Of a DNA stretch of 64,000 nt, positions 1-64,000 are shown in pieces; position 1 is the stretch's first letter; every line of letters begins with the position of its first letter. Below the pieces are notes generated by a model that did not search any database, was not told the DNA's origin, and saw only the letters and a program-made list of their open reading frames with translations. Source of the stretch: Achromobacter pestifer (GTDB lineage: Bacteria; Pseudomonadota; Gammaproteobacteria; Burkholderiales; Burkholderiaceae_B); assembly GCF_013267355.1 (NCBI RefSeq), contig NZ_CP053985.1, positions 2,914,001 through 2,978,000 of the forward strand. Reading direction: 5' to 3'. The position numbers were made by a program, and so were the translations under genes.

Positions 1-51
1 GACGCCACGCGAGAAGTCCGCGAACAGCTGAAACACTTCTGCCCGGATTGA
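1..51 (+). CDS. C-terminal tail of an ECF (FecI-type) sigma factor, partial
   Basis: An open frame runs from the window edge to a TGA at 49-51 and encodes 16 residues ending KHFCPD. Its identity is inferred from context: it lies directly before a FecR-type anti-sigma gene and a siderophore receptor, the usual FecI-FecR-receptor order. The stop overlaps a TTG at 48 and sits 11 nt before the ATG at 63, so the two genes are probably translationally coupled. Too little protein is present for a domain assignment. Confidence 0.55.
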   Translation, partial: DATREVREQLKHFCPD

Positions 52-62
52 TCCGCCGCGCA

Positions 63-1058
63 ATGACAGATCCCATCGACCCAGACACCTTGACCGATCC
101 TCGGGACGCGGCCGCCTATTGGTTCGCCCGCGAGCATTCGCAACAGATGAGCCAGGCCGAGCGACGGCAGTTCGAAGCATGGCGGCAGGCGCATCCCTCG
201 CACGATCTGGAGTTGCGCCGCGCGCGCGGCATCTGGAATGCCAGCGCCCAATTGGGGCAGGATCGGCTGCGCGCGCTGACGGGGGAGCCGCAAGCCGCGG
301 CCCGCCGGCGCACGCCGGGGCGCCGGCGCTTGGTGGCAGGGTTGGCCGTGGCCGGTGCCGCTGCCGTGGTCGCGGGGGTGGTGTTGCCGCGATGGGGCGG
401 AGACGATCCCGGCTATGCGGCGCAATACGCAACACGGGCGGGGCAACGTCAGCAAGTGTCGTTGCCTGATGCATCCCTCGTCGATCTGAACACGGCCACG
501 CAATTGTCGGTGGCGCTGTATGCCGATCGGCGAGTGGTGGAACTCAAGGCGGGAGAGGCGACGTTTTCGGTGACGCCGGATGCCAGCCGGCCGTTCTACG
601 TCGAGGCCGGCGGCGCGACGATCCGCGTGACGGGCACGCGCTTCAACGTCCGGCGTGACGGCGACGTTGTCCGCGTGGCCGTGGATTCGGGCACGGTGGC
701 GGTCCAGGCCGGCCCTTGGTGGAACCGCAGCCAGGTACTGCTGGCTGCGGGGCAGGGCACGCGCATGGAGCAGGATGGCCGCTTGTCGCCGTCCGAAAAA
801 CTGGACGTGGCAAATCTGCTGGCCTGGCAGCGCGGCAGGGCGGTATTCCGCGACGTGCCGTTGTCGGAAGCCGTTTCCGAAATGAACCGCTACGGCCACG
901 CGCCGATCCGCGTGTCGGGGGACGATGTGGCCGCGATGCGGATTTCAGGCGTGTTCAGTGTCGATAATCCCGGTGCCTTCCTGGATTTGCTGCCCGCGAT
1001 TGCGCCTGTGCGCGTGCAAAGCGGCGCGGACGGCTCGGCCCTGATCGTGCGCCGCTAG
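63..1058 (+). CDS. FecR-family anti-sigma factor / transmembrane sensor
   Basis: The product is 331 residues. An N-terminal cytoplasmic DUF4880-like part (WFAREHSQQMSQAERRQFEAW) would bind the sigma factor. One hydrophobic segment follows at about residues 89-109 behind an Arg-rich stretch, then the periplasmic FecR domain (GQRQQVSLPDASLVDLN) that senses the ligand-loaded receptor. I chose the ATG at 63; a TTG at 48 overlaps the upstream stop and would add five residues. With its neighbours it forms a sigma/anti-sigma/receptor surface-signalling system for ferric siderophore uptake. The family is clear; the siderophore is unknown. Confidence 0.9.
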   Translation: MTDPIDPDTLTDPRDAAAYWFAREHSQQMSQAERRQFEAWRQAHPSHDLELRRARGIWNASAQLGQDRLRALTGEPQAAARRRTPGRRRLVAGLAVAGAAAVVAGVVLPRWGGDDPGYAAQYATRAGQRQQVSLPDASLVDLNTATQLSVALYADRRVVELKAGEATFSVTPDASRPFYVEAGGATIRVTGTRFNVRRDGDVVRVAVDSGTVAVQAGPWWNRSQVLLAAGQGTRMEQDGRLSPSEKLDVANLLAWQRGRAVFRDVPLSEAVSEMNRYGHAPIRVSGDDVAAMRISGVFSVDNPGAFLDLLPAIAPVRVQSGADGSALIVRR

Positions 1059-1093
1059 CTTCCTGCAGGCCTTGCGCCAGCTGGTTCAATTAC

Positions 1094-1108
1094 GAATGGT
1101 TACCATTC
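1094..1108. promoter_or_regulatory. 6-3-6 palindrome upstream of the siderophore receptor
   Basis: GAATGG and CCATTC form a perfect dyad around TTA, about 150 nt before the receptor start. It is the only clear dyad in the 196-nt gap and a candidate Fur-like or other operator. It fits the classical Fur box only partly, so the binding protein is not assigned. Confidence 0.35.
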
Positions 1109-1254
1109 AATCGCGTTTCTCCATCAGGGATTTGTCCGCGACAGGCGTCTTGTCCTCCAAGGGCATCGATCCGATGCCGTGGCTACGCCAGCGTCTTCCG
1201 TAACGGGCTGACTGGCGCGCCTTGTCTCAAGACCCCTCCAGGAACGCTAGTCCC

Positions 1255-3735
1255 GTGAACCGTATACCCTCTGGATCCACCCTGCGCGGCACATCGCGCC
1301 TTGTCGCGCCGACGCGCGGGCTGACTGTGCTGGCCCTGTCCTTGATGCTGGCGCTGGCCATGCCGCAGCGTGAGGCCCACGCGCAGGAAGCGCCGCTGTC
1401 CGTGAACATCCCCGCGCAATCCTTGGAAGGCGCTTTGACGCAACTGGCGACGCAGGCTTCGCTGGAACTGGCGTATGCGCCCGATACGGTGCGGGGACTC
1501 AAGGCGCCCGCCGTGGCGGGACAACTGACGCCGGACCAGGCCTTGCGGGCGCTGCTGGCAGGGTCCGGGTTGGTGTTTGAACGGTCGGGCAGCAATGTGT
1601 CGGTGTCGCGCGGCGAGGACGCCAACAGCGTGATGATGAACACCATCACCGTCGTGGGCAAAGGCAATTCGATCACCGAGGACACGGGTTCCTACACCAC
1701 CGGCGCCATGAGCACGGCGACCAAGCTGCCGCTGACCATCCAGGAAACGCCGCAATCCGTCAGCGTGGTCACCCGGCAGAAACTGGACGACTTCGCCATG
1801 CAGACGATCGACGACGTCGCCAACAGCACCACCGGCATCACGGTCAACCACTGGAGCAATGACCGGTCGCGCTATTTTTCGCGCGGCTTCACCATCAACA
1901 CTTTCCTGATGGACGGCCTGCCCCTGTCGTACGAGACGGACACGTCCACCTACAGCACCACGGCCATGTACGACCACGTGGAAGTCGTGCGCGGCCCCAC
2001 TGGCCTGATGACCGGCATGGGCGACCCTTCCGGCACCATCAACTTCGTGCGCAAGCAGCCGACCGACGCCGCGCAATTCATTGCCACCGCGCGCGCGGGC
2101 TCGTGGAACAACTTCTCGGGCGAATTCGACGCCAGCGGACCGCTGAACGACAGCGGTTCGGTGCGCGGACGCTTCGTGACGTCGCAGCAATCCCGGGACT
2201 ACTTCACCGACGGCTACAGCAGCCGCAAGCAGCTGTACTACGGCGTGGTGGACATCGACCTGACCGCGAACACCGTACTGACGCTGGGTGGGCATTCCAA
2301 CCGCGAAGACAACCCCGGCTCCGAATGGATGGGCGTGCCCACCGCGGTGGATGGGTCGCCGCTGGATATCCGGCGGTCGCGCCGCTTTTCGCCGTCATGG
2401 AGCTATTGGGACAAGAGCGAATACAGCCTGTTCGCCGAACTGAAGCACACCTTCGAAAACGGGTGGATCGCGCGCGCGGCGGCCCGGGGCGTCAATGGCA
2501 AATCGTCGCTGGACGGCGCGTACTTCGTCGCCAGCGACAGCGGCCTGAGCGGCAACGTGTACGACGTGATGGGAGGCCGCTATGACTACGACAAGAAGCA
2601 GCGCAGCTTCGACCTGTCCGCGCAAGGCCCGATCATGCTGTTCGGCCGCGAGCATGACATCGCGGTGGGCGCGAGCTACCGCAACGATCATTGGCTCGAC
2701 AACGGCTACAGCTACCTGAACGAGCCAGGCGGCTACCTGATGGTCTCGGGCGTCGACCCCTCCACCTGGGATCCGGATTCCATTCGCCGCCAGGACTTCG
2801 TCAAAGATACGATGTGGCGGCGTGACCAGCGCTCCGAGCTGACCTCGCTCTATGCCACGGGCCGCTTCCGCCTGGCCGATCCATTGAGCATGATCCTGGG
2901 CGCCCGCATGGATTGGTTCGACTTCGACAACAAGCAGACCCAAGGCAGCTGGAGCAGCCAGCGCAAGTTCGGCGAAGATGCCCACTTCACGCCCTATGCC
3001 GCGCTGACCTATGACCTGAACGACAACCATTCGGTCTACGCCAGCTATTCCAGCATCTTCAAGCCGCAGTACTACCTGGACACGTCCGGTACCGTGCTCA
3101 AGCCGGTGGAAGGCACCAATTACGAAATCGGCCTGAAGGGCAGCTACCTGGATGAACGCGTCAACGCCGCCATTGCGCTGTTCTCGACCACGCAGACGAA
3201 CCTGCCGCAAGCCGTCACGGACATCCCATCGTGCTTTGTGGCCACCAATTGCTACCGCGCCGTTGGAGAGGTAAAGAGCGAAGGGGTGGAGATCGACATC
3301 AACGGCGAATTGCTGCCGCGCTTGAATGTGGGGATCGGCTATTCGTATACCCGGGCCAAGGTCTCAAGCGGCGGCGTGGACAGCGCGTCCGGCCAGCCAT
3401 ACGCCAGCTATATCCCGCAGCACCAGTTCAAAGTGTCGGCGATGTATCACTTGCCGGGGGAGTTTGAAAAGTGGCGGGTCGGCGCAGCGGTGCGCGCGCA
3501 AAGCAAGATCACGACGCAGTCGCTGACCCGCAGCGCCGGGTACGTGATCACGCAATCGCCTTATGCGGTGGTCGACCTGGTGGCGGGCTATCGGGTGAAC
3601 CGCCAGCTGGACTTCCAGCTGAACGTGAACAACCTGTTCGACAAGCGCTATTTCGATTCGCTGGAGGGCAACAATGGCGGCAATTACTACGGCACGCCGC
3701 GCAGTTTCCTGCTGAGCACGCGCTATCAGTTCTAG
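1255..3735 (+). CDS. TonB-dependent siderophore receptor with STN signalling domain
   Basis: An outer-membrane ferric-siderophore transporter of about 826 residues. In order it has a signal peptide ending near AHAQ, an N-terminal STN (secretin/TonB short) domain (LSVNIPAQSLEGALTQLA) that talks to FecR, a plug domain (LPLTIQETPQSVSVVTRQ) and a long beta-barrel ending in aromatic YQF as expected for Bam-dependent assembly. I prefer the GTG at 1255, which has AGGAA upstream; a TTG at 1222 is in frame but has no ribosome site. The STN domain with the preceding sigma/anti-sigma genes shows a transducing receptor. The substrate is not readable from sequence. Confidence 0.93.
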   Translation: MNRIPSGSTLRGTSRLVAPTRGLTVLALSLMLALAMPQREAHAQEAPLSVNIPAQSLEGALTQLATQASLELAYAPDTVRGLKAPAVAGQLTPDQALRALLAGSGLVFERSGSNVSVSRGEDANSVMMNTITVVGKGNSITEDTGSYTTGAMSTATKLPLTIQETPQSVSVVTRQKLDDFAMQTIDDVANSTTGITVNHWSNDRSRYFSRGFTINTFLMDGLPLSYETDTSTYSTTAMYDHVEVVRGPTGLMTGMGDPSGTINFVRKQPTDAAQFIATARAGSWNNFSGEFDASGPLNDSGSVRGRFVTSQQSRDYFTDGYSSRKQLYYGVVDIDLTANTVLTLGGHSNREDNPGSEWMGVPTAVDGSPLDIRRSRRFSPSWSYWDKSEYSLFAELKHTFENGWIARAAARGVNGKSSLDGAYFVASDSGLSGNVYDVMGGRYDYDKKQRSFDLSAQGPIMLFGREHDIAVGASYRNDHWLDNGYSYLNEPGGYLMVSGVDPSTWDPDSIRRQDFVKDTMWRRDQRSELTSLYATGRFRLADPLSMILGARMDWFDFDNKQTQGSWSSQRKFGEDAHFTPYAALTYDLNDNHSVYASYSSIFKPQYYLDTSGTVLKPVEGTNYEIGLKGSYLDERVNAAIALFSTTQTNLPQAVTDIPSCFVATNCYRAVGEVKSEGVEIDINGELLPRLNVGIGYSYTRAKVSSGGVDSASGQPYASYIPQHQFKVSAMYHLPGEFEKWRVGAAVRAQSKITTQSLTRSAGYVITQSPYAVVDLVAGYRVNRQLDFQLNVNNLFDKRYFDSLEGNNGGNYYGTPRSFLLSTRYQF

Positions 3736-3741
3736 ATGCGG

Positions 3742-3774
3742 GGGCGCGCGCGTACGAAAAGAAAACGCGCGCCC
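3742..3774. terminator. Inverted repeat between convergent receptor and tenA genes
   Basis: GGGCGCGCG (3742-3750) pairs perfectly with CGCGCGCCC (3766-3774) across a 15-nt A-rich loop. It lies in the 54-nt gap between two convergent genes and probably ends transcription from both sides, although no T-tract follows. Confidence 0.5.
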
Positions 3775-3789
3775 GAGGGCTGTGCCGGC

Positions 3790-4452
3790 TCAGACTGGCC
3801 AGCCGTCCTGCCGGTATGCCGAATCCCAGAACATCCATTCCAGCTGCGCGGCGCGGGTGTAGGCAGCGTGCATCTGTTCCAGTGTTTCGGCGGACGCCTT
3901 TTCGGCAACGCGGTCGACCGTGGTGATGACCCGGCGCACCAGGGCGTGGAAATCCTCGCAGGCATAGGCCTCGATCCAGGCCGCGTAGGGATTGGGTTGC
4001 GCCGCCCGCGCATGGATCTCGCGGCCGATTTCGGCATAGATCCAGAAGCACGGCAGCAGGGCCGCCAGCGCCACCGGGTATGGGGCGCTCCAGGCGGTGG
4101 CGATCAGGAAGCTGGTGTAGTGGTGGCAGGCCGGTGTGAGCGGCGTGGCTTCGAAGGTGGCGCTATCAATGCCGAACTGCTTCAGGAAGCCGGCGTGCAG
4201 CGTGCGTTCAGCGACGACGGCGCCCTTGGCCGCGTCCGCGAACTGCACCACGCCGTCGGCGTCGTCGGCCTTGGCCGAAGCGATGGCCAGCGCGCGTCCG
4301 AAGGCCACCAGGTAGTGCGCGTCCTGGATCATGTAATGCTTGAATGCGTTCTCGTCGAGCTGGCCGCTGGCCAGTTCCTGATTGAACGGCATGTCGCGTG
4401 TTTTTTCGTACAGCGCGGCGTTGCGCGTCCAGGCGTCGGAGCTGAAAGACAT
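3790..4452 (-). CDS. tenA: TenA-family aminopyrimidine aminohydrolase (thiaminase II)
   Basis: The product is 220 residues, the normal TenA length. The family hydrolyses the amino group of aminopyrimidines from degraded thiamine, returning HMP to thiamine synthesis. The catalytic residues sit at the Bacillus TenA positions: Cys135 in LLPCFWIYAEIG and Glu205 in QLEWMFWDSAY. The ATG at 4452 has GAGGAA 5 nt upstream; a longer frame to 4500 adds an implausible Arg-rich leader. No other thiamine gene is nearby, so it looks like an orphan salvage gene. Confidence 0.92.
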   Translation of the reverse strand: MSFSSDAWTRNAALYEKTRDMPFNQELASGQLDENAFKHYMIQDAHYLVAFGRALAIASAKADDADGVVQFADAAKGAVVAERTLHAGFLKQFGIDSATFEATPLTPACHHYTSFLIATAWSAPYPVALAALLPCFWIYAEIGREIHARAAQPNPYAAWIEAYACEDFHALVRRVITTVDRVAEKASAETLEQMHAAYTRAAQLEWMFWDSAYRQDGWPV

Positions 4453-4552
4453 GAGGTTCCTCAAGGCAGGCTGCCGGCGCGCGATTGCGCGCCGGTCCAC
4501 AAAGCGGGCTAGGGTATCAAAGACCGCGGGGCAAGAGGCGTTGCTTGCCGCA

Positions 4553-5338
4553 CTACTGCATGTACCAGCCGTGGCTGACCACGAAGGACTGGCCGGTGAA
4601 GGCGGCGCTGGGGAAGGCGGCCAGGAACAGGGCGGTCTGCGCCACGTCCTCGACCGTGGTGAACACGCCGTCGACCGTGTCGCCCAGCATGACCTTCTTC
4701 ACCACGTCTTCTTCACTGATCCCCAGTTCCTTCGCCTGTTCGGGGATTTGCTTTTCCACCAGCGGCGTGCGCACGAAGCCCGGGCAGATGACGTGCGAGC
4801 GCACGTTGTGCGCCGCGCCTTCCTTGGCCAGCACGCGCGCCAGGCCCAGCAGGGCGTGCTTGGCGGCCACGTAGGCGGACTTCAGCGGCGAGGCCTCGTG
4901 CGAATGGACCGAGCCCATGTAGATGACCACGCCACCGCGGTCGCCCTTGTACATGTGCTTGAGCGCCGCCTTGGTCGTGAGGAATGCGCCGTCCACATGG
5001 ATCGCCTGCATCTTCTTCCAGTCCGAGAATGCGAAGTTCTCGATCGGGTTCACGATCTGGATGCCCGCGTTCGATATCAGGATGTCGATGCTGCCGTAGG
5101 CGGCGGCAACGCGGTCGATGCCCTGGTTTACGGCCTCTTCGCTGGTGACGTCCATCGCGACGCCCATGGCCTTGCCGCCGGCCTGCTCGATGTCGCGGGC
5201 GACGGCGTCGGCGCCCGCCTGGTTCAGGTCCGCGATGGCGACGGCCGCGCCGGCGCGTGCGAGGGTGAGGGCGATTTCCTTGCCGATGCCGCTGGCAGCG
5301 CCGGTGACGACGGCGACTTTTCCATTCAGGTTATGCAT
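4553..5338 (-). CDS. hbdH: D-3-hydroxybutyrate dehydrogenase (SDR family)
   Basis: A 261-residue cytosolic short-chain dehydrogenase that interconverts D-3-hydroxybutyrate and acetoacetate with NAD, the exit step of polyhydroxybutyrate breakdown. Visible motifs are the nucleotide glycine motif TGAASGIG (12-19), NAG at 90-92, Ser143 and the YxxxK pair Tyr156/Lys160. The C-terminal SHGWYMQ is typical of the HBDH branch rather than generic SDRs. It appears monocistronic. Confidence 0.9.
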
Positions 5339-5464
5339 GCTGGAACCTCCGGGTTGGGATTGCCGGTGGGCCGGGCCGTGCCCTGTGGCCCACGGATGCG
5401 GGGAGCATGGCTTGATGGTAGCGCCGCAGGATTAGAGCAGGCTGAACGCAACGCGGGCGGCGGC

Positions 5465-5857
5465 TCAGGCCTGCTTGCGCCTGCGGTGATGCCGGACATA
5501 GTCCTGCAGGACGTCGCGCAGCACGACGGCCTGGTTGTGTTCGGTGTTGCGGGCGCCGTACAGCAGCGTCAGTGGGCGCTCGCCAGCGGCTTCCAGCAAG
5601 GCGGCCATGCGGGCCTGCTGTTCGGGTTCAGCGAGTTCGGCCTGGTAGCGCTGGCGGAATTCTTCCCAGCGATCCTCGATGTGGCTGAACCATTTGCACA
5701 GTTCCAGGGTGGGCGCGATGTCGCGCGCCCATTCGTCCAGGTGCAGGTCCGCCTTGCGCAGTCCGCGCGGCCACATGCGGTCCACCAGCGCCCGGTAGCT
5801 GCCTTCCGGGCCCAAGCCCTCGTAGACGCGTTGCACGGCGATGGCGGACGGTTTCAT
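5465..5857 (-). CDS. DUF488 family protein (YeaO-like)
   Basis: The product is 130 residues. The conserved block RVYEGLGPEGSYRALVDRMW and the later TLLYGARNTEHNQA are characteristic of DUF488. The ATG at 5857 follows GGAG with 5-nt spacing. The family has no firmly established biochemical role; it is small, soluble and often a single gene. It lies between hbdH and nhaA on the same strand with about 65 nt to nhaA, without clear operon evidence. Confidence 0.8.
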   Translation of the reverse strand: MKPSAIAVQRVYEGLGPEGSYRALVDRMWPRGLRKADLHLDEWARDIAPTLELCKWFSHIEDRWEEFRQRYQAELAEPEQQARMAALLEAAGERPLTLLYGARNTEHNQAVVLRDVLQDYVRHHRRRKQA

Positions 5858-5922
5858 GGCGGCTCCAGGGCGGGTGGCGGATCCCGCTACTTTAGCGCCC
5901 GCCGTCCATATTCAATCCGCGC

Positions 5923-7143
5923 TCAAGGATTTTCCGCGGCGCCGGCGCGCTTGCCGCAGGCGCGCAGCACCAGGAAGCCGACCACGGCGGACACCAGCGA
6001 ACCCGTCAGCACCCCGATCTTGGTGGCGTCGATGGCGGCCGGATCGGTGAACGCCAGGGCGCCGATGAACAGGCTCATGGTGAAGCCGATGCCGCACAGC
6101 AGCGACACGCCATACAGCTGCATGTAGCTGGCATGGCGCGGCAGCGTGGCGATGCCGCTCTTGATGGCCAGCCAGGAAAAGCCGAATACGCCCAGCTGCT
6201 TGCCCAGGAACAGGCCCAGCGCCACCCCCATGGGCACGGGCTGCGCCAGGCTGCCCAGGCCCATGCCGGCGAACGACACGCCAGCGTTGGCGAAGCCGAA
6301 AATGGGCACGATCAGCAGGGCGACCGGCTTGTGCAGCGCATGTTCCAGCGCATGCAGGGGCGAATGCGCGCCCGGATGGCCCTGGTTCTGCGGGCGCAGC
6401 GGAATGGTCAGCGCCAGCGCCACGCCGGCCAGCGTGGCATGCACACCGGACTTCAGGACGAAGTACCACAGCACGGCGCCGATCAGCAGGTAGGGCGTCA
6501 GGCGCAGCACGCCGGCGCGGTTCAGGCAGAACAGGCAGGCGAGCAGGGCGCCCGCCATGCTCAACGCGAACACATTGAGTTCGGCGGTATAGAACAAGGC
6601 GATGATGACGATGGCGCCCAGGTCGTCCAGGATGGCCAGCGCCGTCAGGAAGATCTTCAGCGAGGTCGGCACGCGGCTGCCCAATAGCGCCAGGATGCCC
6701 AGCGCGAAGGCGATGTCGGTCGCGGCCGGAATGGCCCAGCCGCGCAAGGTGCCGGGGCTGCCATAGTTGATCAGCACGTAGATCAGCGCCGGCAGCGCCA
6801 TGCCGCCCAGGGCGGCGATGCCGGGCAGCACGATGCGGGCGGCGCCGCGCAACTGGCCGTCCAGGACTTCACGCTTGATCTCGAGCCCGACCAGCAGGAA
6901 GAACACCGCCATCAGGCCGTCGTTGATCCAGTGCAGCACGGTTTCCTTGAGCAGGACCGGACCCGCCTGGAAGCCGAGCTTGGTTTCCAGCAGGCTGAAA
7001 TAGGCGGGCGCGGCCGGGCTGTTGGCCACCACCAGCGCGACCAGCGCGGCCAGCATCAGGACATAGCCGCCCAGCGCTTCGGAGCGGAGGAACGATTGCA
7101 GGAACGAGACCGGCTTTTGGGGAGGGACGGCCTGGAAACTCAT
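5923..7143 (-). CDS. nhaA: Na+/H+ antiporter NhaA
   Basis: An inner-membrane antiporter of 406 residues that exchanges Na+ or Li+ for protons in pH and salt homeostasis. The sequence is hydrophobic throughout and carries the NhaA signatures [19 protein letters not shown] and [15 protein letters not shown], which contain the ion-binding aspartates. The 227-nt region upstream is AT-rich for this genome and probably holds its promoter. I found no convincing Na+/Li+ riboswitch there, but alignment to the consensus was not possible. Confidence 0.96.
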
Positions 7144-7370
7144 GCAGTACCGCCCTTGCTTACGTTTTGATAAGATGCGCGTTTCATTCCTGAATTTTAC
7201 CTGAATTATTTTTTCGGGATTCTTCTACTTCGTCGAACTTCTTTCATTTATTTGAAAAAACAGCTCATCAGCGTCGAATTGTTGGCGTTGCTTGTCCGGC
7301 GACCAAACTCTCCCTCGAATCCCGACCAGTCCGTGGCTTGCAAGGCCGCCTGGCGACTCTTGCTAGCCAA
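7144..7370. other. Divergent intergenic region, nhaA / unknown gene
   Basis: This 227-nt region is markedly richer in A and T than its surroundings, with several T-runs between 7195 and 7260. It should hold the promoters of nhaA and of the divergent gene at 7371. I could not define -35/-10 boxes or an operator with confidence. Confidence 0.4.
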
Positions 7371-7748
7371 ATGCCATTACGCCCTCTTACGGTATTGACC
7401 TACACGCCCGCCACGCCCGGCGCCGCGAGCCGCCTGGTGGATGTCGGCGATGCGCTCATGGCGCCTGCGACCCAGAGCCCTCACGGCGTCTATCAGACCC
7501 GGCAACTGATCCCCAGCACACGCCTGCTGGGCTGGGCGCGGGCCGGGGCGCGCTTCGATCTATCCCGCACCGGTTCCGCGCGCGTCTGGTCCGATGGCCG
7601 GCTGCACGCTGCCGAATGCCCGCGCGACTGCGCCAGCGTGGGCGCGGCGGCGCTGGAGCAGGAAGACATCGCCTACCTGGAAGCCTACCTGCTGTCGCAG
7701 GGCCGTTGCTGGAGCGACGCGGACGCCACCCAAGGCGGCCAAACCTGA
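7371..7748 (+). CDS. Hypothetical protein upstream of a glycosyltransferase
   Basis: A frame of 125 residues from an ATG at 7371, or 136 from a TTG at 7338. I do not recognise the family. It has no signal peptide or membrane segment and three cysteines (PRDC, ECP, GRC). Its stop is 2 nt before the glycosyltransferase start, so the two are almost certainly cotranscribed and probably coupled. A small lipid-A or polysaccharide-linked accessory protein is possible but unsupported. Confidence 0.6.
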   Translation: MPLRPLTVLTYTPATPGAASRLVDVGDALMAPATQSPHGVYQTRQLIPSTRLLGWARAGARFDLSRTGSARVWSDGRLHAAECPRDCASVGAAALEQEDIAYLEAYLLSQGRCWSDADATQGGQT

Positions 7749-7750
7749 TC

Positions 7751-8908
7751 ATGCCGAATCCCATTGAATCCCACCAGGGCCGGCCCGGCCCCGACGCGCG
7801 CCTGCGCATCCTGCACACCGAAGCGGCCACCTCGTTCGGCGGCCAGGAGTTCTGCATCTATAAGGAAATGATAGCCATGCGCGAGCGCGGCCATCATCTG
7901 GAAGCGGTCTGCCAGCCGGAGGCGGAACTGGGCACGCGCTTGCGCGAGGCCGGTTTCACGGTGCACCTCATTCCCATGGATGGCCCGCTCAACTTCACGC
8001 GCGGCGTCGCGTTCGTGCGCCGGCTGTTGCGCCGCGGGCGCTTCGACGTGGTCAATACGCACAGCCGCCGCGACACGGTCCTGGGCGCCATCGCGGCACG
8101 CCTGGCCGGCACGCCTCTCATCGTGCGCACGCGGCATCTGGCCAAGCCCATCAATTCCCTCTACGCCTATACCTGGCTGGCGCATCGCGTCATCGCCGTC
8201 AGCCGCTACGTGCGCGGCCAGCTGCTGGACGGCGGCGCGCGGCCGGAGGCCATCGCCACCATCCATTCGCCCGTGGTGCTGCCCCAGGTGCATAGCGGCG
8301 TCTGCGTCAGGCGTGAACTCGGCCTGCCGGAGGATGCGCTGGTGGTCGGCTGCGTGGCCGTCATGCGGGCGGACAAAGGGCATTGCGACCTGATCGACGC
8401 TTTTCACCGTATCGCCGCCACGTTTGCGCAGGCGCATCTGGTGCTGGTGGGCGAGGGCCAGCCCATGGCGGGGCAGCTGCAGGCGCAGGTGGAGGCATTG
8501 GGCCTGGCTCGGCGCGTGCATTTCACCGGCCGACGCGACGACATCGGCAATGTCCTGACCGCCTTCGACGTGTTTGCGCTGCCGACGCTGCGCGAGGCTC
8601 TGGGCACCGTCTTCATCGAGGCCGCGGCCATGGGGGTGCCGGTCATTGGCACCGACGTGGGCGGCGTGCCAGAAACCATGCAGGCGGGCGTGACCGGCCT
8701 GTTGGTGCCGCCCGGCGATCCTGCGGCGCTGGCGGCGGCGCTGGAAAGCCTGCTGGCCGACCCGGGGTTGCGCCGCCGCATGGGCGATGCGGGCCGCGAG
8801 CTGATCCGGGGGCAAGGCCTGTTTTCCGCCGAACGCACAGCCGGTCTGGTTGAACAGGCCTATGCCGGCTGGCTGGCGGAACTGCGGGGGGCTGCGCGCG
8901 CCGCCTGA
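7751..8908 (+). CDS. GT4-family glycosyltransferase
   Basis: The product is 385 residues with a two-lobed GT-B fold. The N-terminal lobe starts LRILHTEAATSFGGQE. The C-terminal lobe has the nucleotide-sugar block GEGQPMAGQL and the EX7E-type stretch REALGTVFIEAAAMGVPVIGTDVGG. GT4 enzymes transfer a sugar from an NDP-sugar to LPS core, O-antigen or another glycan acceptor; donor and acceptor cannot be read here. The start is the ATG at 7751, just after the preceding stop. It ends 13 nt from the convergent HIT gene. Confidence 0.87.
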   Translation: MPNPIESHQGRPGPDARLRILHTEAATSFGGQEFCIYKEMIAMRERGHHLEAVCQPEAELGTRLREAGFTVHLIPMDGPLNFTRGVAFVRRLLRRGRFDVVNTHSRRDTVLGAIAARLAGTPLIVRTRHLAKPINSLYAYTWLAHRVIAVSRYVRGQLLDGGARPEAIATIHSPVVLPQVHSGVCVRRELGLPEDALVVGCVAVMRADKGHCDLIDAFHRIAATFAQAHLVLVGEGQPMAGQLQAQVEALGLARRVHFTGRRDDIGNVLTAFDVFALPTLREALGTVFIEAAAMGVPVIGTDVGGVPETMQAGVTGLLVPPGDPAALAAALESLLADPGLRRRMGDAGRELIRGQGLFSAERTAGLVEQAYAGWLAELRGAARAA

Positions 8909-8921
8909 GGCGGGCGGCGGC

Positions 8922-9386
8922 TCAGTGCCAGAGCAGGGCGTTCATGGCCTCGACCAGCCGGTCGCGGTAGCGCGGCAGCAGTGCCTGCACGCGCGCCTGG
9001 CGTTCCTGCCATTCGGCGGATTCCGCGCCGGCGGCGATGCGCGGCGCCGCCCAGATCGGATCGGGAAAGTGGCGGTCGCCGCGCCAGCGCGGGATCACGT
9101 GCCAGTGCAGATGGGGCACCATGTTGCCTAGCGAAGCCAGGTTGATCTTGTCCGGCGCGAGGACCGATTGCTGCGCTTCCTCCACCACATACACGGCCCG
9201 CATCAGCAGATCGCGGCCATGGGTGGACAAGCTGGTCATCTCGGCCAGGTGACCGTTCCAGACCACCCGCGTGAAGCCCGGATAATCGGCGTCGTCCACC
9301 TCGATGATGCGCAGGTGCGGGCCGCGCCACAGCAGCGTGCCTCCGTCTTCCTGGCAAAGCGGACAGTTGGGGTCGCGCGCGCTCAC
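8922..9386 (-). CDS. HIT-family protein
   Basis: A 154-residue nucleotide hydrolase or transferase of the histidine-triad superfamily. The HIT motif HLHWHV is present near the middle, and the N-terminal CPLC pair suggests a structural zinc site, as in many bacterial HIT proteins. The GTG start at 9386 overlaps the TGA of the upstream acetyltransferase by four bases (GTGA), so the two are translationally coupled. The physiological substrate is unknown. Confidence 0.87.
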   Translation of the reverse strand: MSARDPNCPLCQEDGGTLLWRGPHLRIIEVDDADYPGFTRVVWNGHLAEMTSLSTHGRDLLMRAVYVVEEAQQSVLAPDKINLASLGNMVPHLHWHVIPRWRGDRHFPDPIWAAPRIAAGAESAEWQERQARVQALLPRYRDRLVEAMNALLWH

Positions 9387-9832
9387 GGCATCACCTTGCG
9401 GTACTGGATGAAGCCCGAGCGGTCGGCGATGCGGTCGTAGAGCTGGATGGCGGTGGCGTTGGTTTCATGCGTCAGCCAGTACACGCGCGAGCAGTTGGCG
9501 GCGGCGGCCTGCGCGTACACGTGTTCGATCAGCTTGCGGCCGGCGCCGGTGCCGCGCACGTCTGGGTCCACGTACAGGTCCTGCAGGTAGCAGTAGTCGC
9601 CCGCGGTCCAGGTGGAGCGGTGGAAGATCCAGTGCACCATGCCGACCGCTCGGCCGCTGTCGTAGGCCAGCGCGGCGTGCATGGGTTCGGCGGGGTCCAG
9701 GAAGCGCGCCCAAGTGTTGCGCGTGACGGCGTCGTCGATGCTGACGCGGTAGAAGTCCTGGTAGCCCTTCCACAGCGGCAGCCAAGCTTCGAAGTCGGCG
9801 GCGACGATGGGGCGGATTTCTGCGGTACTCAT
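9383..9832 (-). CDS. GNAT-family N-acetyltransferase
   Basis: The product is 149 residues. The acetyl-CoA-binding motif appears as LYVDPDVRGTGAGRKLIEHV, followed by the C-terminal strand VYWLTHETNATAIQLYDR typical of GNATs acting on small amines or amino acids. The ATG at 9832 begins MSTAEIRP; a much longer open frame upstream is only the shadow of the PPK2 gene. It is coupled to the HIT gene by a GTGA overlap and lies 23 nt after PPK2. The acceptor is unknown. Confidence 0.87.
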   Translation of the reverse strand: MSTAEIRPIVAADFEAWLPLWKGYQDFYRVSIDDAVTRNTWARFLDPAEPMHAALAYDSGRAVGMVHWIFHRSTWTAGDYCYLQDLYVDPDVRGTGAGRKLIEHVYAQAAAANCSRVYWLTHETNATAIQLYDRIADRSGFIQYRKVMP

Positions 9833-9855
9833 GGCTTGCGGCCTCCAGGCGGGAT

Positions 9856-11322
9856 TCAGAGTTGGTCTTCCATGGCTTCGACGATGTGTCGCAGCACTTG
9901 CAATCGAGCGTAGCGCTTGTCGTTGGCCGACACCAGATGCCACGGCGCATGCGCAACGTCGGTGCGCGCCAGCATCTCGTTGGCGGCATCCGCGTAGTCT
10001 TTCCATTTGTCGCGGTTGCGCCAGTCGTCGGCCGTGATCTTGAAGTTCTTGAAGGGCGAACTCTCGCGCTCCTTGAAGCGCTCCAGCTGCACCTCCGGCG
10101 TCACGGCCAGCCAGAATTTCAGCACCAGCGCGCCGCTGGCGGCCAGTTGCCCCTCGAAGTCGTTGATCTCGGCGTAGGCGCGGCGCCAGCAGGCGGGCGC
10201 GGTCAGTTTTTCGACGCGCTCGACCAGCACGCGGCCGTACCAGGAGCGGTCGAAGATCGCGATGCGGTCGTGGCGCGGCACGTGGCGCCAGAAGCGCCAC
10301 AGATAGGGCCGGGCCAGTTCCTCGCTGTTGGGCGCGGCCACGGGCGTGATGTCGAATTGGCGCGCATCCAGCGCATGCGTCACGCGCCGGATCGCGCCGC
10401 CCTTGCCGGCCGCGTCCTGGCCTTCGAACACCAGCACCAGCGAGCGCTCCTGGAACTTCTTTGAACGCGCCGCCCGCGCCAGCCGGCCTTGCAGCAGGCC
10501 CAGCTCGGATTCGTAGTCGTCCTTGTCGGTCTTGGCGTCGTAGTCCAGCTCGCCCAGGCGGTCGACGACGCGCGTGGAGCGGGCGTGCGCCACGAAGGCG
10601 GCCGGGATGCGCGGCACGCCGCGCTGGCGCATGGCGGCCAGCACCGCTTCGGCCGTGCGCGCCGCGCGCATGCCCTCGTCCGCGCTGGGGATCACGACCC
10701 AGGGGGCGTGGCCGCTGTCCGTGCGGTTCAGCACCACCTGGCCGGCGTTGCGGATGCGGTCGTACTTCTTGTGGACCTTCAGGTCGATGGGACTGACCTG
10801 CCAGGAGGTCTCGGGGCTGGCCAGCAGGCGCTCGGCCCGCTCTTTCTGCGCCTTGGCCGACAAATGGAACCAGAGCTTGACGATCTGCACGCCTTCGGCG
10901 GCCAGCATGGCCTCGAAGTGGCGGATCGCGGCGGCCTGCGCCTCGATGCTGTTCTGGTCAGGCTTCTTGCGCGTCGCCTCGAGCAGCAGCGGCGCGTACC
11001 AGGAGCCGAACACGATGCCGGTGCTGCCCTTGGGCGGCAGGTCGTTCCAGTAGCGCCAGAACGGCGGACGCTCCAGCGCGGCGCCTTCGCGCGGCCCGTA
11101 GGCCAGCGTCTTGATGTGGCGCGGATCCATCCATTCGTTCAGCAGGTTGACGGTGGCGCCCTTGCCGGCGCCGTCTATGCCGGCGATGACCACCAGCAGC
11201 GTCTTGTCGGCCTTCTGCAGGCGCTGGTACTGCGCGTTCAGCAAGGCGACGCGCAGCTTCGCTTCCAGCGGCTTGAATTCTTCCTTGGACAGGCTGGGGT
11301 CGGCTTCGGCTTCTGCAAACAT
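9856..11322 (-). CDS. pap: Polyphosphate:AMP phosphotransferase, double-domain PPK2
   Basis: The product is 488 residues with two tandem PPK2 domains: one with Walker A GIDGAGKGATVN and DPRHIKT, a second with GQDAAGKGGAIRR and the lid-type stretch RSWYGRVLVERVE. Two-domain PPK2 proteins (class II) use polyphosphate to phosphorylate AMP to ADP. The ATG at 11322 starts MFAEAEAD; upstream residues in the open frame are not family-like. It heads a PPK2-GNAT-HIT gene group. The nucleotide specificity is assigned by analogy only. Confidence 0.88.
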   Translation of the reverse strand: MFAEAEADPSLSKEEFKPLEAKLRVALLNAQYQRLQKADKTLLVVIAGIDGAGKGATVNLLNEWMDPRHIKTLAYGPREGAALERPPFWRYWNDLPPKGSTGIVFGSWYAPLLLEATRKKPDQNSIEAQAAAIRHFEAMLAAEGVQIVKLWFHLSAKAQKERAERLLASPETSWQVSPIDLKVHKKYDRIRNAGQVVLNRTDSGHAPWVVIPSADEGMRAARTAEAVLAAMRQRGVPRIPAAFVAHARSTRVVDRLGELDYDAKTDKDDYESELGLLQGRLARAARSKKFQERSLVLVFEGQDAAGKGGAIRRVTHALDARQFDITPVAAPNSEELARPYLWRFWRHVPRHDRIAIFDRSWYGRVLVERVEKLTAPACWRRAYAEINDFEGQLAASGALVLKFWLAVTPEVQLERFKERESSPFKNFKITADDWRNRDKWKDYADAANEMLARTDVAHAPWHLVSANDKRYARLQVLRHIVEAMEDQL

Positions 11323-11418
11323 GGGGGATCCGTCTGATCGGCAATTCTGCGATCGGACGATCTTGCGGGATAAGCCCCGGGTGCGCAAGCCCGGACCGCG
11401 GCGCTTGCCGCCCCGCGT

Positions 11419-12282
11419 TCAGAGCGCGTCGACCGGGATCTTCAGGTAGCGTACGCCGTTGTCCTCGGGCGGCGGGAAGTGGCCGGCGCGGATGTTCACC
11501 TGGATGGCGGGCAGGATCAGGGTGGGCATGGAGAGGGTGGCGTCGCGCCGCGTGCGCATGGCCACGAAGTCGTCCTCGCCGATCCCGTCGCGCACGTGGA
11601 TGTTGGCGCGGCGCTGTTCGGCCACCGTGGTCTGCCAGGACGCTACGCGGCCGGCGGGCGGGTAGTCGTGGCACATGTGCAGCCGCGTGTCGGCGGGCAG
11701 GCTCAACAGACGCTGGATGGAACGGTATAGCTGATGGGCATCGCCGCCGGGGAAGTCGCAGCGCGCCGTGCCCACGTCCGGCATGAACAGCGTGTCGCCG
11801 ACGAAGGCCGCGTCGCCGATCAGGTAGGCCATGTCGGCCGGCGTGTGGCCGGGCACGTGGATGGCCTGCGCCGTCAGCGCGCCGATGCGAAAGGTCTCGC
11901 CGTCGGCGAACAGATGGCCGAACTGCGAGCCGTCCAGCTGGAATTCCGGCTCCAGGTTGAAGATCTTCTTGAACACGCCCTGCACGGTCTGGATGCTCTG
12001 GCCGATGGCGATGACCCCGCCGAGCTGCCGCTGCAGGTAGGGCGCCGCCGACAGGTGATCGGCATGGGCATGGGTTTCCAGCAGCCATTCGGTCTTCAGG
12101 CCGTGCTGGCGCACGTAGTCCGCCACCTGATCGGCGCTTGCAGTGCTGCTGCGGCCGGACTTGGGGTCGTAGTCCAGTACCGAGTCGATGATGGCGCAGG
12201 CGCGGCCCGGCGCGGGTTCATGCACAACATAGGTGACCGTCGCGGTGACGGAATCGAAGAAAGCCTGGATCTGGGGAAACAT
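11419..12282 (-). CDS. blh: Persulfide dioxygenase-type MBL-fold hydrolase (Blh)
   Basis: The product is 287 residues. The metallo-beta-lactamase motif THAHADH is present, with downstream histidines in VPGHTP and MCHDYPP and the short sequence typical of ETHE1/Blh proteins. Blh oxidises glutathione persulfide to sulfite with an Fe(II) centre. It is divergent from bigR, and in Xylella and Agrobacterium the Blh gene belongs to the BigR regulon. I start it at the ATG at 12282 (MFPQIQ); a start at 12312 would add ten residues. Confidence 0.9.
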   Translation of the reverse strand: MFPQIQAFFDSVTATVTYVVHEPAPGRACAIIDSVLDYDPKSGRSSTASADQVADYVRQHGLKTEWLLETHAHADHLSAAPYLQRQLGGVIAIGQSIQTVQGVFKKIFNLEPEFQLDGSQFGHLFADGETFRIGALTAQAIHVPGHTPADMAYLIGDAAFVGDTLFMPDVGTARCDFPGGDAHQLYRSIQRLLSLPADTRLHMCHDYPPAGRVASWQTTVAEQRRANIHVRDGIGEDDFVAMRTRRDATLSMPTLILPAIQVNIRAGHFPPPEDNGVRYLKIPVDAL

Positions 12283-12333
12283 GGACGCTCGCGTCGCAGC
12301 GAGTCGCTGCACGATGAAACACTATATGTATTT

Positions 12334-12370
12334 CAATAATATTGTTGGATATTATATTGGTCAATATAAT
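12334..12370. promoter_or_regulatory. BigR-type operator overlapping divergent promoters
   Basis: ATTATATTG (12351-12359) and CAATATAAT (12362-12370) form a perfect 20-bp palindrome, preceded by a second dyad, CAATA-A-TATTG (12334-12344). On the plus strand TTGTTG (12342-12347), 17 bp and TATAAT (12365-12370) make a good sigma70 promoter for bigR. On the minus strand the other arm supplies a TATAAT for blh. A regulator bound here would cover both -10 boxes. BigR is the natural candidate from its position. Confidence 0.75.
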
Positions 12371-12405
12371 GATCAAACTCTCCCACGCCGATTGATACGC
12401 ATCAA

Positions 12406-12741
12406 ATGAACGACGCCCTTACCGAGTGCGAAGTCGCCGTCTTGCGCGAATCCGCCTCCCAGGCCTGCGCCCTGCTCAAGGCCCTGGCCAACGAAGACCG
12501 CCTGCTGCTGCTGTGCCAACTGGTCCAGAACGAACGCAATGTGAGCGAACTCGAATCGCTGACCGGCATCCACCAGCCCACGCTGTCCCAGCAACTGGGC
12601 GTGCTGCGCGATGAAGGCCTGGTCGCAACGCGGCGCGAGGGCAAATACGTCTACTACCAGATGGCCAGTTTCGAAGTCAGCCAGGTCATGAAGACGTTAT
12701 CCAGTTTGTACTGCGGCCGCGCGATGGAGTCACTCAAGTGA
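12406..12741 (+). CDS. bigR: BigR/SqrR-type persulfide-sensing ArsR-family repressor
   Basis: A 111-residue winged-helix repressor (HTH about 45-70, SGIHQPTLSQQL-like block at TGIHQPTLSQQL). Cys37 and Cys103 are 66 residues apart, the same spacing as the redox pair Cys42/Cys108 of BigR and Cys41/Cys107 of SqrR, which form a polysulfide bridge. Metal-site residues of ArsR proteins are not apparent. It leads bigR-pmpA-pmpB-sqr-tauE; its stop overlaps the pmpA GTG by four bases. Confidence 0.92.
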   Translation: MNDALTECEVAVLRESASQACALLKALANEDRLLLLCQLVQNERNVSELESLTGIHQPTLSQQLGVLRDEGLVATRREGKYVYYQMASFEVSQVMKTLSSLYCGRAMESLK

Positions 12742-13169
12742 ACCTGGACTGGTCCGCCTTCACTCCCTGGTCCGCGGGCGCGGGCGGCCTGCTGATCGGC
12801 GCGGCCGCCGTGCTGCTGATGGCGGGCGCGGGGCGCATCGCGGGCATCAGCGGCATCCTGGGCGGCCTGTTTCAGCCCGAGCGCGGCGGCATGTGGCGGC
12901 TGGCCTTTCTGATCGGCTTGTTCGCATCGCCCTGGCTGTACCGCCTGGGCAGCGCCTTGCCTCCCGTCGTGGTGGAGGCCGGCACGACGCGCCTGATCGT
13001 GGCGGGCCTGCTGGTCGGCATCGGCACGCGCTATGCCTCGGGCTGCACCAGCGGCCACGGCGTCTGCGGCGTGTCGCGCGGATCGCGCCGCTCGCTCAGC
13101 GCGACCGCCTTGTTCATGGCCGCGGGTTTCGCCGTGGTCTACGCCACCCGCCATCTGGGGGGACTCTGA
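12738..13169 (+). CDS. pmpA: YeeE/YedE family half-transporter, N-terminal type (PmpA)
   Basis: The product is 143 residues with about four hydrophobic segments. The conserved cysteine motif SGCTSGHGVCGVSRGS is that of YeeE/TsuA thiosulfate transporters, where cysteines relay a sulfur anion through the membrane. Here the usual double-length protein is split into two genes. The GTG start overlaps the bigR stop (GTGA). With the next gene it probably forms a heteromeric sulfur-compound channel. Confidence 0.88.
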   Translation: MNLDWSAFTPWSAGAGGLLIGAAAVLLMAGAGRIAGISGILGGLFQPERGGMWRLAFLIGLFASPWLYRLGSALPPVVVEAGTTRLIVAGLLVGIGTRYASGCTSGHGVCGVSRGSRRSLSATALFMAAGFAVVYATRHLGGL

Positions 13170-13170
13170 C

Positions 13171-13590
13171 ATGGTTGCATTGATCGCCTTCGCGTCGGGC
13201 CTGGTCTTCGGGCTGGGCCTCATCATTTCCGGCATGGCCAATCCGGCCAAGGTGCTGGGCTTCCTGGACCTGGCCGGCGCCTGGGATCCGTCGCTGGCCT
13301 TCGTCATGGGCGGCGCCGTGCTGGTCACGGCGGCGGGCTTTGCGTTCTTGCGCCGCCGCCGCGTCAGCCTGTCGGGCGAACCGCTGCGCTGGCCCGCCGC
13401 CACGCAGGTGGACTTGCGCCTGGCCGTGGGCAGCCTGGCGTTCGGCGCGGGGTGGGGCCTGGCCGGCTTCTGCCCGGGGCCGGCGCTGGTGGCTGCGGCG
13501 GCCGGCGTGCCCGAGGCCTTGATCTTCGTGGCCGCCATGGCGGCAGGCATGGCAATATTTTCAGTTTTGGAAAAATTCAAAAGCCGGTAG
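13171..13590 (+). CDS. pmpB: YeeE/YedE family half-transporter, C-terminal type (PmpB)
   Basis: The product is 139 residues, hydrophobic, with the block LVFGLGLIISGMANPAKVLGFLD and the second family cysteine motif GFCPGPAL. It complements PmpA, which carries the other cysteine motif. The ATG at 13171 lies one base after the pmpA stop. The family imports thiosulfate or related sulfane sulfur; direction and exact substrate in this operon are inferred. Confidence 0.88.
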   Translation: MVALIAFASGLVFGLGLIISGMANPAKVLGFLDLAGAWDPSLAFVMGGAVLVTAAGFAFLRRRRVSLSGEPLRWPAATQVDLRLAVGSLAFGAGWGLAGFCPGPALVAAAAGVPEALIFVAAMAAGMAIFSVLEKFKSR

Positions 13591-13608
13591 ACCGGCAAGG
13601 AGACAAGC

Positions 13609-14844
13609 ATGCCGACAGCAGAGGCGCAGCGCGATTTCGATGTGGTGGTGGTGGGCGGCGGATCGGCGGGCATAGGCGTCACCGCCAGCCTGCTGCGCCG
13701 CCGTCCGGACCTGCGGATCGGCGTCATCGAACCCAGCGACAAGCACTACTACCAGCCGGCCTGGACGCTGGTAGGCGGCGGCGCCTTCGACATCGCCAAG
13801 ACCGTGCGGCCGACCCGCGCCGTCATGCCCAGGCGCGCCACCTGGCTGCAAGCGGCCGCGGCTGGATTCGAACCCGAGGCCAACCGCGTGCTGCTGTCCG
13901 ACGGCCGGGCGGTGAGCTACCAGCAACTGATCGTCTGCCCCGGCCTGCGCCTGGCATGGGACAAGATCGAGGGCTTGGCCGACACGCTGGGCAAGAACGG
14001 CGTCAGCTCCAATTACCGCTATGACCTGGCGCCCTATACCTGGGAGCTGGTGCGCGGACTGAAGGGCGGGCAGGCGCTGTTCACGCAGCCTGCCATGCCC
14101 ATCAAATGCGCCGGGGCGCCGCAGAAGGCCATGTACCTGGCCTGCGACCACTGGAAGCGCACCGGCGTGCTGGACCGCATCGACGTGGAGTTCGACTTGG
14201 CCGGCGCGGCGCTGTTCGGCGTGCCGACGTTTGTTCCGCCGCTGATGCGCTATGTCGAAAGCTACGGCATCGCGCTGGCTTTCAATTCGGCGCTGGTGGC
14301 GGTGGACGGCGCGGCGCGCAAGGCCTGGTTCGATCTCAAGAACGCCGACGGCGTGGTGACGCGCGTGGAGAAATCCTTCGACATGCTGCACGCGGTGCCG
14401 CCGCAGGTTCCGCACGATTTCTTGCGGAACAGCGCGCTGGCGGACGCCACCGGCTGGTGCGAGGTGGACCCCGCCACGCTGCTGCATCCGCGCTATGGCA
14501 ATGTGTTCGGATTGGGTGACGGCATCTGCACCAGCAATGCCAAGACCGCCGCGGCCGCGCGCAAGCAGATCGTCACGGTGGCAGAGAACCTGCTGGCGCT
14601 GCGCGAAGGCCACGCCATGCCGGTCAAGTACGACGGCTACGGCTCCTGCCCGCTGACGGTGGAGCGCGGCCGCATCGTGCTGGCCGAGTTCGGCTACGGC
14701 GGCAAGCTGCTGCCCACCTTTCCGCTGGACCCGACCGTGCCGCGCAAGAGCGCCTGGTTCCTCAAGGCCACGCTGCTGCCCTGGATCTACTGGAACGGCA
14801 TGCTCAAGGGCCGCGAGTGGCTGGCCCGCCCGCTGGGTAACTGA
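13609..14844 (+). CDS. sqr: Sulfide:quinone oxidoreductase, type II (mitochondrial-like)
   Basis: The product is 411 residues. The FAD-binding motif is VVVGGGSAGIG (13-23). Cys167 in PIKCAGAPQKAMYL and Cys347 in KYDGYGSCPL match the two redox cysteines of human SQR in context and in spacing (180 versus 178). The C-terminal block with LLPWIYWNGML is a membrane-anchoring amphipathic region. It oxidises H2S to persulfide and passes electrons to ubiquinone; the product is then handled by Blh. It is the fourth gene of the bigR operon. Confidence 0.93.
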   Translation: MPTAEAQRDFDVVVVGGGSAGIGVTASLLRRRPDLRIGVIEPSDKHYYQPAWTLVGGGAFDIAKTVRPTRAVMPRRATWLQAAAAGFEPEANRVLLSDGRAVSYQQLIVCPGLRLAWDKIEGLADTLGKNGVSSNYRYDLAPYTWELVRGLKGGQALFTQPAMPIKCAGAPQKAMYLACDHWKRTGVLDRIDVEFDLAGAALFGVPTFVPPLMRYVESYGIALAFNSALVAVDGAARKAWFDLKNADGVVTRVEKSFDMLHAVPPQVPHDFLRNSALADATGWCEVDPATLLHPRYGNVFGLGDGICTSNAKTAAAARKQIVTVAENLLALREGHAMPVKYDGYGSCPLTVERGRIVLAEFGYGGKLLPTFPLDPTVPRKSAWFLKATLLPWIYWNGMLKGREWLARPLGN

Positions 14845-14852
14845 GCGCCTCC

Positions 14853-15677
14853 ATGATCGATACGGTGCTGGCCGCCAGCGCGGCGCTGGGGGCGTGCGTG
14901 GGCCTGATACTCGGGCTGACCGGCGCGGGCGGCGCCATCATGGCGGTGCCTCTGCTGGTCTTCGGCCTGCATCTGCAGGTGTCGCAGGCCGCGCCCATCG
15001 CCTTGCTGGCGGTGGGGCTGTCGGCCGCGCTGGGCGCGGCGCTGGGGCTGCGCAAAGGGCAGGTCCGCTATCGCGCGGCGGGCTTCATGGCTGTTACCGG
15101 CATCGTCGTGTCGCCGCTGGGCCTGTGGGCGGCGCGGCGCCTGCCCAACGCGCCGCTGGCCATCATCTTCGCCGGCGTGCTGGGCATGGTGGCGTGGCGC
15201 ATGTGGAACCAGGGCAACAAGCCGGCGGCGCAGGCTGCGCCGCGCACGCCGCCCTGCCAGCTCAATGCCAGCACCGGCCGGCTGCGCTGGACCGCGCCCT
15301 GCGCGCGCGCCTTGACGGGCGCGGGGCTGATCGCGGGATTTCTGTCCGGCCTTTTGGGCGTGGGGGGCGGCTTCGTCATCGTGCCCGCGCTGCGGCGCGC
15401 TACCGACCTGACCATGCAGGCCATCGTGGGCACTTCGCTGGCGGTGATCGCGTTGGTGTCCGCCAGCGGCGTCGCGGCCGCGGCGGCGGGTGGGCACCTG
15501 GACTGGCGCATCGCCGCGCCTTTTACGGCGGCGGCGGTGTTGGGCATGCTGGGCGGGCGCAAGGTGGCTGACCGCTTTCCCCCGCGGCGCTTGCAGCAGA
15601 GCTTTGCGCTGTTTGCCGGCGCGGTGGCCGTGGCCATGCTGGCCAAGGGCGTGCTGGCGCTGCTCGCGGCCGCGTGA
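14853..15677 (+). CDS. TauE/SafE-family sulfite/anion exporter
   Basis: A 274-residue inner-membrane protein with about eight hydrophobic segments in two repeats, each with the glycine-rich signature of the family (LGLTGAGGAIMAVPLLV and LLGVGGGFVIVPAL). TauE/SafE proteins export sulfite, sulfoacetate or similar anions. As the last gene of the bigR-sqr operon, 8 nt after sqr, it plausibly removes sulfite made by persulfide oxidation. It ends 18 nt from the convergent PaaK-like gene. Confidence 0.88.
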   Translation: MIDTVLAASAALGACVGLILGLTGAGGAIMAVPLLVFGLHLQVSQAAPIALLAVGLSAALGAALGLRKGQVRYRAAGFMAVTGIVVSPLGLWAARRLPNAPLAIIFAGVLGMVAWRMWNQGNKPAAQAAPRTPPCQLNASTGRLRWTAPCARALTGAGLIAGFLSGLLGVGGGFVIVPALRRATDLTMQAIVGTSLAVIALVSASGVAAAAAGGHLDWRIAAPFTAAAVLGMLGGRKVADRFPPRRLQQSFALFAGAVAVAMLAKGVLALLAAA

Positions 15678-15695
15678 GGCCGCGAGCCGTCCCGC

Positions 15696-16964
15696 TTACT
15701 CGTAGGTGCGGATATCGTCGATGACCTTGCCGTCGTTCGGCAGGCCGTCCGCATCCACCCATTCCACGTCGCTGCGCAGCTTGGTCACGTCGCGCACCGA
15801 CTCCGCGATGCGCTTGCCCAGCTCTTCGCTGCGAACGCGCGATTCCACTTTGAGCACCATGCGGTCGGAACCCGTGCTGCCGCTGATCACCAGCCGCGCG
15901 CGCAGGATCTCGGGATGGCGGCGCGCCACGTCGGCCACCTGCGACGGATGCACGAACATGCCGCGCACCTTGGTGGTCTGGTCCGCGCGCCCCATCCAGC
16001 CCTTGATGCGGGTGTTGGTGCGCCCGCAAGGCGAAATGCCGGGCATGACCGCGGACAGGTCGCCGGTGCCGAAGCGCACCAGCGGATAGTCCGGGTTCAA
16101 GGTCGTGACCACGACCTCGCCCACTTCCCCATCAGGCAGGGGTTCGCCGGTGCCGGGGCGCACGATATCGACGATGATGTCCTCGCCCAGCACCAGGCCC
16201 TCGCGCGCCGGCGTTTCAAACGCGACCATGCCCAGGTCGGCGCTGCCGTAGGCCTGGTAGCCGTCGATGCCGCGCGCGGCCAGCCAGTCGCGCAGGGACG
16301 GCGGGAAGGCTTCGCCGGACACCAGCGCGCGGCGCAGCGAATCCAGCTTCACGCCCAGCTCGTCGGCTTTCTCAAGGATGATCTTGAGGAAGCTGGGCGT
16401 GCCGGTATAACCGGTGGGCGCCAGATCCTGGATCGCGCGCACCTGTTGCTCGGTCTGCCCGGTGCCGCCCGGAAACACGGTGCAGCCCACGGCGTGCGCC
16501 GCGGTTTCCATCATGGAGCCCGCAGGCGTGAAGTGATAGGAAAAGCAGTTGTAGGCCAGCTCGCCGGCGCGGAATCCCGCGGCGTGCAGGGCGCGGGCAA
16601 AGCGCCAATAGTCGCCGCGCGCGCTTTCCGGCTCATAGATGGGGCCGGGGGACGCGAACACGCGCATCGCCTCGCCCCAGCCGATGGCGGAGAAGCCGCC
16701 GAAGGCCTTTTGCGGCCCGGCAGGCGCTGCCGCATCGTCACGGCTGTGCTGCTGGCGTTCCAGCAGTTCGTGCTTGCGCAGCACCGGCAGGCTCGCCAGC
16801 GCCGCTCGCGACGTGATGGTGGCGGGGTCGATGCCGCGCAGCTGCTCGGCGATGGCCGGCGCCCGCGCAACGGCCCGGGCGATCGCGCCGGGCAGGGCGG
16901 CCATCAGCTCGCGCTCGCGTTGCTCGGGCGCTCTGGTTTCCAGAACATCGAAAAACTCGGACAT
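15696..16964 (-). CDS. PaaK-like (phenylacetate-CoA ligase family) AMP-forming ligase
   Basis: The product is 422 residues and belongs to the ANL adenylate-forming superfamily, PaaK branch: LKIILEKADELGV after YTGTPSF, the AYGSADLGMVAFE block, and C-terminal RFGTGDLSAV. It activates a carboxylic acid to an acyl-CoA. It is the last gene of a minus-strand operon with a LIV-type ABC transporter and another acyl-CoA ligase, so it probably activates the imported acid. No other phenylacetate genes are present, so the substrate is open. Confidence 0.83.
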   Translation of the reverse strand: MSEFFDVLETRAPEQRERELMAALPGAIARAVARAPAIAEQLRGIDPATITSRAALASLPVLRKHELLERQQHSRDDAAAPAGPQKAFGGFSAIGWGEAMRVFASPGPIYEPESARGDYWRFARALHAAGFRAGELAYNCFSYHFTPAGSMMETAAHAVGCTVFPGGTGQTEQQVRAIQDLAPTGYTGTPSFLKIILEKADELGVKLDSLRRALVSGEAFPPSLRDWLAARGIDGYQAYGSADLGMVAFETPAREGLVLGEDIIVDIVRPGTGEPLPDGEVGEVVVTTLNPDYPLVRFGTGDLSAVMPGISPCGRTNTRIKGWMGRADQTTKVRGMFVHPSQVADVARRHPEILRARLVISGSTGSDRMVLKVESRVRSEELGKRIAESVRDVTKLRSDVEWVDADGLPNDGKVIDDIRTYE

Positions 16965-16992
16965 GGGATCACACCCTCTCGTATGCCAGGAA

Positions 16993-17835
16993 TCACGCCA
17001 GCCAGCGCTTGCGCCGGCGGTAGAACTTGTTGTCGCGGAAACTCTTGCGTTCGCCGCTGGATATGCCCAGGTAGAACTCCTTCACGTCCTCGTTCTGGGC
17101 GAGGTCCGATGCGGCCCCGTCCATCATCACGCGGCCGTTTTCGAGGATGTAGCCGTAGTCGGCATAGCGCAGCGCAATGTTGGTGTTCTGCTCCGCGAGC
17201 AGGAAGCTGACGCGTTCGCGCTGGTTCAGGTCGCGCACGATCTCGAAGATTTCCTCGACGATCTGCGGCGCCAGGCCCATGGAAGGCTCGTCCAGCAAGA
17301 TCATGTTGGGGTTGGCCATCAGCGCGCGGCCAATGGCGGTCATCTGCTGTTCACCGCCCGAGGTGTAGCCGGACTGGCTGGTACGGCGCTGCTTCAGGCG
17401 CGGGAAGTACTGGTAGACGCGTTCCAGCGCCGCCGCGGTATCGCCGCGGCTCATGCTGCGCGTATAGGCGCCGGTCAGCAGGTTTTCCTCGATGGTCAGG
17501 TGGGCAAAGCAATGCCGGCCCTCCATCACCTGCACCACGCCGCGCTTGACCAATTCCGCCGGCGACAGCTTTTCGATGCGCTGGTCGCGGTACTGGATAT
17601 GGCCCTTGGTGACGTCGCCGCGCTCGCCCTTGAGCAGGTTCGAAATGGCGCGCAACGTCGTGGTCTTGCCTGCGCCGTTGGCGCCCAGCAAGGCCACGAT
17701 CTTGCCTTCCGGCACTTGCAGGGAAACGCCCTTGAGCACCAGGATCACGTGGTTGTAGATCACCTCGATGCCGTTCACGTCGAGCAGCACCTTGGGGGTG
17801 TCTGCGGGTACTGCGGAAGTCGTTGCAGCGGTCAT
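16993..17835 (-). CDS. livF: LivF-type ABC transporter ATPase
   Basis: The product is 280 residues. The Walker A motif is GANGAGKTT, the signature SGGEQQM and Walker B ILLDEPSMGLAP, as in LivF of HAAT (branched-chain amino acid type) importers. The ATG at 17835 has AGGAA upstream; the open frame extends to 17895 without support. A C-terminal extension of about 40 residues rich in Arg and Lys follows the usual LivF end. It is cotranscribed with the upstream binding-protein gene. Confidence 0.9.
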   Translation of the reverse strand: MTAATTSAVPADTPKVLLDVNGIEVIYNHVILVLKGVSLQVPEGKIVALLGANGAGKTTTLRAISNLLKGERGDVTKGHIQYRDQRIEKLSPAELVKRGVVQVMEGRHCFAHLTIEENLLTGAYTRSMSRGDTAAALERVYQYFPRLKQRRTSQSGYTSGGEQQMTAIGRALMANPNMILLDEPSMGLAPQIVEEIFEIVRDLNQRERVSFLLAEQNTNIALRYADYGYILENGRVMMDGAASDLAQNEDVKEFYLGISSGERKSFRDNKFYRRRKRWLA

Positions 17836-17855
17836 GGCTGTTCCTGCGGCTTGGT

Positions 17856-17888
17856 GGCCGCCGGCCCCGTTATCCGGGACCGGCGGCC
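17856..17888 (-). promoter_or_regulatory. Intercistronic hairpin between livK-type and livF genes
   Basis: GGCCGCCGG (17856-17864) and CCGGCGGCC (17880-17888) form a perfect 9-bp stem in the 61-nt gap. No T-tract follows in the minus direction. Such hairpins commonly protect the 3' end of a binding-protein message and lower expression of the next gene. Confidence 0.55.
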
Positions 17889-17896
17889 GGTTCACA

Positions 17897-19231
17897 TCAG
17901 TTCTCGCAAACGCGGGGCGTGATGTTCTTTTCCTTGGCGTACTTCGCTGCGCCTTCCTTGACCATCGGGTCCAGGATGGTCTTGTCCGACTGATACCAGT
18001 CGGAGACCACCTTGAATTTCGCGCCGTCCCACTGCACGATGCGGGCCCAGTCGTCGCCCTTGTGGTTGCTGCACGAGGTCTTGACCGGACGCATGATCTG
18101 GCCGAAGCCCAGCTTGTCCAGCTTTTCCTGCGTCAGGTTCAGGTTCTCGAAGCCCCAGCGGACCTGCTCGGGCGTCAGCGCCTTGCCCTTGCCGTACTTC
18201 TCCTGCGCGGCGCGGATCGCTTCCACCTGCAGCATCGAGATCATCATGCCGCGGGTGTGGGCGATGGTGCCCAGCGTGGTCTTGCCGGTCTTGTCCGAGC
18301 CCTGGCCCTTGTCGTAGACGAACTTCTTCAGGTCGTCGTAGACCTTGTCGTGCTCGGCGCCGCTGTTGTGCACGGTGATGGCGTTGTAGCCCTTGGCGAC
18401 ATCGCCCAGGTCCTTCACGTCGCCTTCGGAGCCGGCCCACCAGATGGCGTACATCTTGTCTCGCGGATAGCCGCTGGCCTGGGCTTCGCGGATCGCGGTC
18501 GGCGTCATGATGCCGGCGCTCCACAGCAGCACGTAGTTGGGGCGCGCCTGGCGGATCTGCAGCCAGGTGGACTTCTGTTCCACGCCGGGGGCGGTCACGG
18601 GATAGAGCACCAGCTCGAAGCCTTCCTTGGCCGCGCGCTTCTGCAGCAGGGGGATCGGCTCCTTGCCATACGGCGAGTCGTGGTAGACCAGGGCGATCTT
18701 CTTGCCCTTGAGCTTGTCCATGCCGCCTTCTTTCTTGGCGATGTCCTGGATCATCACGTCAGCGGCGGTCCAGTACGTGCCCAGCAGCGGGAAGTTCCAT
18801 TCGAACACGCTGCCGTCGACAGATTGCGACAGGCCGTAGCCCATCGTTTCGACCGGCACCTTGTCGACCATGGCCTTGTCGCTGACGGCGAAAGTGATGC
18901 CGGTGGACTGGGTGTCGAAGCCCGATGCGCCCGTGCCCTTGCCCTTCAGACGCTCGTAGCATTCCACGCCGCGGTCGGTGGCGTAGGCGGTTTCGCACTC
19001 TTCGTACGTGATCTTGACGCCGTTGACGCCGCCATCGCGTTCGTTGACCAGCTTCAGGTAGTCCAGCTTGCCGTCGGCCCAGGGAATGCCCAAGGGGGCG
19101 AAGGACCCGGTGCGATACACCAGCAACGGAACGAACTGCTCTTCCGCCGCCATCGCCGGCGTGGCCACGGCGCCTGCGGCGCCGGCTGCGGCCATCAAAG
19201 CTGCCGCCAACTTCAGGTTAAGACGCTTCAT
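17897..19231 (-). CDS. ABC transporter substrate-binding protein, LivK-like
   Basis: A periplasmic protein of about 444 residues. A signal peptide (LKLAAALMAAAGAAGAVATPAMAAEE) precedes a type I periplasmic binding fold. It is longer than classical LivK and belongs to the subgroup paired with acyl-CoA ligases. AGGAGG stands 9 nt before the ATG at 19231; an in-frame ATG at 19237 is too close to it. The operon partners suggest an aromatic or branched carboxylic acid ligand rather than an amino acid, but this is inference. Confidence 0.87.
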   Translation of the reverse strand: MKRLNLKLAAALMAAAGAAGAVATPAMAAEEQFVPLLVYRTGSFAPLGIPWADGKLDYLKLVNERDGGVNGVKITYEECETAYATDRGVECYERLKGKGTGASGFDTQSTGITFAVSDKAMVDKVPVETMGYGLSQSVDGSVFEWNFPLLGTYWTAADVMIQDIAKKEGGMDKLKGKKIALVYHDSPYGKEPIPLLQKRAAKEGFELVLYPVTAPGVEQKSTWLQIRQARPNYVLLWSAGIMTPTAIREAQASGYPRDKMYAIWWAGSEGDVKDLGDVAKGYNAITVHNSGAEHDKVYDDLKKFVYDKGQGSDKTGKTTLGTIAHTRGMMISMLQVEAIRAAQEKYGKGKALTPEQVRWGFENLNLTQEKLDKLGFGQIMRPVKTSCSNHKGDDWARIVQWDGAKFKVVSDWYQSDKTILDPMVKEGAAKYAKEKNITPRVCEN

Positions 19232-19362
19232 CTCCATTTACCTCCTGCGTGGTGCTTGGGTCAGTAACCCTGGGACACCGGGATTGGCCCGGTCTTGAGC
19301 CGGGTATTCAGGGCGGGTCCGTCGCGCTTGTGCCGCCGCGGACCGCGGAAATCAATGCGAAA

Positions 19363-20427
19363 TCAATGGGGGAACGGCCAGATGCGCAGCTTCTCCTTGC
19401 CGATGCTCCACAGCCTGGCCAGCCCGTGCGGTTCGGCAATCAGGAAGAACACGATCAGCGCGCCGAACACCATGTGTTCGATGTGCGCCGCTGTGTCCAC
19501 CGACAGCGGGATGCCCAGCGCATGCGGGATGTTGGACAGCGCCACCGGCACCAGCACAATGAACGCCGCGCCGAAGAAGCTGCCGATGATGGAGCCCAGC
19601 CCGCCGATGATCACCATGAACAGCAGCTGGAACGAGCGCGTCAGGTCGAACGCCAGCGGTTCCCAGGAGCCCAGGTGGATGTAGCCCCACAAGGCCCCGG
19701 CCACGCCGACGATGAACGAGCTGACCGCGAAGGCCGTGAGCTTGGCGTACATGGGGCGGATGCCGATGACGGAAGCCGCCACGTCCATGTCGCGGATCGC
19801 CATCCACTGCCGGCCGATGGCGCCGCGCACCAGGTTCTTGGCCAGCAGGCTGAAGACGACCACCAGGATCAGCACGAACAGATACTTTTCCAGCGCGCTC
19901 TGCACCGGCAGGCCGAAGGCCGTCAGCGGCGGCACAGACACGTTGCCGGACGACGAGTAGTTGGTGAAGAAGGGGATGCGCAGGAACGCCCAGTCCACGA
20001 AGAACTGCGCGGCCAGCGTCGCCACCGCCAGATACAGGCCGCGGATGCGCAGGCTGGGTATGCCGAAGATCACGCCCACGATGGTGGCGAAGAACCCTCC
20101 CAGCAGGATCTGGACGACCAGCGGCATGCCGGGAAAGCGCACGCCGAAGTTCCAGGCCGCATAGGCGCCCACCGCCATGAAGGCGCCGGTGCCCAGCGAG
20201 ATCTGGCCGCAATAACCCACCAGGATGTTCAGGCCCACGGCGGCCAGCGCCAGGATCAGGAACGGAATCAGGATGGCGCGCAGCAGATAGTCGCTGGCCA
20301 TGGCCGGGATGGCGACGAACGCCACCGCCAGCAGCAGCCAGATGAAGATGCGGTCCTGGCGGATCGGGAAGATCTGCTGGTCAGCGCGATAGCTGGTCTT
20401 GAATTGGCCGTTTTCGCGATAGAACAT
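19363..20427 (-). CDS. livM: LivM-type ABC transporter permease
   Basis: An inner-membrane permease of 354 residues. It has the LivM block LNILVGYCGQISLGTGAFMAVGAYAAW and the EAA-like cytoplasmic loop RQWMAIRDMDVAASVIGIR. It pairs with LivH to form the membrane channel. A gap of about 130 nt with GC-rich inverted repeats separates it from the binding-protein gene; the livH gene ends 26 nt upstream. Confidence 0.92.
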   Translation of the reverse strand: MFYRENGQFKTSYRADQQIFPIRQDRIFIWLLLAVAFVAIPAMASDYLLRAILIPFLILALAAVGLNILVGYCGQISLGTGAFMAVGAYAAWNFGVRFPGMPLVVQILLGGFFATIVGVIFGIPSLRIRGLYLAVATLAAQFFVDWAFLRIPFFTNYSSSGNVSVPPLTAFGLPVQSALEKYLFVLILVVVFSLLAKNLVRGAIGRQWMAIRDMDVAASVIGIRPMYAKLTAFAVSSFIVGVAGALWGYIHLGSWEPLAFDLTRSFQLLFMVIIGGLGSIIGSFFGAAFIVLVPVALSNIPHALGIPLSVDTAAHIEHMVFGALIVFFLIAEPHGLARLWSIGKEKLRIWPFPH

Positions 20428-20453
20428 GTTTTTATCCTAGAGGGCCTGTGGGC

Positions 20454-21383
20454 TCAGACACGGTCGATGATCTTCTCGCCGAACAGCCCTTGCGGACGGA
20501 ACAGCAGGAACACCAGCGCCAGCACATAGGCGAACCAGATTTCGATACCGCCGCCTACCAGCGACCCCAGATAGACCTCGGACAGCTTTTCGCCGACGCC
20601 GATGATCAGGCCGCCCAGAATGGCGCCCGGCACCGAGGTCAGGCCGCCCAGGATCACCACCGGCAGCGCCCGCAGCGCCGCGGTGGACAGCGTGAACTGC
20701 ACGCCGAACTTCGAGCCCCAGATGATCCCCGCCACCAGCGCCACCAGCCCCGCCACGCTCCAGACGATCACCCAGATGCGGTTCAGCGGAATGCCGATGG
20801 ATTGCGCGGCCTGGTGGTCGTCGGCCACCGCGCGCAGGGCGCGGCCGGTCGAGGTGTACTGGAAGAACAGCGCCAGCGCGGCCACCAGCAGGGCGGCGAT
20901 CACCGCCGCCGTCAGGTCTTCCAGGTTGATCAGCAACCCGCCTTCGAAGACGGATTCCAGAATCATCAGCGGATCCTTGGGCATGCCCACGTTGATGGAG
21001 TACACCGAGCTGCCGAACGTGATCTGGCCCAGGCCATCCAGGAAGTAGCTGATGCCCAGCGTCGCCATCAGCAGGGTGGTGGCCTCCTGGTTGACCAGGT
21101 GGCGCAGCACGAAGCGCTCGATGGCGACCGCCAGCAGGAACATCACGATGGCGCTGACGATGAAGGCCAGCACGTTGGCCAGGATCATGTTGTCAAAGCC
21201 GAACCAGCGCGGCAGCCACTCCGAGAAGCGGGCCATGGACAGCGCAGCGACCAGCACCATCGCGCCCTGCGCGAAGTTGAAGACGCCCGACGCCTTGAAG
21301 ATCAGCACGAAGCCCAGGCCGATCAGCGCGTACAGCATGCCGCTCATCAGGCCGCCGAATAAGGTCTCTAGAAAAAATCCCAT
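20454..21383 (-). CDS. livH: LivH-type ABC transporter permease
   Basis: A 309-residue inner-membrane permease with hydrophobic character throughout. The signatures LIFKASGVFNFAQGAMVLVAAL and RALRAVADDHQAAQSIGIPLNR are those of LivH. The ATG at 21383 begins MGFFLETLFGGLMSGMLYALIG; the longer open frame upstream is a shadow of livG. It heterodimerises with LivM. Confidence 0.93.
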   Translation of the reverse strand: MGFFLETLFGGLMSGMLYALIGLGFVLIFKASGVFNFAQGAMVLVAALSMARFSEWLPRWFGFDNMILANVLAFIVSAIVMFLLAVAIERFVLRHLVNQEATTLLMATLGISYFLDGLGQITFGSSVYSINVGMPKDPLMILESVFEGGLLINLEDLTAAVIAALLVAALALFFQYTSTGRALRAVADDHQAAQSIGIPLNRIWVIVWSVAGLVALVAGIIWGSKFGVQFTLSTAALRALPVVILGGLTSVPGAILGGLIIGVGEKLSEVYLGSLVGGGIEIWFAYVLALVFLLFRPQGLFGEKIIDRV

Positions 21384-21394
21384 GTCTGTCCGCC

Positions 21395-22192
21395 TTAGTG
21401 CGACACGCCGAGGTAGGCGCGGATCACGTCTTCGTTTGCACGAACCTCGTCCGGCTTGCCGTCGCCGATCTTCTTGCCGTAGTCCAGCACCACGACGCGG
21501 TCCGAGATGTCCATGACCACGCCCATGTCGTGCTCGATCAGCACGATGGTGGTGCCGAACTCGTCGTTCACATCCAGGATGAAGCGGCTCATGTCCTGCT
21601 TCTCTTCGATGTTCATGCCGGCCATGGGTTCGTCCAGCAACAGCAGGCGCGGCTCCATCGCCAGCGCGCGGCCCAGGTCCACGCGCTTTTGCAGGCCATA
21701 GGGCAGGCGGCCCACGGGCGTCTTGCGGTAGGCCTGGATTTCCAGGAAGTCGACGATGTTCTCGACGAACTCGCGGTGCTTGATCTCTTCGCGCTCGGCC
21801 GGGCCCAGGCGGAAGGCCTGCGCCAGCAGCCCGCACTTCATGCGCAGGTTGCGGCCGGTCATGATGTTGTCCAGCACGCTCATGCCCTTGAACAGCGCCA
21901 GGTTCTGGAACGTGCGGGCGATGCCCATTTCGGCGGCGCGGCGCGGGTTCATGCGCGAGAAACGCTCGCCGCGGAAGGCGATGCCGCCTTGCTGCGGCGT
22001 GTAGACGCCGTTGATGACGTTGAGCATTGAGCTCTTGCCGGCGCCGTTGGGGCCGATGATGGCGCGGATCTCGTGTTCGCGCACGTTGAAGGAAATGTCC
22101 GTCAGCGCCTTCACGCCGCCAAAGGACAGGGAGATGTTCTGCATGTCCAGCATGACGTCGCCGATGCGCTGGTCGCGGTCGTTGTTGCTCAT
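21395..22192 (-). CDS. livG: LivG-type ABC transporter ATPase
   Basis: The product is 265 residues. The Walker A motif is GPNGAGKSS, the signature LPYGLQKRVDLGRAL (degenerate LSGGQ, usual for LivG) and Walker B LLLLDEPMAGMN, followed by the LivG-specific C-terminal block EVRANEDVIRAYLG. The start is at 22192 (MSNNDRD). It lies 5 nt downstream of the acyl-CoA ligase gene, so the two are cotranscribed. Confidence 0.92.
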   Translation of the reverse strand: MSNNDRDQRIGDVMLDMQNISLSFGGVKALTDISFNVREHEIRAIIGPNGAGKSSMLNVINGVYTPQQGGIAFRGERFSRMNPRRAAEMGIARTFQNLALFKGMSVLDNIMTGRNLRMKCGLLAQAFRLGPAEREEIKHREFVENIVDFLEIQAYRKTPVGRLPYGLQKRVDLGRALAMEPRLLLLDEPMAGMNIEEKQDMSRFILDVNDEFGTTIVLIEHDMGVVMDISDRVVVLDYGKKIGDGKPDEVRANEDVIRAYLGVSH

Positions 22193-22197
22193 GATCT

Positions 22198-24174
22198 CTA
22201 CGCGGCCTTGGCGGTTATGGCGGGAAACGTCTTGACCGGGCGGATCTTCAGGTCCGCCGAGATCTTGCCGGTGCGTCCGTCTTCGAACTTCACTTCGGTT
22301 TCGATGAATTGCGACTGCTTGCCGCCAAAGAGCGCGTCGATCAGCACGCCGTACTTCTGCGCGATGAACGCGCGGCGCACCTTGCGCGTGCGGGTCAGTT
22401 CGTCGTCGTCGGGATCCAGTTCCTTGTGCAGGATGAGGAAGCGGCCGATCTGCGAGGCCGACAGCTTGGGATCGGTGGCCAGATCGGCGTTGACCTGTTC
22501 CACGCATTCCGCGATCAGCTGGTAGACCTCGTCCTTGGAAGCCAGGTCGGTGTAGCCGGCATAGGGCATGCCGCGGCGCTCGGCCCAGTTGCCCACGGCT
22601 TCCAGGTCGATGTTGATGAAGGCGCACACATCTTCGCGGTTGGCGCCGAAGGCGACCGCTTCCTTGATGTGCTGGAAGAACTTGAGCTTGTTCTCGATGT
22701 ACTTGGGCGCGAACAGGCTGCCGTTGGCGAGCTTGCCCACGTCCTTGGCGCGGTCGATGATCTTCAGCTGACCGTCGGTGTCCAGATAGCCCGCATCGCC
22801 CGTGTGGAACCAGCCGTCGGCGCTGCGCGCCTCGGCAGTCGCCTCGGGGTTGCGGTAGTACTCCTTGAACAGGCCGGGGCTCTTGACCAGGATCTCGCCG
22901 TTGTCGGCCACGCGGATCTCCACGCCTTCGACGGGCGGGCCCACGGTGTCGTCGCGCACCTTGCCGTCGGGCTGCACGCAGACGAACACCGAGGTTTCGG
23001 TCGAGCCGTAGAGCTGCTTGAGGTTGATGCCGATGGACCGGTAGAACACGAACAGGTCGGGGCCGATGGCCTCGCCCGCGGTGTAGGCCACGCGCACCCG
23101 GCTCATGCCCAGCGCGTTGCGCAGCGGGCCGTAGATCATCACGTTGCCCAGCGCGTAGCGCATGCGGTCCCAGGCGCCGACTTGCTCGCCGTCGAGGATC
23201 CTGGTGCCTACGCGGCGCGCGAGCTTCATGCAGGCGGCGAACAGCTTGCGCTTGATCAGTCCTGCGTCTTCCATGCGGATCATCACATGCGTCAGCAGGC
23301 CTTCGAGCACGCGCGGCGGCGCGAAGTAATAGGTCGGCCCGATGTCGCGCATGTCGATCGACACGGTGTCGGGCGATTCGGGATGGTTCACGGTAAAGCC
23401 CGTGACCAGCAGCTGCGTGTACGAGAACATGTTCTGGCCGATCCAGGCGGGCGGCAGATAGGCCAGCACGTCTTCCTGGTCGGTCAGTTTTTCCATCTCG
23501 GACACGGCGCGCGCGCGGTCGATCAGCGCATGGTGCGTGAGCACCACGCCCTTCGGCTTGCCGGTGGTGCCCGAGGTGTAGAACATGGCGGCCGGGTCTT
23601 GCGGCTGCACGGCGGCGACGGCTTGCTCGAAGAAGTCCGGATGCTGGCCGGCGTACTCGCGGCCGAGCTCTTCCAGCTGTTCATACGAGCGAAGCATGGG
23701 ATCGGTGTAGTGGCGCAGGCCGCGCGGATCGTCGTACACCACGTGCTTGAGCGCAGGGCATTGCTCGAGGACTTCGAGCATCTTGTCGACCTGTTCCTGG
23801 TCTTCGACGATGGCCACGCTGATCTCGGCGTCCTGCAGCACGTAGACCATTTCCTGGGCGACGGCGTCTTGATAGAGCGGCACAGGGATCGCGCCCAGCG
23901 ACTGCGCGGCCATCATGGCCATGTACAGGCGCGGGCGGTTCTCGCCGATGACGGCCACGTGCATGCCGGGCTTGATGCCCAGTGCGGCCAAGCCATGCGC
24001 GACGTGCCGGACATGCTCCGCCACTTCGGACCACGTAAGGGTTTGCCAGATCCCCAGATCTTTTTCGCGTATGGCGGGCCGCGACCCGCGAACGCTGGCA
24101 TGCGTGAACAGCAGCGCTGGAAAGGTATCCAGCGCAGCCGGCATCCGTGCAGATGCGGGCGATGTATGTGCCAC
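22198..24174 (-). CDS. Long-chain/aryl acyl-CoA ligase (AMP-binding)
   Basis: The product is 658 residues and the first gene of the LIV operon. The AMP-binding P-loop is FYTSGTTGKPKGVVLTH, with YGSTETSVFV and the hinge GWFHTGDAGYLD further on, as in long-chain FadD15-like ligases. I start it at a GTG (24174), which has GGAGGAG eight bases upstream; the earlier ATG-headed frame lacks a ribosome site. It converts an imported carboxylic acid to its CoA ester, trapping it in the cell. The chain type is unknown. Confidence 0.86.
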   Translation of the reverse strand: MAHTSPASARMPAALDTFPALLFTHASVRGSRPAIREKDLGIWQTLTWSEVAEHVRHVAHGLAALGIKPGMHVAVIGENRPRLYMAMMAAQSLGAIPVPLYQDAVAQEMVYVLQDAEISVAIVEDQEQVDKMLEVLEQCPALKHVVYDDPRGLRHYTDPMLRSYEQLEELGREYAGQHPDFFEQAVAAVQPQDPAAMFYTSGTTGKPKGVVLTHHALIDRARAVSEMEKLTDQEDVLAYLPPAWIGQNMFSYTQLLVTGFTVNHPESPDTVSIDMRDIGPTYYFAPPRVLEGLLTHVMIRMEDAGLIKRKLFAACMKLARRVGTRILDGEQVGAWDRMRYALGNVMIYGPLRNALGMSRVRVAYTAGEAIGPDLFVFYRSIGINLKQLYGSTETSVFVCVQPDGKVRDDTVGPPVEGVEIRVADNGEILVKSPGLFKEYYRNPEATAEARSADGWFHTGDAGYLDTDGQLKIIDRAKDVGKLANGSLFAPKYIENKLKFFQHIKEAVAFGANREDVCAFINIDLEAVGNWAERRGMPYAGYTDLASKDEVYQLIAECVEQVNADLATDPKLSASQIGRFLILHKELDPDDDELTRTRKVRRAFIAQKYGVLIDALFGGKQSQFIETEVKFEDGRTGKISADLKIRPVKTFPAITAKAA

Positions 24175-24245
24175 GATGTCTCCTCCGGTTTGGACGCATC
24201 GGGCCAGCAGTCCGCAAGAGCGGCGGTGGCGATGAAGCGCTTGAC

Positions 24246-24303
24246 CAGTTGGTTTTAGATTTACGGCAGGAGTTAAGGTATAAGGTTGGGTTGCTACCAA
24301 CTG
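24246..24303. promoter_or_regulatory. Inverted repeat in divergent promoter region
   Basis: CAGTTGGT (24246-24253) and ACCAACTG (24296-24303) are exact inverted copies 42 nt apart between the acyl-CoA ligase operon and the divergent Crp/Fnr gene. They could be two half-sites or a looped operator controlling both. The protein that binds is not identified. Confidence 0.4.
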
Positions 24304-24343
24304 TCACCATCGCGACATTCAAGGAACTTTTAGGGTATTCCCG

Positions 24344-25048
24344 ATGCAGCTAGCCGACTCCCTGCAACTCGCCGCCGCGTGGTTTCGCGTGCTCAGCCGC
24401 GATCAGCAAGAACGCGTCGAACGGGACCTTACCGTGCAGCAGGTGGTTGCCGGCTCGATCATAGAGCGCAAAGGTGAACTCGCACAGGCTTGGATAGGGG
24501 TGCTGGCGGGACTGGTCAAGGTGTCGGTGGGCAACGCCGAAGGCAAGGTGGCTTCGCTGACCGGCGTGCCCGCGGGGGGCTGGATCGGCGAGGGCTCGCT
24601 GCTCAAGCGCGAGATCCGCAAGTACGACATCGTTGCGCTGCGGGATTCGGTGGTGGCGCGCCTGCCGGCCGCCACGTTCGATTGGCTGCTGGATAGCAGC
24701 ATCCCATTCAACCGCTATCTGCTCCACCAATTGAACGAGCGCGTGGCGCAGTTCATCGGCAAGGCGGAGTACGACCGCCTGCTGGATCCGGATGCGCGCG
24801 TGGCCCGCTGCTTGGCCGAGCTCTTCAACCCTTTGCTGTATCCCGGCATGGGCATGCGCCTGGCCATTACCCAGGAAGAGGTAGGCTATCTGGCCCGGGT
24901 ATCGCGGCAACGCGCCAATCAGGCGCTGCGCAAGCTGGAGGAAGCCGGCCTGCTCAATGTGGAATACGGCGCGGTCCGGGTGCTGGACCTGGACGGCCTG
25001 AAACAATACGGGTCGGATCGCAGCGTAGCCGAGGGCGAGCCGGCCTGA
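24344..25048 (+). CDS. Crp/Fnr-family transcriptional regulator
   Basis: The product is 234 residues. The N-terminal cyclic-nucleotide-binding-like beta-roll covers about 1-150 and the C-terminal HTH_Crp contains ITQEEVGYLARVSRQRANQALRKLEEAG. It lacks the FNR-type cysteine cluster, so oxygen sensing is unlikely. It is divergent from the acyl-CoA ligase/LIV operon, suggesting local control of uptake and activation of that substrate. The effector is unknown. Confidence 0.86.
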   Translation: MQLADSLQLAAAWFRVLSRDQQERVERDLTVQQVVAGSIIERKGELAQAWIGVLAGLVKVSVGNAEGKVASLTGVPAGGWIGEGSLLKREIRKYDIVALRDSVVARLPAATFDWLLDSSIPFNRYLLHQLNERVAQFIGKAEYDRLLDPDARVARCLAELFNPLLYPGMGMRLAITQEEVGYLARVSRQRANQALRKLEEAGLLNVEYGAVRVLDLDGLKQYGSDRSVAEGEPA

Positions 25049-25076
25049 GGCGTCGGCTGTGCGATCAAAAAAGTCC

Positions 25077-25111
25077 TTGACGATGAATAGTGCGCTATTT
25101 AATATTGCGCA
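25077..25111 (+). promoter_or_regulatory. ohrR promoter and overlapping operator; probable leaderless start
   Basis: TTGACG (25077-25082), 17 bp and TAATAT (25100-25105) place transcription start at or next to the A of the ohrR ATG at 25112. A dyad AATAG-TGCG-CTATT (25086-25099) fills the spacer. A 23-nt stretch (25086-25108) recurs exactly upstream of ohr. No Shine-Dalgarno sequence precedes the ATG, consistent with leaderless translation. OhrR autorepression is inferred from position and from the family. Confidence 0.7.
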
Positions 25112-25573
25112 ATGAAATCCCGATCCAAAGCCAAAGCCGCATTCAATCCGCTGCTGCTGGACAGCCAGCTGTGCTTCGCGCTGTACTCGACTTCGCTGGC
25201 GATGAACAAGGTGTATCGCAAGCTGCTGCGCGGGCTGGACCTGACCTATCCGCAGTACTTGGTGATGCTGGTGCTGTGGGAGGGCGACGAGATTACGGTG
25301 ACGGATATCGGCGAGCGCCTGTTCCTGGATTCCGCTACGCTGACGCCGCTGCTCAAGCGGCTGGAAGCAGCGGGCCTGGTGACGCGCAAGCGCTCTGTGG
25401 AAGACGAGCGCCAGGTGATCGTCGGCCTGACACGCCAGGGCCGCGAACTGCGCGCGCAGGCCGAAGCCGTGCCGCATTCGATCGCGGGCGCCGCGCAATG
25501 TTCGCTGGAAGAGGCGCAAGGTATGATGAAAACGCTGCATGCGCTGCGGGAGAAGCTGAGCGCAAGTCTTTGA
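25112..25573 (+). CDS. ohrR: MarR-family organic hydroperoxide sensor OhrR
   Basis: A 153-residue winged-helix repressor. The sensing cysteine is Cys21 in [13 protein letters not shown], the OhrR signature, and the HTH block contains [30 protein letters not shown]. Oxidation of this cysteine by organic peroxides releases DNA. The ATG at 25112 is needed to include Cys21. It is followed by ohr 144 nt downstream, and the same 23-nt operator sequence precedes both genes. Confidence 0.95.
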
Positions 25574-25608
25574 AGTGGCGGGCCATGCCCGCTATTGCTA
25601 GGTTCAAT

Positions 25609-25639
25609 AAATAGTGCGCTATTTAATATTGCACTATTT
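25609..25639 (+). promoter_or_regulatory. ohr operator/promoter, repeat of the ohrR site
   Basis: AAATAGTGC (25609-25617) and GCACTATTT (25631-25639) form perfect 9-bp arms 13 bp apart. Nested in this is the dyad AAATAG-TGCG-CTATTT. Positions 25610-25632 are identical to 25086-25108 upstream of ohrR, including the TAATAT -10 box (25624-25629). The -35 is weaker than at ohrR. This should be the main OhrR-controlled ohr promoter. Confidence 0.75.
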
Positions 25640-25717
25640 AATTAGTAAGGGTCGCCGCGGGATGCTCCCGCCAGGCCTGGCAGTCCAACCACCACTTTCC
25701 ATTCAAGGAAACGCATC

Positions 25718-26143
25718 ATGTCTATCGAAAAAGTGCTGTACCGCGCCCATGCGCACGTCACCGGCGGCCGTGAAGGCACGGGCGCCACGGACGACGGCAA
25801 CCTGAACGTCAAGCTGACCACGCCGAAGGAACTGGGCGGCGCGGGCGCGGCCGGCACCAATCCGGAACAGCTGTTCGCCGTGGGCTATTCGGCGTGCTTC
25901 ATGGGCGCCATGAAATTCGTCGCCGGCCGCGACAAGATCGCGATGCCGTCGAATGCGACGATCGATGGCGCTGTTGGGATCGGGGGTATTCCTACGGGGT
26001 TTGGGATTGAAGTCGAGTTGAAGATTTCGTTGCCGGGGATGGAGCGGGCCGAGGCCGAGAAGCTGGTCGCTGCGGCGCATATCGTTTGCCCTTATTCGAA
26101 TGCTACCCGGGGCAATATTGATGTGACGTTGACGATTGTTTGA
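25718..26143 (+). CDS. ohr: Organic hydroperoxide resistance protein Ohr
   Basis: A 141-residue cytosolic thiol peroxidase of the OsmC/Ohr family that reduces organic hydroperoxides with lipoylated proteins as reductant. Catalytic cysteines are Cys60 (GYSACFMGA) and Cys124 ([13 protein letters not shown]), the usual Ohr positions. AAGGA lies 8 nt before the ATG. Codons change visibly from about 25970 on: C-ending codons become scarce and GGG, GTT, TTG and ATT common, toward the structured element that begins 51 nt downstream. Confidence 0.96.
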
Positions 26144-26194
26144 TCGTTGATGGGTTGTTGATGTTCTATTGGCGGGTGGCCTTGTTCGTAGGCC

Positions 26195-26358
26195 GCCTGT
26201 CGTCGCGTGCGGCGTGGCGGCTCGCGCCCACGATTGCGGTCCGGAGCGTTCGCTCCGGACTGCCCCGTCGTCATCCTCGTCCTCGCCTTCGGCGACTCCT
26301 TCGGATTCCCTCGGGCGCATCGAGGTTGCGAGCCGCCACGCCGCACGCGACGACAGGC
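26195..26358 (+). repeat. 164-nt hairpin unit A, copy 1
   Basis: Perfect 31-bp arms (26195-26225 and 26328-26358) enclose a core with a hairpin TCCGGAGCG-TT-CGCTCCGGA and a smaller stem CGCC-TTC-GGCG. The core strings GATTGCGGTCCGGAGCG, CCCCGTCGTCATC and GATTCCCTCGGGC recur in the other three units. It starts 51 nt after the ohr stop. Confidence 0.85.
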
Positions 26359-26420
26359 TACGTACGTCTTGGGTCGCTGCGCCGTTAGATCCGTGGTCAG
26401 TGTCGAGTCTTGAGCTGCCC

Positions 26421-26454
26421 GTCCTTTACGGCCGCGCGGGCGGCCGTAAAGGAC
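26421..26454 (+). terminator. Hairpin C, copy 1 (terminator-like)
   Basis: A perfect 15-bp stem (26421-26435 with 26440-26454) closes a GCGG tetraloop and is followed by a six-T run at 26463-26468. It lies 62 nt after hairpin A, the same distance as in copy 2. It probably ends the ohr transcript. Confidence 0.65.
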
Positions 26455-26704
26455 ATACGTAATTTTTTAGATTTCGATGGTAGTCGCTGGCGCGAATGCA
26501 GGCAGCTGCTTTCTGATGGCATCACCGTCCTGGGGGTGGGGCGGTGATGGGCGGCGCGCGGTGGGCGGTGGCTTGCGCATGCAGAGTATCTCGCGCGCGC
26601 CGCCCATCCAGCACCGGAGTTGAAGTGCAGATGCAGAGCAGACGTGATGGCACAGTCGCAGCCATTGCGCGCAGCGCCATCACGTGACGCAAGACACCGC
26701 GTAA

Positions 26705-26739
26705 GCCCCAAAAGGCCGCCCGCGCGGCCGGCCTGGGGC
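26705..26739 (-). terminator. Hairpin D, copy 1 (inverted counterpart of C)
   Basis: GCCCCA (26705-26710) pairs with TGGGGC (26734-26739) and GGCCGC (26714-26719) with GCGGCC (26724-26729), separated by a small internal loop. The loop CCGC is the reverse complement of the C loop. In the minus direction it lies 92 nt beyond unit B and may serve the convergent LIV operon. Confidence 0.55.
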
Positions 26740-26831
26740 GGGCCCCGCAAGACACGCCACCACACCCCGATGCGGAAAAAAACGCCAAGCACACAGCTCG
26801 CCCCAGCGCCCGTGAAGATTCAAACAGCACA

Positions 26832-26995
26832 GCCTGCCGCGTCGGGGACGCGCACTGCGCGGGGCGTCGATAAGCCCGAGGGAATCGGAAGGGAAGGCCG
26901 TAGGCCTGGACGACGATGACGACGGGGAAGTCCGGAGCGAAGGCTCCGGACCGCAATCGTTGCCCCGCGCAGCGCGCGTCCCCGACGTGGCAGGC
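26832..26995 (-). repeat. 164-nt hairpin unit B, copy 1
   Basis: The 34-bp arms (26832-26865 and 26962-26995) pair with one G-U and one A-C exception. The reverse complement of the core matches unit A (GATTGCGGTCCGGAGC, CCCCGTCGTCATC, GATTCCCTCGGGC) while the arms have a different sequence. It lies 35 nt beyond the LivF stop, reading on the minus strand. Confidence 0.85.
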
Positions 26996-27030
26996 GTCAA
27001 TAGAAAGAACGCCCGCCGCGCAGCACATCC

Positions 27031-27753
27031 CTAATGCGACCCACCCAAATAAGCCGCAACAACAGCTGGATCATGCTTCAACTTATCCGCGCTCCCATGC
27101 ACGGAAATCCGCCCGTTCTCCAGCACATACCCATAATCCGCCACATTCAACGCCGCCGCAGCAAACTGTTCCACCAGCAGCATCGTCACGCCCTCGTCCT
27201 TGAGCCGCGCAATGATCCGGAAAACTTCTTCCACCAGGATCGGCGCCAGCCCCATCGAAGGCTCGTCCAGCAGCACCAGTTCGGGATTCAGCATCACCGC
27301 GCGCGCCATGGCTAGCATCTGCTGCTCTCCGCCGGACAAAGTGCCGGCCAGCTGATCGCGTCGCTCCTTCAGACGAGGAAACAAATCCATGGCGCGGCCC
27401 AGGTCGGACTGCACGTCGCCCTTCGGCCGACTGCCCGTCAGGCGCGGGAAAGCGCCCAACAGCAGGTTGTCGGTGACCGACAGCGTCGGGAACACGCGCC
27501 GGCCTTCCGGCGAGTGCGCCAGCCCCAGCCGCGCGATGCGGTGGGATTCCAGCCCGTCGATGCGCTTGCCGCTCAGCGTGACCTCGCCCGCGGTGGGGCG
27601 GATCATGCCGGACAGCGCCCGCATCGTGGTGGTCTTGCCGGCGCCGTTGGAGCCGATCAGTGTCACCACCTTGGCCTTCGGCACTTCCATGCTGATGCCG
27701 TGCAGCACTTTCACCTTGCCGTAGCCCGCTTCCAGATTCTTGATCGATAGCAT
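27031..27753 (-). CDS. livF: LivF-type ABC transporter ATPase (second LIV system)
   Basis: A 240-residue ATPase of normal LivF length. The Walker A motif is GSNGAGKTT, the signature LSGGEQQM and Walker B LVLLDEPSMGLAP, with the family C-terminus HDPAVVAAYLGGSH. It is last in the livK-livH-livMG-livF operon. Its last 50 or so codons favour T- and G-ending codons unlike the rest of the gene, as in ohr on the other side of the structured element. Confidence 0.93.
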   Translation of the reverse strand: MLSIKNLEAGYGKVKVLHGISMEVPKAKVVTLIGSNGAGKTTTMRALSGMIRPTAGEVTLSGKRIDGLESHRIARLGLAHSPEGRRVFPTLSVTDNLLLGAFPRLTGSRPKGDVQSDLGRAMDLFPRLKERRDQLAGTLSGGEQQMLAMARAVMLNPELVLLDEPSMGLAPILVEEVFRIIARLKDEGVTMLLVEQFAAAALNVADYGYVLENGRISVHGSADKLKHDPAVVAAYLGGSH

Positions 27754-27771
27754 CTTGTTGTCCCCTTGGCG

Positions 27772-29694
27772 TCAGGCGGGCGCGCCGCCCAGATACGCCT
27801 CGATGACCTTGGCGTTGCTTTGCACTTCGTTGGGCAGGCCCTCGGCGATCTTCTGGCCGAAGTCCAGCACCGACACGGTGTCGCACACCCCCATCACCAC
27901 GTCCATGTGGTGCTCGATGAGGATCAGCGTGATGCCGTGGTCGCGCACCTTGCGGATGATGGCCAGCAGCTCGACGATGTCGGGTGCGGTCAGGCCGGCC
28001 GCGGGTTCGTCCAGCAGCAGCAGTTGCGGATCCAGCGCCAGGGCGCGGGCGATTTCCAGCAGGCGCTGCTTGCCGTAGGGCAGGTTGCGCGCCTCCTCGC
28101 TGGCCAGGGATTCCAGGCCGACGAACTCCAGCAGCGCCATGGCGCGGGCGCGGGCGCCCTGTTCCTCGCCTTTCCATTTGGACGTGCGCAGCGCGATGCC
28201 GGCCAGGCCCGTGGTGAAGGTGTGGTGCAGGCCGACCAGCACGTTCTCCAGGGCGGTCATTTCGCCGAACAGCTGCACGTTCTGGAAGGTGCGCGCGATG
28301 CCGGCTTCCGCGATGTCCGCCGGTGCCAGGCCGACCAGCGACTTGCCCGAGAATTCCACCGCGCCGGCGGTCGGCACATAGATGCCCGTCAGCACGTTCA
28401 TCATGGTGCTCTTGCCGGAGCCGTTGGGTCCGATCAGGCCATGGATGGTGCCGCGCTTGACCGTCAGGTCGACCTCGTTCAGCGCCTTCAGGCCGCCGAA
28501 CTGCATCAGTACGCCCTTGGCCGCCAGCAGCGTGTCGCCCTTGCCCTTGGCCGCATCGGGCACCGCTTCCTGCGCCTTCACCAGATCCGACTTGACCGAC
28601 AGCGCGGCGCGGCGGTTGGAGAAGAACAGGTTGCGCACGAAGCCCACGATGCCGTCGGGCAGGTAGTACACGACGAACAGGATCATGGCGCCGAAGATCG
28701 TCAGGCGCCAGTCGGTCACCACCTCCAGCCAGAACGAGAAGACGGCCAGCAGGATGGTGCCGACGACCGGCACGACGACGCGGCGCGGTTCGGTGCGGCC
28801 CTTGGAGATCGCGATGGCGCTGCCCACGGTCACCAGGATCGCCACGCCCAGCGCGATCAGCCTGAAGGTCGAGATGTCGTCCAGCATCTTGGGCAGCAGC
28901 ACGATGATGGAGGCGCCCAGCAGCGCGCCCGTGCGGCTCTTGCGGCCGCCCATGATGATGGCCAGCAGGAACAGGATGGTGAGTTCGAAGTTGTAGGTAT
29001 TGGGCGAGATGTATTGTTCCGAGTACGAGTACAGCGCGCCGGCCAGGCCGGCGAAGCCGGCGCTGATCACGAAGGCGAACACCTTGTGCCGGTAAACCGA
29101 CACGCCCATGCAGTCCGACGCGATGGGGCTGTCGCGCAGGGCTTCGAACGAGCGGCCCAGGTGCGACTTGAGGATGCGGTGCACCACGATCAGCGACAGC
29201 ACCAGCAGCGCGGCAACCAGCCAGAAGTACTCGCTCTTGTTCAGCACGTGCCCGGCGATGGACGGTTTCGGGATCTTGATGCCCAAGGGCCCTTCGGTCA
29301 TGAAGGTCATCTCGTTGATCAGGATCTGGATGATGGTGCCGAAGGCCAGCGTCACCATCGCCAGATAGGGTCCGGTGACGCGCAGCGCCGGCAGCGCCAG
29401 CACCGCGCCAAAGGCCGCCGCGATCAGGATGGCGGCGGGCAGGATCACCCAGATGGGCATCTGCAGGTGGAAGAACAGCACGCCCGCGACATACGAGCCG
29501 ATGCCGAACAGGCCGGCATGGCCCAACGAAACCTGGCCGGTATAGCCCACCACGATATCGAGCCCGAACAGCAGGATCGAATAGATCATGATGGTTTCGA
29601 TGAGGTGCAGGTAGTACGTGTTGGTCACGCCCAGCGGCACGGCGGCCAGGCAGGCCACGGCCACGATGGATAGCAAAAGGTGCAAGGGTTTCAT
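27772..29694 (-). CDS. Fused LivM permease - LivG ATPase
   Basis: The product is 640 residues. The N-terminal part (about 1-340) is a LivM permease (LFGLDIVVGYTGQVSLGHAGLFGIG), and the C-terminal part (about 395-640) a LivG ATPase with GLIGPNGSGKST, LPYGKQRLLEIARALAL and LLLLDEPAAGL. Both are complete and in one frame, so this is a genuine fusion. It couples one permease and one ATPase of the HAAT importer. The gap to livH is only 3 nt. Confidence 0.93.
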   Translation of the reverse strand: MKPLHLLLSIVAVACLAAVPLGVTNTYYLHLIETIMIYSILLFGLDIVVGYTGQVSLGHAGLFGIGSYVAGVLFFHLQMPIWVILPAAILIAAAFGAVLALPALRVTGPYLAMVTLAFGTIIQILINEMTFMTEGPLGIKIPKPSIAGHVLNKSEYFWLVAALLVLSLIVVHRILKSHLGRSFEALRDSPIASDCMGVSVYRHKVFAFVISAGFAGLAGALYSYSEQYISPNTYNFELTILFLLAIIMGGRKSRTGALLGASIIVLLPKMLDDISTFRLIALGVAILVTVGSAIAISKGRTEPRRVVVPVVGTILLAVFSFWLEVVTDWRLTIFGAMILFVVYYLPDGIVGFVRNLFFSNRRAALSVKSDLVKAQEAVPDAAKGKGDTLLAAKGVLMQFGGLKALNEVDLTVKRGTIHGLIGPNGSGKSTMMNVLTGIYVPTAGAVEFSGKSLVGLAPADIAEAGIARTFQNVQLFGEMTALENVLVGLHHTFTTGLAGIALRTSKWKGEEQGARARAMALLEFVGLESLASEEARNLPYGKQRLLEIARALALDPQLLLLDEPAAGLTAPDIVELLAIIRKVRDHGITLILIEHHMDVVMGVCDTVSVLDFGQKIAEGLPNEVQSNAKVIEAYLGGAPA

Positions 29695-29697
29695 CGC

Positions 29698-30570
29698 TTA
29701 CACCTTCTTGATCGCGGTCTTGCCGAACAGGCCGGCGGGCTTGAAGGTCAGAACGAGCAGCAGCAGCACCAATCCCGGCACGTCTTTGTACCCCGTAGAA
29801 AGATAGAAACCGGTGGTCGTTTCGGCGATCCCCAGGATCAGCCCGCCCACCACCACGCCCATCCCGCTGGACAGGCCGCCGATGATGGCGACGGCGAAGG
29901 CTTTCAGGCCCAGCACCGCGCCCATGGTGGCGCCAGTCAGGGTCAGGGGCGCGACCAGCACGCCGGCGAACGCGGCCGTCAACGAGGACAGCGCGTAGGA
30001 AAACGTGATCACCATGCCCGTGTTGATGCCCATCAGGCCGGCGGCGTCGCGGTCGTTGGACGTGGCGACGAAGGCCTTGCCGTAGATGGACTTGCGGTTG
30101 AAGACTTCCACCAGCAGCATCATGGCCAGGGCGCCGAACACCACCAGCAGCTCCATGGGCAGCACGTTGGCGCCCAGCACCTGGATGGGCGCCTCCGGCA
30201 GCGGCGAGGGGAAGCGCAGGTCGTCGCGGCCCCAGATGTTCTCGGCGACGTTCTTGAAGATGATGCCCAGCGCGATGGTGGCCATGATCCAGCCGAATTC
30301 CGAGCGGGTCTTGATGGCGGGCCTGACGCCCACGCGTTCGACCAGCGCGCCTTGCGCGAATCCGAAGATGCAGACGATGGGTATCATCACCCAGTAGTTC
30401 ACGCCCAGGCCGACCAGCGTCAGGCCGACCAGCGCGCCCAGCATCAGGGCTTCGCCCTGGCCGAAGTTCAGAGTGCCCGACGTGGCGAACGTGAGTTGGT
30501 ATCCGAACGCGATGACGGCATAGATCATGCCCAGCGCGATACCGCTATAGATGAGCTGTAGAAGAATCAT
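29698..30570 (-). CDS. livH: LivH-type ABC transporter permease (second LIV system)
   Basis: The product is 290 residues. The LivH signature YQLTFATSGTLNFGQGEALMLGALVGL opens the protein, and the cytoplasmic loop KAFVATSNDRDAAGLMGINTG follows. I start at the ATG at 30570 (MILLQLIYSG), the normal LivH N-terminus; the open frame continues upstream through non-family residues. It forms the channel with the fused LivM-LivG protein. Confidence 0.92.
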   Translation of the reverse strand: MILLQLIYSGIALGMIYAVIAFGYQLTFATSGTLNFGQGEALMLGALVGLTLVGLGVNYWVMIPIVCIFGFAQGALVERVGVRPAIKTRSEFGWIMATIALGIIFKNVAENIWGRDDLRFPSPLPEAPIQVLGANVLPMELLVVFGALAMMLLVEVFNRKSIYGKAFVATSNDRDAAGLMGINTGMVITFSYALSSLTAAFAGVLVAPLTLTGATMGAVLGLKAFAVAIIGGLSSGMGVVVGGLILGIAETTTGFYLSTGYKDVPGLVLLLLVLTFKPAGLFGKTAIKKV

Positions 30571-30645
30571 GGTGTGTGTCGTGTGGCGCTGTGGTTCCGT
30601 CCCAACCCCCTTGGGCAGAACGCGGTTTTCAGGCGGCGGCAAGCC

Positions 30646-30668
30646 CGCGCCCTGGATGACAGGGCGCG
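30646..30668 (-). promoter_or_regulatory. Intercistronic hairpin between livK and livH
   Basis: CGCGCCCTG (30646-30654) and CAGGGCGCG (30660-30668) form a perfect 9-bp stem with a 5-nt loop in the 143-nt gap. A second GC-rich repeat (GGCGGCGG/CCGCCGCC) lies between it and livK. It is likely to stabilise the livK message relative to the permease genes. Confidence 0.55.
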
Positions 30669-30713
30669 GCTGGCGGCGGCCGGGCAGCCGCCGCCGGGAT
30701 GCGCTGCGGGACC

Positions 30714-31877
30714 TTAGTTGGCCTTGATCACGCGGCCGCCCTTGACCTCGCCGATGACCACTTCCTTGACCGTGATCGCGTCGTGGTTGTCTGCGCTGAA
30801 GGGCTTGGTGTAGGTCATCACCACGCCCTCGACGGGCGCCTGCAGGTTTTCGAGGGCCTCACGGACCTTCGGGCCGTCGGTGGAGTTGGCCTGCTTGAAG
30901 GCCGCGGCCAGCAGATAGATCGAGTCATAGCCCTGGGCGGCCGACACCGGCGAGTCGATGCGGTTGTTCTTGGGCTTGAACTTGGCCAGGTAGGCGTCGA
31001 TGAAGGCCTTGCGCTTGGGCGTGTCCGGGTCCTGGATGAAGGTCTGCGGCATGCGCGCGCCTTCGCCGTTGGTGCCGGAGTTGTCGATGTAGTTGGCCAT
31101 CGACAAGGTCCAGCTGCCGATGATCGGCACCTTCCAGCCCAGCTTGGTCATGCCGTTGGCGACCTGCGCCAGTTCGGGGCCGATGCCGTAGGTCAGCACG
31201 GCTTCGGCGCCGGCGGCTTTGGCCTTCAGCAGCTGGGCCGTCATGTCGACGTCCTTGATGTTGAACTTTTCCACGGCCACGGGCTTGATGCCCTTGGCGT
31301 CCAGGGCCTTTTCCAGATCCTCGCGGCCGAGCTGGCCGTAGTTGGTGGAGTCGGCCAGGATCGCGACCTTCTTGAAGCCGCGGCGGGTCACCGCTTCTTC
31401 CACGATCATCGGGGCCTGGATGCTGTCATGCGCCGCGTTGCGGAACACGTAGTTGTTCGGGTATTCCGGCGCCTTGAACTGGTGCGTGATCACGCTGCCC
31501 GTGGCGACGTTGTTGAACACGGGGATCTTGGCGTCCTGGTAGAAGCGCTGCGAGGCCAGCGCCACGCCCGTATTGATGTAGCCGACGGTGGCCGCCACCT
31601 GTTCCTTGTTGATCAGCTCTTGCGCGATCTGCACGCCACGCTCGTTCTTGGCTTCGTCGTCGCGTTCCACGGCGATCAGCTGGCGCCCCATGACGCCGCC
31701 GTTCTTGTTGATTTCTTCAATGGCCAGGCGCACGCCGTCGCGCATGCTGACGCCCATCGAGGACGAGCCGCCGGTGTAGGGGCCGGCCACGCCGATCTTG
31801 ATGGGGTCGGCGGCGTGGACCGCGGCCGTTGCGGCAAATGCAAGGGTTCCTGCGAGCAGCTTCAAACGAAAATCCAT
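30714..31877 (-). CDS. livK: ABC transporter substrate-binding protein LivK
   Basis: A 387-residue periplasmic binding protein. A signal peptide ending VHAAD is followed by the typical DPIKIGVAGPYTGG start of the Peripla_BP_6 domain. Leucine/isoleucine/valine is the family default, but many such proteins bind other organic acids, so the ligand is unassigned. It is first in its operon; the 330 nt upstream should hold the promoter. Confidence 0.92.
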   Translation of the reverse strand: MDFRLKLLAGTLAFAATAAVHAADPIKIGVAGPYTGGSSSMGVSMRDGVRLAIEEINKNGGVMGRQLIAVERDDEAKNERGVQIAQELINKEQVAATVGYINTGVALASQRFYQDAKIPVFNNVATGSVITHQFKAPEYPNNYVFRNAAHDSIQAPMIVEEAVTRRGFKKVAILADSTNYGQLGREDLEKALDAKGIKPVAVEKFNIKDVDMTAQLLKAKAAGAEAVLTYGIGPELAQVANGMTKLGWKVPIIGSWTLSMANYIDNSGTNGEGARMPQTFIQDPDTPKRKAFIDAYLAKFKPKNNRIDSPVSAAQGYDSIYLLAAAFKQANSTDGPKVREALENLQAPVEGVVMTYTKPFSADNHDAITVKEVVIGEVKGGRVIKAN

Positions 31878-32207
31878 GGATGTCTCCGTTGTAATTGGTA
31901 GAACTGCGTGGAAAACCGTGTGCCGGCGCCGGGCGGCGGAAATCAGTTGCTGCGGCGCTCTCCTGTGTGGCGTGTCGTGACTGTCTGCCTAATCACTTAC
32001 GCGAAACTGACCCGGCGGGGTTTTTCCGCGTAAATACCTAGTACGGACGCACGAGGATGCCTGTCATGCGCTGCCGCGCAGCCTGGGGCCTGGAAGGGGA
32101 AGGTGGCTGCGTGCCGTGGCGGGCAGGGGCGGGACGTTGCATTGGCCGCATCCTAGCCAGCGCGGCGGCGGGCTGCGCGGAATTTCATTCCGCCCCGGCC
32201 TGGAAAT
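31878..32207. other. Intergenic region upstream of livK
   Basis: 330 nt without a credible gene, between livK and a LysR gene that ends at 32208. It holds a perfect inverted repeat TTACGCG (31997-32003) and CGCGTAA (32027-32033) with a T-run inside, about 120 nt before livK. This is a candidate operator or leader hairpin. The rest is GC-rich and unremarkable. Confidence 0.45.
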
Positions 32208-33149
32208 TTATTCCTGACCGGCTCGCGGGCCGCATGGCCATTGGGAGACCTGTTTGCACACGCCTTCCAGCCATAGGGAAAACGATTGGACCGCCTGGCC
32301 CGGCGGGCGCGAGGTTTCGGTGCACAGGTAGTACTGGGATTCGCCGGGAATTTCGATGTCCAGGACGCGAACAAGCTTGCCCTCGTCCAGCCATTCCGCG
32401 GCCAGCGCGCGCCGCGTGAGCGCAAGGCCCTGGCCGGCGCGCGCGGCGGCCAGCATGATGCCCAGGTCCACCAGCCATACGCCGCGCGAGGGCTCGGGCC
32501 AGTCCAGCCCTGCGGCGGCGAGCCAGGGCCGCCACGGCTCCATGGGGCAGCGCAGCAGTTGCGCCCGCGCGAGATCGGCGGGCCGGTCGAAGGGACCGTG
32601 CCGGTCGCGGTAACCGGGCGCGCAGACCGCGAACACCGGATCCGCCGTCAACTGGCGCGCGTTCAAGCCGGGGTACTTGCCGCTGCCGAAGCGCACCCAG
32701 ACGTCGGCATTGGGCGGCATGATGTCCAGGTAGGGGATGGACAGCATGATTTCCAGCTCTACCTCGGGATGCGCGGCGGTGAAGCCGGGCAGGGCGGGGA
32801 TCAGCACCTGGCGGGCGAAGGTCGGGGTGGAGACGACGCGTAGGGGTTCGAGCTTGGGTTCGCCGCGCTTGTGCAGGGAGGCGTCCGACAGCAGGTCCAG
32901 CGCGGTGCGGACCTGGTCCAGGTATTCGCGCCCGGCCGAACTCAGCGTGGCGCCGCGGCTGCTGCGGATGAAGAGGGTGACGTCCAGCAAGGCTTCCAGC
33001 GCGGCAATGCGTTTGCCGATGGCGCTGGCGGTGACGAAGAGTTCTTCGCTGGCGCGCTCGAAGGAGCCGAGGCGGGCGGCCGCTTCGAAGGCCTGGATGG
33101 CGGCCAGGGGCGGCAGGCGCACATCTTTGGAGGGTGAGGGACCGCGCAT
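32208..33149 (-). CDS. LysR-family regulator, GcvA-like
   Basis: The product is 313 residues. The N-terminal winged helix (LPPLAAIQAFEAAARLGSFERASEELFVTASAIGKRIAALE) has the GcvA-subgroup form, followed by a LysR substrate-binding domain. Its target is not obvious: the neighbours are an ABM-domain protein 52 nt upstream on the same strand and livK downstream. It ends 330 nt from livK. Confidence 0.9.
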   Translation of the reverse strand: MRGPSPSKDVRLPPLAAIQAFEAAARLGSFERASEELFVTASAIGKRIAALEALLDVTLFIRSSRGATLSSAGREYLDQVRTALDLLSDASLHKRGEPKLEPLRVVSTPTFARQVLIPALPGFTAAHPEVELEIMLSIPYLDIMPPNADVWVRFGSGKYPGLNARQLTADPVFAVCAPGYRDRHGPFDRPADLARAQLLRCPMEPWRPWLAAAGLDWPEPSRGVWLVDLGIMLAAARAGQGLALTRRALAAEWLDEGKLVRVLDIEIPGESQYYLCTETSRPPGQAVQSFSLWLEGVCKQVSQWPCGPRAGQE

Positions 33150-33201
33150 GATCGTCTGGCGGGCCGGTGTTGCGCCCGACGAAAGAATGGCAACCGGCTG
33201 A

Positions 33202-33513
33202 TTATAAGGACGGCGGCGCCAGCCCCTCGCCGTAACGCCTGAGCACCTGGGAGATCTCCACGCGATAGCCGTCCAGCCAGCGCGATTGTGCGGCCTTGGC
33301 CTGCTGGTGGGCCGGGTGCCGGATCAGTTGCTCCAGCGCCTCCAGCGATTCCCAGTAATAGACGTTGGAGATCAGGCCGCGTGCGGCGTCTGCCCAGCTT
33401 TCTTCGCCCAGATAGCCGGGAATGGCGCGGGCGGCGGCGGCGATGGCCTGGTCCAGCCGGTGGAAATCATCGTCGAACTGCTTGGTGGCGAAGATGAAGG
33501 TGGAGCTGTACAT
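33202..33513 (-). CDS. Antibiotic biosynthesis monooxygenase (ABM) domain protein
   Basis: A small 103-residue protein with the ferredoxin-like ABM fold signature: FIFATKQFDDDFHRLDQAIAA, GYLGEESWAD and NVYYWESLEALEQLIRHPAHQQAKA. The family includes heme-degrading and quinol monooxygenases, but many members have no known reaction. The start is the ATG at 33513. It may form a short operon with the LysR gene downstream. Confidence 0.8.
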   Translation of the reverse strand: MYSSTFIFATKQFDDDFHRLDQAIAAAARAIPGYLGEESWADAARGLISNVYYWESLEALEQLIRHPAHQQAKAAQSRWLDGYRVEISQVLRRYGEGLAPPSL

Positions 33514-33632
33514 GCTAGGACTCCGGAGGCGGCGGCCGCCGCAAGAAAACCGGCCGCCGGGGAGTCCGGGCGGCCGTTCTGGGGAACTGCTGCAGGCGTA
33601 GCTTGAACGCCCTGGTATGCCTCTATACGTCC

Positions 33633-34265
33633 TTATACGCCCTTCAACGCCAGGCTGACTGCCAGCGCAGCCATGACCAGCGCGATGATGCCGTCCAGGA
33701 CGCGCCAGGCCGAGGCGCTGGCGAAGAACGGGGCGAACAGGCGCGAGCCGATACCGAGCACCGCAAGCCACAGCAGGCTGGCGGTGAAGGCGCCGGCGGC
33801 GAACGCCATGCGCGCGTCCTCGAAGCCGTGCGCCAGCGAGCCGACCACCACCATGTCCAGCCAGAAGTGCGGATTCAGCAGCGAAAAGCCCAGTGCGCCC
33901 AGCATGGCGGCGCGGCGCGACGGCACCACGTCGCGGGCGGCGGCCAGCCCGCCGGTGGCGGTCCAGGCGCGGCGCGCCGATTGCAGCGCGTACCACGACA
34001 GGAAGGCCACGCCGAACCACAGCACGGCGGTCGTCAGCCAGGGGAACCAGGAGGTGAGGGCCTGCAGGCCGGAGACGCTGGCGAAGATGAAGATGGCGTC
34101 GATCAGCGCGCAGATGGCGACCACGCTGAGCAGGTGCGCCCGCATCAGCCCTTGGCGCAGGATGAAGGCGCTCTGGGCGCCGACGACGGCGAACAGGCCC
34201 AGCCCGGTGGCCGTGCCGCTGGCCCAGGCAGAGAGGAAGAGGGGGGATGACAACGTGGCGAACAT
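33633..34265 (-). CDS. argO: LysE/ArgO-family amino acid exporter
   Basis: An inner-membrane exporter of 210 residues with five to six hydrophobic segments and the LysE signature GLGLFAVVGAQSAFILRQGL, plus NPHFWLD in the second half. It exports basic amino acids (Arg/Lys). It is divergent from an ArgP/LysG-type regulator, the classical regulator-exporter pair. The ATG at 34265 is the natural start; an upstream frame lacks family similarity. Confidence 0.9.
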   Translation of the reverse strand: MFATLSSPLFLSAWASGTATGLGLFAVVGAQSAFILRQGLMRAHLLSVVAICALIDAIFIFASVSGLQALTSWFPWLTTAVLWFGVAFLSWYALQSARRAWTATGGLAAARDVVPSRRAAMLGALGFSLLNPHFWLDMVVVGSLAHGFEDARMAFAAGAFTASLLWLAVLGIGSRLFAPFFASASAWRVLDGIIALVMAALAVSLALKGV

Positions 34266-34411
34266 GACCTGCACCTGTGCTGCTGCGCCTGTGGCGGCGC
34301 TTGGATGACAACGCCGGGCGCTCTTGGCGCTCCGGTAATAAGGCATTTTCGCTTGCGGGGATGATGAAATAAAGCTAATTTTCCTTCACTATCTTAAGTA
34401 AAACTAATCCA

Positions 34412-35311
34412 ATGAAAATCGATCACGGCAACTTGCGGGCCCTGGCCGCGGTGGTGCGGGAAGGCAGTTTCGAGCGGGCGGCGCTGTCGCTCAGCGTCAC
34501 GCCGTCCGCGGTGTCGCAACGGATCAAGGCGCTGGAGGACCGCATGGGCCGTCTGCTGGTCCAGCGCACCGTGCCGGCGGTGGCCACGGCGGACGGTCAG
34601 GTGCTGGTGCGGCTGGCCGAGCAGACGGCGCTGCTGGAGCACGACGCGCTCGACCGCTTGGGCGTGGCGGACGATGACGTGCCGTATGCCAGCATCCCCG
34701 TCGCGGTCAATCACGACAGCCTGGAGACCTGGTTCGTCGACGCGGCGGTGCAGTTTTCGGCGCGCACCCGCGCCACGCTGGACATGCAGTCCGAAGACCA
34801 GGACCACACCGCGGCGCTGCTGCGCAATGGCTCGGTGCTGGGCGCGGTGACCGCCCTGGCCGAGCCGGTCCAGGGCTGCCGTATCCATGCGCTGGGCAGC
34901 ATGCGCTACGTCGCCACCTGCACGCCGGATTTCCACAAGCGCTATTTCTCGCAGGGCGTCAACGCCCAGACGCTGGCGCAGGCGCCGGTGCTGGTGTTCA
35001 ACCGCAAGGACGCGCTGCAGGCCCGCTTCGCGCACAAGATCGCGGATCCCGCGCCTTGGCAGCCGCCGGTCTGGTGGGTGCCGTCCACCCGCGCGTTCGT
35101 GCAGGCCACGCTGGGCGGGCTGGGCTGGACCATGAATCCGCTGCCGCTGGTGCAGGAACACCTTGATGCAGGTCAGCTGATGCTGCTTCGGGGCCGCGCC
35201 TGGGAGGACGTGCCGCTGTATTGGCAGCATTGGCGGGTAAACTCCGAAGCGATGGAAGCCCTGACGGATTCGGTCCTGTCAGCTGCCCGCAGCCTGGTCA
35301 GGCGGCGTTAA
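34412..35311 (+). CDS. argP: LysR-family regulator ArgP/LysG
   Basis: The product is 299 residues. The N-terminus MKIDHGNLRALAAVVREGSFERAALSLSVTPSAVSQRIKALE is characteristic of ArgP/IciA/LysG. It activates the divergent exporter when arginine or lysine is in excess. The 146-nt intergenic region is AT-rich for this genome and should hold both promoters. The copper chaperone gene starts 19 nt downstream, but a functional link is not evident. Confidence 0.93.
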   Translation: MKIDHGNLRALAAVVREGSFERAALSLSVTPSAVSQRIKALEDRMGRLLVQRTVPAVATADGQVLVRLAEQTALLEHDALDRLGVADDDVPYASIPVAVNHDSLETWFVDAAVQFSARTRATLDMQSEDQDHTAALLRNGSVLGAVTALAEPVQGCRIHALGSMRYVATCTPDFHKRYFSQGVNAQTLAQAPVLVFNRKDALQARFAHKIADPAPWQPPVWWVPSTRAFVQATLGGLGWTMNPLPLVQEHLDAGQLMLLRGRAWEDVPLYWQHWRVNSEAMEALTDSVLSAARSLVRRR

Positions 35312-35330
35312 CCCCCTAGGAGAACAACCC

Positions 35331-35831
35331 ATGAACATCCGCAAGTTCGCTGTCGTCGCCGCCCTGGGCCTGTGCACGGCCGGTTCGGCCTGGGCGAAAG
35401 ACTACAAGGTTGGCCAGATCGAGGTCGACGACCTCTGGGTGCGCGCGTCCGCGCCCGGCCAGTCCAATGGCGCGGGGTATATGGACATCGACAACGACGC
35501 CAAGGCCGCTGACCGCCTGCTGTCGGTGTCGTCCGACGCGGCGGAACGCGTCGAGCTGCACACGGTGCAGACCGAGAACGGCGTCTCGAAGATGCGTCAA
35601 GTGGAAGGCGGCATCGCGCTGCCGGCCGACACCGAGGTCAAGCTCAGCCCGGGCGGCTACCACGTCATGTTCATCAAGCTGAAGGCCCCGTTCGCCGAAG
35701 GCGGCACGGTCCCGGCCACGCTGAAGTTCGAAAAAGCCGGCGAAGTCGCCGTGCAATTCAAGGTCAAGCCGGCCTCGCACAATCCCGGCATGGACCACGG
35801 CAGCATGAACCACGGCACGATGAAGCACTGA
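35331..35831 (+). CDS. Periplasmic copper chaperone PCu(A)C
   Basis: A 166-residue periplasmic protein with a signal peptide ending SAWAK. The PCuAC copper-site residues are spread over HTVQTENGVSKMRQ and the LSPGGYHVMFI block. A Met/His-rich tail (HNPGMDHGSMNHGTMKH) adds a second copper-binding site, as in several PCuAC proteins. It delivers Cu(I) to cytochrome oxidase. AGGAG precedes the ATG. Confidence 0.92.
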   Translation: MNIRKFAVVAALGLCTAGSAWAKDYKVGQIEVDDLWVRASAPGQSNGAGYMDIDNDAKAADRLLSVSSDAAERVELHTVQTENGVSKMRQVEGGIALPADTEVKLSPGGYHVMFIKLKAPFAEGGTVPATLKFEKAGEVAVQFKVKPASHNPGMDHGSMNHGTMKH

Positions 35832-36072
35832 GCGCTCCGCGCTGCCCGCGCCTGAGGGCGCGGGTGTGGTTGCATGAAAGACGAAGCCTGCCTCCGGGGT
35901 CGGCTCAGGCAGAGTCCCGCCATCGGGGCAGACCCGTCCAATCAGACAATAAGAGGCAGACCGCCCGCATTGGGCCGGTCTCGCCCAATCGGGGCCGCGC
36001 GGAGCCGGGCTCTGCCGGTCCGCAGCGGCGCCCCCCTGGGGGGGAAAGCGCGCAGCGCTTTCGGGGGGGGAT
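35832..36072. repeat. GC-rich convergent intergenic repeat with two hairpins
   Basis: The 241-nt gap between the copper chaperone and gdhA ends in GCGCCCCCC-T-GGGGGGG (about 36029-36044) followed by GAAAGCGC-GCA-GCGCTTTC (36044-36062), a perfect 8-bp stem. Further inverted repeats of GGGCCGG and GCTCTGCC type lie upstream of it. It resembles short dispersed terminators of this bacterial group. No gene is visible. Confidence 0.55.
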
Positions 36073-37419
<1,347 letters not shown>

Positions 37420-37846
37420 GATCTCCTTGGGGGTGCTTCGAATAGGTGCGGACTGCGCCGGATTGGGGCGCGAAAAATTCTTTTTGGTGCGCGATTGCAC
37501 CTGTATGGTGCGGAATTGTAGGGGCAAATTGTTGCCCTGCGCAAAGCTGAAAATTTCGCCATCACCTTGAAATCAAAGCGCTTTTTCTTTTAATTTATAA
37601 GGGACGCATTGATTCGGAAGAGGGTTTAAAGTTGCGAGAAAAAATCTGTTTTCTACAAAGCCTATTGAATTTTCAGGGGAAAATAATGCGTCCCCAATTA
37701 TATATATAGACATTCCATAGGCGCGGATACATCGGAGAGGATGTCTTGCGAGCACTTTCCAAGGTATTCGGACGCGTTGGCAGGCTAGTCTGGCTTTAAT
37801 GCGTCCCCATTATATTTTTGACATTGGTCACGTCCTGGCCGCAGGT
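37420..37846. other. Intergenic region with AT-rich islet and GCGTCCCC repeats
   Basis: 427 nt without a credible gene. The part next to gdhA should hold its promoter. From about 37573 to 37830 the DNA is strikingly AT-rich for this genome. It carries GGGACGCATT (37601-37610), its inverse AATGCGTCCC (37685-37694) and a third copy (37798-37807). The second and third copies continue with similar ATTATAT and GACATT stretches, a direct repeat of about 30 nt. This looks like foreign DNA or a decayed mobile-element end. Confidence 0.55.
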
Positions 37847-38458
37847 TTACAACTGTGCGGCAGCCAACGCGGCGCCCAGAGCCATCAGGACGGCACCCAC
37901 CACCCGGTCAGCCGCGAGTTGATGGTCCAGCAGCATCCTCCGCAGGAACGGCGACGACACCGACCATGCCACCACGCCAAACCAGATCCAGTGCGCCAGG
38001 GACATGAACAGGCCATAGCCGAACTGCCAGGGCAGCGGCGTGCCGGGGGAGACGACCTGGGTATAGGTGCTGACCACGAATAGCGTGGTCTTGGGGTTGA
38101 GCGCATTGGTCAGAAAGCCGCTGTACAGCGCTTGCCAGCCCGAGATCGGCGGACGCGCGGACAGGTCGCGGTTGACCTGCGTGCGGTTGAAGAAGGTCTT
38201 CCAGCCCATGTAGACCAGATAGCAGGCGCCCGCCAGCTTGATGCCCTGCAGCACCGGCTGCGCATAGTGCGCCAACAGGCTGACGCCGAACATCGTATAG
38301 AACACGTGCACCTGCACGCCCAGCGCGATACCCAGCGCGCAGATCAGTCCGGTGCGCCGCCCGAACAGGTAGCTGTAGCGCGTGACCATGGCGAAGTCGG
38401 GGCCGGGGCTGATGACGGCAAGGATGGTGATGAGGGCGACGGCAATGAGTTCGGTCAT
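37847..38458 (-). CDS. RhtB/LysE-family amino acid exporter
   Basis: A 203-residue inner-membrane protein with about six hydrophobic segments. The start ALITILAVISPGPDFAMVTRYSY and the KTTLFVVSTYTQVV block are those of RhtB-type exporters of homoserine, threonine or related amino acids. It is divergent from a LysR regulator across 108 nt, suggesting local control. The substrate is unassigned. Confidence 0.88.
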   Translation of the reverse strand: MTELIAVALITILAVISPGPDFAMVTRYSYLFGRRTGLICALGIALGVQVHVFYTMFGVSLLAHYAQPVLQGIKLAGACYLVYMGWKTFFNRTQVNRDLSARPPISGWQALYSGFLTNALNPKTTLFVVSTYTQVVSPGTPLPWQFGYGLFMSLAHWIWFGVVAWSVSSPFLRRMLLDHQLAADRVVGAVLMALGAALAAAQL

Positions 38459-38566
38459 GGCGAAAGCGGCGGGTTGGGAAGCGGAGCCAGCATTGTGGGA
38501 CGCTGGCGCGTGCCGGAAAAACGATTTCTAATGCCGGATATCCGTGAGAAAAATTCACCTTTCACC

Positions 38567-39484
38567 ATGAAGCTGCCACCGCTCAACACTTTGCGGGTTT
38601 TCGATGCCGCTGCCCGCCATCAGGCCTTCGGCAAGGCGGCCGAAGAGCTGCATGTGACGCATGGCGCCGTCAGCCGGCAGGTCCGGCTGCTGGAGGAGGC
38701 CCTAGGCCTGGCTTTGTTCGAACGCCGAAATCGGGCTGTTTTTCTGACTGATGCGGGCAGGCAGCTGTTCGAGGTGACCCGCGCCCTGTTCGAGCAGTTG
38801 ACGGCGGGCTTGGCCAAGCTGCGTCAGCCGGCGGCGGACGCGCCGCTGGTGCTGTCCTGCGAGCCCACCATCGCCATGATGTGGCTGATTCCGCGGTTGC
38901 CGGCGTTCCAGCGCGCCCACCCCGGCGTGCAGGTGCACTTGTATGCGGCGGGCGGGCCGGTGGATTTCGCGGCCCAGGGCGTGGACGTGGCATTGCGCCG
39001 CAACGACTTCGATTGGGATGCCGCCCTGCATGCCGAGCGGGTGTGCGAGGAATGGACCGGGCCGGTGTGCCGGCCAGGCCTGGTCGGCGGTGCCGGTGCA
39101 AACCCGGCGGCGGAAGATTGGGGCGGTGCCGCGGCGCTCAGCAGCGCGACGCGGCCGCAAGCCTGGCGGCAATGGTCGCGGGCGGCGGGTGCGAAGCCCC
39201 CTCGCCACGCCGGGCCGGCCTACGAGCATTTCTATCTGAGCTTGCAGGCGGCCGCTGCCGGACTGGGTGTGGCGATAGGCTCGGCGCTGATGGTGTGCGA
39301 TGCCGTGAGGGATCGCCGGCTTGAGGCGCCTCTCGGCTTTGGCCGCGATGGCTCGGCCTATTTCCTGCTGTCGCCCCGGCCCTGCTCGGAAGATCCGCGG
39401 GCGGGGGCTTTTCTGGAATGGTTGCGCCGGGAGGCCGCCGCGTCGCTACGTGACGTGACGGGCGGACCGGCGGACGCTGCCTAG
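38567..39484 (+). CDS. LysR-family regulator, GcvA-like
   Basis: The product is 305 residues. The winged helix MKLPPLNTLRVFDAAARHQAFGKAAEELHVTHGAVSRQVRLLE is GcvA-type and a LysR effector domain follows. I start at the ATG at 38567; an in-frame ATG at 38531 would add 12 residues. It probably regulates the divergent RhtB-type exporter. Its stop codon shares a CTAG with that of the convergent xthA gene. Confidence 0.88.
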   Translation: MKLPPLNTLRVFDAAARHQAFGKAAEELHVTHGAVSRQVRLLEEALGLALFERRNRAVFLTDAGRQLFEVTRALFEQLTAGLAKLRQPAADAPLVLSCEPTIAMMWLIPRLPAFQRAHPGVQVHLYAAGGPVDFAAQGVDVALRRNDFDWDAALHAERVCEEWTGPVCRPGLVGGAGANPAAEDWGGAAALSSATRPQAWRQWSRAAGAKPPRHAGPAYEHFYLSLQAAAAGLGVAIGSALMVCDAVRDRRLEAPLGFGRDGSAYFLLSPRPCSEDPRAGAFLEWLRREAAASLRDVTGGPADAA

Positions 39485-40269
39485 AGCGTGGCGTCGTAGT
39501 CGATCGTCAGGGGCGCGTGGTCCGAAAAACGCTCGTCCTTGTAGATGGCCACGTTGCGGGCGCGGGCGGCGATGCCTGGCGTCGCGATCTGGTAGTCGAT
39601 GCGCCACCCCACGTTCTTGGCCCAGGCCTGGCCGCGGTTGCTCCACCAGGTGTACTGGTCCGGGCGGTCGTCGATGGTGCGGAACACGTCGACGAAGCCA
39701 CGCTTGTCGAATACGTCGGTCAGCCAGGCACGCTCTTCGGGCAGGAAGCCCGAATTCTTCAGGTTGCCCTTCCAGTTCTTCAGGTCGATTTCCTTGTGGG
39801 CGATGTTCCAGTCACCGCAGATGATGAACTCGCGGCCGGTGGTCTTGTGTTCGTGCATCAGGGCGTCGATCCAGGGGCCGAAGCGGTCCAGGAAGCGGTA
39901 CTTGGCCTGCTGGCGCTCGTCGCCGCTGGAGCCCGAGGGCAGGTAGGCGCTGATGACCGACAGGTTCTTCCAGTCGGCGCGGATGATGCGGCCTTCGGGG
40001 TCGAATTCCTCGCAGCCCAGGCCGATGTTGACGCGCTCGGCCGCGTCGCGCAGGTAGATGCCGACGCCGCTATAGCCCTTCTTCACGGCATGGTGGAAGT
40101 GGCCGGTGTAGCCCGGAGGGTGGCGCAGGTCGTCGGTCAGGTCGTCGTGGGATACCTTGATTTCCTGCAGGCACAGGACGTCGGCGGCATGCTTTTCCAT
40201 CCAAGGTTGCAGGCCCTTGCGGAAGGCGGACCGGATGCCGTTGAGATTGATCGACGTGATGCGCAGCAA
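39481..40269 (-). CDS. xthA: Exodeoxyribonuclease III / AP endonuclease
   Basis: The product is 262 residues. It cleaves DNA at abasic sites and removes 3'-blocking groups in base-excision repair. Motifs are LCLQEIK, YSGVGIYLRD, CGDWNIAHKEIDL and the catalytic FSDHAPL near the C-terminus. CAGGAG stands 7 nt before a TTG at 40269, which I take as the start; no ATG fits the family N-terminus LRITSINLNGIR. It is divergent from pyrE. Confidence 0.92.
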   Translation of the reverse strand: MLRITSINLNGIRSAFRKGLQPWMEKHAADVLCLQEIKVSHDDLTDDLRHPPGYTGHFHHAVKKGYSGVGIYLRDAAERVNIGLGCEEFDPEGRIIRADWKNLSVISAYLPSGSSGDERQQAKYRFLDRFGPWIDALMHEHKTTGREFIICGDWNIAHKEIDLKNWKGNLKNSGFLPEERAWLTDVFDKRGFVDVFRTIDDRPDQYTWWSNRGQAWAKNVGWRIDYQIATPGIAARARNVAIYKDERFSDHAPLTIDYDATL

Positions 40270-40401
40270 AGCGAAACTCCTGTTGAGCGGCCGCGAGGGC
40301 CGGGGCAATGCCAGGAATTTAACCGACTCGGCGCAGCCGCCCGGGAATAGCCCCGACAGCGGATAAAATGCCTGCGTTTGCCATCCACCGGACTCTTACG
40401 C

Positions 40402-41085
40402 ATGCCCGCCGCCAATTCCTCCGCCACCGCCCTTGATTTCGTCCGTTTCGCCTTGAACGAAGGCGTGCTGCGCTTCGGCAGCTTCAAGGTCAAATCCGGC
40501 CGTATCAGTCCCTATTTCTTCAACGCCGGACTGTTCAACAGCGGACGCTCGGTTGGCAAGCTGGCGCAGTTCTATGCCCAGGCCCTGTTGGATTCGGGCG
40601 TGAAATTCGACATGCTGTTCGGCCCGGCCTATAAGGGCATCCCGCTGGGCACGGCGACCGCCATCGCGCTGGCCGGCCACCCGGGCATGCAGGGCGGCGA
40701 CGTGCCTTTCGCGTACAACCGCAAGGAAGCCAAGGATCACGGCGAGGGCGGCACCCTGGTGGGCGCGCCGCTCAAGGGCAAGGTCGTCATCATTGACGAC
40801 GTGATCACCGCAGGCACGTCGGTGCGCGAATCGGTGGAGATCATCCGCGCCGCGGGCGCCGAGCCGGCTGCCGTGCTGATCGCCATGGACCGCATGGAAC
40901 GTGCGGGCCCGGACGACGCCCTGTCGGCGCATTCCGCCGTGCAGGACGTGGCCAAGACCTACGGTATTCCGGTGGTGGCGATTGCCTCGCTGTCGGACAT
41001 TCTGGCCTTGCTGCAGGACGACGCGTCGTTTGCCGAGCATCGCGACGCGGTGCTGGCGTATCGGACCAAGTACGGGGTGAAGTAA
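40402..41085 (+). CDS. pyrE: Orotate phosphoribosyltransferase
   Basis: A 227-residue pyrimidine-synthesis enzyme that joins orotate to PRPP to make OMP. The PRPP-binding motif [16 protein letters not shown] is present, with the flexible-loop part [12 protein letters not shown]. The ATG at 40402 is the start; the N-terminus is slightly longer than in E. coli. It appears monocistronic, with a strong terminator just after the stop. Confidence 0.95.
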
Positions 41086-41105
41086 ACCCCCGTAGCGTAG
41101 GGAGC

Positions 41106-41130
41106 AGGGCGGCTCGGCGCCGCCCTTTTA
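41106..41130 (+). terminator. Intrinsic terminator of pyrE
   Basis: AGGGCGGC (41106-41113) pairs with GCCGCCCT (41119-41126), with a 5-nt loop and a following T-run (41126-41129). The stop codon of the convergent toxin gene overlaps its 3' end. Confidence 0.8.
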
Positions 41131-41595
41131 GCCGTAGCTTGCCGCCGGCTCGGCAATGCCATGAGGTTGACCGAAGACGGCGACGCCGCTGGCCCGGGCG
41201 GCATCCGCCAGCTTGCGATCAAAGGTGGCCAGATACGCGTTGTGCCTCTGGGCCAGTTCCAGGTAGCTGGCGTCGTAGACGGTCAAACCGTGCGTGCGGG
41301 CCAGCTGATAGCTGCGGGCAATGCCGGAGGACGGGCCAGCGGGATCCGGGAAGATGGGCAGCCGTTCGATAAGCTGGTTGAACGAGAACAGCTGGCCCGC
41401 CGACACGCGTTGGCTGCGTTCGGCGCGCAACGTGCCGTTCGCGACTTCGGTGTGCCAGATGAGTGGCACCGTGTTTTTAGACCCGTGGGCGACTTCCAGC
41501 AGATGCCGGGCCAGCAGTGATTCGCGCGCGTCGGCGCGGCCAATCAGCCAGGCCAGGGCGAGCGATGCGTCCAGTATCAAGCGGATTGGATTCAT
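41128..41595 (-). CDS. PIN-domain toxin (VapC-like)
   Basis: The product is 155 residues. The four acidic PIN residues are visible: Asp in LILDAS, Glu in TEVANGTLR, Asp in TVYDASYLELA and Asp in ATFDRKLAD. VapC-type toxins cleave tRNA or rRNA. The ATG at 41595 overlaps the upstream antitoxin stop by four bases (ATGA), the classical coupled toxin-antitoxin arrangement. Confidence 0.88.
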   Translation of the reverse strand: MNPIRLILDASLALAWLIGRADARESLLARHLLEVAHGSKNTVPLIWHTEVANGTLRAERSQRVSAGQLFSFNQLIERLPIFPDPAGPSSGIARSYQLARTHGLTVYDASYLELAQRHNAYLATFDRKLADAARASGVAVFGQPHGIAEPAASYG

Positions 41596-41837
41596 TCCCG
41601 GCCTTCTTCGATCCAGGAACGGATGACTTCGTGCGGGACGGCCGGCGCTGACGCGAAGCATTTCATCGCCTCAAGCGCATCATGCGCGTCCAGCGACGTC
41701 GTGGGCAGGACTGGGGTCAGTCTGGCGCAGAACACGCCGTCCAGTGAAATGATGAAATGCTGTCCCTCGCGGACCGCTTGCAGGTGGTCGGAAAACCGAT
41801 GCAGCAGGTCGCTGGTGCTGATTTCGAGGTAATTCAT
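41592..41837 (-). CDS. Phd/YefM-like antitoxin
   Basis: An 81-residue protein beginning MNYLEISTSDLLHRFSDHLQAVREGQHFIIS, which resembles the Phd/YefM N-terminal DNA-binding fold, followed by a short variable tail that should neutralise the toxin. The ATG at 41837 is the start; the longer frame upstream is unsupported. It precedes and overlaps the PIN-domain gene. Assignment rests on position and fold-like N-terminus. Confidence 0.8.
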   Translation of the reverse strand: MNYLEISTSDLLHRFSDHLQAVREGQHFIISLDGVFCARLTPVLPTTSLDAHDALEAMKCFASAPAVPHEVIRSWIEEGRE

Positions 41838-41880
41838 GTCCAAGCCTCCAGTCAAAATCGACCAGATCATTCTTGGATAA

Positions 41881-41915
41881 ACGAAGGGCCGCGGCAAGAT
41901 GCCGCGGCCCTTCGT
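41881..41915. terminator. Strong terminator hairpin downstream of gatB
   Basis: A perfect 16-bp stem (41881-41896 with 41900-41915) closes an AGA loop. On the minus strand it follows gatB by about 50 nt and leads into TTTAT, so it should end the gatCAB transcript and isolate the toxin-antitoxin pair. A T-run on the plus side makes it potentially bidirectional. Confidence 0.8.
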
Positions 41916-41967
41916 TTTGTCTGATACTGCCTGAGCGCGGCCATTGCGGCGCGCGCCCGGCACCGGA

Positions 41968-43425
41968 TCAGCTATCCAGCTTCTGCTTCAGCAAATCGTT
42001 CACCTGCTGCGGGTTGGCCTTGCCGCGGCCGGCCTTCATGATCTGGCCCACCAGCGAGTTGAACGCCTTCTGCTTGCCGGCCCGGTACTCTTCCACGATG
42101 GCCGGGTTGGCGGCCAGCACCTCGTCGATCATGGCGCCGATGGCGCCGGTGTCGCTGATCTGCTTGAGGCCGCGCGCATCGATGATGGCGTCGGCCTGGC
42201 CGCCGTTCTCGCCGGCCCACATGGCGCCGAAGACTTCGCGGGCGATCTTGTTGGAGATGGTGCCGTCGATGATGCGGCCGATCAGCGCGGCCAGCGCCGG
42301 CGCCTGGACCGGCGAGTCGGAGATGCTCTTCTCGTCCTTGTTCAGGGCGGCGGAGACTTCGCCCATGACCCAGTTGGCGGCCAGCTTGGCCTGGCCGGCC
42401 GGTAGCGCGTGGGCCACGGCCTCGAAGTAGGCGGCCAGGTCGCGGCTGACAGTCAGCTGGGCGGCGTCGTAGGCGGTCAGGCCGTACTCGGATTCGAAGC
42501 GGGCGCGCTGGGCGGCCGGCAGTTCGGGCATGGCGGCGCGGACCTCGTCGACCCAGGCGCTGGAGATCACCAGCGTGGGCAGGTCGGGGTCGGGGAAGTA
42601 GCGGTAGTCGTGCGCGTCTTCCTTGCTGCGCATGCTGCGCGTCTCGTCGCGGTCGGCGTCGTACAGGCGGGTTTCCTGGACCACCGTGCCGCCGTCCTCG
42701 ATCAGCTCGATCTGGCGCCGCGCTTCATAGACGATGGCGCGTTCCAGGAAGCGGAACGAATTGACGTTCTTGATTTCGGTGCGGGTGCCGAATTCCTTCT
42801 GGCCCACGGGACGCACGGACACGTTGGCGTCGCAGCGGAACGAGCCTTCCTGCATGTTGCCGTCGCAGATGCCCAGCCATACGACCAGGCTGTGCAGGGC
42901 GCGGGCGTAGGACACGGCCTCGGCGGCCGAACGCATTTCCGGTTCCGTCACGATTTCCAGGAGCGGCGTGCCGGCGCGGTTCAGGTCGATGCCGCTGGCG
43001 GGGGCGCCGTTGGCCAGGTTGAAGTCGTCGTGCAGGGACTTGCCCGCGTCTTCTTCCAGGTGGGCGCGCGTCAGGTTGACGGTTTTCTCTTCCTCGCCCA
43101 CGAAGAACGACAGCGAGCCGCCCACTACCACCGGCAGCTCGTACTGGCTGATCTGGTAGCCCTTGGGCAGATCGGGGTAGAAGTAGTTCTTGCGCGCGAA
43201 CACCGAGCGCGGCGCGATGGTGGCGCCCACGGCCAGGCCGAAGCGGATGGCGCGTTCGGCGGCGCCGCGGTTCATGACCGGCAGGCTGCCCGGCAGCGCC
43301 AGGTCGACCACGTTGGCGTGGGTGTTGGGCGCGGCGCCGAATTGGGTGCTGCTGCCCGAAAAAATCTTGGAGTCCGTGGAAAGCTGGGTGTGCGTTTCCA
43401 GGCCGATGACGATTTCCCAGTTCAT
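41968..43425 (-). CDS. gatB: Asp-tRNA(Asn)/Glu-tRNA(Gln) amidotransferase subunit B
   Basis: A 485-residue subunit that binds the misacylated tRNA and activates it with ATP. It starts [23 protein letters not shown], with the [16 protein letters not shown] block and the C-terminal GatB/YqeY tail ([21 protein letters not shown]). It lies 4 nt after gatA in the gatC-gatA-gatB operon. The start is the ATG at 43425. Confidence 0.96.
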
Positions 43426-43429
43426 TTTT

Positions 43430-44965
43430 TCAGCCTTGCTGGACCGGGGCACGCGTGTGCCAGTCCGTCACTTGTTGGTAGCGGTCGGCGATGGCCAGCA
43501 GGCGGCCTTCGTCGAAGTAGTTGCCGATGATCTGGAGGCCTACCGGGCGGTTTCCGCCCGCGCCGCCGAAGCCGCAGGGGATGGACATGGCGGGCAGTCC
43601 GGCCAGGCTCACGCCCAGCGTATAGACGTCGGCCAGCCAGTCGGCCGTGGGATCGTCGCGGTTGTCGCCGATGTTCTTGGCCACGGTGGGCGTCACCGGG
43701 CCCATGATCACGTCGCACTGGTCGGCATAGGCGCGCTGGAAGTCCTGCGCGATCATCCGGCGCAGGCGCTGCGCCTGCAGGTAATAGGCGTCGTAGTAGC
43801 CGTGGGACAGCACGTAGGTGCCGATCAGGATGCGGCGCTTGACCTCGTCGCCGAAGCCTTCGGCGCGCGAGCGGCTGATCATTTCGTTCAGGTCGCCGTA
43901 CTGGGCGGCGCGATGGCCGTAGCGCACGCCGTCGTAGCGCGCCAGGTTGCTGGACGCTTCGGCGGGGGCGATGACGTAGTAGGCGGGGATGGCCAGCTCG
44001 GTGCGCGGCAGCGACACCGGCACGCGCACGGCGCCCAGCGCCTCGAACTGGGCCAGCGCGGCTTCGACCGCGGCGGCCACGTCGGGCGCCAGGCCGGCGC
44101 CGAAGTACTCGGCGGGCACGCCGATGCGCAGGCCCTTTAGCGGCTGGCTGCCGGCGGCGTCGAAGCGGCCTTGGGCGGCCTCGAAGTCGCGCCGCACGCG
44201 GCCGGGCGCGTTCGTGGCGGCATCGCATTTTTCCAGGCTGGTGGCGTCGCGCGGGTCGAAGCCGCTGATGACGTCCAGCAGCTCGAGCAGGTCGCGGGCG
44301 CTTTCGGCCAGCGGGCCGGCCTGGTCCAGGCTGGAGCCGAAGGCCACCATGCCGTAGCGGGACACGGTGCCGTAGGTGGGCTTGATGCCGCTGACGCCGC
44401 ACAGGGCGGCGGGCTGGCGCACCGAGCCGCCGGTGTCGGTGCCGGTGGCGGCGGCCACCAGGCGGGCGGCCACGGCGGCGGCCGAACCGCCCGAGGAGCC
44501 GCCGGGCACGGCGGCGTGGTCCCAGGGGTTCTTCACCGCGCCATAGGCGGAGTTCTCGTTGCCGGAACCCATGGCGAATTCGTCGCAGTTCAGTTTGCCG
44601 AGCGATACGGCGCCGGCCTCGCCCAGGCGTTCGACGACGGTGGCGTCGAACGGGCTGACGTAGCCCTCGAGCATCTTGCTGCCGGCGGTGGTGCGCCAGC
44701 CGCGGGTGACGAAGGCGTCCTTGTGGGCGATCGGGATGCCGGCCAGCGGGCCGGCCGAGCCGGAAGCCAGCGCGGCGTCGGCCGCGCGAGCCTGGGCCAG
44801 CGTTAATTCGGCGTCAATATGTAAAAAGCAATTCAGGCTGCTGGCCGCTTCGGCGGCCGTCAAGGCGCTTTGGGCGAGCTCGACGGCGCTGATCTGGCGT
44901 TGCGCAAGGGCCGCGCGCAGGGCGGCGATCCCCTTGAATTGGGTGTGCAGAGCGGGTTTCGACAT
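43430..44965 (-). CDS. gatA: Asp-tRNA(Asn)/Glu-tRNA(Gln) amidotransferase subunit A
   Basis: A 511-residue amidase-signature enzyme that releases ammonia from glutamine. The Ser-cisSer-Lys triad is visible in PIAHKDAF and the amidase signature [18 protein letters not shown] with [11 protein letters not shown]. It lies 3 nt after gatC. Together with GatB it makes Gln-tRNA and/or Asn-tRNA by transamidation. Confidence 0.96.
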
Positions 44966-44968
44966 GAC

Positions 44969-45277
44969 TTAATCCAGGACCTTGGGAACCAGGAACAGGC
45001 CTTCCTGGGCATCGGGAGCGTTGGCCAGCAGTTCCTGCCGGCGGGCCTCCGAGCTGGGTTCGGTCACGGCATCTTGCCGCAGGCGCAGCACGATATCCTC
45101 GTGGGCGGACAGCGGGTGGGCCAGGGGTTCGACCCCCTGGGTGTCGACGGACTGGAGCCGTTCGATCAGGTGAAGGATGCCGTTGAGTTCGGCCTGCGCG
45201 AGGGTGCGCTGGTCGGGGGTCAGTTCGATTCTGGCCAGCCGGGCAATGCGGGCCACATCTGTGTCATTGAGCGCCAT
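44969..45277 (-). CDS. gatC: Asp-tRNA(Asn)/Glu-tRNA(Gln) amidotransferase subunit C
   Basis: A 102-residue belt subunit that stabilises GatA on GatB. The sequence MALNDTDVARIARLARIELTPDQ and the C-terminal FLVPKVL are typical. The ATG at 45277 is preferred; a start at 45289 is possible. It is the first gene of the operon and divergent from mreB across 227 nt. Confidence 0.93.
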   Translation of the reverse strand: MALNDTDVARIARLARIELTPDQRTLAQAELNGILHLIERLQSVDTQGVEPLAHPLSAHEDIVLRLRQDAVTEPSSEARRQELLANAPDAQEGLFLVPKVLD

Positions 45278-46548
<1,271 letters not shown>

Positions 46549-46562
46549 TTTTGCCCGCCAGC

Positions 46563-46603
46563 CCGGAGCCCCTCTTTTTCACGGCTCCGGCCGCTGCCGG
46601 AGC
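46563..46603 (+). promoter_or_regulatory. Competing hairpins between mreB and mreC
   Basis: CCGGAGCC (46563-46570) can pair with GGCTCCGG (46583-46590). The latter can instead pair with CCGGAGC (46597-46603). The two stems exclude each other, and the first encloses a T-run. This resembles an attenuator or a stability switch that sets the high mreB to mreC ratio. Confidence 0.5.
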
Positions 46604-46632
46604 GGCGGGCGCGGGCGTCCGGGCTGAGATTC

Positions 46633-47517
46633 ATGCAACGACAAGGGACTCCTCCCCTATTCAGGCGCGGCCCACCTGCGGAGGTGCGGCTGGTCGTTCT
46701 GGTCATTCTTGCTTTGGCCCTGATTGTCATGGATTCGCAATGGCGCATGCTGGAACCGGCGCGCAAGGCGATATCCGTGGCGCTCTATCCGTTCCAGCGC
46801 GCCGTCATGGCGCCGCGCGACCTGGTCCAACAGGTGAACGAATGGGTCAACGCCGCCAACCTCATCCGTAGCGAAAACGAAGCTCTGCAGCGTCAGCGCA
46901 TCGAACTGGCCCAGGTGACCTCGCACGGCGCCCAATTGGCCGCGGAGAACGCGCAGTTGCGCCGCCTGCTCGGCGTGACCGACACCGTGGCGCAATCTGC
47001 CGTGGTGGTCGAGGTCATGTACGAACCCACCAACGCGTTCACGCAGCGCCTGGTGTTCAACAAGGGCAGCAAGGCCGGCCTGGCGCCAGGCATGCCGGTG
47101 ATCGACGAAGGCGGCGTGGTCGGGCAGATCGTGCGTGTTACGCCGATGACCGCCGAGGCCGCGCTGGTCACCGACGAACAGGTATCCATTCCCGTACAGT
47201 TGCTGCGCAACGGCTTGCGCCTGATCGCGTTCGGCGGCAATTCGCCAGGCAAAATGGAAGTCCGTTACCTTGCAGCCAATGCCGACATCAAGGAAGGCGA
47301 TACTATCGTCACCAGCGGCGTCGGCGGCCTGTTCCCGGCCGGTTTGCCCGTGGCCAAGGTGACCTCGGTCGAACGCGATACCGCCTCCGGCTTCGCGCGC
47401 GCCGTCTGCGAACCGCTGGCTCATCCCGAACGCTATCGCCACTTCCTGGTTTTGCAGGTGGATGTGGAGCGTGCCGAGTCCAACCGTCAGGAGGTCGATT
47501 CCGGTGGATCGGACTAA
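46633..47517 (+). CDS. mreC: Cell shape-determining protein MreC
   Basis: The product is 294 residues: a short cytoplasmic part, one membrane helix (VRLVVLVILALALIVMDSQW), a periplasmic coiled coil (LVQQVNEWVNAANLIRSENEALQRQRIELAQ) and the beta-barrel MreC core with NKGSKAGLAPGMPVIDEGGVVGQI. It links MreB to PBP2 and activates it. Its last 14 bases overlap mreD. Confidence 0.95.
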   Translation: MQRQGTPPLFRRGPPAEVRLVVLVILALALIVMDSQWRMLEPARKAISVALYPFQRAVMAPRDLVQQVNEWVNAANLIRSENEALQRQRIELAQVTSHGAQLAAENAQLRRLLGVTDTVAQSAVVVEVMYEPTNAFTQRLVFNKGSKAGLAPGMPVIDEGGVVGQIVRVTPMTAEAALVTDEQVSIPVQLLRNGLRLIAFGGNSPGKMEVRYLAANADIKEGDTIVTSGVGGLFPAGLPVAKVTSVERDTASGFARAVCEPLAHPERYRHFLVLQVDVERAESNRQEVDSGGSD

Positions 47518-48070
47518 TCAATCTTCGGGGCAGGCCAGGCGCCGCCTGGGCACCCCCAGCAATGTGCAGCCCGACCGCCTGTCCGGCCCGGCGCACGGCG
47601 TGTTCGTTTGGGGTACGGTGCTGCTGGCGTGGCTGGTGTCCCTGTTGCCCTGGCGCTTGTGGCAGGGCGCACCCGACGTGCTGCTGCTGATCATCGCCTT
47701 CTGGTGCGTGCACGAGCCGCGCCGGGTAGGCCTGTTCACCGCGTTCTTCTTCGGCTTGCTGATGGATGTGCATGACGCCGGCCTGCTGGGCGAGCACGCG
47801 CTGTCCTACACGCTCGTCGCCTACGGCGCCGTGGTGCTGCATCGGCGGCTGCAGCGGTTCGATCTCTGGAGCCAGGCGATGCACATGCTGCCTGTGTTCT
47901 TCATCGCCCGCTTCGTGACCCAGATCATCCATGCGTGGCTGGCCGGCAAGTGGCCGGGTTGGGACTGGGGCGTGAGCGTGCTCCTGACCGCCGCCCTCTG
48001 GCCGCTGGCGGGCTGGGTCTTGCACTTGCCGCAGCGCGGTGTCGACGACGCCGAGTCTTCCTCCGCCTGA
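47504..48070 (+). CDS. mreD: Rod shape-determining protein MreD
   Basis: A 188-residue inner-membrane protein with about five membrane segments and the family stretch PDVLLLIIAFWCVHEPRRVGLFTAFFFGLLMDV. AGGAGGT stands 8 nt before a GTG at 47504, which I take as the start; it overlaps the mreC stop. MreD is a part of the elongasome without known enzymatic activity. The N-terminal 30 residues are polar and longer than in E. coli. Confidence 0.92.
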   Translation: MDRTNQSSGQARRRLGTPSNVQPDRLSGPAHGVFVWGTVLLAWLVSLLPWRLWQGAPDVLLLIIAFWCVHEPRRVGLFTAFFFGLLMDVHDAGLLGEHALSYTLVAYGAVVLHRRLQRFDLWSQAMHMLPVFFIARFVTQIIHAWLAGKWPGWDWGVSVLLTAALWPLAGWVLHLPQRGVDDAESSSA

Positions 48071-48085
48071 CGGCGGCGCAGCGTC

Positions 48086-50011
48086 ATGTTTGAATTCAAG
48101 AAAACCGGCCAGCAGCAGAAGCAGCGTTTCCGCCTGCGCGCCTGGGTGGGCGGGCTGTTCGCGCTGGCCTGCTTCGGCGTGCTGATCGGGCGGTTCTGGT
48201 ATCTCCAGGTCGACCGCTACGAAGGCCTGTCCGAGCGCGCCGACCGCAACCGCATCGCGGTCGTGCCCATCCCGCCGCGGCGCGGCGAGATCCTGGACCG
48301 CAACGGCGAAGTGCTGGCGCGCAACTACCGCACCTATACGCTGGAGGTCGTGCCCGCCCATGCCGGCAACCTGAGCCAGCTGTTCGAACGCCTGACCGAA
48401 GTCGTGTACATCAGCCCGGCCGACCAACGCCGCTTCAAGCGCCGCGCCGCCGAGTCCAGCCGCTACGCCAGCCTGCAGCTGCGCAACAATCTCAACGAAA
48501 CCGAGGCCGCGTGGTTTGCCGCGCATTCCTTTCAGTTCCCGGGCGTGGAGCTGCGCGCGCGCTGGGTGCGCGAGTACCCGCAGGGCGCATCGGCGGGCCA
48601 TGTGGTCGGCTATATCGGCCGCATCGCCGAAGGCGACAACGAAGAACTGGAGCGCGCCGGCCAGTTGGGCAACTACCGCGGCACCGAGGTCATAGGCAAG
48701 AAGGGCATCGAGAAAACCTGGGAAGAGCAGCTGCACGGCCGCACCGGCCTGGAAGAAGTCGAAGTCACCGCGGGCGGGCGGCCCATGCGCACGCTGCGCC
48801 GCATTGATCCGGTGCCCGGCTCCGACATCATGCTGTCGATCGACATGGGCCTGCAGAAAGTGGCCGAACAGGCGTTCGAGGGTCAGCGCGGCGCGCTGGT
48901 CGCCATCGACCCCGACACGGGCGAGGTGCTGGCCTTCGTCTCGCAGCCTTCGTTCGACCCGAACCTGTTCGTGGACGGCATCGACGTGGACAACTGGCGC
49001 ATGCTGAACGAATCGCCGGACCATCCGCTGATCAACCGGCCACTGTACGGCACCTATCCCATCGGTTCGACCTACAAGCCTTTCGTGGCCCTGGCTGCGC
49101 TCGAACTGGGCAAGCGCCGCGCCACCGACCGCATCTCCGACCCCGGCTACTACGAATTCGGCGGCCAGAAGTTCCGCAACGCAGGCGGTGCCGCCTACGG
49201 CATGACGGACATGCACAAGGCCATTGTCGTGTCGTCCGACACCTACTTCTATTCGCTGGGCCCCGAGATCGGCGTGAACGCGCTGCACGATTTCACCAAG
49301 CAGTTCGGCTTCGGCCAGATCACCGGCATCGACCTGGAAGGCGAAAAACGCGGCGTGCTGCCCTCGACCGACTGGAAGCGCTCGGCCTACAAGGACAAGG
49401 ACCGCCAGCGCTGGTACGCGGGCGAAACCATTTCCGTGGCGGTGGGTCAGGGCTATAACGCCTTCACGCTGCTGCAACTGGCGCAAGGCACCTCCACGCT
49501 GGCCAACAACGGCCTGTACCGCCGTCCGCACCTGGTGCACGCGGTGCGCGATCCGCGCACCGGCGTGGCCAAGCCGACCGAGTCCGCGCCCGACTACCGC
49601 ATTCCCCTCAAGCAGGCCAACGTGGACGTGATCAAGAGCGCCATGGCGGACGTGGTGCGTGCCGGTACGGCGCGGCGCGCGTTCGCCAACACGCCTTACC
49701 AGGCGGCCGGCAAGACCGGCACCGCGCAGGTGTTCAGCCTGCGCGGCGGCCACTACCGCGCCAGCGCCATCGACGAGCGCCTGCGCGACCATGCCCTGTT
49801 CATGGGCTTCGCGCCGCTTGAGCATCCCCGCATCGCGGTCGCGCTGATCGTCGAGAACGCCGGCTGGGGCGCCAGCGTCGCCGCGCCGGTCGCGCGCAAG
49901 GTGTTCGACTATTGGCTGGCCAAGGACCGCCAGGACAAGATCGTGCGGCCCGAGCGCGCCGACCCCCTGGCCTCGGTCGAAGAAATCGCTTCCGACGTGG
50001 TGCGCCAATAA
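48086..50011 (+). CDS. mrdA: Penicillin-binding protein 2 (peptidoglycan transpeptidase)
   Basis: A 641-residue inner-membrane protein: one membrane anchor near residues 20-40, a pedestal domain with RGEILDRNGEVLARN, and the transpeptidase domain. The catalytic serine is Ser328 in GSTYKPF (SxxK) and the KTG motif begins at Lys543 in KTGTAQ. It crosslinks lateral wall peptidoglycan with RodA. The gene is slightly longer at the C-terminus than in E. coli. Confidence 0.96.
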   Translation: MFEFKKTGQQQKQRFRLRAWVGGLFALACFGVLIGRFWYLQVDRYEGLSERADRNRIAVVPIPPRRGEILDRNGEVLARNYRTYTLEVVPAHAGNLSQLFERLTEVVYISPADQRRFKRRAAESSRYASLQLRNNLNETEAAWFAAHSFQFPGVELRARWVREYPQGASAGHVVGYIGRIAEGDNEELERAGQLGNYRGTEVIGKKGIEKTWEEQLHGRTGLEEVEVTAGGRPMRTLRRIDPVPGSDIMLSIDMGLQKVAEQAFEGQRGALVAIDPDTGEVLAFVSQPSFDPNLFVDGIDVDNWRMLNESPDHPLINRPLYGTYPIGSTYKPFVALAALELGKRRATDRISDPGYYEFGGQKFRNAGGAAYGMTDMHKAIVVSSDTYFYSLGPEIGVNALHDFTKQFGFGQITGIDLEGEKRGVLPSTDWKRSAYKDKDRQRWYAGETISVAVGQGYNAFTLLQLAQGTSTLANNGLYRRPHLVHAVRDPRTGVAKPTESAPDYRIPLKQANVDVIKSAMADVVRAGTARRAFANTPYQAAGKTGTAQVFSLRGGHYRASAIDERLRDHALFMGFAPLEHPRIAVALIVENAGWGASVAAPVARKVFDYWLAKDRQDKIVRPERADPLASVEEIASDVVRQ

Positions 50012-51147
50012 TGAAACGCCTGGGCCTCATTCTGCTACGCGTGTTCACGGCCTTCGATTGGCCGCTGCTGGCGATCCTGTTGATGTTCGCCGCGCTCGGC
50101 ATGACGGTCATGCATTCCGCGGTGGGCGGCACCGACTGGCGCTTTGCCGAACAGTCGCGTAATTTCATCATCGCTTTTTTCGCGATGTGGATCATGGCCT
50201 TGATTCCGCCCAAGTGGCTGATGAAGCTGGCCTTGCCGTTTTACGTGGTGGGGGTGGTGCTGCTGCTGGGCGTGGAGTTCTTCGGCGAAACCAGCAAGGG
50301 CGCGACCCGCTGGCTGAACCTGGGCGTGACCCGCATCCAGCCCTCCGAGATGATGAAGATCGGCGTGCCCATGATGCTGGCCTGGTACTTCCAGCGCCAC
50401 GAGGGCGCGGTCCGCATCCGCGACTTCCTGGCCGCCGCCGCCATGCTGGCCGCGCCCTTCGGCTTGATCGTGCTGCAGCCTGACCTGGGCACGGCGCTGC
50501 TGGTGTTCGGCGCCGGCTTCTTCGTGATCTACTTCGCGGGCCTATCGTTCAAGCTGCTGGTGCCGGTCATGCTGGCTGGCATCATCGGCATCGGCACACT
50601 GGTCTATTACGAAGACCAGCTCTGCGAGCCCGAGGTGGACTGGGTGGTGCTGCATGACTACCAGAAGCACCGGGTGTGCACACTGCTGAATCCCAGTTCC
50701 GATCCCTTGGGCAAGGGCTTCCATACGATCCAGTCGATGATCGCGGTGGGCTCGGGCGGGATGTACGGCAAGGGCTACATGAAGGGCACGCAGACCCACC
50801 TGGACTTCATCCCCGAGCGCACCACCGACTTCATCTTCGCGGTGTATGCCGAGGAGTTCGGGTTGTACGGCGGGATTGCGATCCTGGTGCTGTATGGGCT
50901 GATGATGGCGCGCGGATTGACGATCGCGTCGCGGGCGTCTTCGCAGTTCGGCAGGCTGCTTGTCGGGGCGCTGACGATGATGCTGTTCATCTATGTATTC
51001 GTGAACGTGGGGATGGTGACGGGGATCCTGCCTGTGGTGGGGGTGCCGTTGCCGTTCATGAGCTATGGGGGGACGGCTTTGTTCACCATGGGGATTGCGT
51101 TTGGGATCATGATGAGTATTAGTCGGCATCGGTCGGCTAAGACTTGA
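50011..51147 (+). CDS. rodA: Peptidoglycan glycosyltransferase RodA
   Basis: A 378-residue SEDS-family polymerase with about ten membrane segments. Signatures are GATRWLNLGVTRIQPSEMMKI, LQPDLGTALLVFGAG and the C-terminal PVVGVPLPFMSYGGTALFTMGIAFG. Its ATG shares one base with the mrdA stop (TAATG). In the last 250 nt C-ending codons largely give way to G- and T-ending ones (GGG, GTG, TTG, ATT), as in the other genes that flank the structured elements. Confidence 0.96.
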   Translation: MKRLGLILLRVFTAFDWPLLAILLMFAALGMTVMHSAVGGTDWRFAEQSRNFIIAFFAMWIMALIPPKWLMKLALPFYVVGVVLLLGVEFFGETSKGATRWLNLGVTRIQPSEMMKIGVPMMLAWYFQRHEGAVRIRDFLAAAAMLAAPFGLIVLQPDLGTALLVFGAGFFVIYFAGLSFKLLVPVMLAGIIGIGTLVYYEDQLCEPEVDWVVLHDYQKHRVCTLLNPSSDPLGKGFHTIQSMIAVGSGGMYGKGYMKGTQTHLDFIPERTTDFIFAVYAEEFGLYGGIAILVLYGLMMARGLTIASRASSQFGRLLVGALTMMLFIYVFVNVGMVTGILPVVGVPLPFMSYGGTALFTMGIAFGIMMSISRHRSAKT

Positions 51148-51200
51148 TCTTGACCGTTTGCTGGGCATTCTTGGGGCAGGCTCGGTCTTCTTCGTAGGTC

Positions 51201-51364
51201 GCCCGTCGTCGCGGGCGGCGTGGCGGCTCGCGCCCACGATTGCGGTCCGGAGCGTTCGCTCCGGACTTCCCCGTCGTCATCTTCGTCCAGGCCTACGGCC
51301 TTCCCTTCAGATTCCCTCGGGCGCATCGAGGTTGCGAGCCGCCACGCCGCCCGCGGCGACGGGC
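51201..51364 (+). repeat. 164-nt hairpin unit A, copy 2
   Basis: The 31-bp arms (51201-51231 and 51334-51364) pair fully if one G-U is allowed. Compared with copy 1, two arm positions changed on both sides (T-A to C-G and T-A to G-C), so pairing is preserved. The core TCCGGAGCG-TT-CGCTCCGGA is unchanged, while the small stem is now AGGCC-TAC-GGCCT. Confidence 0.85.
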
Positions 51365-51426
51365 TGCCGCCGTCTTGGCTTGGTGCGCTGCTAGGGCCGT
51401 GGACGGTGGCGAGTCTTTTGCTGCCC

Positions 51427-51460
51427 GTCATTTCCGGCCGCGCGGGCGGCCGGAAATGAC
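51427..51460 (+). terminator. Hairpin C, copy 2 (terminator-like)
   Basis: A perfect 15-bp stem (51427-51441 with 51446-51460) with a GCGG loop, followed by ATACGTGATTTTT. Two stem positions differ from copy 1 and both are compensated (C-G to A-T, A-T to C-G). It probably ends the rodA transcript. Confidence 0.65.
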
Positions 51461-51750
51461 ATACGTGATTTTTGGAATTTTGATGGTGTTCGCTGTCGCG
51501 AATGCGGACAGTCGTTTGCTGATGTCATCGCCGTCTGTGGGTGGGGCGGTGATGGGTGGCGCGCGGCACGCAGCGGTTTGCGCTTGAAGACTTTCTCGCG
51601 CGCGCCCCCCATCCGGCACCGTGGCTTAGCGTCGGCGATGATCAACGGCCTGGTGACATTCAGTCATGAGCAGCGGCCCTCGAGGTGTTAAATGCTGACG
51701 GGTGCCTCACGCGCGCGCAGCGCCATCCTCAACCGCAAGGCACCGCGGAA

Positions 51751-51785
51751 GCCTCGGAAGGCCGCCCGCGCGGCCGGCCCGAGGC
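51751..51785 (-). terminator. Hairpin D, copy 2 (inverted counterpart of C)
   Basis: GCCTCGG (51751-51757) pairs with CCGAGGC (51779-51785) and GGCCGC (51760-51765) with GCGGCC (51770-51775). Against copy 1 the outer stem has two compensated changes. It lies 92 nt beyond unit B in the minus direction. Confidence 0.55.
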
Positions 51786-51877
51786 GAGCCCCGCAAGATC
51801 CTCGCCATACCCCCACCCGTTGCCAGAACGCCAAGCACACGATTCGCCCCAGCCGACGTCAGATTGCAGCTAAACGA

Positions 51878-52041
51878 GCCCGTCGCGTCGGTGGCCCGCC
51901 ATGCGCGGGGCGTCGATAAGCCCGAGGGAATCTGAAGGAACCGCCGAAGGCGGTGACGAAGATGACGAAGGGGCAGTCCGGAGCGAACGCTCCGGACCGC
52001 AATCGTTGCCCCGCGCATGGCGGGTCACCGACGCGACGGGC
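51878..52041 (-). repeat. 164-nt hairpin unit B, copy 2
   Basis: The 34-bp arms (51878-51911 and 52008-52041) pair with a single G-U exception. The arm sequence differs from unit B copy 1 at many positions yet remains self-complementary. The inner small stem is ACCGCC-GAA-GGCGGT. It lies 38 nt beyond the stop of the dehydrogenase gene. Confidence 0.85.
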
Positions 52042-52079
52042 GTCTTAAGAACCTACGACGCCCGTCAGCAAGCAGAACC

Positions 52080-53132
52080 TCAAGAAGGCAACGCCTCAGG
52101 CACCCCAAGGTCGACGGCCAGCTTGGTCAAACCGTCCCAGATCCGGCTATCAAACGTCAGCGTATCCTCGTTCAGCGCGCGGTTGCGGGCTTCGTACTCG
52201 CCCGGATACTGCACGCCTTCGACGCCCGGTTGCGGCTTGCAGGCGTGCAGGTAGTCGATGAACGCGCCCACCTCCATCGACCGCCAGTCAGTATTGAAGT
52301 CCACCTGCGGATCCAGCAGCAGCGCGAACATATTGTTCGTCGCTACGCCAGTGCGCGGATGTTGCGGCTGGATCGTGCCGCCGCCGGACAGCACGCCGGC
52401 CAGCAGCTCGGCCACCAGGCCCAGCGCGTAGCCCTTGTGGCCGCCGAACGGCAGCAGGGCGCCGGGCGGGTCGGTGAACAGCGCGTTGGGATCGGTGGTC
52501 GGGTTGCCCTGGGCGTCGATCAGCGAGCCCGGGGGGGCTTCCTCGCCCTTGGCGGCCAGCACCCGCGCCTTGTTGACGGCGATCGAGCTGGTGGCCATGT
52601 CCACCAGGAACGGCGGACGGCCGCCGGGCAGCGGGCCGGCGAAGCACAGCGGGTTGGTGGTCAGGCACGCCTGCGCGCCGCCGAAAGGCGCCACGGTCGG
52701 CGAGCGGTTGATCACGTTGGTGAAGGCCAGCAGGATCAGGCCCTTGGCCGCCACCAGTTCCCCGTAGTGGCCCATGCGGCCCAGGTGATGGCTGTGGCGC
52801 AGGGTCAGGATGCACTGGCCGTGCTCCTGGGTGCGCTCGATGGCCTTCTCGATAACGACCTTGCCGACATACTGGCCCAGCCCGTGGTGGCCGTCGTAGG
52901 CCAGCATCGCGCCGCGATCGTTGATCAGTTCGGGCCGGCCGTCGGCCTGGGCCAGGCCCTCGGACAGCACGCGCCGGTAGTTGGTCAGGATGGACAGGCC
53001 ATGGCTGGTGTAGCCCACCCGGTCGGACTCGACCAGGTGCTCGGCCACGTCGCGGGCGATGTCCTCGGGCACGCCCTGGGCCGTCAGCACGCGGCGGCCG
53101 TATTCATTGGCTTGGGCGATCGAAATTTTCAT
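52080..53132 (-). CDS. LDH2/MDG2-family NAD(P)-dependent 2-hydroxyacid dehydrogenase
   Basis: A 350-residue enzyme of the malate/L-lactate/ureidoglycolate dehydrogenase family, which is unrelated to classical Rossmann LDHs. Conserved blocks are HGLSILTNYRRVLSEGL, DGHHGLGQYVGKVVIEKAIE, SHHLGRMGHYGELVAAKGLI and GGHKGYALGLVAELLAGVLSGG. GGAGG precedes the ATG at 53132 by 8 nt. It follows a DASS-type transporter by 12 nt, so the two probably import and oxidise one 2-hydroxy acid. The exact substrate is open. Confidence 0.9.
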   Translation of the reverse strand: MKISIAQANEYGRRVLTAQGVPEDIARDVAEHLVESDRVGYTSHGLSILTNYRRVLSEGLAQADGRPELINDRGAMLAYDGHHGLGQYVGKVVIEKAIERTQEHGQCILTLRHSHHLGRMGHYGELVAAKGLILLAFTNVINRSPTVAPFGGAQACLTTNPLCFAGPLPGGRPPFLVDMATSSIAVNKARVLAAKGEEAPPGSLIDAQGNPTTDPNALFTDPPGALLPFGGHKGYALGLVAELLAGVLSGGGTIQPQHPRTGVATNNMFALLLDPQVDFNTDWRSMEVGAFIDYLHACKPQPGVEGVQYPGEYEARNRALNEDTLTFDSRIWDGLTKLAVDLGVPEALPS

Positions 53133-53144
53133 GATGCGACCTCC

Positions 53145-54638
53145 TTACAGCCAGCCCAGCCAGCGCCAGTAGGTCATGCCCATCAGCAGCATCAGCAAGT
53201 AGCCGACGATGGTGACGATGATGCCGACCTTGGCGAACTGCTTGGCGTTGAAGGTTTCCGTACCCAGGCACACCATGTTCTGCGGCGCGTTGATGGGCAG
53301 GATGAAGCCGTAGCTGACGACGAAGCCCAGCAGCATGGTCATGCCCAGGCGGCTGAAGTCGCCCGGCAGCGTGGCCAGCACCGAGATCAGGATCGGCAGC
53401 ATGGCCGAGGTCAGCGCGGTGGCGCTGGCGAACCCCAGGTGGATGATGATGAGGAAGGCCGCCAGGACCGCGAAGATGGCCAGCGGTCCCAGGTGATCCA
53501 GGCCGGTGTGCGCCACGACCTGGTTGCCCAGCCATTGGCCGGCCTGGGTCGTCAGCAGGGCGGTACCCAGGCTGATGCCGACGCCGAACACGATCACGGT
53601 GCCCCATGGGATGCGCGATTGCACGTCTTTCCAGGTCATCACGCCAAAGCGCGGCAGCAGCAGCAGGACCAGGCCGAAGTAGGTGGTGGACGTGGTGTCG
53701 AACTTGTGCAGCTTGCCTTCGGTCGACCAGAACAGCAGCAGCATGAGCGACACGGCCATCAGGCGCTTTTGCGCGCCGGTCATGGGGCCCAGTTCAAGCA
53801 GCGACTTCGCGACGGCTTCCTTGCCTCCCGCGATGCTGTCGCTTTCCGGCGGCAGCAGCTTGAGCACGACGGCGATCAGCACGGCCGACATGATCAGCGA
53901 CCAGGGGGCGCCGGCGATCAGCCAGTCCGACCACGCCACGCGTTCGCCCAGCATCTTTTCCATGAAGCCGACGGTCAGCAGGTTCTGTGCGGCGGCGGTC
54001 TGGATGCCGACGTTCCAGATGCTGGTGGCTTGCGCCACGATGATCATGATGCCGGCGGCGATGTTGGAGCGCTTGTCCACGCCGAAGGCCGCGATGACGC
54101 CCATCATGATGGGCACCACGGCCGCGCTGCGCGCGGTGGCGCTGGGCACGACCAGGCTCAGCACGATGGTCACGGCGATACATCCGATCAGGATGCGGCG
54201 CGTGCTGGTGCCTACTCTGGCCAGGGTCACCAGCGCGATGCGCCGGTCCAGCCCGGTGAAGGTCATGGCAGCGGCAATGAACAAGGCGCCGGTGACAAGC
54301 GCCAGCGCCGAGTTCGAGAAGCCTGCCAGCGCCATGCTGATCGCGGCCGAGGTGCCATAGATGACTTGCGGGTCTTTGATTGTCGGAGCCGTGCCCAGCA
54401 GGAAGGCCATCAGCGTCGTGATCATGATCGCGCTGGCTTCGTAGGACACGGCTTCGGTAATCCAGACCACCACTGCGAATGCCAGGATGGCCAGCATCCG
54501 GTGGCCCGCGACGGGCAGGTCGGCGGGCAAAGGCATCATCAGCACGCCGATCATCACTAGGACGCCGGCAATGAGTCCGATTGGAATTTTGGTTTTCTTT
54601 GGGGCTTGCGAGGCAGGGACGGCGGCTTGCGCGGTCAT
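53145..54638 (-). CDS. DASS-family (SLC13) dicarboxylate/anion:Na+ symporter
   Basis: A 497-residue inner-membrane protein with about 12 membrane segments. Family features are the SNSALALVTGALFIAAAM clamshell-loop region, and LPINAPQNMVCLGTETFNAKQF near the C-terminus, which matches the second SNT-type Na+ site in degenerate form. I start at the second ATG (54638), which has GGAG six bases upstream; an ATG at 54644 overlaps that site. It is the first gene of an operon with the 2-hydroxyacid dehydrogenase. Confidence 0.88.
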   Translation of the reverse strand: MTAQAAVPASQAPKKTKIPIGLIAGVLVMIGVLMMPLPADLPVAGHRMLAILAFAVVVWITEAVSYEASAIMITTLMAFLLGTAPTIKDPQVIYGTSAAISMALAGFSNSALALVTGALFIAAAMTFTGLDRRIALVTLARVGTSTRRILIGCIAVTIVLSLVVPSATARSAAVVPIMMGVIAAFGVDKRSNIAAGIMIIVAQATSIWNVGIQTAAAQNLLTVGFMEKMLGERVAWSDWLIAGAPWSLIMSAVLIAVVLKLLPPESDSIAGGKEAVAKSLLELGPMTGAQKRLMAVSLMLLLFWSTEGKLHKFDTTSTTYFGLVLLLLPRFGVMTWKDVQSRIPWGTVIVFGVGISLGTALLTTQAGQWLGNQVVAHTGLDHLGPLAIFAVLAAFLIIIHLGFASATALTSAMLPILISVLATLPGDFSRLGMTMLLGFVVSYGFILPINAPQNMVCLGTETFNAKQFAKVGIIVTIVGYLLMLLMGMTYWRWLGWL

Positions 54639-54952
54639 ATCCATCTCCGGTTGAGGTCAAACTGCCGACACACCGCCCCGCGAGCAACGGGATAGGTCAA
54701 ATCGGTGTGTCGACGCTACAGCATGATCGTGACGGCATTGCGGAAAACCCGTATTGATACTGATCAAGCCTGTGGAGATTTGGGCTTGTAGAAAACCTCT
54801 GACGGGCATTATGCTCGTCGCCCCGCGCCGCCGGCAAGCAGAGATTGTTGCATATAACAATGCAAATCTATTGAAATAGAGACGGATGGGAAATTAATTA
54901 GATCGTGCCGCGATGCTAATCGGCACGGCGAGCAGATGACCCGGCCGCCCGC
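54639..54952. promoter_or_regulatory. Promoter region of the DASS operon with palindromes; slmA terminator hairpin
   Basis: 314 nt without a gene. Candidate operators are CGACACACCG (54666-54675) with CGGTGTGTCG (54703-54712), 27 nt apart, and ATTGTT-GCATAT-AACAAT (54843-54860). CGTGCCG (54904-54910) and CGGCACG (54921-54927) form a hairpin that could end slmA transcription, followed in the minus direction by an AT-rich run. No regulator gene lies next to the operon. Confidence 0.5.
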
Positions 54953-55528
54953 TCAGCCCAGCGCCAGGCGCAGCTGTTCGTCCAGATGCAGCGTGGGCGC
55001 GATGCGCCAGCCGCTTTGGGCATAACGCAGCCAGCGGCCCAGCACCAGATGCGTCAGCAGGCTGGCGTGCGCCGCCACATTGGCCTGCGGCGGCAGGCCG
55101 CCATCGGTGACCGCGATGCGCAGCGATTGCTTCAACGACGCCTCGATGCGGTCGTTGATGTGGTTGATGCGTTCCTGCAGGCGGTTGTCTTCCGTGACCA
55201 GTGCGTCGCCGGTCAGCACGCGCGTCATGCCCTTGTTGCGTTCCGAGAAGGTCAGCAGCATGGAGACGGTCTGGTGGGCCTGCGTCAGGCCATGGGGTTC
55301 GGCGATGGCGATCTGGTTCACCAACGTGAAGATGCTGGTTTCGATGAATTCGATCAGCCCTTCGAACATCTGTGCCTTGCTGGCGAAGTGCCGGTACAGC
55401 GCGGCTTCGGAGACTTCCAGGCGCGCGGCAAGCGCGGCCGTGGTGATGCGTGCGGCGTGCGGCTGCTCCAGCATCTCGGCCAGGGTCTGCAGAATCTGGG
55501 TCTTGCGCTCGCCGGGTTTGCTCGCCAT
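54953..55528 (-). CDS. slmA: Nucleoid occlusion factor SlmA (TetR fold)
   Basis: A 191-residue protein. The block ITTAALAARLEVSEAALYRHFASKAQMFEGLIEFIE is nearly that of E. coli SlmA, and SERNKGMTRVLTGDALVTEDNRLQERINHINDRIEA follows the FtsZ-binding part. SlmA bound to chromosomal sites blocks FtsZ ring assembly over the nucleoid. It lies after the HAD and argB genes on the same strand. Confidence 0.92.
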   Translation of the reverse strand: MASKPGERKTQILQTLAEMLEQPHAARITTAALAARLEVSEAALYRHFASKAQMFEGLIEFIETSIFTLVNQIAIAEPHGLTQAHQTVSMLLTFSERNKGMTRVLTGDALVTEDNRLQERINHINDRIEASLKQSLRIAVTDGGLPPQANVAAHASLLTHLVLGRWLRYAQSGWRIAPTLHLDEQLRLALG

Positions 55529-55585
55529 GGAAGGGTCTGCTCTCGCGCAGGCTTGACGGTGAAGGGGGAGGGGAGGAGCGCGCCG

Positions 55586-56331
55586 CTATCCCCGCAGGGG
55601 GCGTCGGCGTAACAGCAAATCACTGACGGAGTTTACCCGCAAGTCGACGTAGGCCGGCCGCTGCGAACGGCCGCGGGCGAACGGCGTGCCGGGGTGATAC
55701 ACATGGACGGTGCGCAGGCCGGCCTGGCGCGCGCCGCGCAGATTGGCCAGCGTGTCTTCCACCAGCACCGCGTTGCGCGCTTGCACGCCTTCGCGGGCCA
55801 GCACGTGGCGCAGCAGGGCGGGCGAAGGCTTGGGCCGGAACTCGCCATGCAGGCGCATGTGCTCGATGGCCCAGAGGCTGTCGAACTGGCGCAGGATCCC
55901 AAGGCGCGCGAGCACCGCGCGGGCATAGTGCAGCGGCGCGTTGGTCAGCAGCACCTTGCGGCCCGGCAGCCGGCTCAGCTTGTAGGCCAGCGCCTTCTCC
56001 GAGCGCACCAGCGGGCCGACGTCGAAATCGTGGCTGCGGTGCAGGAATTCGTGGGGGTCCACGCCGTGGTGCCGGACCATGCCTATCATGGTGGCGCCGT
56101 AGCGCTTCCAGTACTGCGAGCGCAGGCGGTTGGCGGTGTCGATATCGACATTCAGCGCCTCGGCCACGGCCATGGTCATGCCGTGGTCGATCTTGGGGAA
56201 GATGGCGTGCGAGGTGTCGTGCAGCGTGTTGTCCAGGTCGAACAGCCACAGGCGTTCGGAAACGCCCGTGGCCGTGCGGCGGGAGCGGCGCACGCGCAGC
56301 GCCGGCCGCAGCAGGTAACGCTGTGCCCGCA

Positions 56332-56332
<1 letters not shown>
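55586..56332 (-). CDS. HAD-family hydrolase, pyrimidine 5'-nucleotidase type
   Basis: The product is 248 residues. Motif I is FDLDNTLHD, motif II LLTNAP and motif III/IV RPKPSPALL with VEDTLANLRGARQAG. The N-terminal 25 residues are basic and variable. The family removes phosphate from pyrimidine nucleotides. The ATG at 56332 shares a base with the argB stop, so translation is coupled. The functional link to arginine synthesis is unclear, but argB-HAD-slmA looks like a settled order in this bacterial group. Confidence 0.86.
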
Positions 56333-57267
<935 letters not shown>

Positions 57268-57404
57268 TTAGAAAAAATGCCTGCACAAAAACGCGTTCGG
57301 GACGCGGTAGCGCAAGCATACGACGGATTGTAGTACCCACAGGTTTCTTATGCTTTAAACCCATGTTCATATGCCCGACAAATAACCGGCATTCAGGTAA
57401 ATTG

Positions 57405-57479
57405 GGGGCGATTTCGCAACGGCTCGCCCCGCAAAAGGGGGCGGGGCCACACCGGCAGGGGCATCAGCCCCCGATTTTT
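57405..57479 (+). promoter_or_regulatory. metQ leader with mutually exclusive hairpins and terminator
   Basis: GGGGCGA (57405-57411) can pair with TCGCCCC (57424-57430). The overlapping GCCCCGC (57426-57432) can instead pair with GCGGGGC (57441-57447). A third stem GGGGC-ATCA-GCCCC (57458-57471) is followed by CGATTTTT, an intrinsic-terminator form, only 20 nt before the metQ ATG. The layout resembles an attenuator or riboswitch expression platform. The ligand, if any, is unknown. Confidence 0.5.
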
Positions 57480-57499
57480 ACCCATAAAAGAGGCAACAC

Positions 57500-58288
57500 A
57501 TGCGTTTGAACTTTGTCCGGTCCGCCTTGGCGGCGTCGGTGTTCCTGGTGGCGGCAAATGCCGCCCATGCCGAAAAAATCGTGGTGGGCGCGACGCAGGT
57601 CCCCCATGCCGAGATCCTGGAAGTGGTGAAGCCGCAGTTGGCCAAGGAAGGCGTGGAGCTCGACATCAAGGTGTTCAGCGACTACGTGCAGCCCAACCTG
57701 CAATTGGCCGACAAGCAGCTGGATGCCAACTTCTTCCAGCACAAGCCGTACCTGGATTCCTTCAACAAGGACCGCAAGGCCACGCTGGTGCCGGTGGCCT
57801 TGGTGCACGTCGAGCCCTTCGGCGGCTATTCCAAGAAGATCAAGAGCCTGTCCGAGCTCAAGGACGGCGCCACGGTGGCGATTCCGAATGATCCGTCCAA
57901 CGGCGGCCGCGCGCTGGTGCTGCTGCAGAAGCAGGGCGTGATCAAGCTGAAGGATCCGTCCAACATCCTGGCGACGGCCGCGGACGTGGTCGAGAACCCC
58001 AAGAAGCTGAAGTTCCGCGAACTGGAAGCCGCCATGCTGCCGCGCTCGCTCGATGACGTGGACCTGGCGCTGATCAACACCAACTACGCCCTGGAAGCCG
58101 GCCTGGTGCCGACCAAGGACGCGCTGTTCATCGAGGGCGCCGATTCGCCCTATGCCAACATTCTGGTGACCCGCACGGACAACAAGGACGCGCCGGGAAT
58201 CAAGAAGTTGGTCCAGGCGCTGCACACGCCCGAGGTGAAGAAGTTCATCCTGGACAAGTACAAGGGCGCCGTGGTTCCGGCGTTCTGA
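57500..58288 (+). CDS. metQ: Methionine ABC transporter substrate-binding protein (NlpA family)
   Basis: A 262-residue protein with a signal peptide ending NAAHAEK. It lacks a lipobox cysteine, so it is predicted to be soluble in the periplasm rather than a lipoprotein. Family blocks are VGATQVPHAEILEVVKPQLAKEGVEL, ANFFQHKPYLDSFN and IPNDPSNGGRALVLLQ. No metN or metI is adjacent, so it must share a transporter encoded elsewhere. AGAGG precedes the ATG. Confidence 0.92.
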   Translation: MRLNFVRSALAASVFLVAANAAHAEKIVVGATQVPHAEILEVVKPQLAKEGVELDIKVFSDYVQPNLQLADKQLDANFFQHKPYLDSFNKDRKATLVPVALVHVEPFGGYSKKIKSLSELKDGATVAIPNDPSNGGRALVLLQKQGVIKLKDPSNILATAADVVENPKKLKFRELEAAMLPRSLDDVDLALINTNYALEAGLVPTKDALFIEGADSPYANILVTRTDNKDAPGIKKLVQALHTPEVKKFILDKYKGAVVPAF

Positions 58289-58310
58289 GTCCGTCCCAGC
58301 CTGATTTCGA

Positions 58311-58342
58311 AGCCGCCCGTCGATCGGGCGGCTTTTCTTTTT
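58311..58342 (+). terminator. Intrinsic terminator of metQ
   Basis: AGCCGCCCG (58311-58319) pairs with CGGGCGGCT (58325-58333) around a 5-nt loop, followed by TTTCTTTTT. This is a canonical rho-independent terminator, 22 nt after the metQ stop. Confidence 0.92.
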
Positions 58343-58374
58343 GGGGAGCAGGTAGCTCGTCCCGGGGCAGGGCG

Positions 58375-58400
58375 AAAAAAACCGCCCGGTCAGGGGCGGT
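58375..58400 (-). terminator. Intrinsic terminator of the tlpA-dolP-diaA-yraN transcript
   Basis: On the minus strand ACCGCCC pairs with GGGCGGT (58381-58387 with 58394-58400) and is followed by a run of six to seven T. It lies 27 nt beyond the tlpA stop and faces the metQ terminator. Confidence 0.9.
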
Positions 58401-58427
58401 CTGTCGCGGCGACGGCTAGGCGGGGGC

Positions 58428-58922
58428 TCAGCCTGCCGCCAGGGCCTTTTCCACGGTGGCGTGGAATTCCGCCACGTCGTATTCGCCCAGGTAGCGCTTG
58501 ATGATGCGCCCCTGCTTGTCAATCAGGAAGGCCGTGGGCGTCAGGCGGATGTCGCCGAAGGCGCGCGCGATGTCGCCCTTGGTGTCCAGGGCCACCGGGA
58601 ACGGCAGCTTGCGCGTTTCGGCGAAGTTCAGGACGAAGTTGGGCGGGTCGTAGTTCATGGCGACCGCGACGGCCTGGTAGCCCTTGGGCGCGTACTCGTT
58701 GTAGGCCGAGATGGTTTCCGGCATCTGCTTCACGCAGGTCACGCAGCTGGTGGCCCAGAACTTGACCAGCACGACCTTGCCGCGCAGGTCCTGCATCGAG
58801 AAGGTCTTGCCTTCCAGCGTGGTGAAGGTGACGTCGGGCGCGGTCTGGGCGGGGCGCATGACGAACCAGGCGCCGATGCCGACCGCAACCAGGACGGCCA
58901 GTGCGATGATGGCTTTCTTCAT
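58428..58922 (-). CDS. TlpA/ResA-family periplasmic thioredoxin
   Basis: A 164-residue protein with an N-terminal signal anchor (AIIALAVLVAVGIGAWFVM) and a thioredoxin fold of the AhpC/TSA-Redoxin type. The active-site pair is CVTC in KFWATSCVTCVKQMPE, and cis-Pro lies in LTPTAFLID. It probably reduces or isomerises disulfides in the periplasm. Its ATG overlaps the dolP stop by four bases. Confidence 0.9.
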   Translation of the reverse strand: MKKAIIALAVLVAVGIGAWFVMRPAQTAPDVTFTTLEGKTFSMQDLRGKVVLVKFWATSCVTCVKQMPETISAYNEYAPKGYQAVAVAMNYDPPNFVLNFAETRKLPFPVALDTKGDIARAFGDIRLTPTAFLIDKQGRIIKRYLGEYDVAEFHATVEKALAAG

Positions 58923-59659
58923 TTGATGGGCATGGCCTCTACGCCACTGCTGGTGCCGGCCGCGTTGTCGCTGGCTGTGCCGGCGCCGCTTTCGATGGGC
59001 GCTTTGGTTTCCGTGGAAGTGTTGGACTTGGAACCGGTGTTCGACAGCCGGATGGCTTCCTCGCGGCTGATCGTCTCGAACAGTTTAACCACCTTGGCCA
59101 CGCCGCCGACGTCCGCGGTGGCGTTGGCGGCGTATTCGCCTTCGGCCTGCGTCACCTTGCCCATCAGGTAGACCACGCTGTGGTCGGTCGTGACCGCGAT
59201 GGTGCCGGACGGCACGTACTTGGTGTTGAGCAGGGCGGTCTTGACCTTGGAGGTCAGCCAGGTGTCGTTGGAGCGGGTGCCGAACGAGGCGATGGGGCCC
59301 ACGTTCAACTGGTTGATGACCTGTTTGACGTTTTCCACGCCTTGGGCGATGGTGGTGGCCTGGTTCTTGGCTTCTTCGGTGGGCACGTCGCCGGTCAGCA
59401 GCAGGTGGCCGCCATAGGCCATGGCATTGACGCGGGCGGTGTCGCCCAGCTTCTGCGAAATCTGGCTTTGCGCCTTGAACGCCATGTTCTGGTCTTCGAG
59501 CTGGATGCCGGAGGTGCGGCGGTCCGTCACGACGACCGCGGTGGTGGCGGCCGCGCCGCCCACGATCAGGGGCGCGCAGGCCGTCAGCGAGAGCGCGGCG
59601 GTGGATAGCGCCGCGGCGAGCATCAAGGGGCGGGCTGCGGTACGGACGTCAGAAATCAT
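58919..59659 (-). CDS. dolP: BON-domain outer-membrane lipoprotein DolP (YraP)
   Basis: The product is 246 residues. A lipoprotein signal with lipobox LTAC is followed by two BON domains (about 75-125 and 130-205; GDTARVNAMAYGGHLLLTGDV and LNTKYVPSGTIAVTTDHSVVYLMGKV) and a Ser/Thr-rich tail that E. coli DolP lacks. DolP supports outer-membrane integrity and BAM function. GGAGA precedes the ATG. Both neighbours overlap by ATGA. Confidence 0.92.
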   Translation of the reverse strand: MISDVRTAARPLMLAAALSTAALSLTACAPLIVGGAAATTAVVVTDRRTSGIQLEDQNMAFKAQSQISQKLGDTARVNAMAYGGHLLLTGDVPTEEAKNQATTIAQGVENVKQVINQLNVGPIASFGTRSNDTWLTSKVKTALLNTKYVPSGTIAVTTDHSVVYLMGKVTQAEGEYAANATADVGGVAKVVKLFETISREEAIRLSNTGSKSNTSTETKAPIESGAGTASDNAAGTSSGVEAMPIK

Positions 59660-60249
59660 TCGGTGTCTCCAAGCAGAAGAGCGTCAATGCCGTCGCACAG
59701 CGCGTGCAGCAGCAGAATATGGACTTCCTGGATGCGCATCGTGCGATCGCTGGGAACACATAGATGGACGTCCATCGGCGTAATGAGTTCCCCCATGACG
59801 CCGCCGCCCTTGCCGGTCAAGGCAAGCACGTGCATTTCGCGGGCGCTGGCGGCTTCCATGGCGCGCACCACGTTGGGGGAATTGCCGCTGGTGGATATGG
59901 CGACCAGTACGTCGCCGGCCTGGCCGAAGGCGTTGACCTGGCGTTCGTAGATTTCGTCGAAGCCGTAGTCGTTGCCCACCGCGGTGAGGATCGAGGTGTC
60001 GGTATTGAGCGCGATGCCGGCCAGGGGCAGGCGTTCGCGTTCGAAGCGGCCCACCAGTTCGGCGATGAAATGCTGCGCGTCGGCGGCCGAGCCGCCGTTG
60101 CCGCAAGCCAGAATCTTGCCGTTGTTTGCCAGGGCGCCGAATAGCACGTCCACCGCCACCGCAAGCGGCTCGGCCAGGACGTGCATGCTTTGTTCGCACG
60201 CAGCCATGGCGTCGCGAAAGTGCGACGTCATACGAGAGGTCATATCCAT
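59656..60249 (-). CDS. diaA: SIS-domain protein DiaA / GmhA-like
   Basis: A 197-residue sugar-isomerase-domain protein. It has GNGGSAADAQHFIAELVGRFERERLPLAGIALNTDTS and STSGNSPNVVRAMEAA, shared by phosphoheptose isomerase GmhA and the DnaA-binding DiaA. The dolP-diaA-yraN-rsmI context favours DiaA, which stimulates DnaA assembly at oriC. A GmhA role cannot be excluded. The exact start among three close ATGs is uncertain. Confidence 0.85.
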   Translation of the reverse strand: MDMTSRMTSHFRDAMAACEQSMHVLAEPLAVAVDVLFGALANNGKILACGNGGSAADAQHFIAELVGRFERERLPLAGIALNTDTSILTAVGNDYGFDEIYERQVNAFGQAGDVLVAISTSGNSPNVVRAMEAASAREMHVLALTGKGGGVMGELITPMDVHLCVPSDRTMRIQEVHILLLHALCDGIDALLLGDTE

Positions 60250-60315
60250 GGGCGCGATTATCTCATGGGGCAGTGGCGCGGTTCTGTCCAGGCGTAACGA
60301 CTGTTAGGCAGGTCG

Positions 60316-60819
60316 TTACCGGGGCAGGCGTGGGCTTTCGGCCTGCCAGAACGCGTTGCGCAGCCATTGGGGATCGCCCGCCTCGAAGACGACCGCGTCA
60401 AAGCGCGCCGCCGGCAGCCTGCCGTGCCAGTGGCGCCGGGCCAGTTCCGGCAGCCAATAGGCTGCGGCGCGCGACAGCCGGGCCTGCTTGTCCGGGCCGA
60501 TGCTGGCTGCGGCGCCGCCATAGCGGCTGGGGCCGCGCGCGCGGACTTCGACGAACACCAAGGTGTCGCCTTCACGCATGGCCAGGTCGATCTCGCCGGC
60601 GCGGGTCTGCAGATTGCGCGCCAGCAGGACCAGGCCCCGCGACTGCAGCAGGCGCAGGGCGGCGTCCTCGTGGTGGTCGCCCTTGCGTTGGGCGGGCGAG
60701 CGCCGCGGAGGCGGGCGATCCGCGGGCGCCGCGCGGGCGGATCGGCGCCGGCGCCTGGCGGCGCGGCGGCGGGCCGCCAGGGCCAGTTCGCAGGCCAGTC
60801 GCAAGGTGTCATCCGTCAT
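60316..60819 (-). CDS. yraN: YraN/UPF0102 endonuclease-fold protein
   Basis: The product is 167 residues. The UPF0102 core has [51 protein letters not shown], a restriction-endonuclease-like fold with Glu-Asp-(Glu-x-Arg/Lys) residues. The function is not established; Holliday-junction-resolvase-like activity is suspected for the family. GGAG precedes the ATG at 60819. An Arg-rich N-terminal stretch of about 40 residues precedes the domain. Confidence 0.86.
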
Positions 60820-60885
60820 GGGCGCTCCGGAAGTGGCGGGCATAGACGGCTACACTGACATGGTTTCCCGTGTCTGTAGGCTGCA

Positions 60886-61821
60886 ATGAATCAAAATGTC
60901 TCACCTCCCCCTGCCGGAGATGCCTGGTCCCGCGTGTCTGAACGCGTGGCGGGGCAGCATTGGCCTGCCTCGACGCTATATGTCGTGGCGACGCCGATCG
61001 GCAACCTGGGCGACCTGGGGCTGCGCGCCTGGCACGCTTTGCAGCGGGCCGACGTGATCGCGGCGGAAGACACGCGCGCCAGCCGAGCCCTGCTGGACGC
61101 CTGGGGCGTGGGTACGCCGCTCATGGCCGCCCACCGCCACAACGAAGCCGCCGCGGCCCAGGCCATCTGCGAGCGCCTGGCCCAGGGCCAGCGCGTGGCG
61201 CTGGTGTCCGACGCCGGCGCGCCTGCCGTCAGCGATCCGGGCGCGCGCATCGTGCGCGCCGCGCGTGAAGCCGGCTTTGGCGTGGTGCCGGTGCCGGGAC
61301 CCAGCGCCGTCATCGCGGCGCTGATGGGCAGCGGCGTCACCACGGATGAAAACCCGGGCTATGCCTTCGCGGGCTTCCCGCCGCCCAAGACGGTCGCGCG
61401 CCAGCGCTGGCTGCGGACTTGGTGTGCCTTGCCCGCGCCCGTGGTGATGTTCGAATCGCCGCATCGGCTCGCGGCCACGCTGGCCGACCTGCTGGAAGTG
61501 TGCGGTCCGGACCGCCTCTTGACCGTGGCGCGCGAACTGACCAAGCGCTTCGAGGAGATCGCGACCTTTCCGATGGGCGAGGGAGCGGCCTGGCTGGCCG
61601 CGGACTCCCACCGCGAGCAGGGCGAGTTCGTGCTGATCGCGCATGCGCCCGCCGAGCAGGAGGCGGATGAAGAAGCCGATCCGCGCACCGACGCGCTGCT
61701 GGACGCCTTGCTGGAGTCGCTGTCGCTGCGCGACGCCGCGCGCGTGGCGGCCAAGGTTTCCGGCATGCCGCGGGACGTGCTGTACAACCGGGCCCTGGCC
61801 CGCAAGAAATCGGCGGAGTAA
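60886..61821 (+). CDS. rsmI: 16S rRNA 2'-O-methyltransferase RsmI
   Basis: A 311-residue SAM-dependent enzyme that methylates C1402 of 16S rRNA at the ribose. Motifs are TLYVVATPIGNLGDLGLRAWHAL, AAEDTRASRALLDAWG, LVSDAGAPAVSDPGARIV and VPVPGPSAVIAALMGSG of the tetrapyrrole-methylase fold. The N-terminus has a polar extension of about 28 residues. It is divergent from yraN across 66 nt and precedes ogt by 3 nt. Confidence 0.95.
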   Translation: MNQNVSPPPAGDAWSRVSERVAGQHWPASTLYVVATPIGNLGDLGLRAWHALQRADVIAAEDTRASRALLDAWGVGTPLMAAHRHNEAAAAQAICERLAQGQRVALVSDAGAPAVSDPGARIVRAAREAGFGVVPVPGPSAVIAALMGSGVTTDENPGYAFAGFPPPKTVARQRWLRTWCALPAPVVMFESPHRLAATLADLLEVCGPDRLLTVARELTKRFEEIATFPMGEGAAWLAADSHREQGEFVLIAHAPAEQEADEEADPRTDALLDALLESLSLRDAARVAAKVSGMPRDVLYNRALARKKSAE

Positions 61822-61824
61822 GGC

Positions 61825-62409
61825 ATGGTGTATTCGACTGTCGTGTCCAACAAGCCTGCGGATCCCAACGAACGCCTGGTCTACCGCGATATCCCCACGC
61901 CGCTGGGCGACATGCGCCTGGTCGCCAGCCCCAAGGGCCTGCGCGGCGCCTGGTTCAGCGACCAGGAACTATTGCCTTCGGCGGAAGACTGGATTCTCAC
62001 GCAATCCGATCCCATCCTGGAGCAGGCGCGCCGTGAGCTGGAAGAATGGTTTGCCGGGCAGCGCCGTATTTTCGAGGTGCCGCTGGATCCCGTCGGCACG
62101 ACTTTCCAGCACCAGGTCTGGCATGCCTTGTGCGATCTGGAGTTCGGCGTGCTGACCAGTTACGGCGCCCTGGCGCGCACCGTGGGGCGGCCCAAGGGCG
62201 CCCAGGCGGTCGGCGGAGCGGTCGGACGCAATCCGATCAGCATCATTATTCCGTGTCACCGGATCATCGGCGCGGACACCTCGCTGACCGGCTTCGGCGG
62301 CGGGCTGCCGCGCAAGCAGGCCTTGCTGGCGCACGAAGGCAATTTCTACCGCAGCCGCAGCGCAAGCGCGCGCCGGGTGTGCGACGGGCAGGCGGAATTG
62401 CCCTGGTAG
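61825..62409 (+). CDS. ogt: Methylated-DNA-[protein]-cysteine S-methyltransferase
   Basis: A 194-residue suicide repair protein that removes methyl groups from O6-methylguanine. The active-site cysteine lies in IIIPCHRIIGAD, with the helix-turn-helix TSYGALARTVGRPKGAQAVGGAVGRNP before it. GGAG stands 8 nt before the ATG at 61825. It is cotranscribed with rsmI (3-nt gap). Confidence 0.94.
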   Translation: MVYSTVVSNKPADPNERLVYRDIPTPLGDMRLVASPKGLRGAWFSDQELLPSAEDWILTQSDPILEQARRELEEWFAGQRRIFEVPLDPVGTTFQHQVWHALCDLEFGVLTSYGALARTVGRPKGAQAVGGAVGRNPISIIIPCHRIIGADTSLTGFGGGLPRKQALLAHEGNFYRSRSASARRVCDGQAELPW

Positions 62410-62435
62410 GCAGGCAGCCCCGCCGGGCTTGAGGC

Positions 62436-63398
62436 TTACTGCGAGGCGATGCTGGGCAGGATGCCGATGCGGTCCGACACCAGCGGCACGGCGTTCAAGG
62501 CGCTCTGCCGGTCGGGGTAGGGGCCGATCTTGACCCGGTAGAGGTTGTTCGTCTGTTCGACCGACGCGGGCGGCGCGCCTTCGGCGCCGAGTTGCGTGTT
62601 GATGCGGCTGACCAGCGATTGCGCATTGGCCGACTGGCTGAACGCGCCCACTTGCAGATAGACGCTGCCGATGCCGCCCGCGGCGGGCTGGCGCACCGGG
62701 GCCGAGCCGGGGGCGGGTCCAGGCAGGGCTTCGGCGGCGAGCGCCACGGGCACGGCGGCGACCGGCGCCAGCACCGGCGACGAGCCTGTCGCTGACGACG
62801 GTTCGGGCTCGGGCGCGGCGGGTGCGCCTTGCGAGGCCAGCCGCCGGATCTCGTCCTGCGGAATGGCTTCCACGACCACCTGGCCGCTGCCGGGACCGAT
62901 GATGCCCAGCTTGTACGCCGCGACATAGGACAGGTCCATGATGCGGTCGCTGTGGAACGGGCCGCGGTCGTTCACCCGCACGATGATGGTCTTGCCGTTG
63001 ACCATGCTGGTGACGCGGGCGTAGCTCGGCAGCGGCAGCGTGGTGTGGGCGGCCGTCATGGCGTACATGTCGTAGGACTCGCCGATGGACGTGGAATTGC
63101 CGTGGAACTTCTTGCCGTACCACGAGGCGGTGCCGCGCTTCTTGTAGGGCTGGCCGCTGGTGTCCGGCACATAGCGCTGGCCGAACACCACATAAGGCCG
63201 GTTCGCGCCGCTGGCGTAGGGTTCGATCCTGGGCACCGCATCGGGCACCTGGTCCAGGTTCGAAGGCGGATTCGCGTCCGGCCCGTCGTCCTTGTAGTAC
63301 CCGCCGCCCTTCTTGCGTCCGCCGGTGGAGGAACAGCCGGCCACCGCAATGGCCAGCAGCAGCATCATGAACAGGCGGGTCGGGCGGGACAGGGTCAT
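62436..63398 (-). CDS. rlpA: RlpA septal-ring lytic transglycosylase / lipoprotein
   Basis: The product is 320 residues: a lipoprotein signal with lipobox VAGC at about residue 22, a double-psi beta-barrel domain (GTASWYGKKFHGNSTSIGESYDMYAMTAAH and VRVNDRGPFHSDRIMDLS) and a C-terminal SPOR domain (YLQVGAFSQSANAQSLVSRI) that binds denuded septal glycan. An Ala/Pro linker joins them. The ATG overlaps the rapZ stop by four bases. Confidence 0.93.
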   Translation of the reverse strand: MTLSRPTRLFMMLLLAIAVAGCSSTGGRKKGGGYYKDDGPDANPPSNLDQVPDAVPRIEPYASGANRPYVVFGQRYVPDTSGQPYKKRGTASWYGKKFHGNSTSIGESYDMYAMTAAHTTLPLPSYARVTSMVNGKTIIVRVNDRGPFHSDRIMDLSYVAAYKLGIIGPGSGQVVVEAIPQDEIRRLASQGAPAAPEPEPSSATGSSPVLAPVAAVPVALAAEALPGPAPGSAPVRQPAAGGIGSVYLQVGAFSQSANAQSLVSRINTQLGAEGAPPASVEQTNNLYRVKIGPYPDRQSALNAVPLVSDRIGILPSIASQ

Positions 63399-64000
63399 GC
63401 GGATTCGTCAGGCAGTTGGGTGCGATGGCGCACCAGCAGCGGGTCGTGGTCGGCAAAGCGCAGCGCCAGCTGTTCGACCACATATACCGAACGGTGCTGG
63501 CCGCCTGTGCAGCCGATGGCGACCGTGAGGTAATTGCGGGTGTCTTGCGTGTATTGCGGCAGCCAACGGTTCAGGAAACCGGTGATGTCGTCGATCATCT
63601 GCCCCACCAGATCGAAGCCCGACAGCCAGGCGGCCACGGGTTCGTCGCGGCCGGTCAGCGGCCGCAGGTCGCGGTCGTAGTAGGGGTTGGGCAGGCAACG
63701 CACGTCGAACACCAGGTCCGCGTCGCGCGGCACGCCGCGCTTATAAGCGAAGGACTCGAAGGTCAGCACCAGCGGTGCGCGGTCGGCCTTGATCAGGTCG
63801 CGGATCCAGACGCGCAGTTGGCCGGGCGTCAGGTCCGAGGTGTCGATGACGTGTTCCTGTTCGCGCAGCGGCGCAAGCAGTTCGCGTTCCAGCGCGATGC
63901 ACTCGGTCAGCGACGGGGCCGTGCCGCCGCGCTGCAGGCGGTCGGTCAGGGGGTGGCGGCGGCGGGACTCGGAGTAGCGCTGTTCCAGCGTCGCGGTGCT
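63395..64000 (-). CDS. rapZ: RNase adapter protein RapZ, C-terminal part (truncated by window)
   Basis: The open frame runs from a TGA at 63395 to the window end (201 residues), so the N-terminal P-loop lies outside. RapZ-typical stretches are RYSESRRRHPL, TFESFAYKRGVPRDADLVFDVRCLPNPYY and the C-terminal GCTGGQHRSVYVVEQLA. RapZ binds GlcN6P and guides RNase E to GlmZ in enteric bacteria; in this group it may act differently. It is coupled to rlpA. Confidence 0.93.
   Translation of the reverse strand, partial: STATLEQRYSESRRRHPLTDRLQRGGTAPSLTECIALERELLAPLREQEHVIDTSDLTPGQLRVWIRDLIKADRAPLVLTFESFAYKRGVPRDADLVFDVRCLPNPYYDRDLRPLTGRDEPVAAWLSGFDLVGQMIDDITGFLNRWLPQYTQDTRNYLTVAIGCTGGQHRSVYVVEQLALRFADHDPLLVRHRTQLPDESA

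Follow-up and report, generated by a model that had tools for sequence, protein, structure and literature searches.

The locus and its second copy

The window analysed in this study is a stretch of 64,000 nucleotides from Achromobacter pestifer (assembly GCF_013267355.1, contig NZ_CP053985.1, positions 2,914,001 to 2,978,000), which contains two copies of a large structured intergenic element. The first copy lies between the gene of an Ohr-family peroxiredoxin (ohr) and a gene for a LivF-like branched-chain amino acid ABC ATPase. It is composed, in order, of unit A (26187..26366, plus strand), with outer stem arms at 26187-26234 and 26319-26366, a conserved core and two inner hairpins, followed by hairpin C (26421..26454, plus), the central hairpin E/F (26546..26608, plus), hairpin D (26705..26739, minus), which is the counterpart of C, and unit B (26832..26995, minus), the inverted counterpart of A. 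The second copy, between rodA, which encodes RodA, and a malate/L-lactate-type dehydrogenase gene, consists of unit A (51193..51372, plus), hairpin C (51427..51460, plus), the central hairpin E/F (51551..51613, plus; read from the sequence and from similarity, L083), hairpin D (51751..51785, minus) and unit B (51878..52041, minus).

The initial annotation had described two copies at these places with the same order and spacing of parts, and a recheck of the coordinates bore this out. The distance from the 164-nt A core to hairpin C is 61 and 62 nt in the two copies, and that from D to B is 92 nt in both. Its statement that B is an inverted A also holds, since the A and B cores are 83% complementary over 107 nt in copy 1 and 86% complementary over 104 nt in copy 2.

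A dispersed family of half-modules

What had been taken for a pair of paralogues is instead part of a dispersed repeat family. With copy 1 as the query, at least 83 matching pieces were obtained in the same genome (7.18 Mb, two contigs) from the 40 of 91 candidates that were scored, and at least 36 units were resolved on 24 stretches, corresponding to 25 gaps between genes; the copy number is thus a lower bound. Among these scored candidates the copies are unevenly distributed along the contig G000:C2, where 24 of the 25 places fall within the first 4.24 Mb of its 7.09 Mb and the remaining one is at 5.8 Mb.

Units are 164-180 nt long and fall into two types, which have a common core of about 95 nt and different outer stems; type A begins with CGTAGG, and type B mostly begins with CTTAAG. 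Single-base indels between some units break the open frames on a reading by eye, and a coding role was rejected. The types are accompanied by different G+C-rich hairpins, so that unit A with hairpin C, with which the central part also goes, constitutes half-module I, and unit B with hairpin D constitutes half-module II. The combination I+II is found in both window copies, while I+I (L076), II+II (L073), lone half-modules of the first type (e.g., L062, L081) and of the second type (e.g., L064, L077), and mosaics such as a unit A with a D-type hairpin (L069) are also present. The palindromic order A-C-(E,F)-D-B proposed at the outset is therefore real in both copies without being a single fixed element, and the large palindrome represents two half-modules meeting in one gap. 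In these terms, each of the two converging genes has a 3'-end half-module of its own, the two together making up the element, and the half-modules belong to a non-coding family of dispersed repeats.

Placement behind gene ends

The gaps occupied by the family in its own genome comprise 16 convergent, 9 tandem and 0 divergent ones, whereas the 62 remaining gaps of the window are 8 convergent, 45 tandem and 9 divergent (Fisher p 4e-6). The initial annotation had suggested that enrichment in convergent gaps and absence from divergent ones would speak for a module of gene 3' ends, and this is the pattern observed. Nor are the units placed at random relative to gene ends: 30 of 36 are oriented in the sense of a gene whose 3' end they face (one of them at 590 nt), as do 55 of 63 units in eight genomes of two other genera, where 1 more has no near gene. 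A coarser count in five Achromobacter-type genomes gave 72 of 102 units facing a 3' end, with 7 units that have no gene nearby and 1 that was set aside. The distance from the stop codon to the unit is mostly 20-100 nt.

Taxonomic range, gain and loss

A search beyond the genome of origin demonstrated that the family is not confined to it. Each of the 37 genomes searched within the genus, its own among them, gave sequence matches; one of these genomes (G002) has a single weak match and is not matched by the covariance model. In the taxonomic family, the covariance model matched 16 of 151 genomes and 6 of 43 genera; among 200 genomes drawn across the order it matched 2, both of the same genus as the window, and sequence matches were absent from 24 genomes belonging to the order's other families. 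In one further genus, 7 of 9 genomes match, with up to 32 matches, and the core pattern matched 17 stretches in named genomes, all of them Achromobacter or Bordetella.

Units have been gained and lost between species, and filled and empty sites both exist. Decay of the units takes several forms, as is expected of unstable long palindromes: the hairpin apex is lost in L305, both units have gone from L214, and in L225 unit A has fused with unit B through the inner hairpins of the two. In some genomes in which the ohr-LIV gap is without the element (L219, L231, L234), the gap is filled by a different repeat built on GTGTCTGACACC; in genome G006 (L221 and L268), another G+C-rich repeat, of the GGAGCCGGC...TTGAGGGGG type, is located behind genes.

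One alternative explanation is a palindromic repeat, selfish or neutral, whose presence behind gene ends is tolerated, with the skew of the adjacent genes (described below) arising as a by-product of local strand-asymmetric mutation or of a burst of sequence changes upon insertion. This explanation is considered rather unlikely. The Y1 transposase of REP-type repeats (PF01797) has no match in the window's own genome, for which a REP/RAYT origin is rejected, whereas 5 of 14 control genomes contain a match; the element has no match in the plasmid and phage collections searched, so that a plasmid or phage element was likewise rejected; and the comparison of filled with empty sites revealed no precise target-site duplication such as a MITE would be expected to have. 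Units could also be regarded as the ends of a transposon in genome G105, where inverted pairs are found 2.5-3.5 kb apart. This candidate was rejected, given that the enclosed gene encodes an IS256-family transposase and that one stretch (L114) holds two fragments of a second copy, which makes it likelier that an insertion sequence landed inside the repeat. Five stretches of this genome (L114-L118; e.g., L115:3474-4724) have an IS256-family insertion sequence inside the repeat spacer, and in L114 an intact copy interrupts another of the same kind.

A compositional imprint on gene ends

Most genes that run into a unit carry an imprint on the coding strand, which is poor in C and rich in G and T. 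On the gene strand, G/C and T/A skew climb toward the element, and in 72 unit-facing genes the proportion of C at fourfold sites declines from about 0.44 at more than 1000 nt to 0.35 at 300-399 nt, 0.25 at 200-299 nt, 0.14 at 100-199 nt and 0.09 at 0-99 nt. The lost C is replaced mainly by G, and near the gene end also by T; over the last 50 fourfold sites, the skew is positive in 65 of 70 unit-facing genes. All four gene ends at the two window copies exhibit this composition, with fourfold C in the last 300 nt compared with the rest of the gene at 0.33 versus 0.54 in ohr (25844..26143, plus strand), 0.12 versus 0.42 in the LivF-like ATPase gene (27031..27330, minus), 0.11 versus 0.47 in rodA (50848..51147, plus) and 0.30 versus 0.54 in the dehydrogenase gene (52080..52379, minus). 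No such rise was found in the controls, consisting of 33 convergent genes without the element and 107 others, and the skew over the last 300 nt of 176 control genes was -0.06.

The imprint is associated with the direction in which a gene meets the unit. In convergent gaps with a single unit, the gene to which the unit belongs (the owner) carries the skew in 8 of 10 cases, with little or none in the opposing gene, the values being 0.37 to 0.73 for owners and -0.49 to 0.14 for opposing genes; the pattern is reversed in the other two (L067, L080). Eight genes that start close to a unit are near the baseline, the strand in the sense of the unit having a skew of 0.17 near it and 0.11 further in, against about 0.10 in controls. 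A model of breakage and resection is disfavoured because gene starts next to units and most opposing genes are spared, and the explanation by a selfish repeat meets the same difficulty, since a local mutation process should also have affected the eight genes starting beside a unit. Across orthologues, the imprint follows the presence of the unit at five gene ends (p 8e-5 to 0.011), and it is present, in weaker form, in other genera.

The class of substitution provides a further indication. At one locus, 20 of 21 fixed changes were C to G, which is a rare class among spontaneous mutations and not known as a usual mutation bias. Fixed changes that are nearly all of so rare a class favour selection, and they count against the by-product of mutation on which the selfish-repeat explanation depends.

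These properties could also arise from a terminator acting on the sense strand, in which the polymerase slows at the hairpin, the G-rich RNA re-hybridises behind it, and the resulting hybrid aids termination of the gene's own transcript, the skew being either selected or a consequence of exposure of the coding strand. The skew lies on the strand that such an R-loop would displace, fades within a few hundred nucleotides and requires that the gene run into the unit; it also occurs in tandem gaps with no opposing gene (L065, 0.76; L081, 0.64). In human genes, terminal G/C skew has been linked with R-loops and with termination. Exposure of the coding strand, on the other hand, predicts deamination with C to T as the leading change, and the fixed changes are C to G; on balance, a sense-strand R-loop is judged rather unlikely.

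The idea that each gene end has a single device, either the element or an intrinsic terminator, was also considered. An intrinsic terminator was detected for 4 of 61 owners and 2 of 20 opposing genes, for 9 of 52 element-free convergent genes and for 5 of 63 tandem genes; in the 6 owners whose terminator precedes the unit, the skew was not clearly lower (p 0.12).

Structure of the units and the possible acting strand

The units are predicted to be extremely stable. Unit A of copy 1 folds at -132.7 kcal/mol (z -13.8) and unit B at -123.9 kcal/mol (z -11.1), none of 200 shuffles being as good in either case. In 36 aligned cores, two-sided changes are found in 25 of 51 pairs, 96.2% of the pairing cells are paired, compared with 80.2% in shuffled and 31-40% in slid alignments, and the covariation score is 0.354 versus 0.075; clean covariation is seen at two inner pairs (columns 65-114 and 71-107). 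The exchanges in the core are almost purely Watson-Crick, for which copying between the arms is a possible cause, and the covariation was for this reason not accepted as proof of RNA function.

Mispairs bear on the question of which strand acts. Read on the gene strand, the outer stems of 112 units have 50 A.C mispairs versus 4 G.T, an excess of the same sign in each of the five genomes with any mispairs, and the counts are 29 versus 4 when each distinct combination of column, type and genome is taken once. On the opposite RNA, these A.C mispairs are G.U pairs. The longer stems run against an antisense-RNA reading, with counts of 36 versus 28 in the own genome and 15 versus 14 in other genera, as does P2, which keeps a gene-strand G.U in 104 of 111 units; hairpins C and D, with 5 A.C versus 2 G.T mispairs in 25 distinct sequences, have too few mispairs to serve as evidence on the strand. 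The evidence leans, without settling the matter, toward the opposite (antisense) RNA rather than the gene strand as the working strand. The same excess is the opposite of what strand exposure in an R-loop predicts, namely G.T over A.C.

Another explanation attributes the unit to protection of the transcript, in which the structure blocks 3' exonucleases and the C-poor RNA upstream leaves the stem's G-rich first arm available for pairing with its own second arm. The extreme stability, the short distance from the stop codon, the limitation of the imprint to genes reading into a unit and the conserved gene-strand G.U of P2 are all consistent with it, but selection for folding of RNA from the gene strand would be expected to remove A.C and permit G.U, and the outer stem exhibits the opposite. 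Protection of the 3' end is regarded as improbable.

A possible strand-selective gate

The antisense RNA in the 200 nt outside 112 units has a C content of 0.40 and a G content of 0.185, which in composition corresponds to the C-rich, G-poor RNA of a Rho-dependent terminator. C-poor RNA from the coding strand would be loaded badly by Rho, whereas C-rich antisense RNA would be ended by it. On this basis, it is tentatively proposed, with somewhat less than even confidence, that the unit, its linkers and the imprinted gene end may form a strand-selective, Rho-linked gate at the 3' end. The coding-strand RNA at an imprinted end would offer poor loading for Rho and would meet a very stable structure, while read-through RNA from the opposite gene, antisense to the first, C-rich and G-poor around the structured unit, would be ended by Rho early in that gene. 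After the gain of a unit, selection would then drive the synonymous sites of the gene end toward the composition of the imprint. The naming of Rho as the agent is a guess from composition. There is a precedent in Bacillus subtilis, in which, according to the accessible part of the source, Rho spares one strand and ends C-rich antisense RNA (PMC13323073).

A more general proposition, possible but held with still greater reserve, is that a non-coding 3' module, mobile or exchangeable, may act as one device together with the coding sequence that it abuts. Following the gain of the module, selection would rewrite the last hundred or so codons at their synonymous sites, mainly from C to G, with the termination machinery seeing the two strands differently, and in at least three genera part of the codon usage of these genes would be written by a repeat next to them. 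Taken together, the large hairpin modules behind gene ends and the loss of C at silent sites hint at a strand-selective gene-end device.

If the imprint results from selection, the loci constitute natural experiments, dozens in each genome, with the unit present in one species and missing from its sister, and in each of them a single event alters the rules for the synonymous sites of one gene end. They would allow direct tests of how coding sequence in high-GC bacteria is shaped by termination and of how insulation between converging genes is achieved where classical terminators are lacking. If the imprint results from mutation, an unusual local strand-asymmetric process is at work. In either case, codon usage near these elements is not readable as translational selection alone.

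Comparison with known systems

No Rfam family reaches its gathering score within the window, so that none of the known Rfam families is assigned to the element; the 8 sub-threshold matches in it reach no more than 36.9 bits, where the gathering score is 168. The open-licence literature, as far as its partial coverage extends, yielded no description of this repeat anatomy or of a gene-end skew linked to such an element.

Intrinsic terminators consist of a G+C-rich hairpin followed directly by a U-tract, and no conserved, directly adjacent U-tract was found behind the units or behind hairpins C and D. In species that lack the element (L232, L223), the ohr-LIV gap is occupied by bidirectional intrinsic terminators, whereas the units described here are far larger and multibranched.

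The REP and BIME sequences, including the GTAG-tagged REPs, resemble the family in being dispersed palindromes between convergent or unidirectional genes, downstream of coding regions and often in inverted pairs (PMC3733652, in the part available), and the placement of the units in convergent and tandem gaps corresponds to theirs. The size and tag of these short palindromes do not correspond: in that account, REPs are 20-40 bp long and tied to Y1 transposases (RAYT), and their tag is GTAG or CGTC, while the present units measure 164-180 nt and have a three-way core; type A units begin with CGTAG, which includes the GTAG tag, and B units begin with CTTAAG.

In the related genus Bordetella, Bor repeats of 26-30 bp are described in the accessible portion of one report (PMC1590033). 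Closer in size is the Bor-2 repeat of Bordetella bronchiseptica (PMC2267715), which is intergenic, predicted to be structured and represented by a model of 167 nt with 17 (6) members. Bor-2 may be a relative of the element; the comparison is with its description only, the available part of which mentions no pairing of half-modules, convergent placement or gene-end imprint.

The nearest parallel to the imprint is the strand composition shaped by Rho, where, according to the part of the source that is accessible (PMC13323073), the gene strand likewise avoids Rho, the antisense strand attracts it, and synonymous sites are involved. That effect is a genome-wide purine bias in other bacteria, while the imprint described here is local, lies beside a repeat and is directed toward G and T.
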